From assembly GCF_000372745.1 (NCBI RefSeq), contig NZ_KB889561.1, positions 412,886 through 458,752 of the forward strand: 45,867 nucleotides of DNA. Direction: 5' to 3'. The notes under the pieces are model-generated. The model ran no database searches, was not told where the DNA came from, and was given only the letters and a program-made list of their open reading frames with translations. Of this stretch, positions 1 to 45,867 are shown piece by piece; positions within the stretch are counted from its first letter, which is position 1; each line of letters starts with the position of its first letter. A program made the translations under genes and the position numbers. The DNA is from Embleya scabrispora DSM 41855. Its GTDB lineage: Bacteria > Actinomycetota > Actinomycetes > Streptomycetales > Streptomycetaceae.

Positions 1-55
1 CGCCGGGCCGAGCGAACGGCCGCGCGCCCGCACATCCGAATCGCGCGGGGTCGGT

Positions 56-640
56 TCAGGATTCGTCGCGCGCTTCGAGCGTGGCCATCTCCCGCGCGAG
101 CCGCGCCGCGCGGGTCGCGGTGGTGCGTGCCGTGACCAGGGTCAGGATCACGGCGTAGCGCCGCGTCCTGCCGAGCGCGTCGAACGACCGCGCCGCCCGC
201 GGGCTCGCCGCCAACGCCGCGGCGAGGTCGGGCGGGACGGTGGCGTCGCGCTGCGACTCGTAGGCGGCGGCCCATCTCCCGTCGGCTTTCGCGGCCTCGA
301 CCTCGGCCAGGCCGGACGGCCGCATCCGCCCCGCCGCGAGCAACTCCTCGACCTTGGCCACATTGACCTGCGACCAACGGCTGTGTGGCCGGCGGGGTAC
401 ATACTTCTGGAGGTAGTAGACCTCGTCGTGGGACTTCCGTTGGCCCGAGATCCAACCGTGGCACAGGCCGACATCCACCGCCTCGTCACTGGTCGGCGAC
501 GGGATGCCCGATCCCTTCTTCGCGATCTTCAGCCACACTGCGACCTTTTCGTCGCCGTGTGCCTCCAGCCAGTCCCCGAACTCCGCGGCGTCCCGGAAGA
601 CGATCACCTCGGCTTCGTTCGAGGCAGGTTCCGTCGACAC
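56..640 (-). CDS. YdeI/OmpD-associated (OmdA) family protein
   Basis: A 194-residue protein of the YdeI/OmpD-associated family. Seen: an N-terminal block followed by the family signature EAVDVGLCHGWISGQ (residues about 53-67), then a PRRPHSRWSQVNVAKVEEL-type segment (about 82-100) and a basic alpha-helical C-terminus. Family members are small cytoplasmic proteins linked in enterobacteria to stress and antimicrobial-peptide tolerance; the biochemical activity is not established. The frame stays open further upstream, but I chose GTG at 640 because AAGGAG lies 6 nt before it and the family homology begins just after. It is monocistronic, with a small hairpin (670-691) upstream. The family call is firm; any protective function here is inference. 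Confidence 0.85.
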   Translation of the reverse strand: MSTEPASNEAEVIVFRDAAEFGDWLEAHGDEKVAVWLKIAKKGSGIPSPTSDEAVDVGLCHGWISGQRKSHDEVYYLQKYVPRRPHSRWSQVNVAKVEELLAAGRMRPSGLAEVEAAKADGRWAAAYESQRDATVPPDLAAALAASPRAARSFDALGRTRRYAVILTLVTARTTATRAARLAREMATLEARDES

Positions 641-669
641 ACGCGACTCCTTCGGCCGAAAAGGTCCGC

Positions 670-691
670 CCACCACGTTCCCCCGTGGTGG
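670..691. repeat. 8-bp inverted repeat in the ydeI-like leader
   Basis: CCACCACG (670-677) and CGTGGTGG (684-691) pair perfectly around a TTCCCC loop, about 30 bp upstream of the GTG start at 640. It could be an operator or a leader hairpin. There is no T-run on the minus strand, so it is unlikely to be an intrinsic terminator. Confidence 0.4.
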
Positions 692-1134
692 CCCGAAACA
701 GCGAGACAAGGACGTTGTACACGCGGCCCGAAACGCCGTCCACCGGAACCCCCGACCGCCGACCCTCGGCAGCGACGGCCGGGTCGCGTACGAGGCCGGT
801 CGACGTCGCGGGACGGGGTCCGGGACCGCGGGGCGGTGGCACGACCATACGACCGGGCGGCAACCCGGGGACAACCGGACGGTATCCGACCGGCCGGGCA
901 ACTTTCATCCGGTCGTCGCGCCGGCCGCTTTATGGATACAAAGCAGCGACGAGACGCAACCAAAGTCGTCGAATTACCGGAATGGCAGCGGTGCGCCGGG
1001 CTGCGAATAGCTTGCGGAGAGGCCGAGTTCGTCGCGCCCAATGCCCCGGCCGGACTTCCTCTCCCGGGTGCTCGGTGCGATTCCCGCGCGGGCGACGGTC
1101 CGCGCACTCGCGGTGCGGGCCCATGGGATGGACA

Positions 1135-1168
1135 ACGACCCCGCCTGCGCAAGCGCCTGCGGGGTCGT
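1135..1168 (-). terminator. Stem-loop terminator downstream of lsr2
   Basis: ACGACCCCGC (1135-1144) pairs perfectly with GCGGGGTCGT (1159-1168). The interior can form a second 4-bp GCGC/GCGC stem capped by AA, after a CT/CT internal mismatch. It lies 117 nt downstream of the lsr2 stop. As is common in high-GC actinomycetes, there is no strong U-tract. Confidence 0.55.
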
Positions 1169-1284
1169 GGTCGTATCCGGGTCGTCGTGGTATCCGTGCG
1201 ATGTCGGGCATGGCCCGCGCAGGAAAGCCCCACCGCGGGGCGGCCGACGCGAACACCGCGCAGCCCGCGGACGCTTACCGGCCG

Positions 1285-1620
1285 TCAGTGGGCGGCCTGG
1301 TACCTCTCGATGAGATCCGCAGGTACCCGACCGCGCGCATTGACCTCGATGCCTTGCGACCTCGCCCATTCGCGGACCTTCACCGGGTCCGGGCCCTGGC
1401 CGGTGGTACGGGCTCCCTTGCGACCACGACGGGCGGCGGTACCGGTCTTGCGGGCGGCGCCGAAGTAGGGAGCCAACTTGTCCAGCAACTGCTGGTAGGT
1501 GTCCTCGCCGAGGTCGATCTCGTAGGTGACGCCATCCAACGCAAAAGTGTGGGTCGCGATGTCCTCGCCGGTCTCGCCGGTGACGTCATCGGTGTAGAGC
1601 GTGACTACGCGCTGAGCCAT
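1285..1620 (-). CDS. lsr2: Lsr2 family nucleoid-associated protein
   Basis: A 111-residue Lsr2 homologue, the actinobacterial H-NS analogue that bridges and silences AT-rich, often foreign, DNA. Seen: an N-terminal dimerisation part beginning MAQRVVTLYTDDVTG with the EIDLGEDTYQQL strand-helix, a basic linker rich in Ala/Arg/Lys (about 55-75), and a C-terminal DNA-binding domain VREWARSQGIEVNARGRVPADLIERY. The RGR tripeptide in that domain is the minor-groove AT-hook-like element. Length is normal (family about 105-115). The start is ATG at 1620, with AGGAAGGGG about 11 nt upstream. Streptomycetes often carry two Lsr2 paralogues; I cannot tell which this is. Confidence 0.95.
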   Translation of the reverse strand: MAQRVVTLYTDDVTGETGEDIATHTFALDGVTYEIDLGEDTYQQLLDKLAPYFGAARKTGTAARRGRKGARTTGQGPDPVKVREWARSQGIEVNARGRVPADLIERYQAAH

Positions 1621-2009
1621 TGTTGAGAATCCCCTTCCTGGGAGCGGGGAGATCGTACACCCAGAGCCCGAACACCGGCCTCCTTGAAAATCGACAACGG
1701 GATAACGACTCGGGCTCTCACCCGCGCGGAAGGCCCTCTGCGGCGTTGCACTCAATGCATGGGACGAGTTCCTGTGGTAGACGGAGACGGTTATGCCTTC
1801 GCCATCGACCGGCGAAAGATCGGCCGCCGGGAACATCCCGAAGCTTGGCATTTGCCGGCACCCGTCACACGCTTCCGGGGGAAATCGTCGCGATTCTCGG
1901 CACGGACTGGCCATCCGATCGACATAGGGTGTGCCGTACCTGCGGTGCGGGCACCACATCGGAGCCGGCGGGCCGGCCGGCTTCCGATCTCCAGAACCCG
2001 GAGTTGGCA
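1621..2009. other. Divergent intergenic region lsr2 / ASCH gene
   Basis: This 389-base stretch between divergently transcribed genes is locally lower in GC than its surroundings (for example around 1684-1710). It must contain both promoters. In the lsr2 leader, AGAGCCCGA (1663-1671) and TCGGGCTCT (1710-1718) are perfect 9-bp complements 38 nt apart and could fold the 5' UTR. On the minus strand, TACGAT lies near 1650-1660 as a possible -10 without a convincing -35. I see no gene. Confidence 0.5.
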
Positions 2010-2603
2010 TTGTTGTTCAGGCACGAGGTACTGACCAAAATCGCGTCCGGCGAGGTCGACCTGGCCTTTCGGCGGTGGCGCCGACCGGCGGTGTGCCCCG
2101 GCACCGCGCTGCGCACCGAGGTCGGCGTGCTGGAGGTCGGGGTGGTCGAGATCGTATCGGAGGACGACGTCTCGGACCGGGACGCACAGCGCGCGGGCTA
2201 CCCCGGGCGGGCGGAACTACTGGCCGACCAACGCCCGGGGGACGACCGGCGGTTGTACCGGATCGGCCTGCGCCTCACCGGCCCGGATCCGCGGGTGGGC
2301 CTGCGCGAGGACACCGACCTGTCGACGGCCGACCTCGACGAGATCGTCGCGGGACTGCGCCGTCTGGACGCGCGCGGCGGACGCGGTCCGTGGACCATCG
2401 CGATGCTGGAACTGATCGACGCCAACCCGGCCGTACGCGCCCCCGACCTGGCGGCCGGCGCCGGCCGGGAAACGGCACACTTCAAGGCGGACGTACGCAA
2501 GCTCAAGGAACGCGGTCTCACCGAGAGCCTGGACGTCGGCTACCGCATCTCACCGCGCGGGCGACTGGTACTCGACCACCTCACCCACACCGCGCGGGAC
2601 TGA
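2010..2603 (+). CDS. ASCH-domain protein with winged-helix-like C-terminus
   Basis: About 197 residues. The N-terminal half (LLFRHEVLTKIASGEVDLAFRRWRRP..., then GTALRTEVGVLEVGVVEIV) matches the ASCH fold: a G/A-S-G-E-x-x followed by an R-x-W element and a strand-rich core. ASCH proteins are proposed RNA-binding or RNA-modification proteins. The C-terminal half (about 115-195) ends KLKERGLTESLDVGYRISPRGRLVLDHL, which resembles a winged helix. I place the start at TTG 2010 because GGAG sits 6 nt upstream and the ASCH homology starts there; the frame is open upstream and a GTG near 1931 is possible. It is convergent with the MFS gene, with 28 bp between stops. The ASCH call is good; the biological role is unknown. 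Confidence 0.75.
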   Translation: MLFRHEVLTKIASGEVDLAFRRWRRPAVCPGTALRTEVGVLEVGVVEIVSEDDVSDRDAQRAGYPGRAELLADQRPGDDRRLYRIGLRLTGPDPRVGLREDTDLSTADLDEIVAGLRRLDARGGRGPWTIAMLELIDANPAVRAPDLAAGAGRETAHFKADVRKLKERGLTESLDVGYRISPRGRLVLDHLTHTARD

Positions 2604-2631
2604 CGATCTCGACACCCGAGCACGGGCGCGA

Positions 2632-3867
2632 TCAGGCGGCCGACTCCTTCCACGCGGCCTCGATGCGCACGGGTCGGGCGAGTTGCCGGCGCTCGGCCCA
2701 GCGGACGGCGAAGGGTACCGCCAGGCCGGTCAGGGCGAACAGCGCTCCCACGACATACCATCCGGGGCGGCCCCAGGTGATGCACAGTGAGATGAGCAGG
2801 CCCGGGCCGAGGGCCTCGGCGAGACCGGCTCCCAGGCCGAACACGCCGAGGTACTGGCCGGTGGCGTGTTCCGGCGCGAGCGCGAACGACAACTCGAACC
2901 CCCCGGCGGAGTGCCATAGTTCGCCGATGGTGTGGATCACCACCGCGGTCGTCAGCAGTGTCACGGCAGCCCATGCCGGAATGCCCGCGGACAGCGAGAC
3001 CAGCGCGCAGGAGACGAGGAAGGTCATCCCGGATCGGCGGTAGGCGCCCCCGCAGGCCGCCGGGGAATCGATGGCGCGACTGGCCCGTACCTGGAACGCG
3101 ATCACGATGACGGTATTGATCAGCATGGTGCCCGAGACGAGCCGGCGCGGGGCGGTGGTGGCCGCGACCAGCCAGAGCGGAATGGCCACGGTGAGCACCT
3201 TGAACTGGATCGCCATGACGCCGTCCAGCGCGGTGAGCAGAAGGTAGGGGTGGTCTCGGAGCGCGACCCAGCGTGGGCCTTCGGCGGTGGGTTCGGCCGT
3301 GACCGCCGGCACGAAGGCGACGATCACCGCGGCGGCCCCGACGGCGGTCGCGGTGCCGACGACGAGCAGTTGGTAGGCGGTATGGGTGCCCACTTGGACG
3401 ACCCAGCCCGCCAGGAGGGCGCCGAGGGAGATGCCGATGTTGGTCACGGCGCGGAGATAGGCGCGGAATTCCTGTGGCCGGTCCCCTCCGTAGCGCCTGA
3501 TCAACGGACTGCGTGCGGCCAGTCCGGCCGCCTGGGCCCCGGTGGCCGTGCCCACCGCGAGAACGAACGGCCAGAAGCCGTCCACCCACAGGAAGCCGGC
3601 CGTGGCCAGCGCGCGTACGACGAGTGTGCTCACGTAGACACCGCGTGCGCCGTACCGGTCCGCGAGGTGGCCGGCGGCTATGCCCACGGCGAGCGAGACG
3701 AAGCCGGCGATGCCGAGTCCGAGACCCACCAGGCCGGCCGAAAGACGGACGTCCTCGGTGAAGTACAGCACCCCGGCGGTCAGGTAGAGGCCGCTGCCGA
3801 CGGTGTAGACGAAATTGGCGGCCGCGATGACGCGTTGCGGTCCGGCGTCCGGCAGCAGGTGGGGCAT
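2632..3867 (-). CDS. MFS transporter (12 TM)
   Basis: A 411-residue major facilitator. About 12 hydrophobic segments are visible, beginning with FVYTVGSGLYLTAGVLYF. The signature between TM2 and TM3, GHLADRYGARGVYV, is the MFS motif A (G-x-x-x-D-R-x-G-x-R). Substrate is unpredictable; related actinobacterial proteins are annotated as drug or metabolite exporters. The start is ATG 3867, with GGAG 7-8 nt upstream. A 12-bp inverted repeat lies about 50 bp upstream. The gene stands alone, facing the ASCH gene and downstream of the MMPL gene on the same strand. Confidence 0.9.
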   Translation of the reverse strand: MPHLLPDAGPQRVIAAANFVYTVGSGLYLTAGVLYFTEDVRLSAGLVGLGLGIAGFVSLAVGIAAGHLADRYGARGVYVSTLVVRALATAGFLWVDGFWPFVLAVGTATGAQAAGLAARSPLIRRYGGDRPQEFRAYLRAVTNIGISLGALLAGWVVQVGTHTAYQLLVVGTATAVGAAAVIVAFVPAVTAEPTAEGPRWVALRDHPYLLLTALDGVMAIQFKVLTVAIPLWLVAATTAPRRLVSGTMLINTVIVIAFQVRASRAIDSPAACGGAYRRSGMTFLVSCALVSLSAGIPAWAAVTLLTTAVVIHTIGELWHSAGGFELSFALAPEHATGQYLGVFGLGAGLAEALGPGLLISLCITWGRPGWYVVGALFALTGLAVPFAVRWAERRQLARPVRIEAAWKESAA

Positions 3868-3913
3868 CGTGTGGCTCCGCGTCCTCGACGGTCGATGACA
3901 ACCGGGCAACCTT

Positions 3914-3925
3914 GTTGCATACAAC
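3914..3925. promoter_or_regulatory. Possible operator upstream of MFS gene
   Basis: GTTGCATACAAC is an inverted repeat (GTTG/CAAC around CATA) 47-58 bp upstream of the MFS start, in a locally AT-richer stretch that also repeats TTGC/GCAA. No adjacent regulator gene is present, so the binding protein is unknown. Confidence 0.3.
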
Positions 3926-4133
3926 TCGCAATAGCAAGCCTTTTGCGTCTGGCGGACATTGCGCGGGCCGGTGGCGGTAACGACGGACCGGGTCGACCGG
4001 CGCGACCCCGTCGGACGCGGGCGCGTGGAGGCGGCGCCGGCGGAGGAAGCTGCTCCTTCGCCGGCACCGCCGCGTCGTCGACGTGTGGCCGTCGGCGGTG
4101 TGGTCTTCGACCACCGGGGGCGTCGCCGTGCGG

Positions 4134-6317
4134 TCAGCCGTGTTCCAGGGCGATTTTCGGCAGGGCGCGGTCCAGCGGGTTCGGGAGCCACCACGCCTTG
4201 CGGCCGAGCAGACGCATCACCGCGGGCACGATCAGACAGCGGATCACCACCGCGTCGAGCAGGATCGCCACCGCCAGGCCCAGGCCGAACTGTTGGAGCA
4301 TGCGGTCCTCGCTCAGTACGAAGGCACCGAAGACCACGATCATGATGGCCGCGGCGGCGGTGATCACCCGGCCCGTGCTCGCCGGCCCTTCGCGAACCGC
4401 GAGCGCGGCGTCCCGCGTGCGCTGCCACTCCTCGTGGATGCGGGCGAGCAGGAAGACCTCGTAGTCCATCGAGAGCCCGAAGACGATCGCGAAGATCATC
4501 ACCGGGATGAATGCCTCGATCGGTCCCTCCTGCACGCCGAACATGCCGTGCTGGAAGACCAGCGTGATCACGCCCATCGCGGCGCCGATGCTGAGCAGGT
4601 TGAGCAACGCGGCCTTCAGCGGTACCAGGATCGACCGGAAGACCAGCAGGAGCAGGACGAACGACAGGCCCACCACGATGGCCACGAACAGCGGCAGTCG
4701 ATCGGCCACCTTGGCCGCGAAGTCCTCGACCGCGGCCGTACCGCCGCCGACCAGGACGGTCGCGCCGGTGCCGCGCTCCACCGCGGGCATCACGTCCTCG
4801 CGCAGGTGCTCGACCAGCCGGGTGGTCTCCTCGTCCTGGGGCGCGGACTTCGGGTAGGCGATCACCGTGGACACGCTCGGATCGCCGGAGGGAAGAATCG
4901 GGCTCACCGCGGCGATGCCGGGCGTGCCTTCGAGGGTCGCCCGGGTCCGCTCCGCCGCGCCGCCGTCGCCCTCGACGACCACGAACAGCGGCCCGTTGAA
5001 CCCGGGCCCGAACCCGTCCGCGAGCAGGTCGTACGCCTGCCGACTGGTCTTGGTCGCCGCGTCGTTGCCCGCGTCGGCGAAGCCGAGGCGCATGTCGACC
5101 GCCGGTGCGCTCAGCCCGACCAGGGCGACGACCGGGACGATCAGCGCGATCCACGGACGCCGCTGCACCCAGGCGGCCCACGCACGCCACCTGGTGCCCT
5201 CGGCGACCTTGGCCTTCGCCGCGCGCCGCTCCACGTTGCGCTTGATGCGCTTGCCGAACAGGCCCAGCAGTGCGGGCAGCAGGGTCAGCGACGCGAGCAT
5301 GGTGGTCAGCACGGTCAGCGCGACCGCGAGCGCGACGCCGCGCAGCGAGCCCAGACCCAGCGTGACCAGGCCGAGCAGCGCGATGATCACCGTGCAGGCC
5401 GCGAAGAACACGGTCCGGCCGGCGGTGTCCAGGGCACGCCGGGTCGCCTGTTCGGCGTCCGCGCCGCGCAGCAGCTCGGCCCGGTAGCGGGAGAAGATGA
5501 GCAGCGCGTAGTCCACCCCGACGCCCAGGCCCACCAGCAGCATCACCGGCGGCGTGAAGTCGGCGATGTCGGCCAGGTGCGATGCGAGTACCACCACGCC
5601 GAGGGTGCTGCCGACGGCGAAGACCGCGGTCAACAGCGGTACGGCTGCGGCCACCAGGGACCCGAACAGGAACACCAGCACGATCAGCGCGCCGAGCATG
5701 CCCGCGCCCTCGGCCGCACCGCCGCCGCCCTCCTGGGCGCCCCGGATCTGGTCACCGCCCAGTTCCACCCGCAGCGTCGCATCGCTCGTCTCGGCATCCT
5801 GCGCGATATCGATGATTTCGCGCACCGCGTCCTTGGGTACGTCGGTGCCCACACCGTCCAGGGTCACCGTCGCGTACGCGGTCAGTTCGTCGTGGGACAC
5901 CGCGCCCGCGTCGGCGTAGGGGCTGCGCACCTCCGCGACGTGCGGCAGGCCGCGCACCGCGCCGAGCATGCGCTCGACCCGGTCGCGGGTCGCCGGCGCG
6001 GACACCGGTGTCTTGTCGTGCAGGACGATCTGCACGCTGTCGCCGGCCTGGGTGGCGCCGTGCCGCTTCAACGATTCGGCGGCGTGCTGCGACTCGGTGC
6101 CCGGGAGCGAGAAGTCGTTGTGGTAGTCGCTGCCGATCACCATCGCGATGCCGCTCACCGAGATCAGCACCGCGACCCACACCAGCAGGGCCACCTTGCG
6201 GCGGCGGTGGGCCCAGCTCGCGATGCGCTCGAACACGCTCGGGCGGTGGGTGCGTGGCGGAGGCGACGGGTCGGCGACGACGCCGGGCGAGGGATGTGGA
6301 ACCGGGGTCTCGGACAT
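4134..6317 (-). CDS. MMPL/RND-family membrane transporter
   Basis: 727 residues, the usual size for actinobacterial MMPL proteins. Seen: a proline-rich cytoplasmic N-terminus, TM1 (about 45-65), a large extracytoplasmic loop with GSDYHNDFSLPGTESQ near its start, then a TM2-6 bundle including FTPPVMLLVGLGVGVDYALL. A second half repeats this plan (PVVALVGLSAPAVDM..., then MIFAIVFGLSMDYEVFLLARI). The GxGVDYALL and GLSMDYEVFLL motifs, with buried Asp-Tyr pairs, are the proton-relay signature of the family. Members export lipids, siderophores or other hydrophobic metabolites. The start is ATG 6317, which lacks a strong Shine-Dalgarno sequence. The gene lies 278 bp downstream of the response regulator and has its own upstream repeat array (6500-6528). 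Confidence 0.92.
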   Translation of the reverse strand: MSETPVPHPSPGVVADPSPPPRTHRPSVFERIASWAHRRRKVALLVWVAVLISVSGIAMVIGSDYHNDFSLPGTESQHAAESLKRHGATQAGDSVQIVLHDKTPVSAPATRDRVERMLGAVRGLPHVAEVRSPYADAGAVSHDELTAYATVTLDGVGTDVPKDAVREIIDIAQDAETSDATLRVELGGDQIRGAQEGGGGAAEGAGMLGALIVLVFLFGSLVAAAVPLLTAVFAVGSTLGVVVLASHLADIADFTPPVMLLVGLGVGVDYALLIFSRYRAELLRGADAEQATRRALDTAGRTVFFAACTVIIALLGLVTLGLGSLRGVALAVALTVLTTMLASLTLLPALLGLFGKRIKRNVERRAAKAKVAEGTRWRAWAAWVQRRPWIALIVPVVALVGLSAPAVDMRLGFADAGNDAATKTSRQAYDLLADGFGPGFNGPLFVVVEGDGGAAERTRATLEGTPGIAAVSPILPSGDPSVSTVIAYPKSAPQDEETTRLVEHLREDVMPAVERGTGATVLVGGGTAAVEDFAAKVADRLPLFVAIVVGLSFVLLLLVFRSILVPLKAALLNLLSIGAAMGVITLVFQHGMFGVQEGPIEAFIPVMIFAIVFGLSMDYEVFLLARIHEEWQRTRDAALAVREGPASTGRVITAAAAIMIVVFGAFVLSEDRMLQQFGLGLAVAILLDAVVIRCLIVPAVMRLLGRKAWWLPNPLDRALPKIALEHG

Positions 6318-6499
6318 GACGTGCTCGTTCCGCCGGAGGACTTGGGGACGTGGTGTCGCTCGTCCACAAGCCTCTCGGTGGGATCGCCGCCGAACGTCCT
6401 GCCCAGGCACGGTGTGGGCGGACGCCCCCGGTGGGCCCGCCGCGTCGGCGGATACCCCCACGGTTGCGACCGCCGTACACCCCCGGTTGTGGGTCGCCG

Positions 6500-6528
6500 C
6501 CGAACCGCCACCGAACCACCGCCGAACC
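6500..6528 (-). promoter_or_regulatory. Three CCGAACC direct repeats at 11-bp spacing
   Basis: The heptamer CCGAACC occurs at 6500-6506, 6511-6517 and 6522-6528, exactly 11 bp apart, which is one helical turn. Read on the minus strand it is GGTTCGG, pointing toward the MMPL gene that starts 183 bp downstream. Phased direct heptamers are typical of activator sites such as SARP or OmpR-type sites. The response regulator encoded next door is NarL-type, so the cognate factor is uncertain. Confidence 0.4.
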
Positions 6529-6595
6529 GCCCCGTCCGCCCCCGCGCCGTCCCCATCGGCGCCCCGACCGGCCCCGTGACCGCTCCGGAGCGGGG

Positions 6596-7261
6596 TCAGC
6601 TCGACCAGCCGGGCGTCACCATCCCCGACTCGTAGGCCAGCACGACCAGTTGGGCCCGGTCGCGAACCTCGGTCTTGGTCATGATCCGGCTCACGTGCGT
6701 CTTGGCCGTCGCCGGGCTCAGCCCGAGCCGCGCCGCGATCTCGTCGTTGGACAGCCCGGCCGCGACCAGCACCATCACCTCGCGTTCGCGATCGGTCAAC
6801 GCCCCCACGCGCGGGTCGGGTTCCGGCGGTGCGACCCGGCCGGCGAATTCGGCGATCAGCCGGCGCGTGATCGTGGGCGAGATCAGCGCGTCGCCGCGCG
6901 CCACCACCCGTACACCGTGGATCAGTTCGACCGGTTCGGTGTCCTTGACCAGGAATCCGCTCGCACCCGCACGCAGAGCGCCGTACACGTACTCGTCCAG
7001 GTCGAACGTGGTCAGGATGACCACCCGGACCTCGGCCGAGCGCGGGTCGGCGATGATCCGACGGGCCGCCTCCAGACCGTCCAGGCGCGGCATGCGGATG
7101 TCCATCAGCACGACGTCCGGGAGCAGTTCGCCCGCGAGCCGAACCGCCTCCGCGCCGTCGACGGCCTCGCCGACCACGCCGATGTCGTCCTCGTTGTCCA
7201 GGATCCAGCGCAGGCCGGCCCGGACCAGCGCCTGATCGTCCGCGAGCAGCACCCGGATCAC
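6596..7261 (-). CDS. NarL/LuxR-family response regulator
   Basis: 221 residues. The REC domain is at 1-120, with acidic pocket D8/D9, phosphoacceptor D54 in VVLMDIRMP, T in LTTF and K in LVKDTE. A flexible linker precedes a C-terminal LuxR-type HTH (about 150-215: LTDREREVMVLVAAGLSNDEIAARLGLS...TAKTHVSRIM). The start is GTG 7261, overlapping the stop of the upstream kinase remnant by GTGA, so it was evolutionarily coupled to a kinase gene. Because that kinase has lost its catalytic core, this regulator must be orphaned, cross-phosphorylated or inactive. It may act on the MMPL gene downstream. Confidence 0.93.
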   Translation of the reverse strand: MIRVLLADDQALVRAGLRWILDNEDDIGVVGEAVDGAEAVRLAGELLPDVVLMDIRMPRLDGLEAARRIIADPRSAEVRVVILTTFDLDEYVYGALRAGASGFLVKDTEPVELIHGVRVVARGDALISPTITRRLIAEFAGRVAPPEPDPRVGALTDREREVMVLVAAGLSNDEIAARLGLSPATAKTHVSRIMTKTEVRDRAQLVVLAYESGMVTPGWSS

Positions 7262-7578
7262 GCCGCTCCCTCCCGGCGCAGCGGCAGCGATGCGCTGACC
7301 CGGTACCCGCCACCCGGCCGCGCCCCGGCGGTGAACTCCCCGCCCAGCGCCCGGGCCCGCTCACCCATGCCCGCGACGCCGCTGCCGGCACCGCCGCCGG
7401 GCCCGGCGGGTTCGCCCGACGCGCCGACGACCGGCACCAGGCCCAGCATGTCCGTGTTGTCCATCGGCGCCATGTCCACGATCGTGAACACGACCACGAA
7501 CGCACCGACGACCGCGGTGAACGACGCGTCCGAAGCGCGACCGCGCACCCACGCGGGTATTCGCGAAACGCTACCCAT
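7258..7578 (-). pseudogene. Internally deleted sensor histidine kinase remnant
   Basis: 106 residues from ATG 7578. Seen: a short basic N-terminus and one hydrophobic segment (FTAVVGAFVVVFTIVDM). The sequence then passes directly into GASGEPAGPGGGAGSGVAGM and GERARALGGEFTAG...GGGYRVSASLPL. That tail is the end of a NarL-family histidine kinase (the linker after the G1 box, the G2 box, the last strands). The dimerisation/His-box helix, the N box and the G1 box are all missing. The frame remains open, and the GTGA overlap with the regulator gene is intact, so this looks like an in-frame internal deletion of roughly 250-300 codons. It cannot be a kinase; a residual membrane peptide could still be made. 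Confidence 0.8.
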
Positions 7579-7701
7579 GATCGGCAGCATAGGGGGCGAC
7601 CGGGTCGGCGCCGCCGGAGCCGGGCGGGTTGTGTGATCCGGGGCGGCCTCGCCCGGCGACCCGGCAAAGCCCTCCACGCGAAACGCCAGGCGCGCCCCGC
7701 C

Positions 7702-8379
7702 CTAGGCGCAGCCGCCCGGTGCGATCAACCCCGTTTCGTAGGCGAGCACCACCGCCTGCACCCGGTCGCGCAGGTTCAGTTTCGACAGGATGCGGCCGAT
7801 GTGCGTCTTGACCGTGGTCGGGCTCAGCGACAGGCGCTCCGCGAGCTCGGCGTTGCTGAGGCCGGTCGCGAGCAGCCGGAGCACCTCCAGCTCGCGCGGC
7901 GTCAGCTCGGACAGGTCGCGCGGTGGTGCCGCGCGCGGCTCGTCGCGGTGCGCGAAGCGCTCGATCAGCCGGCGGGTGATGGTCGGCGCGAGCAGGGCGT
8001 CACCGGCCTGGACCAGGCACACCGCGGCGACCAGTTGCTCGGGTGTGACGTCCTTGAGCAGGAAGCCGCTGGCTCCGGCAGTGAGCGCGGCGTAGACGTA
8101 GTGGTCCAGGTCGTACGTGGTCAGGATGATCACCCGGGTGCCGGCCGCGCCGCCGTCGGCCAGGATGCGCCGGGTGGCCTCGATGCCGTCCATCTGCGGC
8201 ATGCGGATGTCCATGAGCACCACGTCGGGCCTGGTGCGCCGCACCGCGGCGATCGCCTCGGTGCCGTTGGCCGCCTCGGCCGCCACCTCGATGCCGTCCG
8301 AGGCCAGGATCATCCCGAAGCCGGTCCGCACCAGCGCCTGGTCGTCGGCGATCACCACACGCAGCGCCGGCCGGTTCAC
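7702..8379 (-). CDS. NarL/LuxR-family response regulator
   Basis: 225 residues. REC domain with D12/D13, phospho-Asp D57 in VVLMDIRMP, T in ILTTY and K in LLKDVTP, then a LuxR HTH (LTPRELEVLRLLATGLSNAELAERLSLS...VKTHIGRILSKL). The start is GTG 8379, with a GTGA overlap with the upstream kinase gene, so translation is coupled. It is about 60% similar by eye to the other regulator in this window, suggesting paralogous duplication of a two-component pair. The probable target is the divergent ABC exporter operon, whose control region holds an inverted repeat at 9734-9757. Confidence 0.95.
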   Translation of the reverse strand: MNRPALRVVIADDQALVRTGFGMILASDGIEVAAEAANGTEAIAAVRRTRPDVVLMDIRMPQMDGIEATRRILADGGAAGTRVIILTTYDLDHYVYAALTAGASGFLLKDVTPEQLVAAVCLVQAGDALLAPTITRRLIERFAHRDEPRAAPPRDLSELTPRELEVLRLLATGLSNAELAERLSLSPTTVKTHIGRILSKLNLRDRVQAVVLAYETGLIAPGGCA

Positions 8380-9710
8380 GCCGTCCGCCACGGGACTCGG
8401 GCCCGGATCCGATACCCGCCCGTCAGCGTCGGGCCGGTGGTCAACTCGCCACCGTAGACCGCCAACCGCTCGCGCAGGCCGATCAGCCCGCGGCCGTTGC
8501 CGTCCATCGTCCGGCCGCCGCGCGCACCGCCGGTATCGGTGACCTCGATCTCCAGGCAGTCGTCGGCGTAGCCGAGGACGACGCTCGCGGCCGCGCCGGG
8601 CGCGTGCTTGATGGTGTTGGTCAGCGCCTCCTGGACGACCCGATAGGCCGCCAGGTCCACCCCGGGCGGCAGGGGGTCCGGCGGCAACGACATCGCGACG
8701 CGCACCGGCGTCCCGGCCGCGCGTACCCGCTCGATCAGCTCGTCCAACCGGTCGAGGCCGGGCTGGGGTTCGAGGTCGTCGGGGCGCTCGTGGTCCGCGG
8801 CGGCGAGCAGCCCCATCACGTGGCGCAGTTCGGCCATCGCCGCCCGCCCGCCGGCCTCGACCGCGAGCAGCGCCTCCTTCGAGCGTTCCGGCGCCGCGTC
8901 CATCACCTTGCGCGCCGCTCCCGCCTGGATCACCATCACGCTGACATTGTGCGTCACGACGTCGTGCAGTTCGGCGGCGATCCGGGACCGTTCCTCCTCG
9001 ACGGCCCGGCGCATGGCCTCGTGTTGGGCCTGCTGAAGCCGGGTGTACCGATCCCGGCTCGTGGCCAACTCCCGTCGCCGGAACAGCACCAGCCCGGCCA
9101 TCGCCCCCGCGACCAGCAACACGAATCCCGGGCTCGACCAGCCCGGGAGAATCGGGGCCGAGTCCCGAAACGCGACGCCGGCCAGCACCGCGGCGCCCGC
9201 CAAAACCGAGAGCGCACGCACCCGGTAGGGGCTGTAGACGACGGCACTGTAGGCGCCGATCACGCACGTCAGCACGTTGATCCAGGACGCGTCGTCCTCA
9301 CCGATGGCCACCCCCGCGCACAACACCGCGGCGAACGCGGCCAGCGGGTGACGACGGCGCACCGCCAGCGGCAGTGCGGAGAGCACCACGAACGGCCAGG
9401 GCACGGCCGAACGTTCCTCCGGCATCCAGATCTCCCGCGGCGGCGGAGGCACCGGAGGCCCGAAGGGGTCGGCCCGCCGCGCGTCCTGGACCGGCCCACT
9501 GTCGGGATACCGAGCCGCCACGATCAGGGCGAGCACGGTCAGCGCGATCGCCAACACCGCGTCGGCGCGCACCGCACGGCGTGGGAGCGGGGCCTGCTCC
9601 GCGTCCGGGCCCAACACGATCGCCAGTCGCGCCCGCCACCCGCGCCGGGTCGCCGGGTCCTCTTGCGTATCCACCGGTTCATTGTGCGACCGGCCCACCT
9701 CGGACCGCAT
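8376..9710 (-). CDS. NarL-family sensor histidine kinase
   Basis: About 444 residues. The N-terminal half has four to six hydrophobic segments (from about residue 45 to 205). A helix around QQAQHEAMRRAVEEERSRI leads into the HisKA_3 box AAELHDVVTHNVSVM, with the phospho-His in ELHD. The HATPase domain shows the N box VVQEALTNTIKHAPG, a G1-like DTGGARGG and the G2 region GNGRGLIGLRERLAVYGGEL. Stop and next start overlap by GTGA. The start is uncertain: ATG 9710 is taken, and GTG 9674 is also possible. It is divergent from an ABC exporter, a frequent arrangement for cell-envelope or antimicrobial sensing modules. The signal sensed is unknown. Confidence 0.93.
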   Translation of the reverse strand: MRSEVGRSHNEPVDTQEDPATRRGWRARLAIVLGPDAEQAPLPRRAVRADAVLAIALTVLALIVAARYPDSGPVQDARRADPFGPPVPPPPREIWMPEERSAVPWPFVVLSALPLAVRRRHPLAAFAAVLCAGVAIGEDDASWINVLTCVIGAYSAVVYSPYRVRALSVLAGAAVLAGVAFRDSAPILPGWSSPGFVLLVAGAMAGLVLFRRRELATSRDRYTRLQQAQHEAMRRAVEEERSRIAAELHDVVTHNVSVMVIQAGAARKVMDAAPERSKEALLAVEAGGRAAMAELRHVMGLLAAADHERPDDLEPQPGLDRLDELIERVRAAGTPVRVAMSLPPDPLPPGVDLAAYRVVQEALTNTIKHAPGAAASVVLGYADDCLEIEVTDTGGARGGRTMDGNGRGLIGLRERLAVYGGELTTGPTLTGGYRIRARVPWRTA

Positions 9711-9733
9711 CCGCCTGCCCGACCAAGGCCCGG

Positions 9734-9757
9734 TCTCTGCGGCGTACTTCGCAGGGA
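9734..9757. promoter_or_regulatory. Inverted repeat between kinase and ABC operons
   Basis: TCTCTGCG (9734-9741) and CGCAGGGA (9750-9757) form an 8-bp inverted repeat with one mismatch and an 8-nt spacer. It lies in the divergent region between the kinase/regulator operon and the ABC operon. Placement and symmetry suit a response-regulator dimer site, but the link to the adjacent regulator is inference. Confidence 0.4.
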
Positions 9758-9894
9758 TGACCCCGCGTCCGGGTCCTCCGCTGGAAGGGCCGAATGTCGG
9801 TTGGCCGGCCGACGCGCCCGGTCGGCTGCCGCCCCTACGTTCGCTGGGCCGGCACGGAAACGGCCCCTCTCGACCCCAAGGACGGATGCATCCC

Positions 9895-10587
9895 ATGACC
9901 CACGTGATCGAACTGGCGGGCGTGGCCAAGCGCTACGACAGCGCCGGCGCGCCCGCGCTCGGACCGCTCGACCTCGGCGTCGCCCGGGGCGAGGCGCTCG
10001 CGATCACCGGCCCCTCCGGCAGCGGCAAGTCCACGCTGCTCAACCTGGTCGCCGGCCTGGACCGGCCGACCGAGGGCACGGTGACCGTGGCCGGGCGGCG
10101 CATCGACGGACTGAGCGAGCACGCGCTGGCCCACTTCCGTCGCGAACACATCGGCATGGTCTTCCAGTTCTTCAATCTGCTGGACGACCTCACGGTCGAG
10201 GACAACATCCGGCTTCCCGCGCAATTGACCGGTACCTCCCGACGCAAGGCGGCGGCCCGCGCGGGCGAACTGATGGAGGTACTGGGCATCGGGCGGCATG
10301 CCGGCGCCTACCCGGGCCGGTTGTCCGGCGGCGAACGCCAGCGGGTCGCGGTGGCCCGGGCCCTGGTGAATCGGCCCGCGCTGCTGCTCGCCGACGAGCC
10401 GACCGGTGCACTGGACACCGCATCGGGGCACGACGTACGGGAGTTGCTGGTGAATCTGCACCGGGATGGGCAGACCATCGTGCTGGTCACCCACGACCTG
10501 GCGCTGGCCCGGGCGTGTGCGAGCCGCACGATCCATCTGGTGGACGGGCACCTTTCGCTCGACACGAGTGCGGAGGCCCTGCGATGA
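9895..10587 (+). CDS. ABC transporter ATP-binding protein (MacB/LolD type)
   Basis: 230 residues, a complete single nucleotide-binding domain. Walker A GPSGSGKST (39-47), Q-loop VFQFFNLLDDLT, signature LSGGERQRVAVARAL, Walker B LLLADEPTGALD and the H-loop VTHDLALA are all present. The Q-loop FxxNLL and ADEPTGALD features are those of the MacB/LolD exporter branch that pairs with FtsX-like permeases. ATG 9895 is chosen because an AAGGACGG element is better spaced for it than for the ATG at 9886. Its stop overlaps the permease start by ATGA. Confidence 0.95.
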   Translation: MTHVIELAGVAKRYDSAGAPALGPLDLGVARGEALAITGPSGSGKSTLLNLVAGLDRPTEGTVTVAGRRIDGLSEHALAHFRREHIGMVFQFFNLLDDLTVEDNIRLPAQLTGTSRRKAAARAGELMEVLGIGRHAGAYPGRLSGGERQRVAVARALVNRPALLLADEPTGALDTASGHDVRELLVNLHRDGQTIVLVTHDLALARACASRTIHLVDGHLSLDTSAEALR

Positions 10588-12959
10588 GAGGCACCGGCGC
10601 GCTGGGGCGGGTGGTGCGCTCCGGAGTGGGTCGACGGCGGGTGCAGACCCTGGTGGTCGCGCTCGCCACCATGATGGCCGTGGCCTCGGCCGTGGTCGCC
10701 GGATCGCTCATGGTCGCCGCGAGCGCGCCCTTCGACCATGCCTTCGCGCACCAGCACGGCGCGCACCTGAGCGTGGAGTTCGACCCGGACGCGGTGAGTA
10801 CGGCGCGGCTGGACGCGACCCGGCGAGCCGGCGGGGTCACCGCGACCGCGGGACCGTTCCCGGCGACGACGATCCGTCCGGTGGACCGCAACGGCGGGCA
10901 TCCGCCGGCGCTGACCCTGGTCGGGCGGTCCGGGCCGGAGGCCGACGTGGACGACTTGGACCTGAGGTCCGGCCGATGGGCGACCCGCCCGGGCGAGATC
11001 GTGCTGTCCGCCGCCTTCACCGGCCCCGACATCGAACTCGGCGCCACGCTGCGCGGATCCGATGCCGCCGACGCGCCGACCCTGACCATCGTGGGGATCG
11101 CCATGTCCGCGAGCCGGACCGCCGACGCGTGGGCCACGCCCGAGCAGGTCACCGCGTTGGGTTCGGCGGCCGGCCCGCTCACCACGCAGATGCTCTACCG
11201 CTTCGCCGCGGCGGGCACCGGGGGCGACATCGCCGCCGCCCGGGCTCGCCTCACGGCGGCGGTCCCCGCAGGCGCACTGCTGGGCAGCCAGTCGTACCTG
11301 GACACCAAGCGCTCCGCCGACCGGAACGCCGCGCCGACCATCCCGTTCCTGATGGCGTTCGGGGCACTCGGCATCGCGATGTCGGTGATCATCGTCGGCA
11401 GCGTGGTCAGCGGCGCGGTCGGCACCGGACTGCGTCGGATCGGCATCCTCAAGGCGATCGGCTTCACCCCGCGCGAGGTGGTCCGCGCCTATGTGGCCCA
11501 GGCGTTGATCCCGGCCACCGTCGGCATCGCACTGGGCGTGCCGCTGGGCAACCTGATGGCGCTGCCGCTGCTGGCGGACACCGAGCAGGTATACGGGGAC
11601 ACCTCGCTGTCGGTGGCCTGGTGGGTGGATGTCGTGGTGCCCGCCGCCGTGTTGCTCATCGTCGCGGTCGCGGCGCTGGTGCCGGCGCTGCGGGCCGGTC
11701 GGCTGCGCACGGTCGAGGCCATCGCGATCGGCCGGGCGCCGCGCACCGGGCGGGGCCAGTGGGCGCACCGCGCGGCCGGCAGGCTGCCGTTGCCGCGCGC
11801 GGTGACGTACGGGCTCGCGAGTCCGTTCGCGCATCCGGTGCGGATGGTCGCGATGTTGCTCGCGGTGGCCTTCGGCACGGTCGCGGCAACCTTCGCGGTG
11901 GGGCTGACGTCGTCCCTGAACGCGGTCGGAAGGGCGCAGGATCCGGAGGACCGCGCCGCGATCACCGTCATCGGCAATATCGCGCACGGCGGGCCCGGTG
12001 AACCGGGTGGGCCGCGCGACGGGGAGGGCGGCACCACCGGGCCCGCCGTCGATCCGGCCCGGGTCCGCGCCGCGATCGAGGCGCAGCCGGGCACCGCCTC
12101 GTACTACGGCCTGGCCCAGACGGAGGTCACCGTGGCCGGCATCGCCGGTTCGGTCCGGGCGACCCTGTATCAGGGCGATTCGCGCTCCGGCAGCTACGAG
12201 ATGATCTCCGGGCGCTGGCTCGGCGGTCCCGGGGAGGCCGTGGTACCCACCCGTTTCCTGGACCGCACCGGCACCCGGATCGGCGACACGGTGCGGGTGA
12301 CGTACCAGGGCGACACGCAGACGCTTCGGATCGTCGGCGAGGCGTTCGACACCTCGGACGACGGCAAGCGCATCCACGCGGACCTCGCCGGCTTCGCCGC
12401 CGCCCGCCCCGACGTGTACCTGGTCGAGCCGAAATCGGGCGTGCAGCCCGCCGAGTACGCCCGGCAACTGGGCTCGGTGTTGCGCCCGTTGGGCGGCGAG
12501 GTGCTGGTCGACTCCGCTTCGGAGGCCGAGGGCCTGATCCTGGTCCTGGATGCGATGGCCGTCCTGCTCACCCTGATGCTGGTCGCCGTGGCGGCGCTGG
12601 GTGTGCTCAATTCGGTGGTCCTGGACACCCGCGAGCGGGTCCACGACATCGGAGTGTGCAAGGCCGTGGGCATGACGCCGAGGCAGACCCTGAGCCTGGT
12701 CTTCGCCTCGGTGGCCGGCATCGGTCTGCTCGGCGGGCTGATCGGCGTGCCCGCCGGATTCGCACTGCACGCCTATGTGCTGCCGGTGATGGGACATGCC
12801 GCCGGCACCAACCTGCCGCCGAGCATCCTCGATGTGTACAGCACGCCGGAACTGCTCCTGCTGGGACTCGCGGGCATGGTGATCGCGGTCCTGGGCGCGG
12901 CCGTTCCGGCGGGCTGGGCGGCTCGGGCACGCACCGCGACGGCCCTGCGCACGGAGTGA
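10584..12959 (+). CDS. FtsX-like ABC transporter permease
   Basis: 791 residues with the double-FtsX architecture of actinobacterial MacB-type permeases. There is a TM near the N-terminus (about 22-45), an extracytoplasmic domain, three TMs around 260-375 with the IGILKAIGFTPREVVRAYV coupling element, a second N-terminal TM near 410-430, a second periplasmic-type domain, and three terminal TMs with IGVCKAVGMTPRQTLSLV. The two coupling motifs confirm the internal repeat. Together with the ATPase it forms an exporter or mechanotransducer for lipids or antimicrobial peptides; the substrate is not predictable. No separate terminator is evident before the convergent tryptophan dioxygenase gene 50 bp away. 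Confidence 0.93.
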   Translation: MRGTGALGRVVRSGVGRRRVQTLVVALATMMAVASAVVAGSLMVAASAPFDHAFAHQHGAHLSVEFDPDAVSTARLDATRRAGGVTATAGPFPATTIRPVDRNGGHPPALTLVGRSGPEADVDDLDLRSGRWATRPGEIVLSAAFTGPDIELGATLRGSDAADAPTLTIVGIAMSASRTADAWATPEQVTALGSAAGPLTTQMLYRFAAAGTGGDIAAARARLTAAVPAGALLGSQSYLDTKRSADRNAAPTIPFLMAFGALGIAMSVIIVGSVVSGAVGTGLRRIGILKAIGFTPREVVRAYVAQALIPATVGIALGVPLGNLMALPLLADTEQVYGDTSLSVAWWVDVVVPAAVLLIVAVAALVPALRAGRLRTVEAIAIGRAPRTGRGQWAHRAAGRLPLPRAVTYGLASPFAHPVRMVAMLLAVAFGTVAATFAVGLTSSLNAVGRAQDPEDRAAITVIGNIAHGGPGEPGGPRDGEGGTTGPAVDPARVRAAIEAQPGTASYYGLAQTEVTVAGIAGSVRATLYQGDSRSGSYEMISGRWLGGPGEAVVPTRFLDRTGTRIGDTVRVTYQGDTQTLRIVGEAFDTSDDGKRIHADLAGFAAARPDVYLVEPKSGVQPAEYARQLGSVLRPLGGEVLVDSASEAEGLILVLDAMAVLLTLMLVAVAALGVLNSVVLDTRERVHDIGVCKAVGMTPRQTLSLVFASVAGIGLLGGLIGVPAGFALHAYVLPVMGHAAGTNLPPSILDVYSTPELLLLGLAGMVIAVLGAAVPAGWAARARTATALRTE

Positions 12960-13008
12960 CCCGCTATGGGCGGCGCGCGGCGGCCCGGCCCCGGCCGGCG
13001 CGTGCGGC

Positions 13009-13785
13009 TCAGGCCTGCGACCTGACCTCCCACAGGTCCGGGAAGACCGGAGAGAACAGGGTGGAGCGCAGATACGCGGCGCCGGCCGAGCCGCCCGTGC
13101 CGATCTTGGCACCGATGGTGCGCTCGACCATCTTCATGTGTCGGTAGCGCCACTCCTGGAGGCCCTCGTCGATGTCGACGAGGGCCTCGCAGACCTGCGC
13201 CCCGTGTCCGGTCTCGTCGATGTAGACGGCCTTGAGGGCTTCCTGGACGTCCGGGTCGGGTCGCCACACGGTACTCGTGTCGCGCTCCAGGACCCGCTCG
13301 GGAACCGCGTATCCCAGCCCCGCGAGGTGTCGCAGCAGCGAGTCGAACACGGACGGGCGGTGTGCGGCGGCCTTGAGCCCCTCGTCCTCACCGGTCTCGT
13401 AGCCGCCGAACTCGCGTCGCCCGAGCACGGCTTCCAACTCGCGGAACTGCGCCGACTGGAACCCGCTGGAGGTGCCGAGCGCGTCGCGGAAGGAGGCGAA
13501 CTGCCGGGGCGTCATGGTCTCCAGGACGTCCAACTGGCCGACGACGGTCTTCAGGATCTTGGCGACCCGCCGCGCCGTGTGCAGCGCGCCCGCGCCGTTG
13601 CCGCTCTCCAGTTGTCGCTGGAGCAGTGCGACCTCGTGCAGGATCTGCTTGAACCACAGCTCGTAGACCTGGTGGATGACGACGAACAACATCTCGTCGT
13701 GTGCTTCGGTCCTCGGCTCCTGGCAGGACAACAGCGTGTCCAGGCGCAGATAACTTCCGTACGTGACGACCGGGGCGTCGCTCAT
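13009..13785 (-). CDS. kynA: Tryptophan 2,3-dioxygenase
   Basis: 258 residues. A heme enzyme that opens the indole ring of L-tryptophan to give N-formylkynurenine. Seen: the active-site motif VIHQVYELWFKQI (His at about 38, the distal base), the substrate-carboxylate region SGFQSAQFRELE with its Arg, the axial heme ligand in EWRYRHMKMVERTIG, and the GTGGSAG loop that binds the substrate ammonium. All key residues are present. ATG 13785 is preceded by AGGAGAGGAAG; an upstream in-frame GTG would place that ribosome site inside the gene and is rejected. There is no kynureninase or formamidase neighbour here, so the pathway partners must lie elsewhere. Confidence 0.96.
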   Translation of the reverse strand: MSDAPVVTYGSYLRLDTLLSCQEPRTEAHDEMLFVVIHQVYELWFKQILHEVALLQRQLESGNGAGALHTARRVAKILKTVVGQLDVLETMTPRQFASFRDALGTSSGFQSAQFRELEAVLGRREFGGYETGEDEGLKAAAHRPSVFDSLLRHLAGLGYAVPERVLERDTSTVWRPDPDVQEALKAVYIDETGHGAQVCEALVDIDEGLQEWRYRHMKMVERTIGAKIGTGGSAGAAYLRSTLFSPVFPDLWEVRSQA

Positions 13786-13993
13786 CGTCGCTTCCTCTCC
13801 TTGCGGGCTTTTCACCGTTCCGACGGGCCGGAAACGACGGGCACCATCCTGTGCCGGTCGAGCCCTTTCCGGAATGGCCGACGCACGGAAGCAGGCCCGG
13901 TGGATGTAATGATCGCGACGCGTTCGGCGTGGTCTTGTTTACGTTCGTGAACCGGCCGAACGGTGGCCGTGCGGTGGCCGCTCGACGGTGGAT

Positions 13994-14701
13994 CTAGCCG
14001 CCGGATCCGGGCGCCCACGGCGGGTCGGTGTCGGGAGCGGCGTCGGGACCGGGGGCGCCCGCGGGATCGGCTCCGGATGCGGATGTGGCACCGGACTCGC
14101 TCGACCGTCTGCGCAGGCCGATCCGAACGGCGCCCAGGACGACCCGTCCGATCACGCCCAGCGCGACGAGGTCCACCAGCATCTGGATCATGGCCACCAC
14201 GCGCGCGGTCTCGGACGTCGGCGCGATGTCGCCGAAGCCGACGGTCGAGAAGACGGTGATCGTGAAGTAGAGCGCGTCGGTACGGTTCATCGGTTCGGTG
14301 AAGGCGTCCACGCGGTCCGATCCGATCAAAAAGTACGTCGCGGCGAAGAGCACCAGAAGAAAGGGCAGCGAGACCGACAGCGCCTCGACGGCCTGCAGTC
14401 GCGGCCGGTCGGCGCGCATGATCGCATCGATCTGCCAGGCCACGAGGGCGACGAACGCGAGCAGCCCGACGATGAGTCCGACCTCGGCGACGAGGTCGAG
14501 ACGGCGGTCCAACGGAAGGACGTAGTACAGGACCAGCAGCAGGGTGGCGCTCAGCGCGCCGCGCAACAGAGCGAGCACCATCCGCCGTCGGCCGACCGGA
14601 TCCTTGGTGGCGAACAGCGTTCTTCGCAACGTCGACGTCGGATCTCCGGGCGACTGGTCCGATGCAAAGATCCGCCTCCTCGGGGTCACTGTAGCTCGCA
14701 T
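13994..14701 (-). CDS. Two-pore-helix K+ channel-like membrane protein
   Basis: 235 residues. Hydrophobic segments lie at about 43-63, 69-90, 107-126 and 168-190. Between the last two is a pore loop with selectivity filter TVGFGD (153-158) preceded by YFTITVFS. This is the Ion_trans_2 (2TM potassium channel) signature with two extra N-terminal helices. The C-terminus (about 200-235) is Pro/Ala/Gly-rich and carries no recognisable RCK domain, so gating is unlikely to be by a standard NAD/Ca domain. ATG 14701 is taken; GTG 14689 is possible and neither has a good ribosome site. A 13-bp palindrome lies just upstream. Confidence 0.9.
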   Translation of the reverse strand: MRATVTPRRRIFASDQSPGDPTSTLRRTLFATKDPVGRRRMVLALLRGALSATLLLVLYYVLPLDRRLDLVAEVGLIVGLLAFVALVAWQIDAIMRADRPRLQAVEALSVSLPFLLVLFAATYFLIGSDRVDAFTEPMNRTDALYFTITVFSTVGFGDIAPTSETARVVAMIQMLVDLVALGVIGRVVLGAVRIGLRRRSSESGATSASGADPAGAPGPDAAPDTDPPWAPGSGG

Positions 14702-15017
14702 GTGCGGCAAACCGGGATGAATCATCCGGTGTGGCGTGCGCTCATTCCGGTCCAGGGTTTCGCCGATGCCTTGGTGAGGTACTCCGGCCACCCGAACGCC
14801 GCCGAGGACCCCCTGGTTGCCGCCGGTCGGCGCCGGCGCTAGCCTCGCTCGGGTGACTGCCGGGTCGGCCATGGGCCATTCACGAGTGGGGCGCCCGGCC
14901 TCGGCGTGAGTCCGAGGCGGGCCAGAGCCCCGCCCTTCCCTCTCCGTTTCCTCGCATCCGGCGCCCATCTGCGGCGCCCGTCCCGCACGGATTCGAGACC
15001 TGGAGAGGCTTCCACCG
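14702..15017. other. Divergent intergenic region channel / VOC gene
   Basis: A 316-base gap without a gene. It holds the palindrome at 14715-14727 near the channel start and a 7-bp stem-loop GCCTCGG/CCGAGGC (14898-14904 with 14912-14918) in the leader of the VOC gene. Promoters for both genes must be here, but no clear consensus pair is visible. Confidence 0.5.
14715..14727. promoter_or_regulatory. 13-bp perfect palindrome upstream of channel gene
   Basis: GGATGAATCATCC is a perfect palindrome centred on 14721, 14 bp upstream of the channel ATG. It is less GC-rich than its surroundings. It is a plausible repressor site for the channel gene; no regulator gene is adjacent. Confidence 0.4.
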
Positions 15018-15434
15018 ATGACGCACGACCAGCAACCGCAACCGCCGATATCCGGCGTGCAGTTGAACCACACCGCCATCTACGCCAAGGATCGGCGGTC
15101 GGCGGCCGAGTTCTTCGCCACGATCCTGGGCCTGGAGGTCGGCACCCCGTTCGGGCCGTTCGTGCCCATCGAACTCGGCAACGGCGTGACACTCGACTAC
15201 TACGAGAAGCGCGACGAACCGATCCAGTCCCAGCACTACGCGTTCCTGGTACCGGACGGGCAGTTCGACGGCATGATCGCCCGCCTCAAGGCGCTCGGCG
15301 TCACCTACTACGCCGACCCGCACCACACCCGGCCGGGCGCGATCAACGACCTCTTCGGCGGCCGCGGTGCGTACTTCGAGGATCCGAGCGGCCACAACAT
15401 GGAGATCATGACCCGGCCCTACGTCCGCCCGTAG
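15018..15434 (+). CDS. VOC-family (glyoxalase/dioxygenase-fold) protein
   Basis: 138 residues, one pair of beta-alpha-beta-beta-beta modules. Metal-ligand positions are visible: H18 in LNHTAIY, H73 in SQHYAFLV and E129 in HNMEIMT, so it probably binds a divalent metal. The FFATILGLEVG segment after the first strand and the FEDPSGHNMEI ending are family hallmarks. Members include glyoxalase I, extradiol dioxygenases and fosfomycin/bleomycin resistance proteins; the substrate cannot be read here. The start is ATG 15018, with GGAGAGG 9 nt upstream. A hairpin follows the stop directly. Confidence 0.93.
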   Translation: MTHDQQPQPPISGVQLNHTAIYAKDRRSAAEFFATILGLEVGTPFGPFVPIELGNGVTLDYYEKRDEPIQSQHYAFLVPDGQFDGMIARLKALGVTYYADPHHTRPGAINDLFGGRGAYFEDPSGHNMEIMTRPYVRP

Positions 15435-15776
15435 CCGACCACCGGGGGCAGGCGACGAGCCCGCCCCCGGCCGGGCCGGCGCAATCGCCGGACTCGGGTC
15501 CGCGCGGTCGGCACCCGGCCTCCGCACGCCGTCCGCCCGGCGACACTCGGCGTGCCGATCGATCCGTTGTGGCGACGGCGGATGATCAAGCGGTGACACT
15601 TTCCGAGTAGGGTCCCGGATCTGTGCGGAAGCGGTAACAGCGGAACGCGCGGTCCGCGACGGCGGCTAGTTTCCTGGGACGACGGGCCGCCGCAGGGCGT
15701 TTCGCACGTGGATCGGTCCGGGGGGACGAGGTTCGCGGCCCGTCTTCGTTCATACACCGAATCCGGGGGGAACACG
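15435..15776. other. Intergenic region between VOC and lipoprotein genes
   Basis: A 342-base gap. It contains the VOC terminator (15442-15470) and presumably the lipoprotein promoter. A TTGTGG...TAGGGT arrangement around 15570-15615 is too weakly spaced to call. I see no gene. Confidence 0.5.
15442..15470 (+). terminator. Stem-loop after VOC gene
   Basis: CCGGGGGC (15442-15449) pairs with GCCCCCGG (15463-15470) across a 13-nt loop, 7 nt after the VOC stop codon. It is a GC-only hairpin without a U-tract, as usual in this kind of genome. Confidence 0.6.
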
Positions 15777-16589
15777 GTGCAAAACTCCGTTATGTCCACG
15801 CGCGTAGTCCGTCGATCCATCCGCCGCGTCGCGCTGCCGCTCACCGCGCTCGTCCTGGTCGCGGGGCTCAGCGCCTGCGAGTCCGACACCGGCGACGCCG
15901 ACAAGGCGAACCCGAAGGCGGGTGCGACCCGGTCGGGCAAGCCCGGCGACGCCGAGCCGCCCACCGACAAGTCCGTCGACACGTCCGCGGACCCGAAGGC
16001 ACCACAGGCCAAGGCACCGGCCACCAAGGCGCAGTTGACCGCCGCGCTGCTGAACGCCCAGGAACTCCCGGCCGGATTGACCGTCAAGGAGACCGTCGAC
16101 CCCGAGCAGAGCGAGATCCCGACCGTTTCCGATCCCCGGTGTCAGCCGCTGGTGGGTCAGCGCCGGACCAGCGTCGCCACGATCGAACGCGACCTCGTCG
16201 GCGGCACCGACCCGCAAGGGGTGGTCCAGCCCGACACGGATGTCGTGCTGAGCAGTTTCCGATCCGACCTGCTCGACAGTCAGTGGACCACCTACATCGC
16301 AGCCGCCAAGAGCTGCAAGCGGTTCACCTTCCGGATCGACGCCGGCACGGTCGAATACCAGGTGCTCGACGTCCGAATCGATGCCTACGGTCCCGGCAGC
16401 ATCGAGATCTCCTCGATGTTGCGGGTCCAGGGCGCCACCGCGCCGTTCACCCAGGCCATCGCCCGAGTCGGCACGACCGTGGTGCAGTTGCGGGCAAGCG
16501 GTGAGGACGGCACCACGACCGCGCCGACCTTCCCGGACCACCTCGTCCGCGGCCAGATCGACAAGGTCAGGTCCGAACTCGGCGGCTGA
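15777..16589 (+). CDS. Secreted lipoprotein of unknown function
   Basis: 270 residues from GTG 15777 (GGGGGG 6 nt upstream; ATG 15792 is an alternative). It has a twin-Arg-containing basic N-region, a hydrophobic core and the lipobox LSAC with Cys34, so it should be lipidated and held on the outer face of the membrane. A Lys/Ala/Pro/Asp-rich linker (about 37-85) is followed by a globular domain. That domain contains a recognisable ELPAGLTVKE segment, two Cys (RCQPLVGQ... and SCKRFTF) likely to form a disulfide, and a C-terminal strand-rich region. It resembles the PknH-sensor-like lipoproteins common in actinomycetes, but I do not recognise a specific family. Confidence 0.85.
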   Translation: MQNSVMSTRVVRRSIRRVALPLTALVLVAGLSACESDTGDADKANPKAGATRSGKPGDAEPPTDKSVDTSADPKAPQAKAPATKAQLTAALLNAQELPAGLTVKETVDPEQSEIPTVSDPRCQPLVGQRRTSVATIERDLVGGTDPQGVVQPDTDVVLSSFRSDLLDSQWTTYIAAAKSCKRFTFRIDAGTVEYQVLDVRIDAYGPGSIEISSMLRVQGATAPFTQAIARVGTTVVQLRASGEDGTTTAPTFPDHLVRGQIDKVRSELGG

Positions 16590-16598
16590 ACCGCTCGT

Positions 16599-16612
16599 TA
16601 CGCCCGGGCGTA
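16599..16612. repeat. 14-bp palindrome between convergent genes
   Basis: TACGCCCGGGCGTA is a perfect palindrome 10 bp after the lipoprotein stop. With no loop it is a poor terminator by itself. It may be part of a transcription end region between the convergent lipoprotein and ArsR-like genes. Confidence 0.3.
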
Positions 16613-16705
16613 CGGCCCGCGAGCCCTGCGACCGCCTTCGCCGCCCGCCCCGCGACCGTCTCGATTCGGCCGGCGCGGCAAAGGCGGCCGAAGTGCGCGC
16701 TCCCG

Positions 16706-17059
16706 CTACGGAGTGTCGCCTTCCGTCGCCTCGGCGACCCGCTTGATCGTCGCCAACCGCCGGTCCCAGTCCGCCGCGAGCGAGGCCATCCAGCGCGCCG
16801 TCGCGTCCAGTGCCGCGGGCCGTACCGTGTACCGCACTTCGCGACCGATCCGGCCGCCGGTCACCAGCCCGGCCGCGTCCAGGACGGAGAGGTGCTTGAC
16901 CACCGCCTGCCGCGAGACGGGCAGTCGCTCCGCGAGCGTCGTCGCGGTGGCCTCGCCCTGTGCCGCGAGCAGGTCGAGCAGCCGGCGGCGGGTCGGGTCG
17001 GCCAATGCGACCAGGACGTCGTCGACCGCCCGGCCGACGCCGCCGAGCTCGTCCGTCAC
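16706..17059 (-). CDS. ArsR-family winged-helix repressor
   Basis: 117 residues. The winged helix covers LVALADPTRRRLLDLLAAQGEATATTLAERLPVSRQAVVKHLSVLDAAGLV followed by the wing GRIGREVRYTV. There are no Cys metal-site pairs, so it is not a classical metal sensor. It belongs to the SRPBCC-linked ArsR group. The start is GTG 17059, overlapping the stop of the SRPBCC gene by GTGA, so the two are translated together. The paired 18-bp operators upstream of the operon are the natural target for autoregulation. Confidence 0.93.
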   Translation of the reverse strand: MTDELGGVGRAVDDVLVALADPTRRRLLDLLAAQGEATATTLAERLPVSRQAVVKHLSVLDAAGLVTGGRIGREVRYTVRPAALDATARWMASLAADWDRRLATIKRVAEATEGDTP

Positions 17060-17502
17060 GCGGCCGCCTGTTCGGCGCGGGTCTTGAGGGCGTCGAGTTC
17101 CTGCGGCCAGCCGCCGGAGTTGTCGCGCACCGCCTTGCCGCGCAGTTCCTCGGATCCGGCCAGGGCCGCGAACCCGCTCTCGACCACCCGAAGCCGCGTC
17201 TTGTCACCCTCCGCGATCAGGGTGAATTCCACGAGCGTGCTGTTGTCGTCGCGCAGTTCGTGGCCGGGGAACGCACTGGCCCAGCGGTAGGCCAGGTACG
17301 TCGGCGGCTCGACCTTCTCCACCCGCACCGGGAAGTCGCCGTACTCCGGGTTCTTCGCCATCATCGTCTCGCCTTCCCTGGCCACCGTGCCGGGCAGGCT
17401 CGCCTTGTCGGCGACCCAGAAGCCGGGCTCGGCCACCAGCGACCAGACCCGCTCCAGGGACGCCTCGATCAGGGTTTCGCGTTCGATTCGGTCCTCGCTC
17501 AC
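17056..17502 (-). CDS. SRPBCC (AHSA1-like) family protein
   Basis: 148 residues. START/Bet v1-like fold: IERETLIEASLERVWSLVAEPGFWVADK at the N-terminus, a strand region VRVEKVEPPTYLAYRW and STLVEFTLIAEGDKTRLRVVESGF, and a long C-terminal helix GGWPQELDALKTRAE. Such proteins bind hydrophobic ligands and in this operon type are the effector or sensor partner of an ArsR repressor. GTG 17502 is chosen because AAGGAG lies exactly 6 nt before it; the upstream ATG 17517 would place that site inside the gene. It is first in the two-gene operon. Confidence 0.92.
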   Translation of the reverse strand: MSEDRIERETLIEASLERVWSLVAEPGFWVADKASLPGTVAREGETMMAKNPEYGDFPVRVEKVEPPTYLAYRWASAFPGHELRDDNSTLVEFTLIAEGDKTRLRVVESGFAALAGSEELRGKAVRDNSGGWPQELDALKTRAEQAAA

Positions 17503-17533
17503 GAGGTGCTCCTTCATCGTCGTCACCATATGA

Positions 17534-17551
17534 TGCAACCCCAGAGTTGCA
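17534..17551. promoter_or_regulatory. ArsR operator, copy 1
   Basis: TGCAACCCCAGAGTTGCA is an 18-bp inverted repeat with arms TGCAA/TTGCA and an 8-nt centre. It lies 32-49 bp upstream of the SRPBCC start. It shares arms, spacing and the TGCAACCC half with the second copy. Confidence 0.7.
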
Positions 17552-17566
17552 CATCGGCTTACCGAG

Positions 17567-17584
17567 TGCAACCCGAGGATTGCA
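17567..17584. promoter_or_regulatory. ArsR operator, copy 2
   Basis: TGCAACCCGAGGATTGCA has the same architecture as the first operator (TGCAA, 8 nt, TTGCA). It is offset by 33 bp, about three helical turns, so two repressor dimers would sit on the same face of the DNA. Confidence 0.7.
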
Positions 17585-17643
17585 CCCGGATCGGGGATCA
17601 CCACCGGAACACGCCGATCCCCACGCCTCGCCGCCGGTGGCCC

Positions 17644-17702
17644 CGTCCGAACGGGCCGCCGCCCCGCGGCGCGCGGTCGTGGGGCGGCGGCCCGTTCGGA
17701 CG
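17644..17702. terminator. Perfect 22-bp stem-loop
   Basis: The arms 17644-17665 and 17681-17702 are perfect reverse complements over 22 bp, with a 15-nt loop. The structure begins 5 nt after the stop of the regulator gene on the minus strand. It separates that gene from the SRPBCC-ArsR promoter and would terminate transcription in either direction. Confidence 0.8.
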
Positions 17703-17707
17703 CCGGC

Positions 17708-18694
17708 TCAGATCCAGCCCTTTCGGGCCGCGTGCAGGGCCAGTTGGAAGCGGGTCGTGGAGCCGGCGCTGCGGTTGAGGTGCTCCAGGTTGCGCGACAA
17801 CGTGCGGCGGCTGATGCCCAGGAGTTCGGCGATGGCCTCGTCGGTCAGACCGCTGCCGAGCAGTTCCAGGATGCGGCGGTGGATCGGGCGCAGCGCCGGC
17901 GGCACCCGACCGCCCAGGTACAGCGGGAAGGCCGCCCGCCACGAACTCTCGAACAGCCCGATCAGGGCGGTGAGCAGACTCGACGAACGCACGATGAGCA
18001 GCGAGTCGTTGATGTCGGCTTCGACGAACGACATGGACACCAGGGCCAGTCGCCGATCGAAGATGGTCAGCTTCACGGGCACGGTCGGCAGGACCCGGGC
18101 CTGCTCGCCGGCGGCTATGCATGGCTTGATGTTGCATGCGTAGTAATGAGCGTTCTGCACGGCGGACTTCGAGTACACGATCCGATACGCGACGCCGTGT
18201 TCGAGGTTGCGCTCCTCGGCCTCGTTGGACACGCCGCCGGTGTGGTACGGCGGCGAATCGAAGCGCAGCACCTCGGTGGTCGCGGTGTCCTCGGCGAGGC
18301 GGATGCGCTCCTTGATCTGCGACCCGGTGAGCACCTCGATCATTTCGTCGGTACTGGCCTGCGGGTGGACCGAACGCCGATAGCCGCGATAGGCGTCGAT
18401 CGCCGCCAGTTGGGCCTGGCGTAGTTCGGCGGAACGCACGTGCGCGAGGCGTTCGATACCGATGCTCGGTTCGATGGGGGTGACCGCCGCCGGGGCGGGT
18501 CCGGCGGCGGAGGCCAGGCCCAGTTCGACCAGGCGGGCCACCGACTTGTCCACGTCCTCGAGGTCCAGCCCCAGGCGGGCGGCCAGGTTCGCCGTCCCGG
18601 TCGGTCCCGTACCGAGCATCGCCCGGTAGACCAGGGCCTCGCGATCGGCAAGGCCGAGTCGGCCCAGATGTTTCGGTAGATCCTCGTCGCGCAT
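17708..18694 (-). CDS. HTH regulator with TrmB-like N-terminus and LuxR-like C-terminus
   Basis: 328 residues. The N-terminal region (LGRLGLADREALVYRAMLGTGPTGTANLAARLGLDLEDVDKSVARLVELGL) is a TrmB-like winged helix. A central domain (about 90-255) contains EVLTGSQIKERI and RIVYSKSAVQNA...LPTVPVKLTIFDRRLALV, resembling the PLD-like sensor part of TrmB relatives. The C-terminal HTH (HRRILELLGSGLTDEAIAELLGISRRTLSRNLEHL) is LuxR-like. It therefore carries two separate DNA-binding domains. ATG 18694 has AAAGGA 7 nt upstream. It is divergent from the secreted subtilisin gene, which makes that gene and its followers the obvious candidate targets. Confidence 0.88.
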   Translation of the reverse strand: MRDEDLPKHLGRLGLADREALVYRAMLGTGPTGTANLAARLGLDLEDVDKSVARLVELGLASAAGPAPAAVTPIEPSIGIERLAHVRSAELRQAQLAAIDAYRGYRRSVHPQASTDEMIEVLTGSQIKERIRLAEDTATTEVLRFDSPPYHTGGVSNEAEERNLEHGVAYRIVYSKSAVQNAHYYACNIKPCIAAGEQARVLPTVPVKLTIFDRRLALVSMSFVEADINDSLLIVRSSSLLTALIGLFESSWRAAFPLYLGGRVPPALRPIHRRILELLGSGLTDEAIAELLGISRRTLSRNLEHLNRSAGSTTRFQLALHAARKGWI

Positions 18695-18913
18695 GCTCGT
18701 TCCTTTCGCCTGCCTGCTGCTGCCCGCGGCGATGCCTTCATGGCGCGGACATGGTGCCCGATCCGGTGGCAGCATGGCAGCGCGGCCGTCCGGTTGGGTC
18801 GGAGTGCCCAATTCCGCCACTGGCGATCGTGTGCCGCCGCAGGGGCCGGATCGGGAGTAGACCATGCGCACCCCCGGGTTCCGGGGCGTCCCCTCCTCCC
18901 CCTGGGAGCAGTT

Positions 18914-20110
18914 GTGCGCATACGCATCCGAAGGCCGACCGCGGCCATCGCCGCGGCGGTGGTCCTTCCGCTCTTGCTCGTGCCACCCGTCCACGCCGTG
19001 GCCCAGTCGACCGCTCCCGGCGGTACCGCGGCCGCTTCCGGCACCGGTCGGCACATCGTGGTACTCAAGGACGAAGCGGCGTCACCGGAGACGGTCCGCG
19101 CGGAATCCGCCCGCATCGTCACGACGTACGGCGGCACCGTCCGGGCCACCTACGGCACGGCGCTCGCCGGGTTCGCCGCGGAGCTGAGTCCGGCGCAGGC
19201 GCATCGGATCGCGGCGGATCCACGGGTGGCCTACGTGGATCCGGACACCGAGGCGCGGGCCTCCGCATCGGCCACTCAATCCGATCCGCCGTCCTGGGGT
19301 CTGGATCGGGTGGATCAGCGCAAGCTGCCGCTCGATCACGCCTACACATATGCGAACACCGCGAGCAACGTCACGGTGTACGTCCTGGACAGCGGGATCC
19401 GCACCTCGCACCAGCAGTTCGAGGGACGGGCGAGCGTGGGCGTCGACGAGGTCGGCGACGGCCGCGACGGCCAGGACTGTCTCGGTCACGGCACGCACGT
19501 GGCCGGCACCATCGGCGGCCGGGACTACGGGGTGGCCAAGGGTGTGCGCCTGGTGTCGGTGCGGGTCCTGGACTGCCACGACAGTGCCAGCAAGTCGAGC
19601 ATCATCGCGGCCGCCGACTGGATCACCGCGCATGCGGTGAAGCCGGCCGTGGTCAACATGAGCATCAACGGCTCCCGCAGCACCAGCGAGGAGACCGCGA
19701 TCAAGAACTCGATCGCGTCCGGTGTCACGTGGGTCGTCTCGTCCGGGAACGACGGCACCGACGCGTGCCGGAACGCGCCGGCCGCGGTCGAGCAGGCGAT
19801 CGTGGTGAACAACTCCGACTCCGGTGACCGGCGCCGCTCCGACTCGAACTACGGGTCGTGCACCGACCTGTTCGCGCCGGGCACCGGCATCAAGTCGGCC
19901 TGGAACTCCACCGACACGGCGACCAAGGCCAAGACCGGAACCTCGATGGCGGCACCGCACGTGACCGGCGCCGCCGCCCTGTGGTTGTCCGAGCACCCCA
20001 CGGCGACCCCGGCCGAGGTGGAAAGCGCCCTGATCCGGCAATCCACCCCCGGCCTGATCTCCGACGCCCACTCGGGTACACCCAACCGCCTTCTCTACAC
20101 CGGTGGTTGA
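18914..20110 (+). CDS. Secreted S8 family serine protease (subtilisin-like)
   Basis: 398 residues from GTG 18914 (GGGAG 5 nt upstream). A signal peptide (about 1-30, cleavage after VAQS or nearby) is followed by an I9 inhibitor propeptide (about 45-115: RHIVVLKDEA...RVAYVDPD). The mature catalytic domain then carries the triad Asp159 (VLDSGI), His192 (GHGTHVAG) and Ser344 (GTSMAAPHV), with oxyanion Asn279 (SSGND). Cys189, Cys221, Cys285 and Cys316 could form the disulfides usual in the proteinase K branch. It is a complete extracellular protease. The phosphoesterase gene follows 63 bp later on the same strand with no terminator between, so they may be cotranscribed. Confidence 0.95.
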   Translation: MRIRIRRPTAAIAAAVVLPLLLVPPVHAVAQSTAPGGTAAASGTGRHIVVLKDEAASPETVRAESARIVTTYGGTVRATYGTALAGFAAELSPAQAHRIAADPRVAYVDPDTEARASASATQSDPPSWGLDRVDQRKLPLDHAYTYANTASNVTVYVLDSGIRTSHQQFEGRASVGVDEVGDGRDGQDCLGHGTHVAGTIGGRDYGVAKGVRLVSVRVLDCHDSASKSSIIAAADWITAHAVKPAVVNMSINGSRSTSEETAIKNSIASGVTWVVSSGNDGTDACRNAPAAVEQAIVVNNSDSGDRRRSDSNYGSCTDLFAPGTGIKSAWNSTDTATKAKTGTSMAAPHVTGAAALWLSEHPTATPAEVESALIRQSTPGLISDAHSGTPNRLLYTGG

Positions 20111-20173
20111 GCCGAGGGCACGGAACCGGCCGCACCCCCAATGGAAACCCGTCCCCCGATGAGGAGGTCCCCG

Positions 20174-21640
20174 ATGCGGATCACAGGCATCCCGACCAGG
20201 CTCGGCATCCCCGCATTGGCCGTACTGGTCGTCGGAGCCGCCGCGCTGTCACCCACGGCACAGGCGAAGGAGCACTCCGCCGCGAACCCGGCAGCCGCAC
20301 CCGCCGCCGCGGAGTCGTCCGTACCCAAGTTCGACCACGTGGTGGTCGTGCTCTTCGAGAACACCAACTACGAATCCATCAAGGGAAGTTCGAAGGCACC
20401 CTACTTCAACTCCCTGGCCCGGCAAGGCACGTTGTTCACCAATTCGTTCGGGATAACCCACCCCAGCCAGCCCAACTACATCGGGCTGTTCTCCGGCTCG
20501 CAGCACGGTGTGACCGGCGACGACTGTACGAACCTGACCGGCGACAACCTCGGACAACAACTCGCGGCGGCGGGCAAGACGTTCAAGGCGTACTCCGAGG
20601 GCCTGCCCAAGGCCGGCTCCCGGGACTGCAAGAGCGGCAAGTACCGCCGCAAGCACGCGCCCTGGGCCAGTTTCGCGAACACCGCGGGGGCGAGCACCCA
20701 CGTACCGTTCTCGGCCTTCCCGTCCGACTACAGCAAGCTGCCGGACGTGTCGTTCGTGGTGCCGGACATGTGCAACGACATGCACGACTGCCCGACCGGC
20801 ACCGGCGACACCTGGCTGCAGCGCAATCTCGACGGATACGCGCAGTGGGCCAAGACCCACAACAGCCTGCTGATCACCACCTTCGACGAGGACGACTTCC
20901 GTTCGGTCAACCAGATCCACACCGTCTTCGTCGGCGACCACGTCAAGGCCGATCACCAGTCCTCCGGCTCGATCAACCACTACAGCGTGCTGCGCACGCT
21001 GGAGGACATGCACGGCCTGCCGGCGCTGGGCGAGGCGGCCCGCAAGTCACCGATCACCGACGCCTGGTCCGGGTCGACCCCGGGCGGATCGACGCTGTTC
21101 GCCGACGACTTCGAGGCCGATCGGGGATGGACGGTGAACTCCGCCGGCACCGACACCGCCACATCCGGGGCCTGGGAGCGGGGTGATCCCGACGAGACAC
21201 GATCCACCTACGGTCCCAAGCAGATCAAGCAGTTGGGCAGCACCGGGTCCGGGACCAGCGCATTGTCCACCGGTGCCCGGGCAGGTGCCGACTACAGCTC
21301 CAACGACCTCGACGGGGGCGTGAGTTCGGTGCGCTCGCCGGAGATCGCCCTGCCCGCGGGCGGGCCGGCACCGAGCCTGCGGTTCTCGTACAACCTGGCC
21401 CACGCGAACAACGCCGATGCGGACGACCACATCCGCGTCCGGGTGATCGACGGTGCGCAAGCCACCACCGTGTTCGAGCGCACCGGCTCGGCGACCGAGG
21501 TGGCCGGCGCGTGGCAGAACGCCACGGTCGACCTCTCGGCCTTCTCGGGTCGGACGATCCGGCTGGAGATCGAGGCCGCCGACAGCGGCACGGCCAGTCT
21601 CATCGAGGCCCAGGTCGACGACGTCACGATCACCGGCTGA
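20174..21640 (+). CDS. Secreted phosphoesterase with C-terminal accessory domain
   Basis: 488 residues; ATG 20174 has GAGGAGG 6 nt upstream. A signal peptide ends near AQAKE. The catalytic domain (about 50-290) is of the phosphoesterase/acid phosphatase (PF04185, AcpA/PLC-like) family: VVVVLFENTNYESI supplies the metal-ligand Glu, ITHPSQPNYIGLFSGSQHG is the conserved Ser/Asn region, and LITTFDEDDFRSVNQIHTVFVG holds the metal-binding Asp/Glu/His set. A distinct C-terminal module (about 305-488), FADDFEADRGWTVN...ASLIEAQVDDVTI, looks like a beta-sandwich adhesion or carbohydrate-binding domain. It probably hydrolyses phosphate esters outside the cell; whether the substrate is a lipid, a nucleotide or something else is unknown. 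Confidence 0.9.
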   Translation: MRITGIPTRLGIPALAVLVVGAAALSPTAQAKEHSAANPAAAPAAAESSVPKFDHVVVVLFENTNYESIKGSSKAPYFNSLARQGTLFTNSFGITHPSQPNYIGLFSGSQHGVTGDDCTNLTGDNLGQQLAAAGKTFKAYSEGLPKAGSRDCKSGKYRRKHAPWASFANTAGASTHVPFSAFPSDYSKLPDVSFVVPDMCNDMHDCPTGTGDTWLQRNLDGYAQWAKTHNSLLITTFDEDDFRSVNQIHTVFVGDHVKADHQSSGSINHYSVLRTLEDMHGLPALGEAARKSPITDAWSGSTPGGSTLFADDFEADRGWTVNSAGTDTATSGAWERGDPDETRSTYGPKQIKQLGSTGSGTSALSTGARAGADYSSNDLDGGVSSVRSPEIALPAGGPAPSLRFSYNLAHANNADADDHIRVRVIDGAQATTVFERTGSATEVAGAWQNATVDLSAFSGRTIRLEIEAADSGTASLIEAQVDDVTITG

Positions 21641-21658
21641 GCCGCACCACCCACAGTC

Positions 21659-21703
21659 GATCGACCCGGTGGCCGTGCCCCGATCGTGGCCACCGGGTCG
21701 ATC
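21659..21703 (+). terminator. Perfect 16-bp stem-loop after phosphoesterase gene
   Basis: GATCGACCCGGTGGCC (21659-21674) pairs perfectly with 21688-21703 across a 13-nt loop, starting 18 nt after the stop. It lies 41 bp before the MFS gene, so the latter either depends on read-through or has a compact promoter downstream of the hairpin. Confidence 0.75.
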
Positions 21704-21744
21704 CCGTCCCCTCCCGCTCGGCATCCGAGAAGGTGAACGCACCC

Positions 21745-23016
21745 GTGTACCTCTCGACCATCGACCGGCCGGCCAAGGACGCCGCGCGCTCGCGCCGACC
21801 GCGCCGCCCGCCGGCCGGGATCAGCGCCAACGTACTCGCGCTCGGCGCCGTGAGCCTGCTGACCGACGTCTCCTCGGAGATGGTCACCGCCGTACTGCCG
21901 CTGTACTTCGTCCTCGCCTTGGACATGAGCCCGGCCGCATACGGCGTCATGGACGGCCTCTACACCGGCGCGACCGCGCTGCTGCGGCTGGTCGGCGGCT
22001 ATCTGGCCGACCGCACCCGCCGGCGCAAGCGGGTCGCCGGGGTCGGCTACGCGATCTCCGCTCTGGCCAAACCCGCCCTGCTCGTCGCGGGCGGGTCGAT
22101 GCCGGCGCTGGGCGCGGTGATCGTCGCGGATCGAGCCGGCAAGGGCCTGCGCTCGGCCCCCCGAGATGCCCTGATCACCCTGTCGACACCCGAACCGATG
22201 CTCGGCCGGGCGTTCGGCGTGCATCGCGCCATGGACAGCGCGGGTGCGTTCGCCGGACCGCTCGTGGCGCTGGGCCTGTTGGCCGTCGTCGGGGCGGCTT
22301 CCCCGGCCGCGTTCGACGCCCTGTTCATCACCAGCTTCTGCATCGCCTGCATGGGCCTGCTGACGCTGGCGCTGTTCACCCGCGACCGGCGTGCGGAGAC
22401 ATCGCCGGCGGAGCCGGTCACCGCGCGCGCCGCGCTCGGCCTGCTCGGCTCGGTCCGGGTGCGCCGACTGGTCTACGCGGCGGCCCTGCTCGGCCTGGCC
22501 ACCATCGGCGACGGTTTCGTCTACCTCGTGCTGATGGATCGTCAGGGATTTTCGGCGGGCTGGTTTCCGCTGTGCGCTGTCGGTACGAACCTCGTATACC
22601 TGACTCTCGCAGCGCCGTTCGGCGCGCTGGCCGACCGTTGGGGCCGCAAACGTATGTTGTTGTGCGGCTACACGGCGCTGTGCGTCGGCTATCTCCTGCT
22701 GTTCGGCCCGCTGTCCGCGACGTGGACCACCGTGCTCGTGTTGGGCTGCCTGGGCATGTTCTACGCTGCCGCCGACGGCGTCCTGATGGCGCTCGCCGGC
22801 CCGGTGCTGCCGGCGTCGCTGCGCACGACGGGGCTGGCCCTGGTACAGACCGCGCAGGCGCTGGCTTATCTCGTCTCGTCGGTCGCGTTCGGCCTCGCCT
22901 GGGTGAACTACGGCCCCGCCACCGCGACCAGGGTCGCCGCCGGCGCCGTACTCGCGGCGATCGCGGTCACCGCGGTCCTGCTCCCCGAACCCGCTCCCGA
23001 GGAGGCTCTCGCGTGA
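21745..23016 (+). CDS. MFS transporter
   Basis: 423 residues. It shows 11-12 hydrophobic segments, with motif A GYLADRTRRRKRVAGVGY after TM2 and a second-half counterpart GALADRWGRKRMLLCGY. VSLLTDVSSEMVTAVLPLYFV at TM1 and DRAGKGLRSAPRDALI in the TM4-5 loop are typical of a bacterial MFS subgroup of putative efflux or phosphonate-like transporters. GTG 21745 is chosen, with AAGGTGA 8 nt upstream; GTG 21733 is possible. The stop overlaps the next gene by GTGA, so it is translationally coupled to the beta-propeller protein. Confidence 0.9.
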   Translation: MYLSTIDRPAKDAARSRRPRRPPAGISANVLALGAVSLLTDVSSEMVTAVLPLYFVLALDMSPAAYGVMDGLYTGATALLRLVGGYLADRTRRRKRVAGVGYAISALAKPALLVAGGSMPALGAVIVADRAGKGLRSAPRDALITLSTPEPMLGRAFGVHRAMDSAGAFAGPLVALGLLAVVGAASPAAFDALFITSFCIACMGLLTLALFTRDRRAETSPAEPVTARAALGLLGSVRVRRLVYAAALLGLATIGDGFVYLVLMDRQGFSAGWFPLCAVGTNLVYLTLAAPFGALADRWGRKRMLLCGYTALCVGYLLLFGPLSATWTTVLVLGCLGMFYAAADGVLMALAGPVLPASLRTTGLALVQTAQALAYLVSSVAFGLAWVNYGPATATRVAAGAVLAAIAVTAVLLPEPAPEEALA

Positions 23017-24041
23017 GTACGCGCATGCGTATCCTGATCGCCGTCGTCGGTTTCGTCTCGTTGGTGGCGGTCGCGCTCGCCGCGATCGGGTCCGCCGCCG
23101 GGCCCACCCGCCGGGCCGCGCACGCCGGTACACCGGGCGCGGTGTCCCTGGACCCGGGGCCACGCCTGATCGCCCGCAGCACCGCGCGCGACACCCGCGA
23201 TCACCTGGTCGCGGTGGCCGCGAGCGATCCCGCGGGGCCCCGCACCGTGGCCCAGATCTCGTGCGTACGGGTGTCCGCGGCCGGCGGTACCGGGATCTGC
23301 CTGCGCCTGGCCGACGGCCTGCGTACGTTCGAGGCGGTCGTCCTGGGCCCGGATGGGACGGAGCATCGCGCGCTGCCACTGGTCGGCGTGCCCAACCGAG
23401 CCCGGGTCTCGCCCAGCGGCCGGCTGGTCACCTGGACGGTGTTCGTCACCGGCGACTCCTACAACGGCGGCCGCTTCGCCACCCGCGTCGGCATCCTCGA
23501 CACCGGCACCGGGGACCTGGTCTCGACCCTCGAGGACTGGGCGGTCAGCGTCGACGGCAGGCCGTACCAGGCGGAGGATCTCAACTTCTGGGGCGTGACG
23601 TTCGCCCCGGACGACCGCTACTTCTACGCGACCATGTCCACGGCCGGCCGCCGCTACCTCGTGCACGGCGACCTGACCACGCGCAGCATCCGCACCGTCC
23701 GGGAGAACGTCGAGTGTCCCTCGCTCTCACCCGACGGCACCAGGCTGGCCTTCAAGTCCGCGGTGGCCGGCGATCCCGACCGCGGCTGGCGCCTGTCCGT
23801 TCTGGACCTGGCCGGCGGCGGGGTGCTCCCGCTCGCCGAGACGCGTTCGGTCGACGACCAGGCCGCGTGGATCGACGCCCGGACGGTCGCCTACGGACTC
23901 CGGCGCGGGGGTGGGCACGCCGATGTCTGGCAGGTCCCGGCGGACGGATCGGGCGCCCCGAGCGTGCTGATCCCCGACGCGGACTCCCCCGCCACGCTCG
24001 CCGGCCCCGTCGAACCCTCCGCGGATCGGCCAAAGACATGA
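23013..24041 (+). CDS. Membrane-anchored or secreted TolB-like beta-propeller protein
   Basis: 342 residues. The N-terminal hydrophobic helix (about 5-30: RILIAVVGFVSLVAVALAAIG) is a signal anchor or signal peptide. The rest is strand-rich, with TolB/WD40-like blade motifs: RARVSPSGRLVTWTVF, WGVTFAPDDRYFYATM, CPSLSPDGTRLAFKS and DDQAAWIDARTVAYG. The x-SPDG-x-x-(L/I)-A-(F/Y) pattern is characteristic of PD40 propellers. The start is GTG 23013, overlapping the MFS stop, with GAGGAGG 7 nt upstream. Coupling to an MFS transporter suggests a surface partner for transport or secretion; this is inference. The operon ends with the hairpin at 24085-24125. Confidence 0.85.
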   Translation: MSTRMRILIAVVGFVSLVAVALAAIGSAAGPTRRAAHAGTPGAVSLDPGPRLIARSTARDTRDHLVAVAASDPAGPRTVAQISCVRVSAAGGTGICLRLADGLRTFEAVVLGPDGTEHRALPLVGVPNRARVSPSGRLVTWTVFVTGDSYNGGRFATRVGILDTGTGDLVSTLEDWAVSVDGRPYQAEDLNFWGVTFAPDDRYFYATMSTAGRRYLVHGDLTTRSIRTVRENVECPSLSPDGTRLAFKSAVAGDPDRGWRLSVLDLAGGGVLPLAETRSVDDQAAWIDARTVAYGLRRGGGHADVWQVPADGSGAPSVLIPDADSPATLAGPVEPSADRPKT

Positions 24042-24292
24042 ACGATCCCACCCCACGCGTGCCGTCCGGGCACGCCGCCTCGACCGGCTCGGCCCGCACT
24101 GCCGTCCACCGTGCGGGCCGAGCCGACCCACACCGAGGTCAACGACCTTTCCCGATCCGGACGTTGCTCGTCGGCCACCCGGTCCCGTTCGCCGCCGCGC
24201 TCGCGACGGCCCGCCTTGACCACGGCAAGTCCCACGATTGCCAATGCCGCCACCGAAACCACGAGCACCGCCGGGATCACGACCGTATGCAC
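23891..24292 (-). CDS. Doubtful small membrane protein
   Basis: 133 codons from GTG 24292, with a G-run upstream that could serve the ribosome. The first 25 residues form a clean transmembrane helix (VVIPAVLVVSVAALAIVGLAVV) followed by a basic, charged tail (KAGRRERGGERDR...). That pattern is typical of actinobacterial small membrane proteins. Against it, the frame has no stop before running through the 24085-24125 hairpin and 150 bp into the antisense of the propeller gene. The C-terminal part is therefore probably not real, and a frameshift or misassignment is likely. Confidence 0.3.
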   Translation of the reverse strand: MHTVVIPAVLVVSVAALAIVGLAVVKAGRRERGGERDRVADEQRPDRERSLTSVWVGSARTVDGSAGRAGRGGVPGRHAWGGIVHVFGRSAEGSTGPASVAGESASGISTLGAPDPSAGTCQTSACPPPRRSP

Positions 24293-24878
24293 CCCGTCCC
24301 CCCCGCCCACCCGGGCCACGCCCCCACCCCGACCGCCGCCATCGAATGCCTCCCGAAACCGCCCGGACCGTATGGGCCATCCGGACAGTGGAGGAAGCGC
24401 ACGCCCGCCCGGGCAAGGCGATCACCGATTCCGGCCCGAAATCGCCCCCGGGGCGCGACCGTCGACCGCCCCCGCCGCCGCACCGCCGCACCGCGAACTC
24501 GGCTGATCTGTGGCCCTGTTGCCATCACCGTCGGCCGCATCCGCGACGAGTGGCGGATAATCCGTGCAGCGCACACGGCCTGCCGCCCGATCCCCGGAAC
24601 GCCGGGATCCGGTTCGCCCCGCCCAGCCGCGTCGTTTCCGTCCCGGCCCGGCCGGTGCGCGGCCGCGGCCGGGGCCGGAATGGCCGGCAATCGCCGTCGA
24701 CGTCGCGGGGGCCCTCGATCGAGCCCTCGACCTCGATCGATTCCATGCAATCGCAACACGGCGCGGGTACAGTCGCATCCCACACGTCAGCCGCCCGAAC
24801 CGCTCGTAGAGTGGGTCGGGACGGGCTACGGACGGCAGAGTCGCGCGCGGCGATCCGGTGCCGAGGGAAGAGGTGCGG
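24042..24878. other. Long region with terminator, doubtful ORF and promoter of the PP2C gene
   Basis: An 837-base region without a secure gene. It contains the hairpin at 24085-24125, the doubtful minus-strand membrane ORF near 24140-24292, and about 550 bp upstream of the GAF-PP2C gene in which no frame gives a convincing protein. A TACAGT at about 24769-24774 could be a -10 for the downstream gene. Confidence 0.45.
24085..24125. terminator. Perfect 15-bp stem-loop after propeller gene
   Basis: CGGCTCGGCCCGCAC (24085-24099) pairs perfectly with GTGCGGGCCGAGCCG (24111-24125) across an 11-nt loop, 44 nt after the propeller stop. It marks the end of the 18.9-24.0 kb plus-strand group. Confidence 0.75.
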
Positions 24879-26639
24879 GTGAGCGGGAGAGTGGATGGCG
24901 GTCACGGTCGCAGACATGTGCGTCGACGCAGTGCGGCGACGGCCCAGGGGCCGAGCCCGCGAAGCCGTGCCACCCGTGCCACCCGCGATCAGCTCAACTG
25001 GCTCAACGAGGCGAGCCTGCGCATCGGTACCACCCTCGACCTGAAGACCACCGCACAGGAGCTGGCCGACTTCACCGTTCCCCGCCTGGCCGATGCCGCC
25101 GCCGTCGATCTCCTGGAGTCGGTGCTCCAGGGCGAGGAGGGGCAACGGCCGCGTGGCCGGGGGAGGCCGGTCCGTCGGGCGATGGCCGTGGCGGCGATCG
25201 AGCGACTCGCCGACCTGGAACCCGACGAGGTCGGCGAACTGTCCACGTCCGCCCCGGACCGGGACTCCCGCTTCACCCGGGCCCTGGCCGACGGCCGACC
25301 GCTGCTCATCGGCAGCTTCGGGCCGGACGACTACGAGGAGCTGGCACCCACCCCAAGTGCCGCCGGCAAACTGCGCCAGGCCGGCGTACACACCTACCTG
25401 ATGGTGCCGTTGATCGCCCGGGGAGTGCTGCTGGGCCATGCCGACTTCATCCGCGCGGGCGGCCGGCCCGGCTTCACCGAGGCGGATCTGGCACTGGCCG
25501 TGCAACTCGCCTCCAAGGCCGCGGTAGACATGGATAACGCGCGCCTGTACGGGCGCGAGCGCCAGCACGTGGCCCGGCTCCAGCGCAATCTGCTCCCCCG
25601 CGTCACCCCGCGTACCCCGGGCCTGGAGGTCGCCTCCCGGTACATCCCGACCGCCGATCCGCTCGGAGTCGGCGGCGACTGGTTCGACGTGGCGCCCCTG
25701 CCGGGCGGGCGCACTGCCCTCGTGGTGGGGGACGTGATGAGCCACGGCATGTCGGCGGCGGCCACCACCGGCGTGCTGCGGGCCGTCGCACGCACCCTGA
25801 TGGCCCTGGACCTGACGCCCGAACGTATCCTCGCCCGCCTGGACTTGGCCGCCCGTGACCTGGAGGACGACCAGGTCGCCACCTGTCTGTGCGCCGTCTA
25901 CGACCCGGCCGAGGGCAGTTACACCCTGGTCAGCGCCGGGCACCCGCCACCGCTGCTGGTCACCCCGGACGGCAAGGCGTCGTTCGTGGACGTGCCGGTC
26001 GGTGCTCCGATCGGCACCGGCGTCATCCCCTACGATCCGCTGCGGTTGACCGTCCCGCCCGGCAGCCGACTGGTGCTCTACACCGACGGGCTGGTCAAGT
26101 CGCGGACCGAGGACATCGACGTACAACTGGCCCGACTGCGTGCGCTGGCCGCCGGGATAGGGCCGGCCGCGCTGGATTCCGGTGCGCTCGACGACCTCGC
26201 GCCCGGCGGTGAGACCCGCTTCGACGAGGCCGTCGTGCTCGTGGCCGCCACCGTGGATCCGCTGCTGGGCACGGACTTGCACACGTGGGACCTGCCCGCG
26301 AGCGGTTCGGCGGCGGGCATCGCGCGCAAGTTGGTCAGGGAGCAGCTCGACGTCTGGGAGTTGACCGATCTCTCGGACGTCACCGAACTCGTGGTCAGCG
26401 AACTGGTCGGGAACGCACTGCGCTACGGCGTCGCACCCGGCCAACTGCGCCTGCTGCGGCACGACCGTCTGGTCGTCGAGGTCTCCGACACCGGCCCGGA
26501 CCTGCCACAGATCCAACACTCCTCGCTGAGCGACGAGGGCGGCCGTGGCCTGCAATTGATCAACATGCTCTGTCGGGGCTGGGGTTCCTGCCGGACCCCG
26601 AACGGCAAGATCGTCTGGGCCGAACAGGACATCCCGTAG
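24879..26639 (+). CDS. GAF - PP2C (SpoIIE) - HATPase regulatory phosphatase
   Basis: 586 residues with three domains in order. There is a GAF domain (about 40-220), a SpoIIE/RsbU-type PP2C phosphatase (about 235-440: GVGGDWFDV, VVGDVMSHGMSAA, HPPPLL, LYTDGLVKSR), and an RsbW-like GHKL ATPase (about 465-585: LVVSELVGNALRYG, VEVSDTGPDLP, EGGRGLQLINML). Such proteins act in partner-switching control of sigma factors, joining the phosphatase and anti-sigma-kinase-like domains in one chain. The usual C-terminal PP2C motif DDxxLL reads DEAVVL here, an Asp-to-Glu change at a possible metal-site position. GTG 24879 fits AGAGG 5 nt upstream; GTG 24858 is an alternative. Confidence 0.9.
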   Translation: MSGRVDGGHGRRHVRRRSAATAQGPSPRSRATRATRDQLNWLNEASLRIGTTLDLKTTAQELADFTVPRLADAAAVDLLESVLQGEEGQRPRGRGRPVRRAMAVAAIERLADLEPDEVGELSTSAPDRDSRFTRALADGRPLLIGSFGPDDYEELAPTPSAAGKLRQAGVHTYLMVPLIARGVLLGHADFIRAGGRPGFTEADLALAVQLASKAAVDMDNARLYGRERQHVARLQRNLLPRVTPRTPGLEVASRYIPTADPLGVGGDWFDVAPLPGGRTALVVGDVMSHGMSAAATTGVLRAVARTLMALDLTPERILARLDLAARDLEDDQVATCLCAVYDPAEGSYTLVSAGHPPPLLVTPDGKASFVDVPVGAPIGTGVIPYDPLRLTVPPGSRLVLYTDGLVKSRTEDIDVQLARLRALAAGIGPAALDSGALDDLAPGGETRFDEAVVLVAATVDPLLGTDLHTWDLPASGSAAGIARKLVREQLDVWELTDLSDVTELVVSELVGNALRYGVAPGQLRLLRHDRLVVEVSDTGPDLPQIQHSSLSDEGGRGLQLINMLCRGWGSCRTPNGKIVWAEQDIP

Positions 26640-26728
26640 GGAACGGAACGACCGATCGCTGACGATGCGCGCGGGTCGGTTCGGGTCGAGGCTCGGATTC
26701 GGGTCCCGGCGCGGGCGCGGGTTCGGAT
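26640..26728. repeat. Low-complexity GGTTCGG-rich spacer between convergent genes
   Basis: Between the stops of two convergent genes the DNA repeats GGTTCGG(G/A)TTC-like and GGGTC units (26677-26750), a simple-sequence purine/pyrimidine pattern. Repeats of this kind can arise by slippage. The repeat continues into the last codons of the M4 gene. I see no clear terminator hairpin. Confidence 0.4.
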
Positions 26729-28279
26729 TCAGGTGCAGGTCGGGTCGGCGGCCGAGGCCGGGACGGCGACCGCGTCCCAGGCGGCCTTGGTCTTGCGGAA
26801 GACATCGCAGGTGGGATCCAGGGCCTTGGCCGCGTACAGGGTCTGGCGGCGCTCCTGGCGGTAGTTCGTACCGCCGGCCCGGAACAGCAGGCCCTGATAA
26901 ACGACCTTGGCGGCCATCCGGATGCCCACGCCGGTGACCGGCGTGGGGATGCAGGTCGGGCTGTCGGGCTTGCCGCCGCCTGGGTGGGAGCCCTCGGCGA
27001 GCAGGTAGAACCAGTGGTTGAACACGCCCGCCGCCCGGTATTCGTCCATGGTCGGGATCGCCGAGGAATAGCAGTTCGCGTCGCCGCGCAGCGCCGGGTC
27101 GTACATGAACCGCAGCGGTCCGCTCCCGGTGAGGTCGACCGTCTCGCCGATCAGGTAGTCCGGGGTGTCGAAGGGCGCCGGTTCGTTGGCGTACGCCTCG
27201 GTCAGGGTGCCCATGATGTCCGCGAACCCCTCGGTGAGGCCGCGTTCGGTGAACGGCCAGCCCGGGGACATCCTGTCGATGCCGTGCCCGTACTCGTGGC
27301 CGACGAGATCCATCGAGGTCAGCCACTGGTTGTTGGTGTTGTGACCGATCACGATCTTGGTGCCGTCCCAGTAGATTTGCACGTCGTTCAGGCCGACCTG
27401 TAGCGGCCAGGTGCCGCCGTTGCCGTTCTGCCCGTTGCGGCCGACCCAGTTGCGCAACATGTCGAACTGCTTCTGCGCGGCCCACATGGCGTCCACGCAG
27501 CCCGTCTCGATGTTGGTCGGGTTTCCGTTGCCCCAGTCGTCGACGGGCTTGCTGATCACCCCGCCGGCGCCGTACTTCACACAGCTCAGGTTCATCCGGA
27601 GCGGGTCGCGCAGCGAGTACGTGGAGCCGGAGTGTTGCGTGTCGATGGTGATCGGGTCGGGACCGTTCCACGCGCTGTGGCCGACCCCGGCGTGCACCTC
27701 GTCGACGGAGTCGAGTACCGCGCCGGTCGACGCGTCGACGTAGACGTGCAGCCTGCTCGGCGCGTTGTCGGTGCGCCCGACCAGGACGGCCTCCCAGGCC
27801 AGTTGCGCGGCCCTCGCGTCGACCCGCACCACCAGGCGGTGGGTGTCGACCCGATCGACCACGCGCAACCGCGTGCGAGCGGTGCGTTCGGCCGCCGGCC
27901 AACCCACGGTGGGCCGGGTCGGCACGTCGACGCGCACGTCGCCGGCCTTCTGTACCGCGTGCACCCGGCCGCTGCCGTCGGCCAACACGGCCGCGTCCGC
28001 GCCGACGACGGGCAGGCCGCGGTAGGTGCGGCCGTACGAGATCGAGTAGATGTCGCCGATCCAGGCGAGCACGCTCTGCCGCAGGTAGCGCTCGCCCGGT
28101 GACATGGTCGGGGCGTGCGGTCCGGTCATCGCCCGGTCGGCCGCCGCGACGGCCGCGGCGCGGGAGTCGGCCGCGAGAGTCGGCCGCGGTCGGGCCGCGC
28201 CCGACTGGGTGGTCGTGCCGATCAACAGGCCGACCAGGACGGCCAGGACGGTGCCGATCGTCAGCGTTCTGCGATGCAT
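26729..28279 (-). CDS. Secreted M4 family metallopeptidase (thermolysin-like)
   Basis: 516 residues; ATG 28279 has AGGAG 6 nt upstream. Signal peptide 1-28, a pro-region with FTP/PepSY-like strands (about 35-195), then the catalytic domain. The zinc site is intact: HEYGH (328-332) and Glu350/Asp354 in GLTEGFADIMG, the equivalent of thermolysin's N-E-x-x-S-D. Downstream, NHWFYLLAEG and GIRMAAKVVYQGL match the conserved C-terminal M4 segment with its catalytic His region. Several Cys suggest disulfides (233/261 among them). It is an extracellular neutral protease, convergent with the PP2C-ATPase gene. Confidence 0.95.
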   Translation of the reverse strand: MHRRTLTIGTVLAVLVGLLIGTTTQSGAARPRPTLAADSRAAAVAAADRAMTGPHAPTMSPGERYLRQSVLAWIGDIYSISYGRTYRGLPVVGADAAVLADGSGRVHAVQKAGDVRVDVPTRPTVGWPAAERTARTRLRVVDRVDTHRLVVRVDARAAQLAWEAVLVGRTDNAPSRLHVYVDASTGAVLDSVDEVHAGVGHSAWNGPDPITIDTQHSGSTYSLRDPLRMNLSCVKYGAGGVISKPVDDWGNGNPTNIETGCVDAMWAAQKQFDMLRNWVGRNGQNGNGGTWPLQVGLNDVQIYWDGTKIVIGHNTNNQWLTSMDLVGHEYGHGIDRMSPGWPFTERGLTEGFADIMGTLTEAYANEPAPFDTPDYLIGETVDLTGSGPLRFMYDPALRGDANCYSSAIPTMDEYRAAGVFNHWFYLLAEGSHPGGGKPDSPTCIPTPVTGVGIRMAAKVVYQGLLFRAGGTNYRQERRQTLYAAKALDPTCDVFRKTKAAWDAVAVPASAADPTCT

Positions 28280-28819
28280 CGAGGCTCCTCGGATGGAAGG
28301 CGAACCCCGACCACGAATCCGACCGCCGCCGCCCCCTCGTCCAGGACGAACAGCCCACCACACAAGCCGTTTTCGTCGCCCGAGCGCTCGAAACGCTCAC
28401 AGCCTCCCGGCCGCGCGTCAAGCACCGCCGCCGCACTGTCACATATCAGCAAACACACGGGCGCGAGGCGGGCGCGTCCCGCGCGGCGGCACGGGGCGAG
28501 GGCGATGCGGGCGGGAGCGCCATCACCGACTGGCCGGCCGATGCCGAGTCCGCGCCACGGGTGACCCAAGGGCGCGCACCGACCGCCCCGGCGGAGTGGG
28601 CCGTAACGGCGAACACCGCCACGGGGCGCGGGATTCGGATCGGCGACGCGTGTGGCGGCACCCGGCAACTCCGCTGCTGTCACCGGTGTTCAGCGCTCGT
28701 TGGTCAGTTCCGGACCCGCCTGCCGCCGATGGTCTCCTCCGCACGTCGCCGCGGGGCACGGTCGAGATCCCACTGCCCGCCGCCCGGATCCTCGCCTCGA
28801 GTGTCGGACCACCGTCCGG
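28280..28819. other. Intergenic region upstream of M4 protease gene
   Basis: 540 bases with no convincing gene in any frame; translations are Arg/Pro-rich. On the minus strand, TTGACG (28416-28421) is a good -35 hexamer for the M4 gene, about 140 bp upstream of its start, but no TAnnnT follows at 16-18 nt. CGAGCGCTCG (28381-28390) is a 10-bp palindrome just downstream of it and might be an operator. Confidence 0.4.
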
Positions 28820-29476
28820 TCAGCCGTCGGCGATCCGCGCGTATCGGGCACGGAGGCCGTCCAGCAGGGCGTCCAGGCCCGCCTCGAACGCGCTCTCGTC
28901 GATCTCGCGTTGCATGTCGGCGAGCAGGTGCGCTTGGTCCAGGTGCGGATACGCGCCGGCGTACACCGCCGCGTCGTCCGGAAACCCGCCCGCGAACGAG
29001 CCGAGCGCGGACCCGGTGACGAAGTAACGCATGAGCGCGCCGACCCGGGTCGCCTGGGCCCGCGGCCAACCGGCGTCGACCAGCGCTCCGAACACCGCGT
29101 CGGCCATCCGCAGCGCGTTGGCCCGGCGGCCGGGGCCGACGGCCAGTGCGGGTACGAGGTTGGGATGGGCGGCCAGCGCGGCACGATACGAGCGCGCCCA
29201 GGCGCGCACCGCGTCCGGCCAGGTGTCGCGACCGGATTCGGTGGCGAAGTCGACGTCGAACGCGGTGAGGTCCACATCGCCCAGGACCGCGTCGACCACG
29301 GCGTCGACGATGGCGTCCTTCGTCGCGAAGTGGTTGTACAACGCCGGTCCGCTGACCCCCAGTTCGGCGGCCAGCCGACGGGTGGAGAGCGCTCCGAGGC
29401 CCTCGGCGTCGACCAGGGCGAGCGCCGTCCCGATGATGCGGTCCCTGCTGAGCAGCGCCTGACGCGGCCGGCCCAC
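28820..29476 (-). CDS. TetR/AcrR family regulator
   Basis: 218 residues. The N-terminal HTH (RDRIIGTALALVDAEGLGALSTRRLAAELGVSGPALYNHFATKDAIVDAVVDAVL, about 10-65) is a canonical TetR DNA-binding domain. The C-terminal helical domain (about 85-215) resembles the TetR_C group with PNLVPALAVG and MRYFVTGSALGSFAGG. GTG 29476 is the start. It is divergent from an acyl-CoA dehydrogenase gene and shares a perfect 17-bp palindrome with it. Autoregulation plus control of the dehydrogenase by an acyl-type ligand is the likely arrangement. Confidence 0.93.
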   Translation of the reverse strand: MGRPRQALLSRDRIIGTALALVDAEGLGALSTRRLAAELGVSGPALYNHFATKDAIVDAVVDAVLGDVDLTAFDVDFATESGRDTWPDAVRAWARSYRAALAAHPNLVPALAVGPGRRANALRMADAVFGALVDAGWPRAQATRVGALMRYFVTGSALGSFAGGFPDDAAVYAGAYPHLDQAHLLADMQREIDESAFEAGLDALLDGLRARYARIADG

Positions 29477-29548
29477 GGCCCACCCCCTCGTGTCGTGCGG
29501 CCCGGATGGCGCGGCGAGCCGCCCCTTCCGGCACCGAGGCGGCTTGGC

Positions 29549-29554
29549 TATAGT
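29549..29554 (+). promoter_or_regulatory. -10 element of acyl-CoA dehydrogenase promoter
   Basis: TATAGT, a near-perfect actinomycete -10 hexamer in a GC-rich setting, places the transcription start at about 29561. That is inside the TetR palindrome. The -35 region (near 29526) is weak. Confidence 0.5.
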
Positions 29555-29558
29555 CCGA

Positions 29559-29575
29559 AATTAGCAGTGCTAATT
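29559..29575. promoter_or_regulatory. TetR operator (17-bp perfect palindrome)
   Basis: AATTAGCAGTGCTAATT is a perfect inverted repeat around a central G, and strikingly AT-rich for this genome. It overlaps the predicted start point of the dehydrogenase gene and lies 84 bp from the TetR start, so one site could repress both divergent genes. Confidence 0.75.
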
Positions 29576-29649
29576 CAACTGTCGGAGCGACCGCGGTTCG
29601 GCCGGCTTCGGTCGAACCGGGCACCGAACGGGAACCGAAGAGGCGGCCG

Positions 29650-30801
29650 ATGAACCTGGAGTTGACCGACGAGCACAGCGCCGTACGGGAGTTGGCCGCG
29701 CGCTTCGCCGACCGCGAACTCGTCCCGCACGCCGCCGAGTGGGACCGCGCCGAGTCCGTCGACCCGGACATCGTCGCCAAGCTGGGGCGGCTGGGTTTCC
29801 TGGGCATGACCATCCCCGAGGAGTACGGCGGATCGGCCGGCGACCACCTCGCCTACTGCCTCGTACTGGAGGAACTCGGGCGCGGCGACTCGGCCGTACG
29901 CGGCATCGTGTCCGTCTCGCTGGGCCTGGTCGCCAAATCGATCGCCGCCTACGGAAGCGACGAGCAGAAGCACGCCTGGCCGCCTCGGCTGTGCGCGGGC
30001 CGGGCACTGGGCTGTTTCGCGCTCACCGAGCCGGAGACCGGATCGGACGCGGCGAACCTGGCCCTGCGCGCGGAACGCGACGGCGGCGACTGGCTGTTGA
30101 CCGGCACCAAGATGTTCATCACCAACGGCACCCGGGCGGATCTGGCGCTGGTGTTCGCCCGCACCGGTGCGGCCGGCCACCGGGGTGTGACCGCGTTCCT
30201 CGTACCCACCGACAGCCCCGGCCTGGAACGCCGTGAGGTGCGCGGCAAGTTGGGGCTGCGCGGACAGGCCACCGCCGAACTGGCCTTCGCCGCGGTCCGC
30301 GTGCCGGACTCCGCCCGGTTGGGCGAGCTCGGCAAGGGCTTCTCGATCGCGATGGCCGCACTCGCCAAGGGCCGGATGTCGGTCGCGGCCGGCTGCGTCG
30401 GGATCGGGCAGGCGTGTCTGGACACGGCGGTGCGCTACGCGGGCGAGCGCGAACAGTTCGGCAAGCCCATCGCCCGCCACCAGTTGGTCCAGGAACTGCT
30501 CAGCGACATCGCCGTCGACGTGCGCGCCGCCCGCCTGCTGACCTGGCAGGTCGCCGACCACATCGACCGTGGCCTCCCGTACGCCACCGAGTCCTCGGTC
30601 GCCAAGCTGTTCGCCTCCGAGGCGGCCGTACGCGCGGCCGACAACGCACTCCAGGTGTTCGGCGGCTACGGCTACATCGACGAGTACCCGGTCGGCAAGT
30701 ACCTGCGCGACGCCCGTGTGATGACGCTCTACGAAGGCACCAGCCAGATCCACAAGCTCCTCATCGGCCGCGCCCTGACCGGAGTGAACGCCTTCGCCTG
30801 A
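29650..30801 (+). CDS. Acyl-CoA dehydrogenase
   Basis: 383 residues, a full-length ACAD. The N-terminal helical domain includes GFLGMTIPEEYGGSAGD. The FAD/substrate region has CFALTEPETGSDAANL and the GTKMFITNG strand-turn. The C-terminal helical domain has REQFGKPIARHQLVQ, QVFGGYGYIDEYPV and the catalytic base Glu362 in LYEGTSQIHKLL. This Glu position is that of the short- and medium-chain group. It introduces the alpha-beta double bond in acyl-CoA with FAD and passes electrons to ETF. The start is ATG 29650 with AGAGG upstream. Its chain-length or branched-chain specificity cannot be read from sequence alone. Confidence 0.95.
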   Translation: MNLELTDEHSAVRELAARFADRELVPHAAEWDRAESVDPDIVAKLGRLGFLGMTIPEEYGGSAGDHLAYCLVLEELGRGDSAVRGIVSVSLGLVAKSIAAYGSDEQKHAWPPRLCAGRALGCFALTEPETGSDAANLALRAERDGGDWLLTGTKMFITNGTRADLALVFARTGAAGHRGVTAFLVPTDSPGLERREVRGKLGLRGQATAELAFAAVRVPDSARLGELGKGFSIAMAALAKGRMSVAAGCVGIGQACLDTAVRYAGEREQFGKPIARHQLVQELLSDIAVDVRAARLLTWQVADHIDRGLPYATESSVAKLFASEAAVRAADNALQVFGGYGYIDEYPVGKYLRDARVMTLYEGTSQIHKLLIGRALTGVNAFA

Positions 30802-31244
30802 CCCGCCCACCGTGGGAACCCGAGTCGCGCCCACCCCGCTTCCGGCCGGTGCGGCCCATGCCGGGCAGCGCCGGGCGGGGACCGATCCCCGTTCGATCCC
30901 CGCCGGGTCGGGCCGAAGGCCCTACGACGACGTCACGCACGGCCTCGGCCTCCGCCCCGTGTCGGATCCGCGGCCGCGGCATCACCGCCACATCCGGTCG
31001 ACGTCGCGCACGCGACTCCTCTCGCCTCCTGCCCTCGGCGGGCGAACCTGCCGGCTCGCCCCCCGACACCGAAAGCCTGCCGGACCGGGCGGTGTCTGGA
31101 AACGCCTTTCAGCCTGAGCCGAAACCTGCTGGTCCGGGGGCGTTCCAGGACGCAAACTGTCGTGGTCGTTCCCGCGGCCGCGCCGAACGGGAGGCGGCCC
31201 ACAGGGCGTTGCGGACGCAACGGACACGACCAGGGGGTACACCG
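30802..31244. other. Intergenic region upstream of DUF5937-like regulator
   Basis: 443 bases with no gene. An imperfect direct repeat is visible: CGAAAGCCTGCCGGACCGGG (31070-31089) and a diverged copy from 31120 (CGAAACCTGCTGGTCCGGGG), offset 50 bp. Each is followed by a G-rich GCGTT/GTGT element. CTGGAAACGCC (31097-31107) is also nearly complementary to GGCGTTCCAG (31139-31148), so the leader may fold. Confidence 0.4.
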
Positions 31245-32261
31245 GTGCTGCGCATCCACTTCACCGCGGAGGACCTGGCCCGGACCCGACTCGCCACGAC
31301 GGTCGGTGCCGCGGCCGAGACATATCACAGCCTGGAACTGTTACAGGGGCAGCGCAGACCGCTGCCCTTCCGGGCCTGGCGCACCGCGGTGGCCGGTCGG
31401 GTGGAGGCGGCGGCGGGCCCGATCACCGCGCTGATGCCCGTGCGCGGCCCCGGCCTCGATCTGCGCACGCTGATGGGGGACTCCCTCTCGCTCGACGAGG
31501 GCATCGAGAACCTGCTCGCGGTGCCCACTCGGCGGTTGCGCGAGGAAATGGCGAACGTGGACTTCGCACCCACCCACGCGACCTGGGTCCGCGACTTCCT
31601 GGACGGCGGCCGGGAACCGCGCCGCGAGTTCGCCGACGCCCTGCGGGCCTGCCACGATGTCACGCTCGCGCCGTTTCGATCCCGGATACGGTCCCACCTG
31701 GAGTCGGCGCGAACCGGGTACGCGCGCACCCTGCTCGAGGGCGGCGTCGAGCGCCTGCTGGCCGAGTTGTGCGTGCCGCTCGTGCGGTGGAAACCGCCGG
31801 TCCTGGAGGTGGACCACCCCAGGCACGACGACTTTCGGCTCGGTGGCCGGGGGCTGGTCATCGCGCCGACCCTGTTCCTGTGGCGGGAACTGGCGCTGCT
31901 CCACGACACCGAGGACGAGACCGCGCCGTACGTGCTCACCGTGCCCACCGTGCGCGAACTTCAAGACGCCGCCGCGCTGTGGGAGCCCGGTGCGGGCGGC
32001 GACCGGGCGCTGGGCGCACTCCTGGGACAGACCCGAGCCGCCGCGCTGACGGTGATCAACGACGGGTGCAGCACCACGGAGTTGGCCCGTCGGCTCAACC
32101 TGTCGCCGGCGTCCGCGAGCCAGCACGCGACCGTACTGCGCAACGCCCGGCTGATCTCCACCACCCGCCGGGGCGGCGCCGTCCTGCACACCCTGACCCC
32201 GCTGGGCCTCGAACTCCTCGGCGGCGGCCGCTTCCCCGGCGCCCACTCGGCCGGGGCCTGA
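31245..32261 (+). CDS. DUF5937/ArsR-like winged-helix regulator
   Basis: 338 residues from GTG 31245 (AGGGGG 7 nt upstream). The N-terminus LRIHFTAEDLARTRLATTVGAAAETYHSLELLQ matches the DUF5937 domain found only with C-terminal winged helices in actinomycetes. The C-terminal HTH (about 265-330: TRAAALTVINDGCSTTELARRLNLSPASASQHATVLRNARLISTTRRGGAVLHTLTPLGLELL) is ArsR-like. Ligand and targets are unknown; it sits next to no obvious target except the convergent MFS gene. A strong bidirectional terminator follows. Confidence 0.88.
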   Translation: MLRIHFTAEDLARTRLATTVGAAAETYHSLELLQGQRRPLPFRAWRTAVAGRVEAAAGPITALMPVRGPGLDLRTLMGDSLSLDEGIENLLAVPTRRLREEMANVDFAPTHATWVRDFLDGGREPRREFADALRACHDVTLAPFRSRIRSHLESARTGYARTLLEGGVERLLAELCVPLVRWKPPVLEVDHPRHDDFRLGGRGLVIAPTLFLWRELALLHDTEDETAPYVLTVPTVRELQDAAALWEPGAGGDRALGALLGQTRAAALTVINDGCSTTELARRLNLSPASASQHATVLRNARLISTTRRGGAVLHTLTPLGLELLGGGRFPGAHSAGA

Positions 32262-32299
32262 GCACCGCCGGTTCACGCGCGACGGGTCCCCCCGGCACG

Positions 32300-32337
32300 G
32301 CCGGAGCCCCCACGCGTCGCTGCGTGGGGGCTCCGGC
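32300..32337. terminator. Bidirectional stem-loop between convergent genes
   Basis: GCCGGAGCCCCCACGC (32300-32315) pairs with GCGTGGGGGCTCCGGC (32322-32337), a 16-bp perfect stem with a 6-nt loop. It lies 38 bp after the DUF5937-like stop and 81 bp from the MFS stop on the other strand. Confidence 0.85.
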
Positions 32338-32418
32338 TTCGGGCCCGGCCCAGTGCCGGGCCTCGCCCGTCCGGTTCGCGGCCCGCCGCCCGTGGGGTAC
32401 GACGCGGCCGGATGCCGA

Positions 32419-33903
32419 CTACGAGAGGCGGGTCGTGTCGACCGTCTTCGCCCGGCGGCGGGCGGAACCGAACAGGGGGACCAGGTTGAGCAGGAGACCG
32501 ACGATCGCGACGCCGGTGACCAGGTTCGCACCGGGCCGGTAGGCGCCGAAGTCGGTGTCCCCGGCGGTGGCACCGGTGGTGACGGCGGTGACCACGGCGA
32601 GTACGAGCGCCGCGCCGACCTGGCCGGAGGTCTGCACCAGGCCTGAGGCGAGGCCCTGTTCGGAGTCCTCGATGCCTTCGGTGGCCTGGGACATGATCGA
32701 ACTGAAGCCGAAGGCGAAGCCGCCGCCCAGGAGCAGCATGGTGGGCAGCACGGTGAAGGCGTAGTTCGGGGTGCCGCCGGCGGTGGCGAGGAACCACACG
32801 TAGCCCAGGCTCATCGAGGCCATCGACGCGATCAGCAGCGGCGCGGTGCCGTAGCGGTTGATCAGGCGTCCGGTGAACGGCGATCCGAAGGCGACCACGA
32901 GGCCGGCCGGGAGCAGGGCCAGTGCCATCCGCAGCGCGGACCAGCCGAGGCCGTCCTGGAGGTAGAGCGTCATCATGAACTGGAAGCTCATGTAGGAGCC
33001 CATCAGCGCGACGATGCTCAGGTTGGCCCGCACCACCGTGCCGATCCGCAGGATGCCGAAGCGCACCAGCGGGTGGGCGAGTCGCTTCTCGACGAACACG
33101 AAGGCGGTGAGCAGCGCCGCGGCCAGCACGATGGAGCCGAGCGTGATGGGTGCGGTCCAGCCGCGGTCCGGTGCCGAGACGACGGTGTAGACGGCGAGCA
33201 GCATGCCGCCGCTGAGGGTGACGGCACCGACCAGGTCGTGGCCGCCGGAGTCCGCGGGGCGATCGCGCGGGATGAGCACGTAGCCGGCGACCAGGGCCAG
33301 GATGGCCAGCGGTACGGGGGTCAGGAAGGTCCAGCGCCAGCCGAACTCGGTGAGCAGTCCGCCCAGGATCAGGCCGGAGGAGTAGCCGCTGGCGCCGAAG
33401 ACGGAGAACACCGAGAGCGCTCGGTTGCGGGCCGGGCCCTCCGGGAACGTCGTGGTCAGGATGGACAGTGCGGTCGGCGCGGTGAAGGCCGCGGCCAGAC
33501 CCTTGATGAAGCGGCTGGCGATGAGCAGGCCGCCGCTGTCCACCAGGCCGCCCAGCAGCGAGGCGGCGGCGAACACCGCGAGGGCGATCAGGAAGACCCG
33601 GCGCCGGCCGAGCAGGTCGGCGGTGCGACCGCCGAGCATCATCAGGCCGCCGTACCCGAGGACGTATCCGTTGACGATCCACTGCAACGAGGTCGCGGAC
33701 ATGCCCAGTTCGTGGCCGATCGACGGCAACGCGACGCCGACCATGGAGACGTCGAGGCCGTCCAGGAAGAGCACGAGGCACAGCACGGCCAGGACGCCCC
33801 AGAGTCTGGGGGTCCAGTGTGGGGCGGACGTTGTCGGGTCGGACGAGGGGGCGGAGTGCTCGCGGGAGGACGGTCCCGCGTAGGTCTCGACTGTTGAAGC
33901 CAT
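32419..33903 (-). CDS. DHA2-type MFS drug/H+ antiporter (14 TM)
   Basis: 494 residues with about 14 hydrophobic segments, the DHA2 (EmrB/QacA) size and plan. Seen: TM1 LFLDGLDVSMVGVALPSIGHELG with the DxxxVNVALP-type motif, motif A GRTADLLGRRRVFLIAL, and motif C-like GLILGGLLTEFGWRW in TM5. It exports drugs or toxic metabolites using the proton gradient. ATG 33903 has no ribosome site but lies 9 nt from a TATAAG -10, so it is probably leaderless. It is divergent from a MarR gene, the classic pump-repressor pair. Confidence 0.94.
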   Translation of the reverse strand: MASTVETYAGPSSREHSAPSSDPTTSAPHWTPRLWGVLAVLCLVLFLDGLDVSMVGVALPSIGHELGMSATSLQWIVNGYVLGYGGLMMLGGRTADLLGRRRVFLIALAVFAAASLLGGLVDSGGLLIASRFIKGLAAAFTAPTALSILTTTFPEGPARNRALSVFSVFGASGYSSGLILGGLLTEFGWRWTFLTPVPLAILALVAGYVLIPRDRPADSGGHDLVGAVTLSGGMLLAVYTVVSAPDRGWTAPITLGSIVLAAALLTAFVFVEKRLAHPLVRFGILRIGTVVRANLSIVALMGSYMSFQFMMTLYLQDGLGWSALRMALALLPAGLVVAFGSPFTGRLINRYGTAPLLIASMASMSLGYVWFLATAGGTPNYAFTVLPTMLLLGGGFAFGFSSIMSQATEGIEDSEQGLASGLVQTSGQVGAALVLAVVTAVTTGATAGDTDFGAYRPGANLVTGVAIVGLLLNLVPLFGSARRRAKTVDTTRLS

Positions 33904-33912
33904 GGAGGAGAA

Positions 33913-33918
33913 CTTATA
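33913..33918 (-). promoter_or_regulatory. -10 element of the MFS gene (leaderless)
   Basis: On the minus strand this reads TATAAG, ending 9 nt before the MFS ATG. That fits a leaderless transcript and explains the absence of a Shine-Dalgarno sequence. Confidence 0.55.
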
Positions 33919-33926
33919 TGCGCACG

Positions 33927-33950
33927 CATTGAATGTCTACGCATTAAATG
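33927..33950. promoter_or_regulatory. MarR-type operator repeats
   Basis: Two small palindromes, CATTGAATG (33927-33935) and CATTAAATG (33942-33950), each preceded by ACG, are repeated at 15-bp spacing. They lie in a strongly AT-rich stretch between the divergent MFS and MarR genes, upstream of both -10 elements. A further GCAATAAATTTGC half-symmetric element lies at 33956-33968. These are the expected sites for the adjacent MarR protein. Confidence 0.6.
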
Positions 33951-33968
33951 TGGGTGCAATAAATTTGC

Positions 33969-33997
33969 TTGCATGTTATGACGGGTGGCGTTACCGT
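33969..33997 (+). promoter_or_regulatory. Promoter of the marR-like gene
   Basis: TTGCAT (33969-33974), a 17-bp spacer and TACCGT (33992-33997) form a well-spaced -35/-10 pair. The initiation point would coincide with the ATG at 34004, predicting a leaderless mRNA and agreeing with the lack of a ribosome site. Confidence 0.55.
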
Positions 33998-34003
33998 GAC
34001 GCG

Positions 34004-34378
34004 ATGAAGACCGAGGAGCCGCTGATCGAGAGCTGGCGCAACCTGTTGTCGCAGTACAGCCTGGTCGCCCACGAGCTCGATCGCGCCCTGCAGGCGGAGC
34101 ACTGCCTGACGATGAGCGACTACGAGGTGCTGGATCGCCTGATCGCCGCCGACGGCTGCAAGGCCCGCATCCACGACCTGGTCGGCGATCTGCACCTGAG
34201 CCAGAGCGCCTCCTCGCGGGCCGTCGCCCGACTGGAGAAGTGCGGCCTGGTGGAACGCGCGATGTGCGACACCGACCGCCGGGGCGTGTTCGTCACCGCC
34301 ACCGACCGCGGCCGGGCCCTGCACCTCGAAGCCCGCCGAACCCAACTGGCCGTCCTGCAAAAGCACCTGGCCGGCTGA
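34004..34378 (+). CDS. MarR-family repressor
   Basis: 124 residues from ATG 34004. The winged HTH spans MSDYEVLDRLIAADGCKARIHDLVGDLHLSQSASSRAVARLEKCGLVERAMCDTDRRGVFVTATDRGRAL, with the wing D-x-R-R-G typical of MarR. It is somewhat shorter than the usual 140-160 residues at both ends, but the DNA-binding core and flanking helices are complete. The in-frame upstream extension to 33902 covers the operator/promoter and is not coding. It most likely represses the divergent DHA2 pump and itself. Confidence 0.93.
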   Translation: MKTEEPLIESWRNLLSQYSLVAHELDRALQAEHCLTMSDYEVLDRLIAADGCKARIHDLVGDLHLSQSASSRAVARLEKCGLVERAMCDTDRRGVFVTATDRGRALHLEARRTQLAVLQKHLAG

Positions 34379-34552
34379 CCGGGCCGGGTTGCCGCCGCGC
34401 ACCGCGGGCCGGCTCCCCGGACCACAACCGCGCCCCCGTACGCCGGAGCCCGCGCCGGAACATCGGCTCCGCGCTGCCTGCCCGAAGCGTGCACCCGTAC
34501 GCCCGACCCACCGTCGTCCGCGCCGGAGGCGCGTTGCGCGTGACGGTGAACG

Positions 34553-34894
34553 TCAGCCGCGCAGCAGCGTCCGCAGTTCCGCCGCCACATCCGTCGCGCC
34601 GAGCAGTCGGGCACCGGCGGGGAGCAGGATCAGCACCCCCGAGTTGGCCCGCGACACGATCCGCGCCTGCTCCCAGATCAGCACGATCTCCATGACGACC
34701 GCACGGTAGGCGCTATGGGCGTCGCTTCCGCGCGGCTTCCCGAATCGGCGGTGCAGTTCCTTGTCCACCCGGTGCCGGGCCTGCTCACGCCCCAGCCCGA
34801 CGTCCGCGAACGTCGCCACGAACGTACCGGCGGCCAACGAAACGATCTCCGTGCCCAGCAACGCCTCGACCCCGACGTCCGAACTCCCGGTCAT
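34553..34894 (-). CDS. Uncharacterised small protein
   Basis: 113 residues from ATG 34894. No signal peptide or transmembrane helix. A Gly/Ala-rich first third (MTGSSDVGVEALLGTEIVSLAAGTFVATFADVG) leads into a helical, charged middle (REQARHRVDKELHRRFGKPRGSDAHSAYRAVVMEIVLIWEQARIV) and a short C-terminus (LLPAGARLLGATDVAAELRTLL). I do not recognise the family. A TAGCGT -10 ends 7 nt before the ATG, supporting this start and a leaderless mRNA; the upstream open frame is therefore not used. It is divergent from the GNAT gene. Confidence 0.65.
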   Translation of the reverse strand: MTGSSDVGVEALLGTEIVSLAAGTFVATFADVGLGREQARHRVDKELHRRFGKPRGSDAHSAYRAVVMEIVLIWEQARIVSRANSGVLILLPAGARLLGATDVAAELRTLLRG

Positions 34895-34901
34895 GAGCGC
34901 C

Positions 34902-34907
34902 ACGCTA
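34902..34907 (-). promoter_or_regulatory. -10 element (TAGCGT) of the small unknown gene
   Basis: Minus-strand TAGCGT ends 7 nt before ATG 34894, giving a predicted leaderless transcript. No -35 consensus is visible. Confidence 0.45.
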
Positions 34908-35138
34908 CCGGCCGGAGGTGCGATGCTCGCCGTGCCGCCACCGGGGTCCGCCGCGACGGATACACCGGCCGGGAAGTGTCCGCGATACGTGCTCGGATCC
35001 ACAGCCACCCTGTGCGCGCGCACCGGCCGAGGTCGGCTCAGGGGGTCCGGTGCGCCCGGATCCGGCCGACGCCGACGGCCCGTCCGTTGCCGCCGGAAGC
35101 GGACCGGACGCGCTCCGCAGGGCGGAACGGGGGTGGGA

Positions 35139-35144
35139 TAGCGT
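35139..35144 (+). promoter_or_regulatory. -10 element (TAGCGT) of the GNAT gene
   Basis: TAGCGT ends 7 nt before ATG 35152, and the gene has no Shine-Dalgarno sequence, so it is probably leaderless. The same hexamer and spacing occur at the divergent neighbour. Confidence 0.5.
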
Positions 35145-35151
35145 CACCCAC

Positions 35152-35625
35152 ATGTCCGAAGCCCCGAAGATCCGTCCCTATCTGCCCGCCGACGAGGACG
35201 CCGCGGTCGACGTCTGGTCCCGGGCGGGCCGCATCGCACATCCGTTCATCCCGGGCGAGGGGGAGGGCGAGCGCGAGCGGGAGATGCGCGAGACCTACCT
35301 CGTGCACGCCGACAACTGGGTCGCCGAGGCGGACGGCCGGGTGGTCGCGCTCCTCGGTCTCATCCTCGGCGAGATCGACGGCGTGAGCTGCGGCGAGATC
35401 GGCGGCCTGTTCGTGGCGCCCGAGACACAGGGCACCGGCGTGGGCCGACTGCTCGTGGAGCACGCGGCCACGCTGCACGGCACGCTGACGCTGGAGGTGT
35501 ACGAGAAGAACACCCGGGCGCGCGACTTCTACGCCCGCGTCGGTTTCACCGAGCACAGCCGGCGCACCGACGAGCCCTACGGCGAGGTCCTGCTCAAGCT
35601 CGTTCGCCCGGCTCCGCAAGTCTGA
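35152..35625 (+). CDS. GNAT family N-acetyltransferase
   Basis: 157 residues. Acetyl-CoA-binding motif A: GEIGGLFVAPETQGTGVGRLLVEHA, with the Q-G-T-G-V-G pyrophosphate loop. Motif B: LTLEVYEKNTRARDFYARVGF. N-terminal strand-helix: IRPYLPADEDAAVDVWSRAGRIAHPFI. Similar proteins are annotated as putative acetyltransferases (YjaB-like). The acceptor is unknown. ATG 35152 is supported by the leaderless promoter. A 15-bp hairpin follows the gene. Confidence 0.92.
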   Translation: MSEAPKIRPYLPADEDAAVDVWSRAGRIAHPFIPGEGEGEREREMRETYLVHADNWVAEADGRVVALLGLILGEIDGVSCGEIGGLFVAPETQGTGVGRLLVEHAATLHGTLTLEVYEKNTRARDFYARVGFTEHSRRTDEPYGEVLLKLVRPAPQV

Positions 35626-35689
35626 CCCCCGCGCGGCGAGCCGGAGTCGGCACCGCGACCCGACTCGGCACCGCGAGCCCGAAGCCGAC

Positions 35690-35726
35690 CCGCCCGGCCG
35701 GAGCCACCTGCGCTCCGGCCGGGCGG
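35690..35726. terminator. Bidirectional stem-loop between GNAT and I36-like genes
   Basis: CCGCCCGGCCGGAGC (35690-35704) pairs perfectly with GCTCCGGCCGGGCGG (35712-35726), a 15-bp stem with a 7-nt loop, between convergent genes. A second palindrome, CGCACCATGGTGCG (35734-35747), lies just beyond it. Confidence 0.8.
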
Positions 35727-35764
35727 CGGGCATCGCACCATGGTGCGCCGGCCCGACTCCCGCT

Positions 35765-36166
35765 CTACCGGCCGTAGTCCCGGCCGACGACGAGGGGCTG
35801 CCCGGCCGAATCGGCACTGGCGAGGTCCTGCCCGGCATCGATCCGGCCGTGCACCGTGTACTGGTAACACGGGAACCGGATACAGACGACGGGTCGGCTC
35901 ACGCCGTGCAGCACAGGAAACCCGGCGCGGTTGGCGATCGAGAGCACCGGTCCGGCGATGGTGTACCCGGCGTCACCGCGGTCCTCGATCGCCCGCGCGG
36001 GAACCACGGTCCGCGTCCCGGTCAGATTGTGGCCGCTGTAGACGCACAGACTGGCCGCGGGGCAGGAGGTGGCGTCGTCGGCACGGGCGGTGGGGGCGAA
36101 GGCCGGCACGCCCAGGAGCGTACCTGCGGCGGCGCCGGCGGCGAGGGTGGCCAATTTACGCATCAT
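35765..36166 (-). CDS. Secreted peptidase-inhibitor I36-like protein
   Basis: 133 residues. Signal peptide 1-29 (MMRKLATLAAGAAAG...ARADD), then a small Cys-containing domain. SCPAASLCVYSGHNLTGTR matches the I36/beta-gamma-crystallin-like pattern C-P-x-x-x-L-C-x-Y-x-x-x-N-x-x-G. A second Cys pair (VVCIRFPCYQY) could form another disulfide. Streptomyces I36 proteins inhibit metalloproteases such as the thermolysin-like enzymes, and an M4 protease is encoded 8 kb away; a link is only a suggestion. GAGGA lies 7 nt before ATG 36166; the second ATG (36163) is equally possible. Confidence 0.8.
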   Translation of the reverse strand: MMRKLATLAAGAAAGTLLGVPAFAPTARADDATSCPAASLCVYSGHNLTGTRTVVPARAIEDRGDAGYTIAGPVLSIANRAGFPVLHGVSRPVVCIRFPCYQYTVHGRIDAGQDLASADSAGQPLVVGRDYGR

Positions 36167-36618
36167 GCGAGTGTCCTCACTCTCGATGGGTCGAACCGGT
36201 CGACGAAGCGAACCGGTCGACGGGTCGACGGGTCGTGCGCCGGAACTGCGCCGGTTGGTCGGCGGGGTCCGACGCAGGCCACGTTTCCGTATCGACAGCG
36301 CTGCGTGAAACCACATTTACGGACAGTGGCGAACCACGCCGTTTCGGCCGCGTCACCGACCGCCGATACCCCTTGGGGGTCGGGGTGTAATCATTCGACT
36401 ACTGGCGGTAGATCCCAGGAATTCGCCCCCCGGGTCCGCGGGCGAGGTCGCCCGGCGACCCCACCCGGACCGGATCGAGCGGTTCACCCACTCGCTCTCG
36501 GACACGACCCCCTGGCCGAAACCCACACGGTCACCGCGCGACCCGGCCGGCACCCCGCTACGGCACCCCGCTCGACACACGTCCCGCCGGTGGTTCGCGA
36601 CCGCGAACGACCCGACCC
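36167..36618. other. Intergenic region upstream of the I36-like gene
   Basis: 452 bases without a gene. The I36-like promoter should be within the first 150 bp. A tandem repeat sits at 36192-36235. The remainder (36240-36618) is unstructured to my eye and includes the downstream side of the phosphate dikinase gene. Confidence 0.5.
36192..36235. repeat. Short tandem repeats (CGAACCGGTCGACG)
   Basis: CGAACCGGTCGACG occurs at 36192-36205 and 36209-36222 (17-bp period), followed by GGTCGACG-type 9-bp units to 36235. The core contains the palindromes ACCGGT and GTCGAC. It lies in the I36-like leader and might be a regulatory site or slippage product. Confidence 0.4.
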
Positions 36619-39309
36619 TCAGCGCGAATCCGCATCCGTCGCGGTCACGACGGCGGCACGGCCGGCCTCCAGGCGGGCGGCCGGCAGTCGAAAAGGTGAG
36701 CAGGACAGATAGTCCACCCCGACCTCGTGGAAGAACCGGATCGACTCCGGGTCGCCCGCGTGTTCCCCGCACACCCCGATCCGCAGCCCCGGACTCGCCC
36801 GCCGGCCCTCCCGCGTGGCCAGGTCGACCAGCCGGCCGACGCCCGCGCGGTCGATGGTCTCGAACGGCGAGACGTCGAGGATGCCCCGCTCCAGGTAGCC
36901 GGCCAGGAAGGACGCCTCGGCGTCGTCACGGGACAGGCCCCAGGTGGTCTGGGTCAGGTCGTTGGTGCCGAACGAGAAGAAGTCCGCGACCGGCGCGATG
37001 GTCGCGGCGGTCAGCGCGGCCCTGGGCAGTTCGATCATGGTGCCCACCGGACAGTGCACCGGTGTCCCGGCCGCCTGTCCGACCTCGGCCAGGACCCGTT
37101 CGACCTCCGCGCGCACGATGCGCAGTTCCTCGACGGTGGCCACCAGCGGGATCATGATCTCCGCCCGCGGATCACCGCCGGCGCGCACCCGCGCGACCAC
37201 CGCTTCGCCGATGGCCCGCACCTGGGTGGCCACCAGCCCGGGAATGGTCAGCGCCAGCCGTACCCCGCGCAGACCCAGCATCGGATTCTGCTCGTGCAGG
37301 CGCTCGATCGCCTCGTGGACGCGCACCGCGCGCGGCTCGGGCTCCTCGCCCCTGGCCCGGGCCCGGGCCAGCCGGAGCGCCGACTCGGTGTGGTCGGGCA
37401 GGAATTCGTGCAGCGGCGGGTCGAGCAGCCGGATGGTCACGGGCAGGCCGTCCATCGCCGCGAGCAACTCGGTGAAGTCCTCGCGCTGGAGCGGCAGCAA
37501 GGCGTCCAGGGCGAGCCGGCGATCGGCGTCGGTACGGGCCAGGATCAGGTCCTCGACGAGGGGGCGACGCGGGCCCAGGAACATGTGCTCGGTACGACAC
37601 AGCCCGATCCCGCGGGCGCCGAAGCGCCGGGCCCGGGCCGCGTCCTCGGCCGTGTCGGCATTCGCCAGGACGTGCAATCGCCGTACCGCGTCCGCCTGTT
37701 CCAGGAAACGGGCGACCGCCTCGACCACGCCGGCCGAACGTACACCGGTCTCCAGGTAGCGGCTGACCGGCGAGGGCACCAGCGCCAACGCGCCCGCGTA
37801 CACCGTGCCGGCCGTACCGTCCACCGAGACCGTGGCGCCCTGTTCGAGCACGGTCCCGTCGGCGCCGGTGCAGCGTCGGCCCTCGACATCGATGTCCAGG
37901 TCGGCCGCGCCGCACACGCACACCTTGCCCATGCCCCGGGCCACCACCGCCGCGTGGCTGGTCTTGCCGCCCCGGCCGGTCACCACGGCCTCGGCGGCGA
38001 TCATGCCGGGCAGGTCGTCCGGGCGGGTCTCCGGGCGGACCAGCACGACCCGTTCGCCGGTCGCGGCCCGCCGGACGGCCTCGGCCACGTCGAACACCAC
38101 CGCGCCGACCGCGGCGCCCGGCGAGGCCGGGACACCGTGCGCCAGCGGTGCGCCGTCCGCCTGCGTGTCGAAGCGCGGGAAGGTCAGCTGGTCCAACTGC
38201 CGGCCGTCCACCCGGGCGAGCGCCTGCGCCCAGGTGATCGTCCCCTCGTCCACGAGCGCACAGGCGATCCGGAAGGCGGCCTCGGCGGTCCGCTTGCCCA
38301 CCCGGGTCTGCAGCACCCACAACCGGCCGCGCTCGATGGTGAACTCGACGTCGCACAGGTCGCGATAGTGCGCTTCGAGCAGCCGCAACACCGCGATCAG
38401 GCGTTCGTACGAGAAGGGGTCCAGCCGCTCGAGGTTCTGGAGCGGCAGCGCGTCGCGGACCCCGGAGACCACGTCCTCGCCCTGCGCGTCGGGCAGATAG
38501 TCGCCGTACACGCCGGGCCGCCCGGTGCCGGGGTCGCGGGTGAACGCGACGCCGGTGCCCGAGTCCCGGCCCGAGTTGCCGAAGACCATCGCCTGCACCG
38601 TCACCGCCGTGCCCAGGTCGTCCGGGATGTGCTCGCGCCGCCGATAGACCCGGGCCCGCTCGCCGTTCCACGACCGAAAGACCGCCAGGACGGCGCCGGC
38701 GAGTTGTTCGCGCGGATCCTGCGGAAACTCCTCGCCCGCGACCTCGCGCACGATGCGCCGAAACTCCCCGACGATCTCGGTCAACTCACCGACGCCCAGC
38801 CCGAGATCGTCGGCCACTCCCAGGCGCCGCCGGTATCGGGTGAGCACCTCCTCGAAGCGCGCCGCGGGCACGCCCAGCACGGTGGCTCCGTACATCTGCA
38901 CCAGGCGCCGATACGAGTCCCACGCGAAGCGCTCCCGGCCGCTCGCCGCGGCCAGACCGAGCACCGAGGTGTCGTTGAGGCCGACGTCGAGGATCGTGTC
39001 CATCATGCCGGGCATGGAGAACCGGGCACCGGAGCGCACCGAGACCAGCAGCGGGTCGTCGGCCGCTCCCAGCCGTCGCCCGATCGAGCGCTCCAGGCCG
39101 GCGAGGTGTTCGGCGATCTCGTCCGCCAGTGCGCTCGGCGGCGCGCCCGTGCGCAGGAAGACCCGGCACGCGTCCGTGCCGATCGTGAAGCCCGGCGGGA
39201 CGGGCAGCCCCAGCCGGGTCATCTCGGCGAGGTTCGCCCCTTTGCCGCCGAGCAGTTCGGCCTGCTCCCGGGAACCTTCGCCGAAGTCGTACACGTACGC
39301 GGTCGCCAT
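36619..39309 (-). CDS. ppdK: Pyruvate, phosphate dikinase
   Basis: 896 residues, full length. It interconverts pyruvate + ATP + Pi and PEP + AMP + PPi. Seen: the N-terminal ATP-grasp region with GGKGANLAEMTRLGLPVPPGF and SVRSGARFSMPGMMDTILDVGLN; the central phosphohistidine domain with GRGGKTSHAAVVARGMG, whose TSH holds the catalytic His; and the C-terminal TIM barrel with FGARGIGLCRTEHMF, LEQNPMLGLRG-like, SFGTNDLTQTTWG and the catalytic Cys in GVCGEHAGD. GGAAGG lies 7 nt before ATG 39309; the ATG at 39315 is too close to the site. It is monocistronic and supports PEP supply under gluconeogenic growth. Confidence 0.97.
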   Translation of the reverse strand: MATAYVYDFGEGSREQAELLGGKGANLAEMTRLGLPVPPGFTIGTDACRVFLRTGAPPSALADEIAEHLAGLERSIGRRLGAADDPLLVSVRSGARFSMPGMMDTILDVGLNDTSVLGLAAASGRERFAWDSYRRLVQMYGATVLGVPAARFEEVLTRYRRRLGVADDLGLGVGELTEIVGEFRRIVREVAGEEFPQDPREQLAGAVLAVFRSWNGERARVYRRREHIPDDLGTAVTVQAMVFGNSGRDSGTGVAFTRDPGTGRPGVYGDYLPDAQGEDVVSGVRDALPLQNLERLDPFSYERLIAVLRLLEAHYRDLCDVEFTIERGRLWVLQTRVGKRTAEAAFRIACALVDEGTITWAQALARVDGRQLDQLTFPRFDTQADGAPLAHGVPASPGAAVGAVVFDVAEAVRRAATGERVVLVRPETRPDDLPGMIAAEAVVTGRGGKTSHAAVVARGMGKVCVCGAADLDIDVEGRRCTGADGTVLEQGATVSVDGTAGTVYAGALALVPSPVSRYLETGVRSAGVVEAVARFLEQADAVRRLHVLANADTAEDAARARRFGARGIGLCRTEHMFLGPRRPLVEDLILARTDADRRLALDALLPLQREDFTELLAAMDGLPVTIRLLDPPLHEFLPDHTESALRLARARARGEEPEPRAVRVHEAIERLHEQNPMLGLRGVRLALTIPGLVATQVRAIGEAVVARVRAGGDPRAEIMIPLVATVEELRIVRAEVERVLAEVGQAAGTPVHCPVGTMIELPRAALTAATIAPVADFFSFGTNDLTQTTWGLSRDDAEASFLAGYLERGILDVSPFETIDRAGVGRLVDLATREGRRASPGLRIGVCGEHAGDPESIRFFHEVGVDYLSCSPFRLPAARLEAGRAAVVTATDADSR

Positions 39310-39631
39310 GGGCATCCCTTCCCGCACGGTAGGCCCGCGAAGAACGGCCCGTACCGACGCGTGCCACCGGGCGCGGCCGGCGCGGATGCCCGTCCGGTCC
39401 GCCGAAGCCTCGCCGGCGTCCCCGCATGGGCCGGGAACGCTCGCGTCCACGGCCCGTCAACGCCCGTCGCGATCGTCACGACGTCGACACCGGCTGTCTT
39501 TCAGGGTAACGCCGCGCCGGGATGGCGCCGGCGCATCGCGTCCGGGCGGCCGGCGGCCGCCCGGGACGATCCGCGGCGGGTGTCGGCGCCACGCGATGAG
39601 CGTCCCGGGCGGGTCCGGGGAACGTGCCGGG
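39310..39631. other. Intergenic region upstream of ppdK
   Basis: 322 bases separating the tail-like cluster from ppdK on the same strand. No gene, hairpin or clear promoter hexamers are visible. The ppdK promoter is expected here. Confidence 0.45.
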
Positions 39632-40795
39632 TCAGCCGTCGGTCAGTCGCAGCACCAGGTTCGCCCGGTCGATGGCCTCCAGGACGGGGTCGGGGGCGAC
39701 CTCCGCGGCGCGGGCCGCCTCGACGAGGTCCTCGGGGTCGGTCCGGGCCAGGTCGGCCACCGTGCGGTCGCCGAGCAGGTCGGCCAGGCGTGCGGTGCGC
39801 GAGACACCGAGCAGCCGGCGCGCGGGCATGGCCCGGACCTGCTCCGGCCCGTCGGCCGCCAGGATCTCCCGGGCGTGGGTCGAGGCGAAGGCGTGCGCCA
39901 GCGCCTGGCGGGTGACGTCGCTCCAGCCCGCGGCTTCCCGACCGTCCCCGGATTGCCCGCAGTAGAAGCCGAACCCGCCGAACGAGGCGGTGAATCGGCG
40001 GTTGCGCAGTTGGTCGACGCTCAACGTGCCGTCGGCGGCGACGGTGAAGTCGGCCAGCACCACCCACGGTTGGGTGGGACAGCGCGGGCACGGACGGGTG
40101 CCCGTGTCGGTGATCCGGGACGAACACCCGGTGGTCTCCTGTCGGGTGCCGTCCTCGCCCTCGACGTACACGTCGGGCAGCGTGTCCAGCACGCCCAGCG
40201 TGAAGCCCTCGCGGACCCGGCTGTACTCGCACGCGGTGTCCTCGCACCCGCACCCGGCCGCCGCCACCGGCACGGTGAGGCACTCGTCGTAGCGCACCGC
40301 GAGATAATACGTACGCCCGGGTTCGCGGCGCTCGCGCACCGGCGCGCACCACGGGTCGGTCGGCGGCGGGCAACCGTCGGTACCGCCCGGCAGCGCGTCG
40401 CGCACATCCACCCTGACCCGGTGGTCGACCACGATCTCGTCCCCGTACGGGCCCAGCACGTAGCCGGGCGACACGTCCAGGAGCCAGGGCAGCCGACCGC
40501 CGTCGCCGAAGCGGACCGTGCGCACGGTCACCCCGCACACCACGCCCCACCCGTGCAGCAACCGGTTGTGCCGGCGCATGCGCTCCAGCAGCCAGACACC
40601 GGTCTGGGCCAGATCCTCCGGGCCGACGAGTTGGCCGCCGAACCAGCGCGGGCGCAGCCGCCCCGTGGCGCTGCCCGCCAGGCAGTCGCCGCATCCGCAG
40701 GACGAGGTCCCGCCTGCTCCGCCGGCTCCGTCGCAGCCGCATCCGCAGCCGCCCTGCCCGGCCACCGCAATGGGCCGGATCGTTTGCTCGTGCAC
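39632..40795 (-). CDS. Cysteine-rich tail-cluster protein, paralogue 3
   Basis: 387 residues from GTG 40795 (AAGGA 8 nt upstream; TTG 40801 is possible). The first 35 residues are Gly/Cys-rich (GGCGCGCDGAGG...SCGCGDCL). A domain follows (about 45-125) beginning WFGGQLVGPEDLAQ...RRHNRLLHGWGVVCGVTV, then DVSPGYVLGPYGDEIVV. This is the module shared with the proteins encoded at 40932-42890 and 44819-45787. After a strand YYLAVRYDECLTVPV comes a second Cys cluster GCGCEDTACEYSRVREGF and later CSSRITDTGTRPCPRC. The C-terminal 80 residues contain helical LLGVSRTARLADLLG segments. No catalytic motif is evident. Similar proteins occur, as unknowns, in phage-tail-like clusters; a structural or metal-binding role is inferred. 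Confidence 0.75.
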   Translation of the reverse strand: MHEQTIRPIAVAGQGGCGCGCDGAGGAGGTSSCGCGDCLAGSATGRLRPRWFGGQLVGPEDLAQTGVWLLERMRRHNRLLHGWGVVCGVTVRTVRFGDGGRLPWLLDVSPGYVLGPYGDEIVVDHRVRVDVRDALPGGTDGCPPPTDPWCAPVRERREPGRTYYLAVRYDECLTVPVAAAGCGCEDTACEYSRVREGFTLGVLDTLPDVYVEGEDGTRQETTGCSSRITDTGTRPCPRCPTQPWVVLADFTVAADGTLSVDQLRNRRFTASFGGFGFYCGQSGDGREAAGWSDVTRQALAHAFASTHAREILAADGPEQVRAMPARRLLGVSRTARLADLLGDRTVADLARTDPEDLVEAARAAEVAPDPVLEAIDRANLVLRLTDG

Positions 40796-40931
40796 GCTCA
40801 ACGTCCTTCAGCTCCTCGATGTGCGTCGTCCAGTGCCGTGGCCGCGACCGGGTGGCGCCGCCCCGCCGATTCCCCGGGCCGGCCCCCTCCGGGCGATCCC
40901 GTGCGATGGCGCCGCGCGCCCGTGTCGGCGC

Positions 40932-42890
40932 TCACTCCGACGCCACCTCGAACGCGAGGTGCACGAACCCACCGGGGTCGCCGTCGAACAGGTCGACGTC
41001 GACGCTCGACCGGGCGCCGAGCGCGGACACCGGCAGTGACGGCGAGAGGGTCTGTTGCCCGGACCAGATCGAGAAGAGCGTGTGGTTGTCCAGCCCGGTC
41101 CCGGCGAAGTCCGCGTCCAGCGCCGGGGCCGGCTCCTCCGCGCCCACCACGAGCGCCGCGTTCGCGGCCGACACGCGTACCTGGAGCAGGAATTCGCCGG
41201 CCGGTTCGCCCTCGACCGGGAGCCGCGCCCCCGCCGCCTCGAACACGTACGTCACCGACTCCGGATCCGCGTCGGAGCGCTTCGGCGCGCCGGGACCCAG
41301 CTCCAGGCGCCGGAAGCCGACGAGCCGGTCCCCCTCGCGCTGTGCCTGGAACAACCGGACCCATCCGCCCGGTTCGGCCGTCGCCGCGTCGGCGAGGGCC
41401 CGATCCACCGTGAGCTCGACGTGCGGGGTGCGAACGAAACGGGTCCACTCCCGGCGCAGCGCCCCGGCGGCGTCCAGCCGCGATCCGCCCGGCGGCCACA
41501 CCCGCAGCAGTCGCGGGCCGGCCGCGCCTCTGGCGGTCGGCGGGGGCGGCGGGGTGAACACGTGCAACTCACCGCCCTGCGTCCCGTTCCCGGACGGGAA
41601 CGGCGGCACCGCCGCGAGCGGCGCCCGATCCACCAGCGCGGCCAGACCGGTGTCCTTGGCGCCGCCGGGGTTCAGCGCCCACAGCGCGTCGCGGTCGGCG
41701 ACGGTGAGCCCGGTGCCCACCAGGTCGGGGTCCAGGGCCGAGCCGTCCGGACCCTGCGCCTTCGGCGGCCCGGAGACGGGCACTCGGAGGCCGACCACGA
41801 ACACGGTCGAGGTGAGCAGCCCGTTGCCCTCCAGCTCGACCGCGTACGCCACCCCCTCGCCGCCCGGCGGCACCGTGATCCGGGTGAAGGCGCCGCCGGT
41901 CCGGGACAACTTCAGCCGTCGTACGCCGGTGTGGTCGAGCTGCCACAGGCCCAGCCACGGATTCGGCGCATCGAACGCCGCGTCGACGAGCGGGCGGTCG
42001 AAGGCGATCTCCATGCGCTTGTCGGCCACGAACGCCCGCCAGGTGGCAGCCGTCGCGGCGGCGCCGACCTGCGGCCACAGTGCGGTGATCCGGGGCGCGA
42101 AGGTGTGGCCGGCACAGCACCGGTCCACCCGCTCGGCCAGGCACATGAGCAGGTCGAACAACACCCGGTTGGAGTACACGACCGGCCGCGCGGTGACCGC
42201 GTCCAGGTCCGGCTCCTGCTCGGGTTCGTAGGTGACGGTCGCCAGGACCAGGCAGTCGTCGTCGCACCCGCACTCGTGCTCGACCGTGTCGGCGACCTGC
42301 TCGCGCCGATCGAAGTCCTCGCCGCGCCGGGCGGGGAAGATGGCCGCGCACTGCTCCTCGGTCAGACCGACCGGGTCCGGCTCACCCTCGGTGATCCGGA
42401 TCAGGAAACGCTCCAGGGTGAGCGAGGGCACGCACTCCTCGCGCACCTCGCAGTCCACCACCGGCATCCGCACGAACTCGGTCCCGCATTCGTGCCGACA
42501 CAGTCGAATCGCGACCGTACCCTCGCGGACCGGCTCCCCGCGCGGTGCGCCGGCGCAGTCGGTGGGCTGGTACGGCTCGTCGATGCGCACCGGGTGATCC
42601 ACCACGATCAGCCGGCCGTGGCCGTCCACCGCGGCGCCGGGGCAGATGGTCACCGCGCCGTCGTCGGCCAACTCCGCGTCCAGCCCGCACAGCACCCCGG
42701 GGCCCAGCCCCAGGCGAGCCAGTGTGGCCGCGGTCCGTCGGTGGTAGCCCTGTTCGAGGTTCCAGTGCCGGACGTCCATCAGCTTGCCCGGGTAGAAGCG
42801 GTTGCGTACCGGCGGCGCGGGAGCCGCGTCCGCACCCCCGTCGCAGCCGCATCCCGTGTCCGCCGCGTGGTCCTGACGGTGCTGACTCAC
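40932..42890 (-). CDS. Cysteine-rich tail-cluster protein, paralogue 2
   Basis: 652 residues from GTG 42890. It opens with a short TGCGCDGG motif, then the shared domain (about 28-110): RFYPGKLMDVRHWNLEQGYHRRTAATLARLGLGPGVLCGLDAEL...VTICPGAAVDGHGRLIVVDHPVRI. A Cys-rich middle follows (CRHECGTEFVRMPVVDCEVREECVPS, HECGCDDDCLV, DRCCAGHTF). The long C-terminal part (about 270-650) is strand-rich, with alternating acidic/hydrophobic patterns and two internal Ig-like repeats (segments ending RLKLSRTGGAFTRITV and RLELGPGAPKRSDAD). It starts 6 bp after the stop of the preceding gene, so it is cotranscribed. Function unknown; a fibre or adaptor component is a guess from context. Confidence 0.75.
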   Translation of the reverse strand: MSQHRQDHAADTGCGCDGGADAAPAPPVRNRFYPGKLMDVRHWNLEQGYHRRTAATLARLGLGPGVLCGLDAELADDGAVTICPGAAVDGHGRLIVVDHPVRIDEPYQPTDCAGAPRGEPVREGTVAIRLCRHECGTEFVRMPVVDCEVREECVPSLTLERFLIRITEGEPDPVGLTEEQCAAIFPARRGEDFDRREQVADTVEHECGCDDDCLVLATVTYEPEQEPDLDAVTARPVVYSNRVLFDLLMCLAERVDRCCAGHTFAPRITALWPQVGAAATAATWRAFVADKRMEIAFDRPLVDAAFDAPNPWLGLWQLDHTGVRRLKLSRTGGAFTRITVPPGGEGVAYAVELEGNGLLTSTVFVVGLRVPVSGPPKAQGPDGSALDPDLVGTGLTVADRDALWALNPGGAKDTGLAALVDRAPLAAVPPFPSGNGTQGGELHVFTPPPPPTARGAAGPRLLRVWPPGGSRLDAAGALRREWTRFVRTPHVELTVDRALADAATAEPGGWVRLFQAQREGDRLVGFRRLELGPGAPKRSDADPESVTYVFEAAGARLPVEGEPAGEFLLQVRVSAANAALVVGAEEPAPALDADFAGTGLDNHTLFSIWSGQQTLSPSLPVSALGARSSVDVDLFDGDPGGFVHLAFEVASE

Positions 42891-42896
42891 TTGTGC

Positions 42897-44822
42897 TCAA
42901 CCCCTTGGAGATGGTCGGGTGGTCGACCCGCGACCGCCTGGTGTGGGAAGCGTCGTGTCGAGGCGTGTCTCGACGGGACCGCCGACGTGCGCCGCGGCCG
43001 GCCCGGGCAGCCGGATCGAGGTGCCGAGCGCGGGGCCGGCACCCGCGGCCCAGTCGGGCGGCGGGCCGGCGACGTAGCTGTCGACGCCGACCAGTTGCGG
43101 AATCGCGCCGCGCCGCTCGGCCCGCACCCGCGCGAACACGTGTGCCGGACGCTCCCGTTCGACCACGCGGGCGATCTCGGGCACCGCCTCGGCGTGTTCC
43201 GGCGGAACGTGCACGCACACCCGGTGCGCGAACGCGGCGTACAGCGGCGAACCGCGGTCCTGCGCCGGAATCAGGTGGGCGCCGTCGAGTACGGCCGTGG
43301 CGTCCAGGACAGGCGGCCCCGGATCCGCGAGGTGCACCGCGGTGTCCCGGCCGAGTCCGCCACTGCCCAACCGCCAGATATGGGCCCCGAGCAGCGGCTC
43401 GGACAGCCGCACGGTGACGCCGGTCTCCCGGGCGATCGCCTCGATCAGCCCGACCGGCGTGCCGCGGCGACCGTGCGCGGCGTACGCCCCGGCGATGTCC
43501 GCGCGGCGCGCGGCCGAGTCGGCAAAGCGGGACGACGGCGCGGCGTCCACCCAGCCGGCGAGCCGCTCCAGCCACGGGTCGTCCGGACGGTCCGGGGCCG
43601 AGCCCGGGTCGAGCGAGGCGGGCAGTTCCGCCAACTCGCGCACCGACGCCTCGTGTGCGCCGGCGAACAGACCCAGCAGTCGGCCCAGCGTGCCCGAGCC
43701 GTCGTCGTCGCCGGTGTACGCGGCGGGCAGCGCGTCCAGCAGCCCCCGGCCCACGTGTTCGACGCGCACGTCGTCCACACGCGGTGTGCCGCGCCCGTCG
43801 CCGAGCAGTTCGACCGCGATCCACAACCGGGCGCCGGGCGATGCCGGACCGGCCAGCACCCGAACGTCCAAGCCGTCGAGTGGGCCGGCCCGCCAACGGC
43901 CCGGGGCGCTCGGCACGGGCGCGTCGTCCGGGTCCGCGCTCGCCGGATCGGGCGGATCGGGCGTGATTCCGGGCGGTGCGAGCATCGTCCACAGCCGCAC
44001 GTGCGTGCCGGACGGCGCGGGTTCCGCGAGCAACACCCGCACCCGGTCCCAGTGTTCGATGCCGGGTGGCTCGATCGGCGCGGGCAGCACGAGCACGCCG
44101 CGCGTCCCGGTGCGCCGGGCGCCCAGTCGGGCGATGCCACCCGGGCCCGCCACGAACACGCGTCCGCAACGGTCGACGCCGATCCCGGCGAGGTCGCCGG
44201 CGGCCAGGACCCGGGCCGGTGAGCCGTCGTCCGGGACCAGCACGACACCCGGCCCCGGCCGCTGCCGGGCACCGCCGACCACGAGCACGCCGTCGGACAC
44301 CCGGACCGCCGCCAGACCGCCGACCCGCTCGCGGGCCGCGCGCAGCGCCGGGTCCTCGGCGGGCGGCGGATCGGTCCACGGGGTCAGGTACTCGCCGGTG
44401 TCGGCACGCACGACCACGCCGCGCGCCCGACGCGCCCGGGCACCACGCCCGTCACCCGGCTCGTCCCCGACCACCAGCAGCCGCCCGCCGTCCAGCAGCC
44501 ACAGCCCCCGCGGCCCGCGCGGCGCAGCGCGATCCCCGGTCGCCACGTCCAGGCAGCCCAGCACGCACACCAGATGGTCGCAACCGTCCACCCGCAGCAC
44601 CCGGCCGTGCCCCGGATCGGCGACCAGGACCGTGCCGTCGCCCAGGACGACCAGCCCCAGCGGGCCGCCCACCGGATCCAGGTCGGCGGCGGCGATCGGT
44701 TCAAGGGCCGCGGCGCCCGGGCTCAGCACCACCCGCTCGCCGTCCGCTCGCACCCCCTCGAAGCGGGCTCCCGGCCAGCGCCCCAGCGCGTTGACCCAGC
44801 GGTAGCCGGTCGCACCGCTCAC
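42897..44822 (-). CDS. Phage tail-like protein with N-terminal beta-propeller
   Basis: 641 residues from GTG 44822, overlapping the preceding gene by GTGA. The N-terminal region (about 1-260) has repeated NHL/propeller-like strands: LGLVVLGDGTVLVADPGHGRVLRVD, GLWLLDGGRLLVVGD, LAAVRVSDGVLVVGG, GIGVDRCGRVFVAGPGGIARL. After an Asp/Pro-rich linker (about 285-305) and a beta segment, the C-terminal region (about 355-520) contains LLDALPAAYT...LGRLLGLFAGAHEASVRELAELPASLDP, PWLERLAGWVD and RRADIAGAYAAHGRRGTPVGLIEAIARETGV. This matches the phage tail/baseplate domain TIGR02242 (P2 gpI-like) found in contractile injection systems. A baseplate-proximal role is inferred. Confidence 0.8.
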   Translation of the reverse strand: MSGATGYRWVNALGRWPGARFEGVRADGERVVLSPGAAALEPIAAADLDPVGGPLGLVVLGDGTVLVADPGHGRVLRVDGCDHLVCVLGCLDVATGDRAAPRGPRGLWLLDGGRLLVVGDEPGDGRGARARRARGVVVRADTGEYLTPWTDPPPAEDPALRAARERVGGLAAVRVSDGVLVVGGARQRPGPGVVLVPDDGSPARVLAAGDLAGIGVDRCGRVFVAGPGGIARLGARRTGTRGVLVLPAPIEPPGIEHWDRVRVLLAEPAPSGTHVRLWTMLAPPGITPDPPDPASADPDDAPVPSAPGRWRAGPLDGLDVRVLAGPASPGARLWIAVELLGDGRGTPRVDDVRVEHVGRGLLDALPAAYTGDDDGSGTLGRLLGLFAGAHEASVRELAELPASLDPGSAPDRPDDPWLERLAGWVDAAPSSRFADSAARRADIAGAYAAHGRRGTPVGLIEAIARETGVTVRLSEPLLGAHIWRLGSGGLGRDTAVHLADPGPPVLDATAVLDGAHLIPAQDRGSPLYAAFAHRVCVHVPPEHAEAVPEIARVVERERPAHVFARVRAERRGAIPQLVGVDSYVAGPPPDWAAGAGPALGTSIRLPGPAAAHVGGPVETRLDTTLPTPGGRGSTTRPSPRG

Positions 44823-45787
44823 GCCCCCTCCACCCCCATCCACGCGATGTGCCAACCCAGTTCGGTCCGCACCAGGTTCGGCGTCCCCGGATCCGCGAGC
44901 ACCTGCGCCGGATTGAGCGGCAACGTCGTGGTGCCGCCGACGACACCGCCGATCCGCCCGGCGGGCAGTGGTACCACCACGGTCAGCCGACCCGGTTCCG
45001 CGCCGTCCACGTACGGCGTTCCGTCGAGCACACACGCCTGACCGTCGGGTGCGGCGGACGCGCTCAACTCCCGGTCTCCGTCCAGCCGGACCGTATAGGC
45101 GGGCGTGTCCCCGAAGCCCGCCGCGCCGGTGTCCACCACGGTGCGCAGTCCGATCACCACCCCCGACACGGGATCCTGGACGGCCGACCACGCGGTGCCG
45201 AACGCACCGGTCGTGCCGGTGGCCACGTACGGCGTCGGGAGCACCGCCAGGATCCGGCGCCCGGCCGGATCGGGCGGCGCGGTCAGCGCACAGCCGCGCA
45301 CGGCCACCGTCGCGAGCAATACGTCCAACCCTTCGCGCAGTTCGGCCGGCGTACACCAGCCCGCCGTCGGGCCGTCCGCGAGCCGCACCGCCCCGACCAC
45401 CGCGCAGGCTCCGGCCCGGGTCCGCACGTCGGCCTCGTCGTCCTCGGTCCAGCGCAGCGTCAGGCAGAACACCACGTCGCCGCCGTCCGGCCCGGCGGCC
45501 ACCGCCGGCACATCCAACTCGGCGCCGTCCGGCAGGATCAGGTCGCGTCCGAGCGCGTCCAGCGCGTAGCCCGCGCCGATCACCACGCGTCGCGCGCCCC
45601 GGGCGCCGGTGACCTCCAGCCCCAGTCCGACGCCCCACCCGTGCAGGACCCGGTTGTGCAGCCAGCGCCGGGAACGCTCCACCGTGACCGCGTCGTTCAG
45701 GTCGGCGGCGGCGAGCACCTGGCCGCCGAAGAAGGTCGGGCGATGCGTGGGCGGCAGCGCCGCCCCACTCGTGGTCGGGCCGGTCAT
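44819..45787 (-). CDS. Tail-cluster protein, paralogue 1 (no Cys clusters)
   Basis: 322 residues from ATG 45787 (GGGGAAAG upstream). It carries the shared domain at its N-terminus (about 15-90): TFFGGQVLAAADLNDAVTVERSRRWLHNRVLHGWGVGLGLEV...VVIGAGYALDALGRDLIL. It then passes to a strand-rich middle (VVFCLTLRWTEDDEADVRT...AVVGAVRLADG) and a C-terminal region with LPTPYVATGTTGAFGTAWSAV and LPAGRIGGVVGGTTTLPLNPAQVLADP. Unlike its two paralogues it lacks the CGC clusters. It is the first gene seen of the operon and overlaps the tail-domain gene by GTGA. A stop at 45845-45847 in another frame may end a further upstream gene, mostly outside the window. Confidence 0.75.
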   Translation of the reverse strand: MTGPTTSGAALPPTHRPTFFGGQVLAAADLNDAVTVERSRRWLHNRVLHGWGVGLGLEVTGARGARRVVIGAGYALDALGRDLILPDGAELDVPAVAAGPDGGDVVFCLTLRWTEDDEADVRTRAGACAVVGAVRLADGPTAGWCTPAELREGLDVLLATVAVRGCALTAPPDPAGRRILAVLPTPYVATGTTGAFGTAWSAVQDPVSGVVIGLRTVVDTGAAGFGDTPAYTVRLDGDRELSASAAPDGQACVLDGTPYVDGAEPGRLTVVVPLPAGRIGGVVGGTTTLPLNPAQVLADPGTPNLVRTELGWHIAWMGVEGA

Positions 45788-45867
45788 GCGGACTTTCCCC
45801 TCGATCGTGAACCCGGCCGGACACCGGGTGAACCCCCGGCCGCATCACCGGGACCGGGCCCGGCACG

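What the first reader, a model, noticed from the sequence alone, without database searches (positions are those of the whole stretch)
39632..45787. Four-gene tail-like operon built on three diverged copies of one N-terminal domain
Three of four adjacent genes encode proteins that share a roughly 75-residue N-terminal module: F-x-G-x-L, then N-R-x-L-x-G-x-G-V-x-x-G-(L/V), then P/A-G-x-x-(L/V)-D/G-x-x-G-x-x-(L/I)-(I/V). Their C-termini are unrelated by eye. The fourth gene, in the middle, has a phage-tail TIGR02242-like domain. GTGA overlap, a 6-bp gap and one short gap tie them into one transcript. This suggests a contractile injection/tail-like particle in which duplicated anchor domains present different C-terminal parts on the same particle site. 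The family has no assigned function that I know of.
Basis: partly seen in the sequence, partly recalled or inferred. Interest (0 to 1): 0.85.

Follow-up and report, generated by a model that had tools for sequence, protein, structure and literature searches.

The report
Multi-anchor contractile injection system baseplate
A soil actinomycete carries a phage-tail-like injection machine whose baseplate probably holds four old, related anchor proteins for the parts that touch a target; such machines are known, but the fixed set of anchors is a useful new detail.

Summary
Genes A, C and D (44819-45787, 40932-42890, 39632-40801, minus strand) share one N-terminal module; B (42897-44822) has a TIGR02242 domain. 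Next to the window lies an extracellular contractile injection system (eCIS) cluster: sheath, tube, spike, PAAR, gp25, two baseplate-J-type proteins, Pvc16-type cap, AAA+ ATPase, eCIS_core effector. It holds a fourth module copy, E, with a weak H-lectin match.

The module resembles the N-terminal domain of TssK (the T6SS baseplate trimer) and of the Anabaena CIS protein All3314. It very probably is, or is close to, "eBAP3", the baseplate-anchor domain of eCIS tail fibres published in January 2026. So the kind is known.

Beyond the text I saw: the copies are not recent duplicates. In 23 four-copy loci from five phyla they group by operon position (E-A-B-C-D), not by genome. B carries LG-repeat units like the TssG "feet" that dock TssK trimers, and the module mostly keeps hydrophobic residues at TssK's foot pockets. 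Best model: B is a TssG-like adaptor on which ancient anchor paralogues dock as trimers and present different C-termini. Docking, stoichiometry and targets are inferred. One foot per anchor gene was tested and not supported.

The parts
44819..45787 (-). gene A (position M2, directly upstream of B): TssK-like anchor module plus a C-terminal region conserved in its position group
   Evidence: NF053767 hit; M2 alignment of 30 rows with invariant or nearly invariant residues up to G318
45506..45745 (-). core of the anchor module in A (residues 15-94)
42897..44822 (-). gene B: TIGR02242 / Tail_P2_I, TssG-like baseplate wedge adaptor with a weak N-terminal NHL-repeat match
   Evidence: both domain hits below curated cut-offs; hhalign to TssG E 3e-4 against 0.45 for the TssK control
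43266..43376 (-). internal LG-repeat loop of B (candidate foot, aligned near TssG's LG loop)
42945..43097 (-). C-terminal tail of B with three LG-repeat-like units (candidate feet; degenerate here, the matrix finds only the first in this protein)
40932..42890 (-). gene C (position M3): anchor module plus long C-terminal part; some members of its position group have fibre-like C-termini (collagen, Ig)
42450..42812 (-). anchor module in C (residues 27-147)
39632..40801 (-). gene D (position M4): anchor module, Cys-rich segments, helical C-terminus
40244..40657 (-). anchor module in D (residues 49-186)
45784..45867 (-). 3' end of gene E (position M1) as far as the frame can be trusted across the assembly gap; the rest lies beyond the window (to 46878 in window frame, N at 45868-45982). 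Module copy with a weak H-lectin match

Best explanation
Genes E, A, B, C and D encode the outer part of the baseplate of an eCIS, probably in an Embleya species (Streptomycetaceae). B is the TssG-like wedge adaptor. E, A, C and D are four ancient paralogues built on a TssK-like shoulder domain, the eCIS baseplate-anchor type of which eBAP3 is the published example. Each probably forms a trimer whose top is gripped by an LG-repeat 'foot' of B, as TssG feet grip TssK trimers, and presents its own C-terminal part outward for target or membrane contact. Shown here: gene content, shared ancestry of the module, TssK/All3314 resemblance, positional orthology across phyla, LG-repeat enrichment in B, conserved pocket residues. 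Inferred: trimers, docking, which foot takes which anchor, binding targets, and whether the particle acts outside or inside the producer.
For: Core eCIS genes on the same strand. Profile of 61 M4-type proteins hits All3314 of the Anabaena CIS baseplate structure (7b5h, 18 chains) at E 5.6e-6, that of 30 M2-type proteins at 2e-4. Foldseek: D model to 6n38 and 5mwn (TssK) and 7b5h at E 1.3e-5 to 2.6e-5, probability 0.99-1.00; C model to a phi812 phage baseplate chain first (1.1e-5, probability 0.91), then 5y0e (TssK) 5e-5 and 7b5h 1.2e-4, probability 0.98 and 1.00. hhalign of 244 module rows to 18 TssK: E 7.2e-5, probability 63%, 99 columns; controls M-TssG 0.12 and B-TssK 0.45; these E-values are for single comparisons. 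TssK W8/L14/F19 form the foot pockets (PMC8406304 passages); at the columns that align with them (same spacing) the module has W, Y, F or H in 98% of 240 rows, and hydrophobic residues in 100% and 99% of 243 rows. B: beyond the first LG unit, a further site scores above the 95% shuffle level in 41 of 67 tails and above the 99% level in 27 (two of the 67, both counted, were anchored on a wrong first site); the internal loop has 1.21 units against 0.27 shuffled, n = 52 of 65. Architecture in 88 loci: 75 have B, 74 of those have 2 or more modules, 62 have 3 or more. 23 four-copy loci: 5 position changes on the IQ-TREE (least possible 3; shuffled mean 51.5); position recovered from other loci in 90 of 92 rows; nearest row in the own locus 0 of 92. 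C-termini: Collagen in 7 and Big_1 in 5 of 52 M3 proteins, Big_5 in 3 of 61 M4, H_lectin in E (E 0.0014, below cut-off).
Against: Foldseek TM-scores of these matches are low (about 0.10-0.31) and rmsd large (about 9-30 A) over whole chains, so the match is of local structure. D model pLDDT 78.6, pTM 0.65; C 79.8, pTM 0.46. C alone by sequence finds nothing in the PDB. hhalign of single position groups to TssK is weaker (M1 0.0011, M3 0.0043, M4 0.00059, M2 0.12). The tails were cut at a match to the first motif, so their raw enrichment (1.69 units against 0.29 shuffled) is partly by construction. The number of LG units does not follow the number of anchor genes (Spearman -0.06, n = 45; 20 more tails excluded for truncated context). 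In the window's own B no unit beyond the first is found by the matrix, and E has no aromatic at the first pocket column. Hydrophobic positions may be kept for folding rather than docking. The tree is not perfect: 2 of 92 rows fall with another position, and U1 needs 3 changes. The eBAP3 model was not available, so membership rests on described features. Most M proteins have no Pfam domain in the C-terminus.
Confidence: 0.76

Rival explanations
1. The four proteins are interchangeable receptor-binding tail fibres, a repertoire enlarged by lineage-specific duplication and recombination, as suggested for multi-fibre eCIS loci.
For: PMC12923769 calls such proteins fibres, reports up to five per locus, and describes 'evolved duplicates'. 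M3 and M4 C-termini vary and in some members include collagen and Ig domains.
Against: Copies group by operon position across five phyla; in 92 rows none is nearest to a row of its own locus. In four-copy loci M2 proteins vary least in length (288-423 aa from module to stop, median 307, n = 23), and only 1 of 30 M2 proteins has a Pfam hit (LysM).
Confidence: 0.15
2. Some anchors tether the particle to the producer's own membrane (as in the Anabaena and Streptomyces intracellular systems) and do not bind a foreign target.
For: Anabaena Cis13 and Cis12 connect to thylakoid membranes (PMC8894136 passages); the S. coelicolor particle stays cytoplasmic and needs the membrane protein CisA (PMC12237407 passages); this genome is probably of the same family.
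Against: S. coelicolor CIS is reported to lack clear tail-fibre homologues, whereas this locus has four anchor genes, one with a weak lectin-type match. I saw no obvious hydrophobic membrane segment in A, C or D when reading their sequences; no prediction was run.
Confidence: 0.2
3. The shared N-terminus is a chance similarity of GC-rich, Gly/Arg/Val-rich proteins.
For: A-C and C-E direct similarities are within reach of shuffles (4 and 3 of 500).
Against: A-D, C-D, A-E and D-E are reached by no shuffle, and profiles join all four; the same module recurs in the same operon place in five phyla.
Confidence: 0.01

Closest known systems
eBAP3-type eCIS tail fibres (Nachmias et al. 2026, PMC12923769)
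   Same: N-terminal baseplate-anchor domain with TssK-like shoulder structure, on Tail_P2_I adaptors, Actinobacteriota included, several fibres per locus, collagen-type shafts
   Different: The paper reports more than one fibre in 23.4% of its loci of all eBAP types; here 74 of 75 B-containing loci in a biased sample have two or more module genes, often on both sides of B, in orthologous positions
T6SS baseplate TssK-TssG (6n38, 5mwn, 5m30, 5y0e)
   Same: TssK N-terminal shoulder fold; TssG-like adaptor with LG-repeat feet
   Different: TssG has two feet and one kind of TssK per system (recalled); here mostly three to four anchor paralogues, and LG units in an internal loop plus a C-terminal tail. 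TssK's helical middle and head domains were not looked for
Anabaena thylakoid CIS protein All3314 (7b5h; by its 18 copies the crown protein Cis19, inferred)
   Same: Module matches its N-terminus by sequence profile and the protein by fold
   Different: The paper describes one crown protein in six trimers; C-terminal parts were not compared
Streptomyces coelicolor CIS (PMC12237407)
   Same: Probably the same bacterial family; wedge of two Cis11 and one Cis12, Cis16 cap
   Different: Reported without tail-fibre homologues, uses CisA; here two different baseplate-J-type genes and four anchor genes

Membership tests
eCIS | sheath, tube, spike, gp25, baseplate-J, PAAR, Pvc16 cap, AAA+ ATPase in one cluster | tested here: met
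   Pfam/NCBIfam hits (baseplate-J: one TIGR02243 hit over and one under the cut-off)
eCIS | eCIS_core (DUF4157-type) effector in the cluster | tested here: met
   PF13699 E 3e-29
eCIS | particle is made and released from cells | not testable with these tools
   needs microscopy
eBAP3 tail fibre | matches the published eBAP3 HMM | not testable with these tools
eBAP3 tail fibre | N-terminal domain of about 200 aa, TssK/shoulder-like, with a Tail_P2_I-type neighbour | tested here: met
   the profile itself spans 129 columns, and the Tail_P2_I hit of B is just below cut-off
eBAP5 (DUF6519) | match to Pfam DUF6519 | tested here: not met
   not among the families hit by 52, 61, 30 and 41 proteins of the four position groups nor by A, C, D, E; that this Pfam copy holds the family was not checked
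TssK | match to Pfam T6SS_VasE | tested here: not met
   no hit in A, C, D, E or their position groups; only the N-terminal domain is related
TssG / Tail_P2_I adaptor (B) | TIGR02242 or Tail_P2_I domain over cut-off | tested here: inconclusive
   41.9 of 51.85 bits and 19.2 of 20.6 bits; TIGR02242-TssG resemblance is published (PMC4604203 passages)
CIS13 family NF053767 | score over 370 bits | tested here: not met
   best 76.1 bits, N-terminal part only

The most novel reading that the evidence does not exclude
TIGR02242-type eCIS carry a fixed, ancient hetero-set of TssK-like anchors: an upstream pair and a downstream pair that diverged before the systems spread over at least five phyla. Each paralogue docks on its own foot of a multi-footed TssG-like adaptor, so the baseplate is an ordered hetero-collar in which some positions are structural triggers (M2-like) and others (M3, M4, M1) carry exchangeable target-binding parts.
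Probability: 0.33. Interest if true: 0.7.

Novelty: new member of a known kind. Interest (0 to 1): 0.5.

Why it matters
It places an unexplained actinomycete operon in a known machine. It also gives a testable rule: the anchor copies are largely orthologous by position across phyla, so one structure would explain a whole class of eCIS baseplates and show how T6SS-type TssK-TssG docking was multiplied. It tells anyone choosing a fibre to study which copies vary (M1, M3, M4) and which look structural (M2).

Tried and rejected
One foot per anchor gene: counts of LG units in B against number of module genes gave Spearman -0.06 (units) and -0.12 ([VILM]G pairs), n = 45 of 65 tails; rejected as a counting rule. 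By eye, locus L029 (one module) has one unit in its tail and several two-module loci about two, but these are few, and many are cut by contig ends.

Chance similarity: rejected. Membership in eBAP5: rejected. Phage origin: no hit of D in 50,697 phage records; 3 relatives among IMG/VR contigs, not followed up.

hhalign runs against TssK first used wrongly chosen reading frames or few usable proteins (9 of 20: E 7.2e-4) and were repeated with profile-chosen frames (18 of 20 proteins kept by length). TssG frames were re-chosen (20 rows, 2 of them short). The library for VIA-align was not available.

Rows dropped: L032 and L049 (same genomes as L027 and L028, inferred from equal contig lengths); 8 of 260 module rows with under 60 filled columns; 13 of 65 loops without an anchor; truncated loci where stated. 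The counts of 88, 75, 74 and 62 loci still include the two duplicates. The 80 genome loci were found by one short peptide pattern (best 80 of 100), so the sample is biased to loci with that pattern.

Full report
What is there. On the minus strand of the window lie A (44819-45787), B (42897-44822), C (40932-42890) and D (39632-40801). A, C and D start with one module: all hit NCBIfam CIS13_fam, weakly and with the N-terminus only. Direct pairwise scores are clear for A-D and C-D and weak for A-C; an iterated profile joins all. Downstream of D, on the same strand, lies a long ORF (36619-39450) that I take, from its sequence and from recall, for pyruvate phosphate dikinase.

Beyond the window. 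The window is part of a 482,739-base contig of an 11.4 Mb genome. A relative reported as the same genus (G020) has a contig equal in length to one of Embleya hyalina, so the genome is probably an Embleya (inferred; lineage). Upstream, in order of transcription, the cluster holds a LuxR-type regulator, an AAA+ ATPase, an eCIS_core protein with a Pput2613-like deaminase end, a Pvc16_N protein, sheath, tube, a CIS_tube protein with a sub-threshold tail-X match (LysM-like by my reading), a spike, PAAR, gp25 and two TIGR02243-type proteins. Then comes E, a fourth module gene with a weak H-lectin match, interrupted by an N gap, then A, B, C, D. This is an eCIS. The contig ends about 1.7 kb beyond the regulator, so genes further upstream were not seen.

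What the module is. AlphaFold2 models of D (pLDDT 78.6, pTM 0.65) and C (79.8, 0.46) have much the same order of strands and helices in the module. Foldseek's matches at E 0.001 or better are TssK, chains AA-AC of 7b5h (the Anabaena CIS baseplate) and, for C, phi812 phage baseplate chains, one of which is C's first hit. TM-scores are low and rmsd large over whole chains. By sequence, C alone finds nothing in the PDB, but the M4 profile hits All3314 in 7b5h (5.6e-6, 18 chains) and the M2 profile does too (2e-4). 18 copies agree with the six Cis19 crown trimers described in PMC8894136 (passages); that All3314 is Cis19 is inferred from this. hhalign of the module to TssK gives E 7.2e-5, probability 63%, over 99 columns. 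PMC12923769 (outline, sections 6, 7, 8, 11, 14, 16 and passages) defines eBAP1-5 anchor domains and says that eBAP3 fibres resemble TssK and sit on Tail_P2_I adaptors resembling TssG, up to four per baseplate. Its HMMs could not be read, so identity with eBAP3 is very likely but untested.

Distribution. CIS13_fam was found in 7 of 200 family genomes, the own one included. One scan of genome contigs gave 80 loci. With 7 stretches from six family genomes and the own one, 88 loci held 260 module genes. Architectures in order of transcription, M = module gene and B = TIGR02242 gene: MMBMM 23, BMMM 19, M alone 12, BMM 11, MBMM 9, BMMMM 6, MMBMMM 3, BBMMM 2, and one each of MM, BBMM, BM. Several short ones are cut by contig ends.

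Old paralogues. After dropping two duplicate genomes, 23 loci with U2, U1, D1 and D2 (92 rows; Actinomycetota, Cyanobacteriota, Chloroflexota, Acidobacteriota, Pseudomonadota; four of the loci are unnamed family genomes) were treed. Labels of position need 5 changes on a quick IQ-TREE (least 3; shuffled mean 51.5), or 7 on the larger FastTree against 45 or more in 200 within-locus shuffles. One branch, SH-aLRT 98, parts the upstream copies (U1, U2) from the downstream ones (D1, D2). Position is recovered from the other loci in 90 of 92 rows, and no row's nearest neighbour is in its own locus. Exceptions: the D1 copies of two Acidobacteriota loci fall among D2, and U1 is not one clade. In the 20 loci with exactly D1, D2 and D3, these fall mostly with D1 (19), D2 (20) and U2 (18) of the four-copy loci. 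The tree rests on 126 columns, and many forks are open.

Docking. PMC8406304 (passages) says that each TssG foot holds LG repeats which fill hydrophobic pockets of a TssK trimer formed by W8, L14 and F19, and that either foot is needed. TIGR02242 resembles TssG (PMC4604203 passages; here hhalign E 3e-4, probability 40%). Aligned B tails show up to three units of the form [VIL]GxxxxLGxDTxLxG. Because the tails were cut at the first motif, the fair test is the rest of the tail: a further site beats the 95% shuffle level in 41 of 67 and the 99% level in 27, two mis-anchored tails included. An internal loop, cut without regard to the motif, shows 1.21 units against 0.27 shuffled, n = 52. In the window's B, units read by eye are at residues 483-519, 576-586, 597-607 and 612-626; the matrix confirms only 576-586 there. 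The module has the fitting residues at the three pocket columns in 98-100% of rows; D has W, V, L; C has F, M, W; A has F, L, L; E has a gap, L, L. The simple count rule failed.

Function. C-termini in relatives: collagen (7 of 52) and Ig (5 of 52) in M3, Ig (3 of 61) in M4, single hits of ten families in M1 (41 scanned), one in M2 (30 scanned) (E 0.001 for M3 and M4, 0.01 for the others). Most have no known domain. I read this as anchors with exchangeable target-binding ends, M2 perhaps structural. No target is known.

Novelty. The machine and the anchor kind are known. In the text I saw and in the listings I found no statement of positional orthology of the anchors or of LG-repeat feet in TIGR02242 proteins; supplements and subscription papers were not seen, and PMC12923769 does mention loop-mediated attachment to Tail_P2_I. 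Passages only were also seen of PMC12210884, PMC11566945, PMC12998442 and PMC8213781.

Noticed in passing
G000:C1:474886-478587 (L007:287-3988, minus): eCIS_core (PF13699) protein with a C-terminal Pput2613-like deaminase domain: the probable injected effector of this system.
   Followed up: partly
L001:10914-12900, equal to window-frame 54528-56514: The VgrG-like spike seems split into two genes: a gpV-like part (Phage_base_V hit) and an upstream part ending at 55273 that I read as the other half, though it gave no Pfam hit.
   Followed up: partly
L001:3251-3477, equal to window-frame 46865-47091; also L001:2193-2238: A tandem array (period 59 or 119) that repeats ATG-type starts lies at and before the start of gene E. 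A 23-base repeat lies beside the N gap in E, so the assembly may have collapsed repeats there.
   Followed up: partly
window 39632-40801, residues 144-241 of D; also N-termini of C and D: Cys-rich segments; C184 invariant and C144, C186, C191, C238 nearly invariant in 61 M4-type proteins, possibly a metal site.
   Followed up: no
L080, L084, L091, L099, L101, L110, L111: Short proteins (185-220 aa open frames) that are little more than one module, with no TIGR02242 gene found by my profile in the fetched stretch.
   Followed up: no
window 42897-44822, N-terminal half of B: Weak NHL-repeat match (E 0.12, below cut-off) hints at a beta-propeller fused to the TssG-like part.
   Followed up: no
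L112, L113, L114: Three IMG/VR contigs encode relatives of the module; they may be misclassified eCIS or phages with TssK-like anchors.
   Followed up: no
NZ_CP108785.1 3531452-3532609 (in L156): A close relative of D (83.5% identity) lies on a 5.7 Mb linear replicon called a plasmid in Embleya sp. NBC_00888.
   Followed up: no
L001:3488-5737 and L001:5741-10267 (window-frame 47102-53881): Two different TIGR02243-type proteins (749 aa and an open frame of 1508 aa), perhaps a heterodimer in place of two equal wedge subunits.
   Followed up: no
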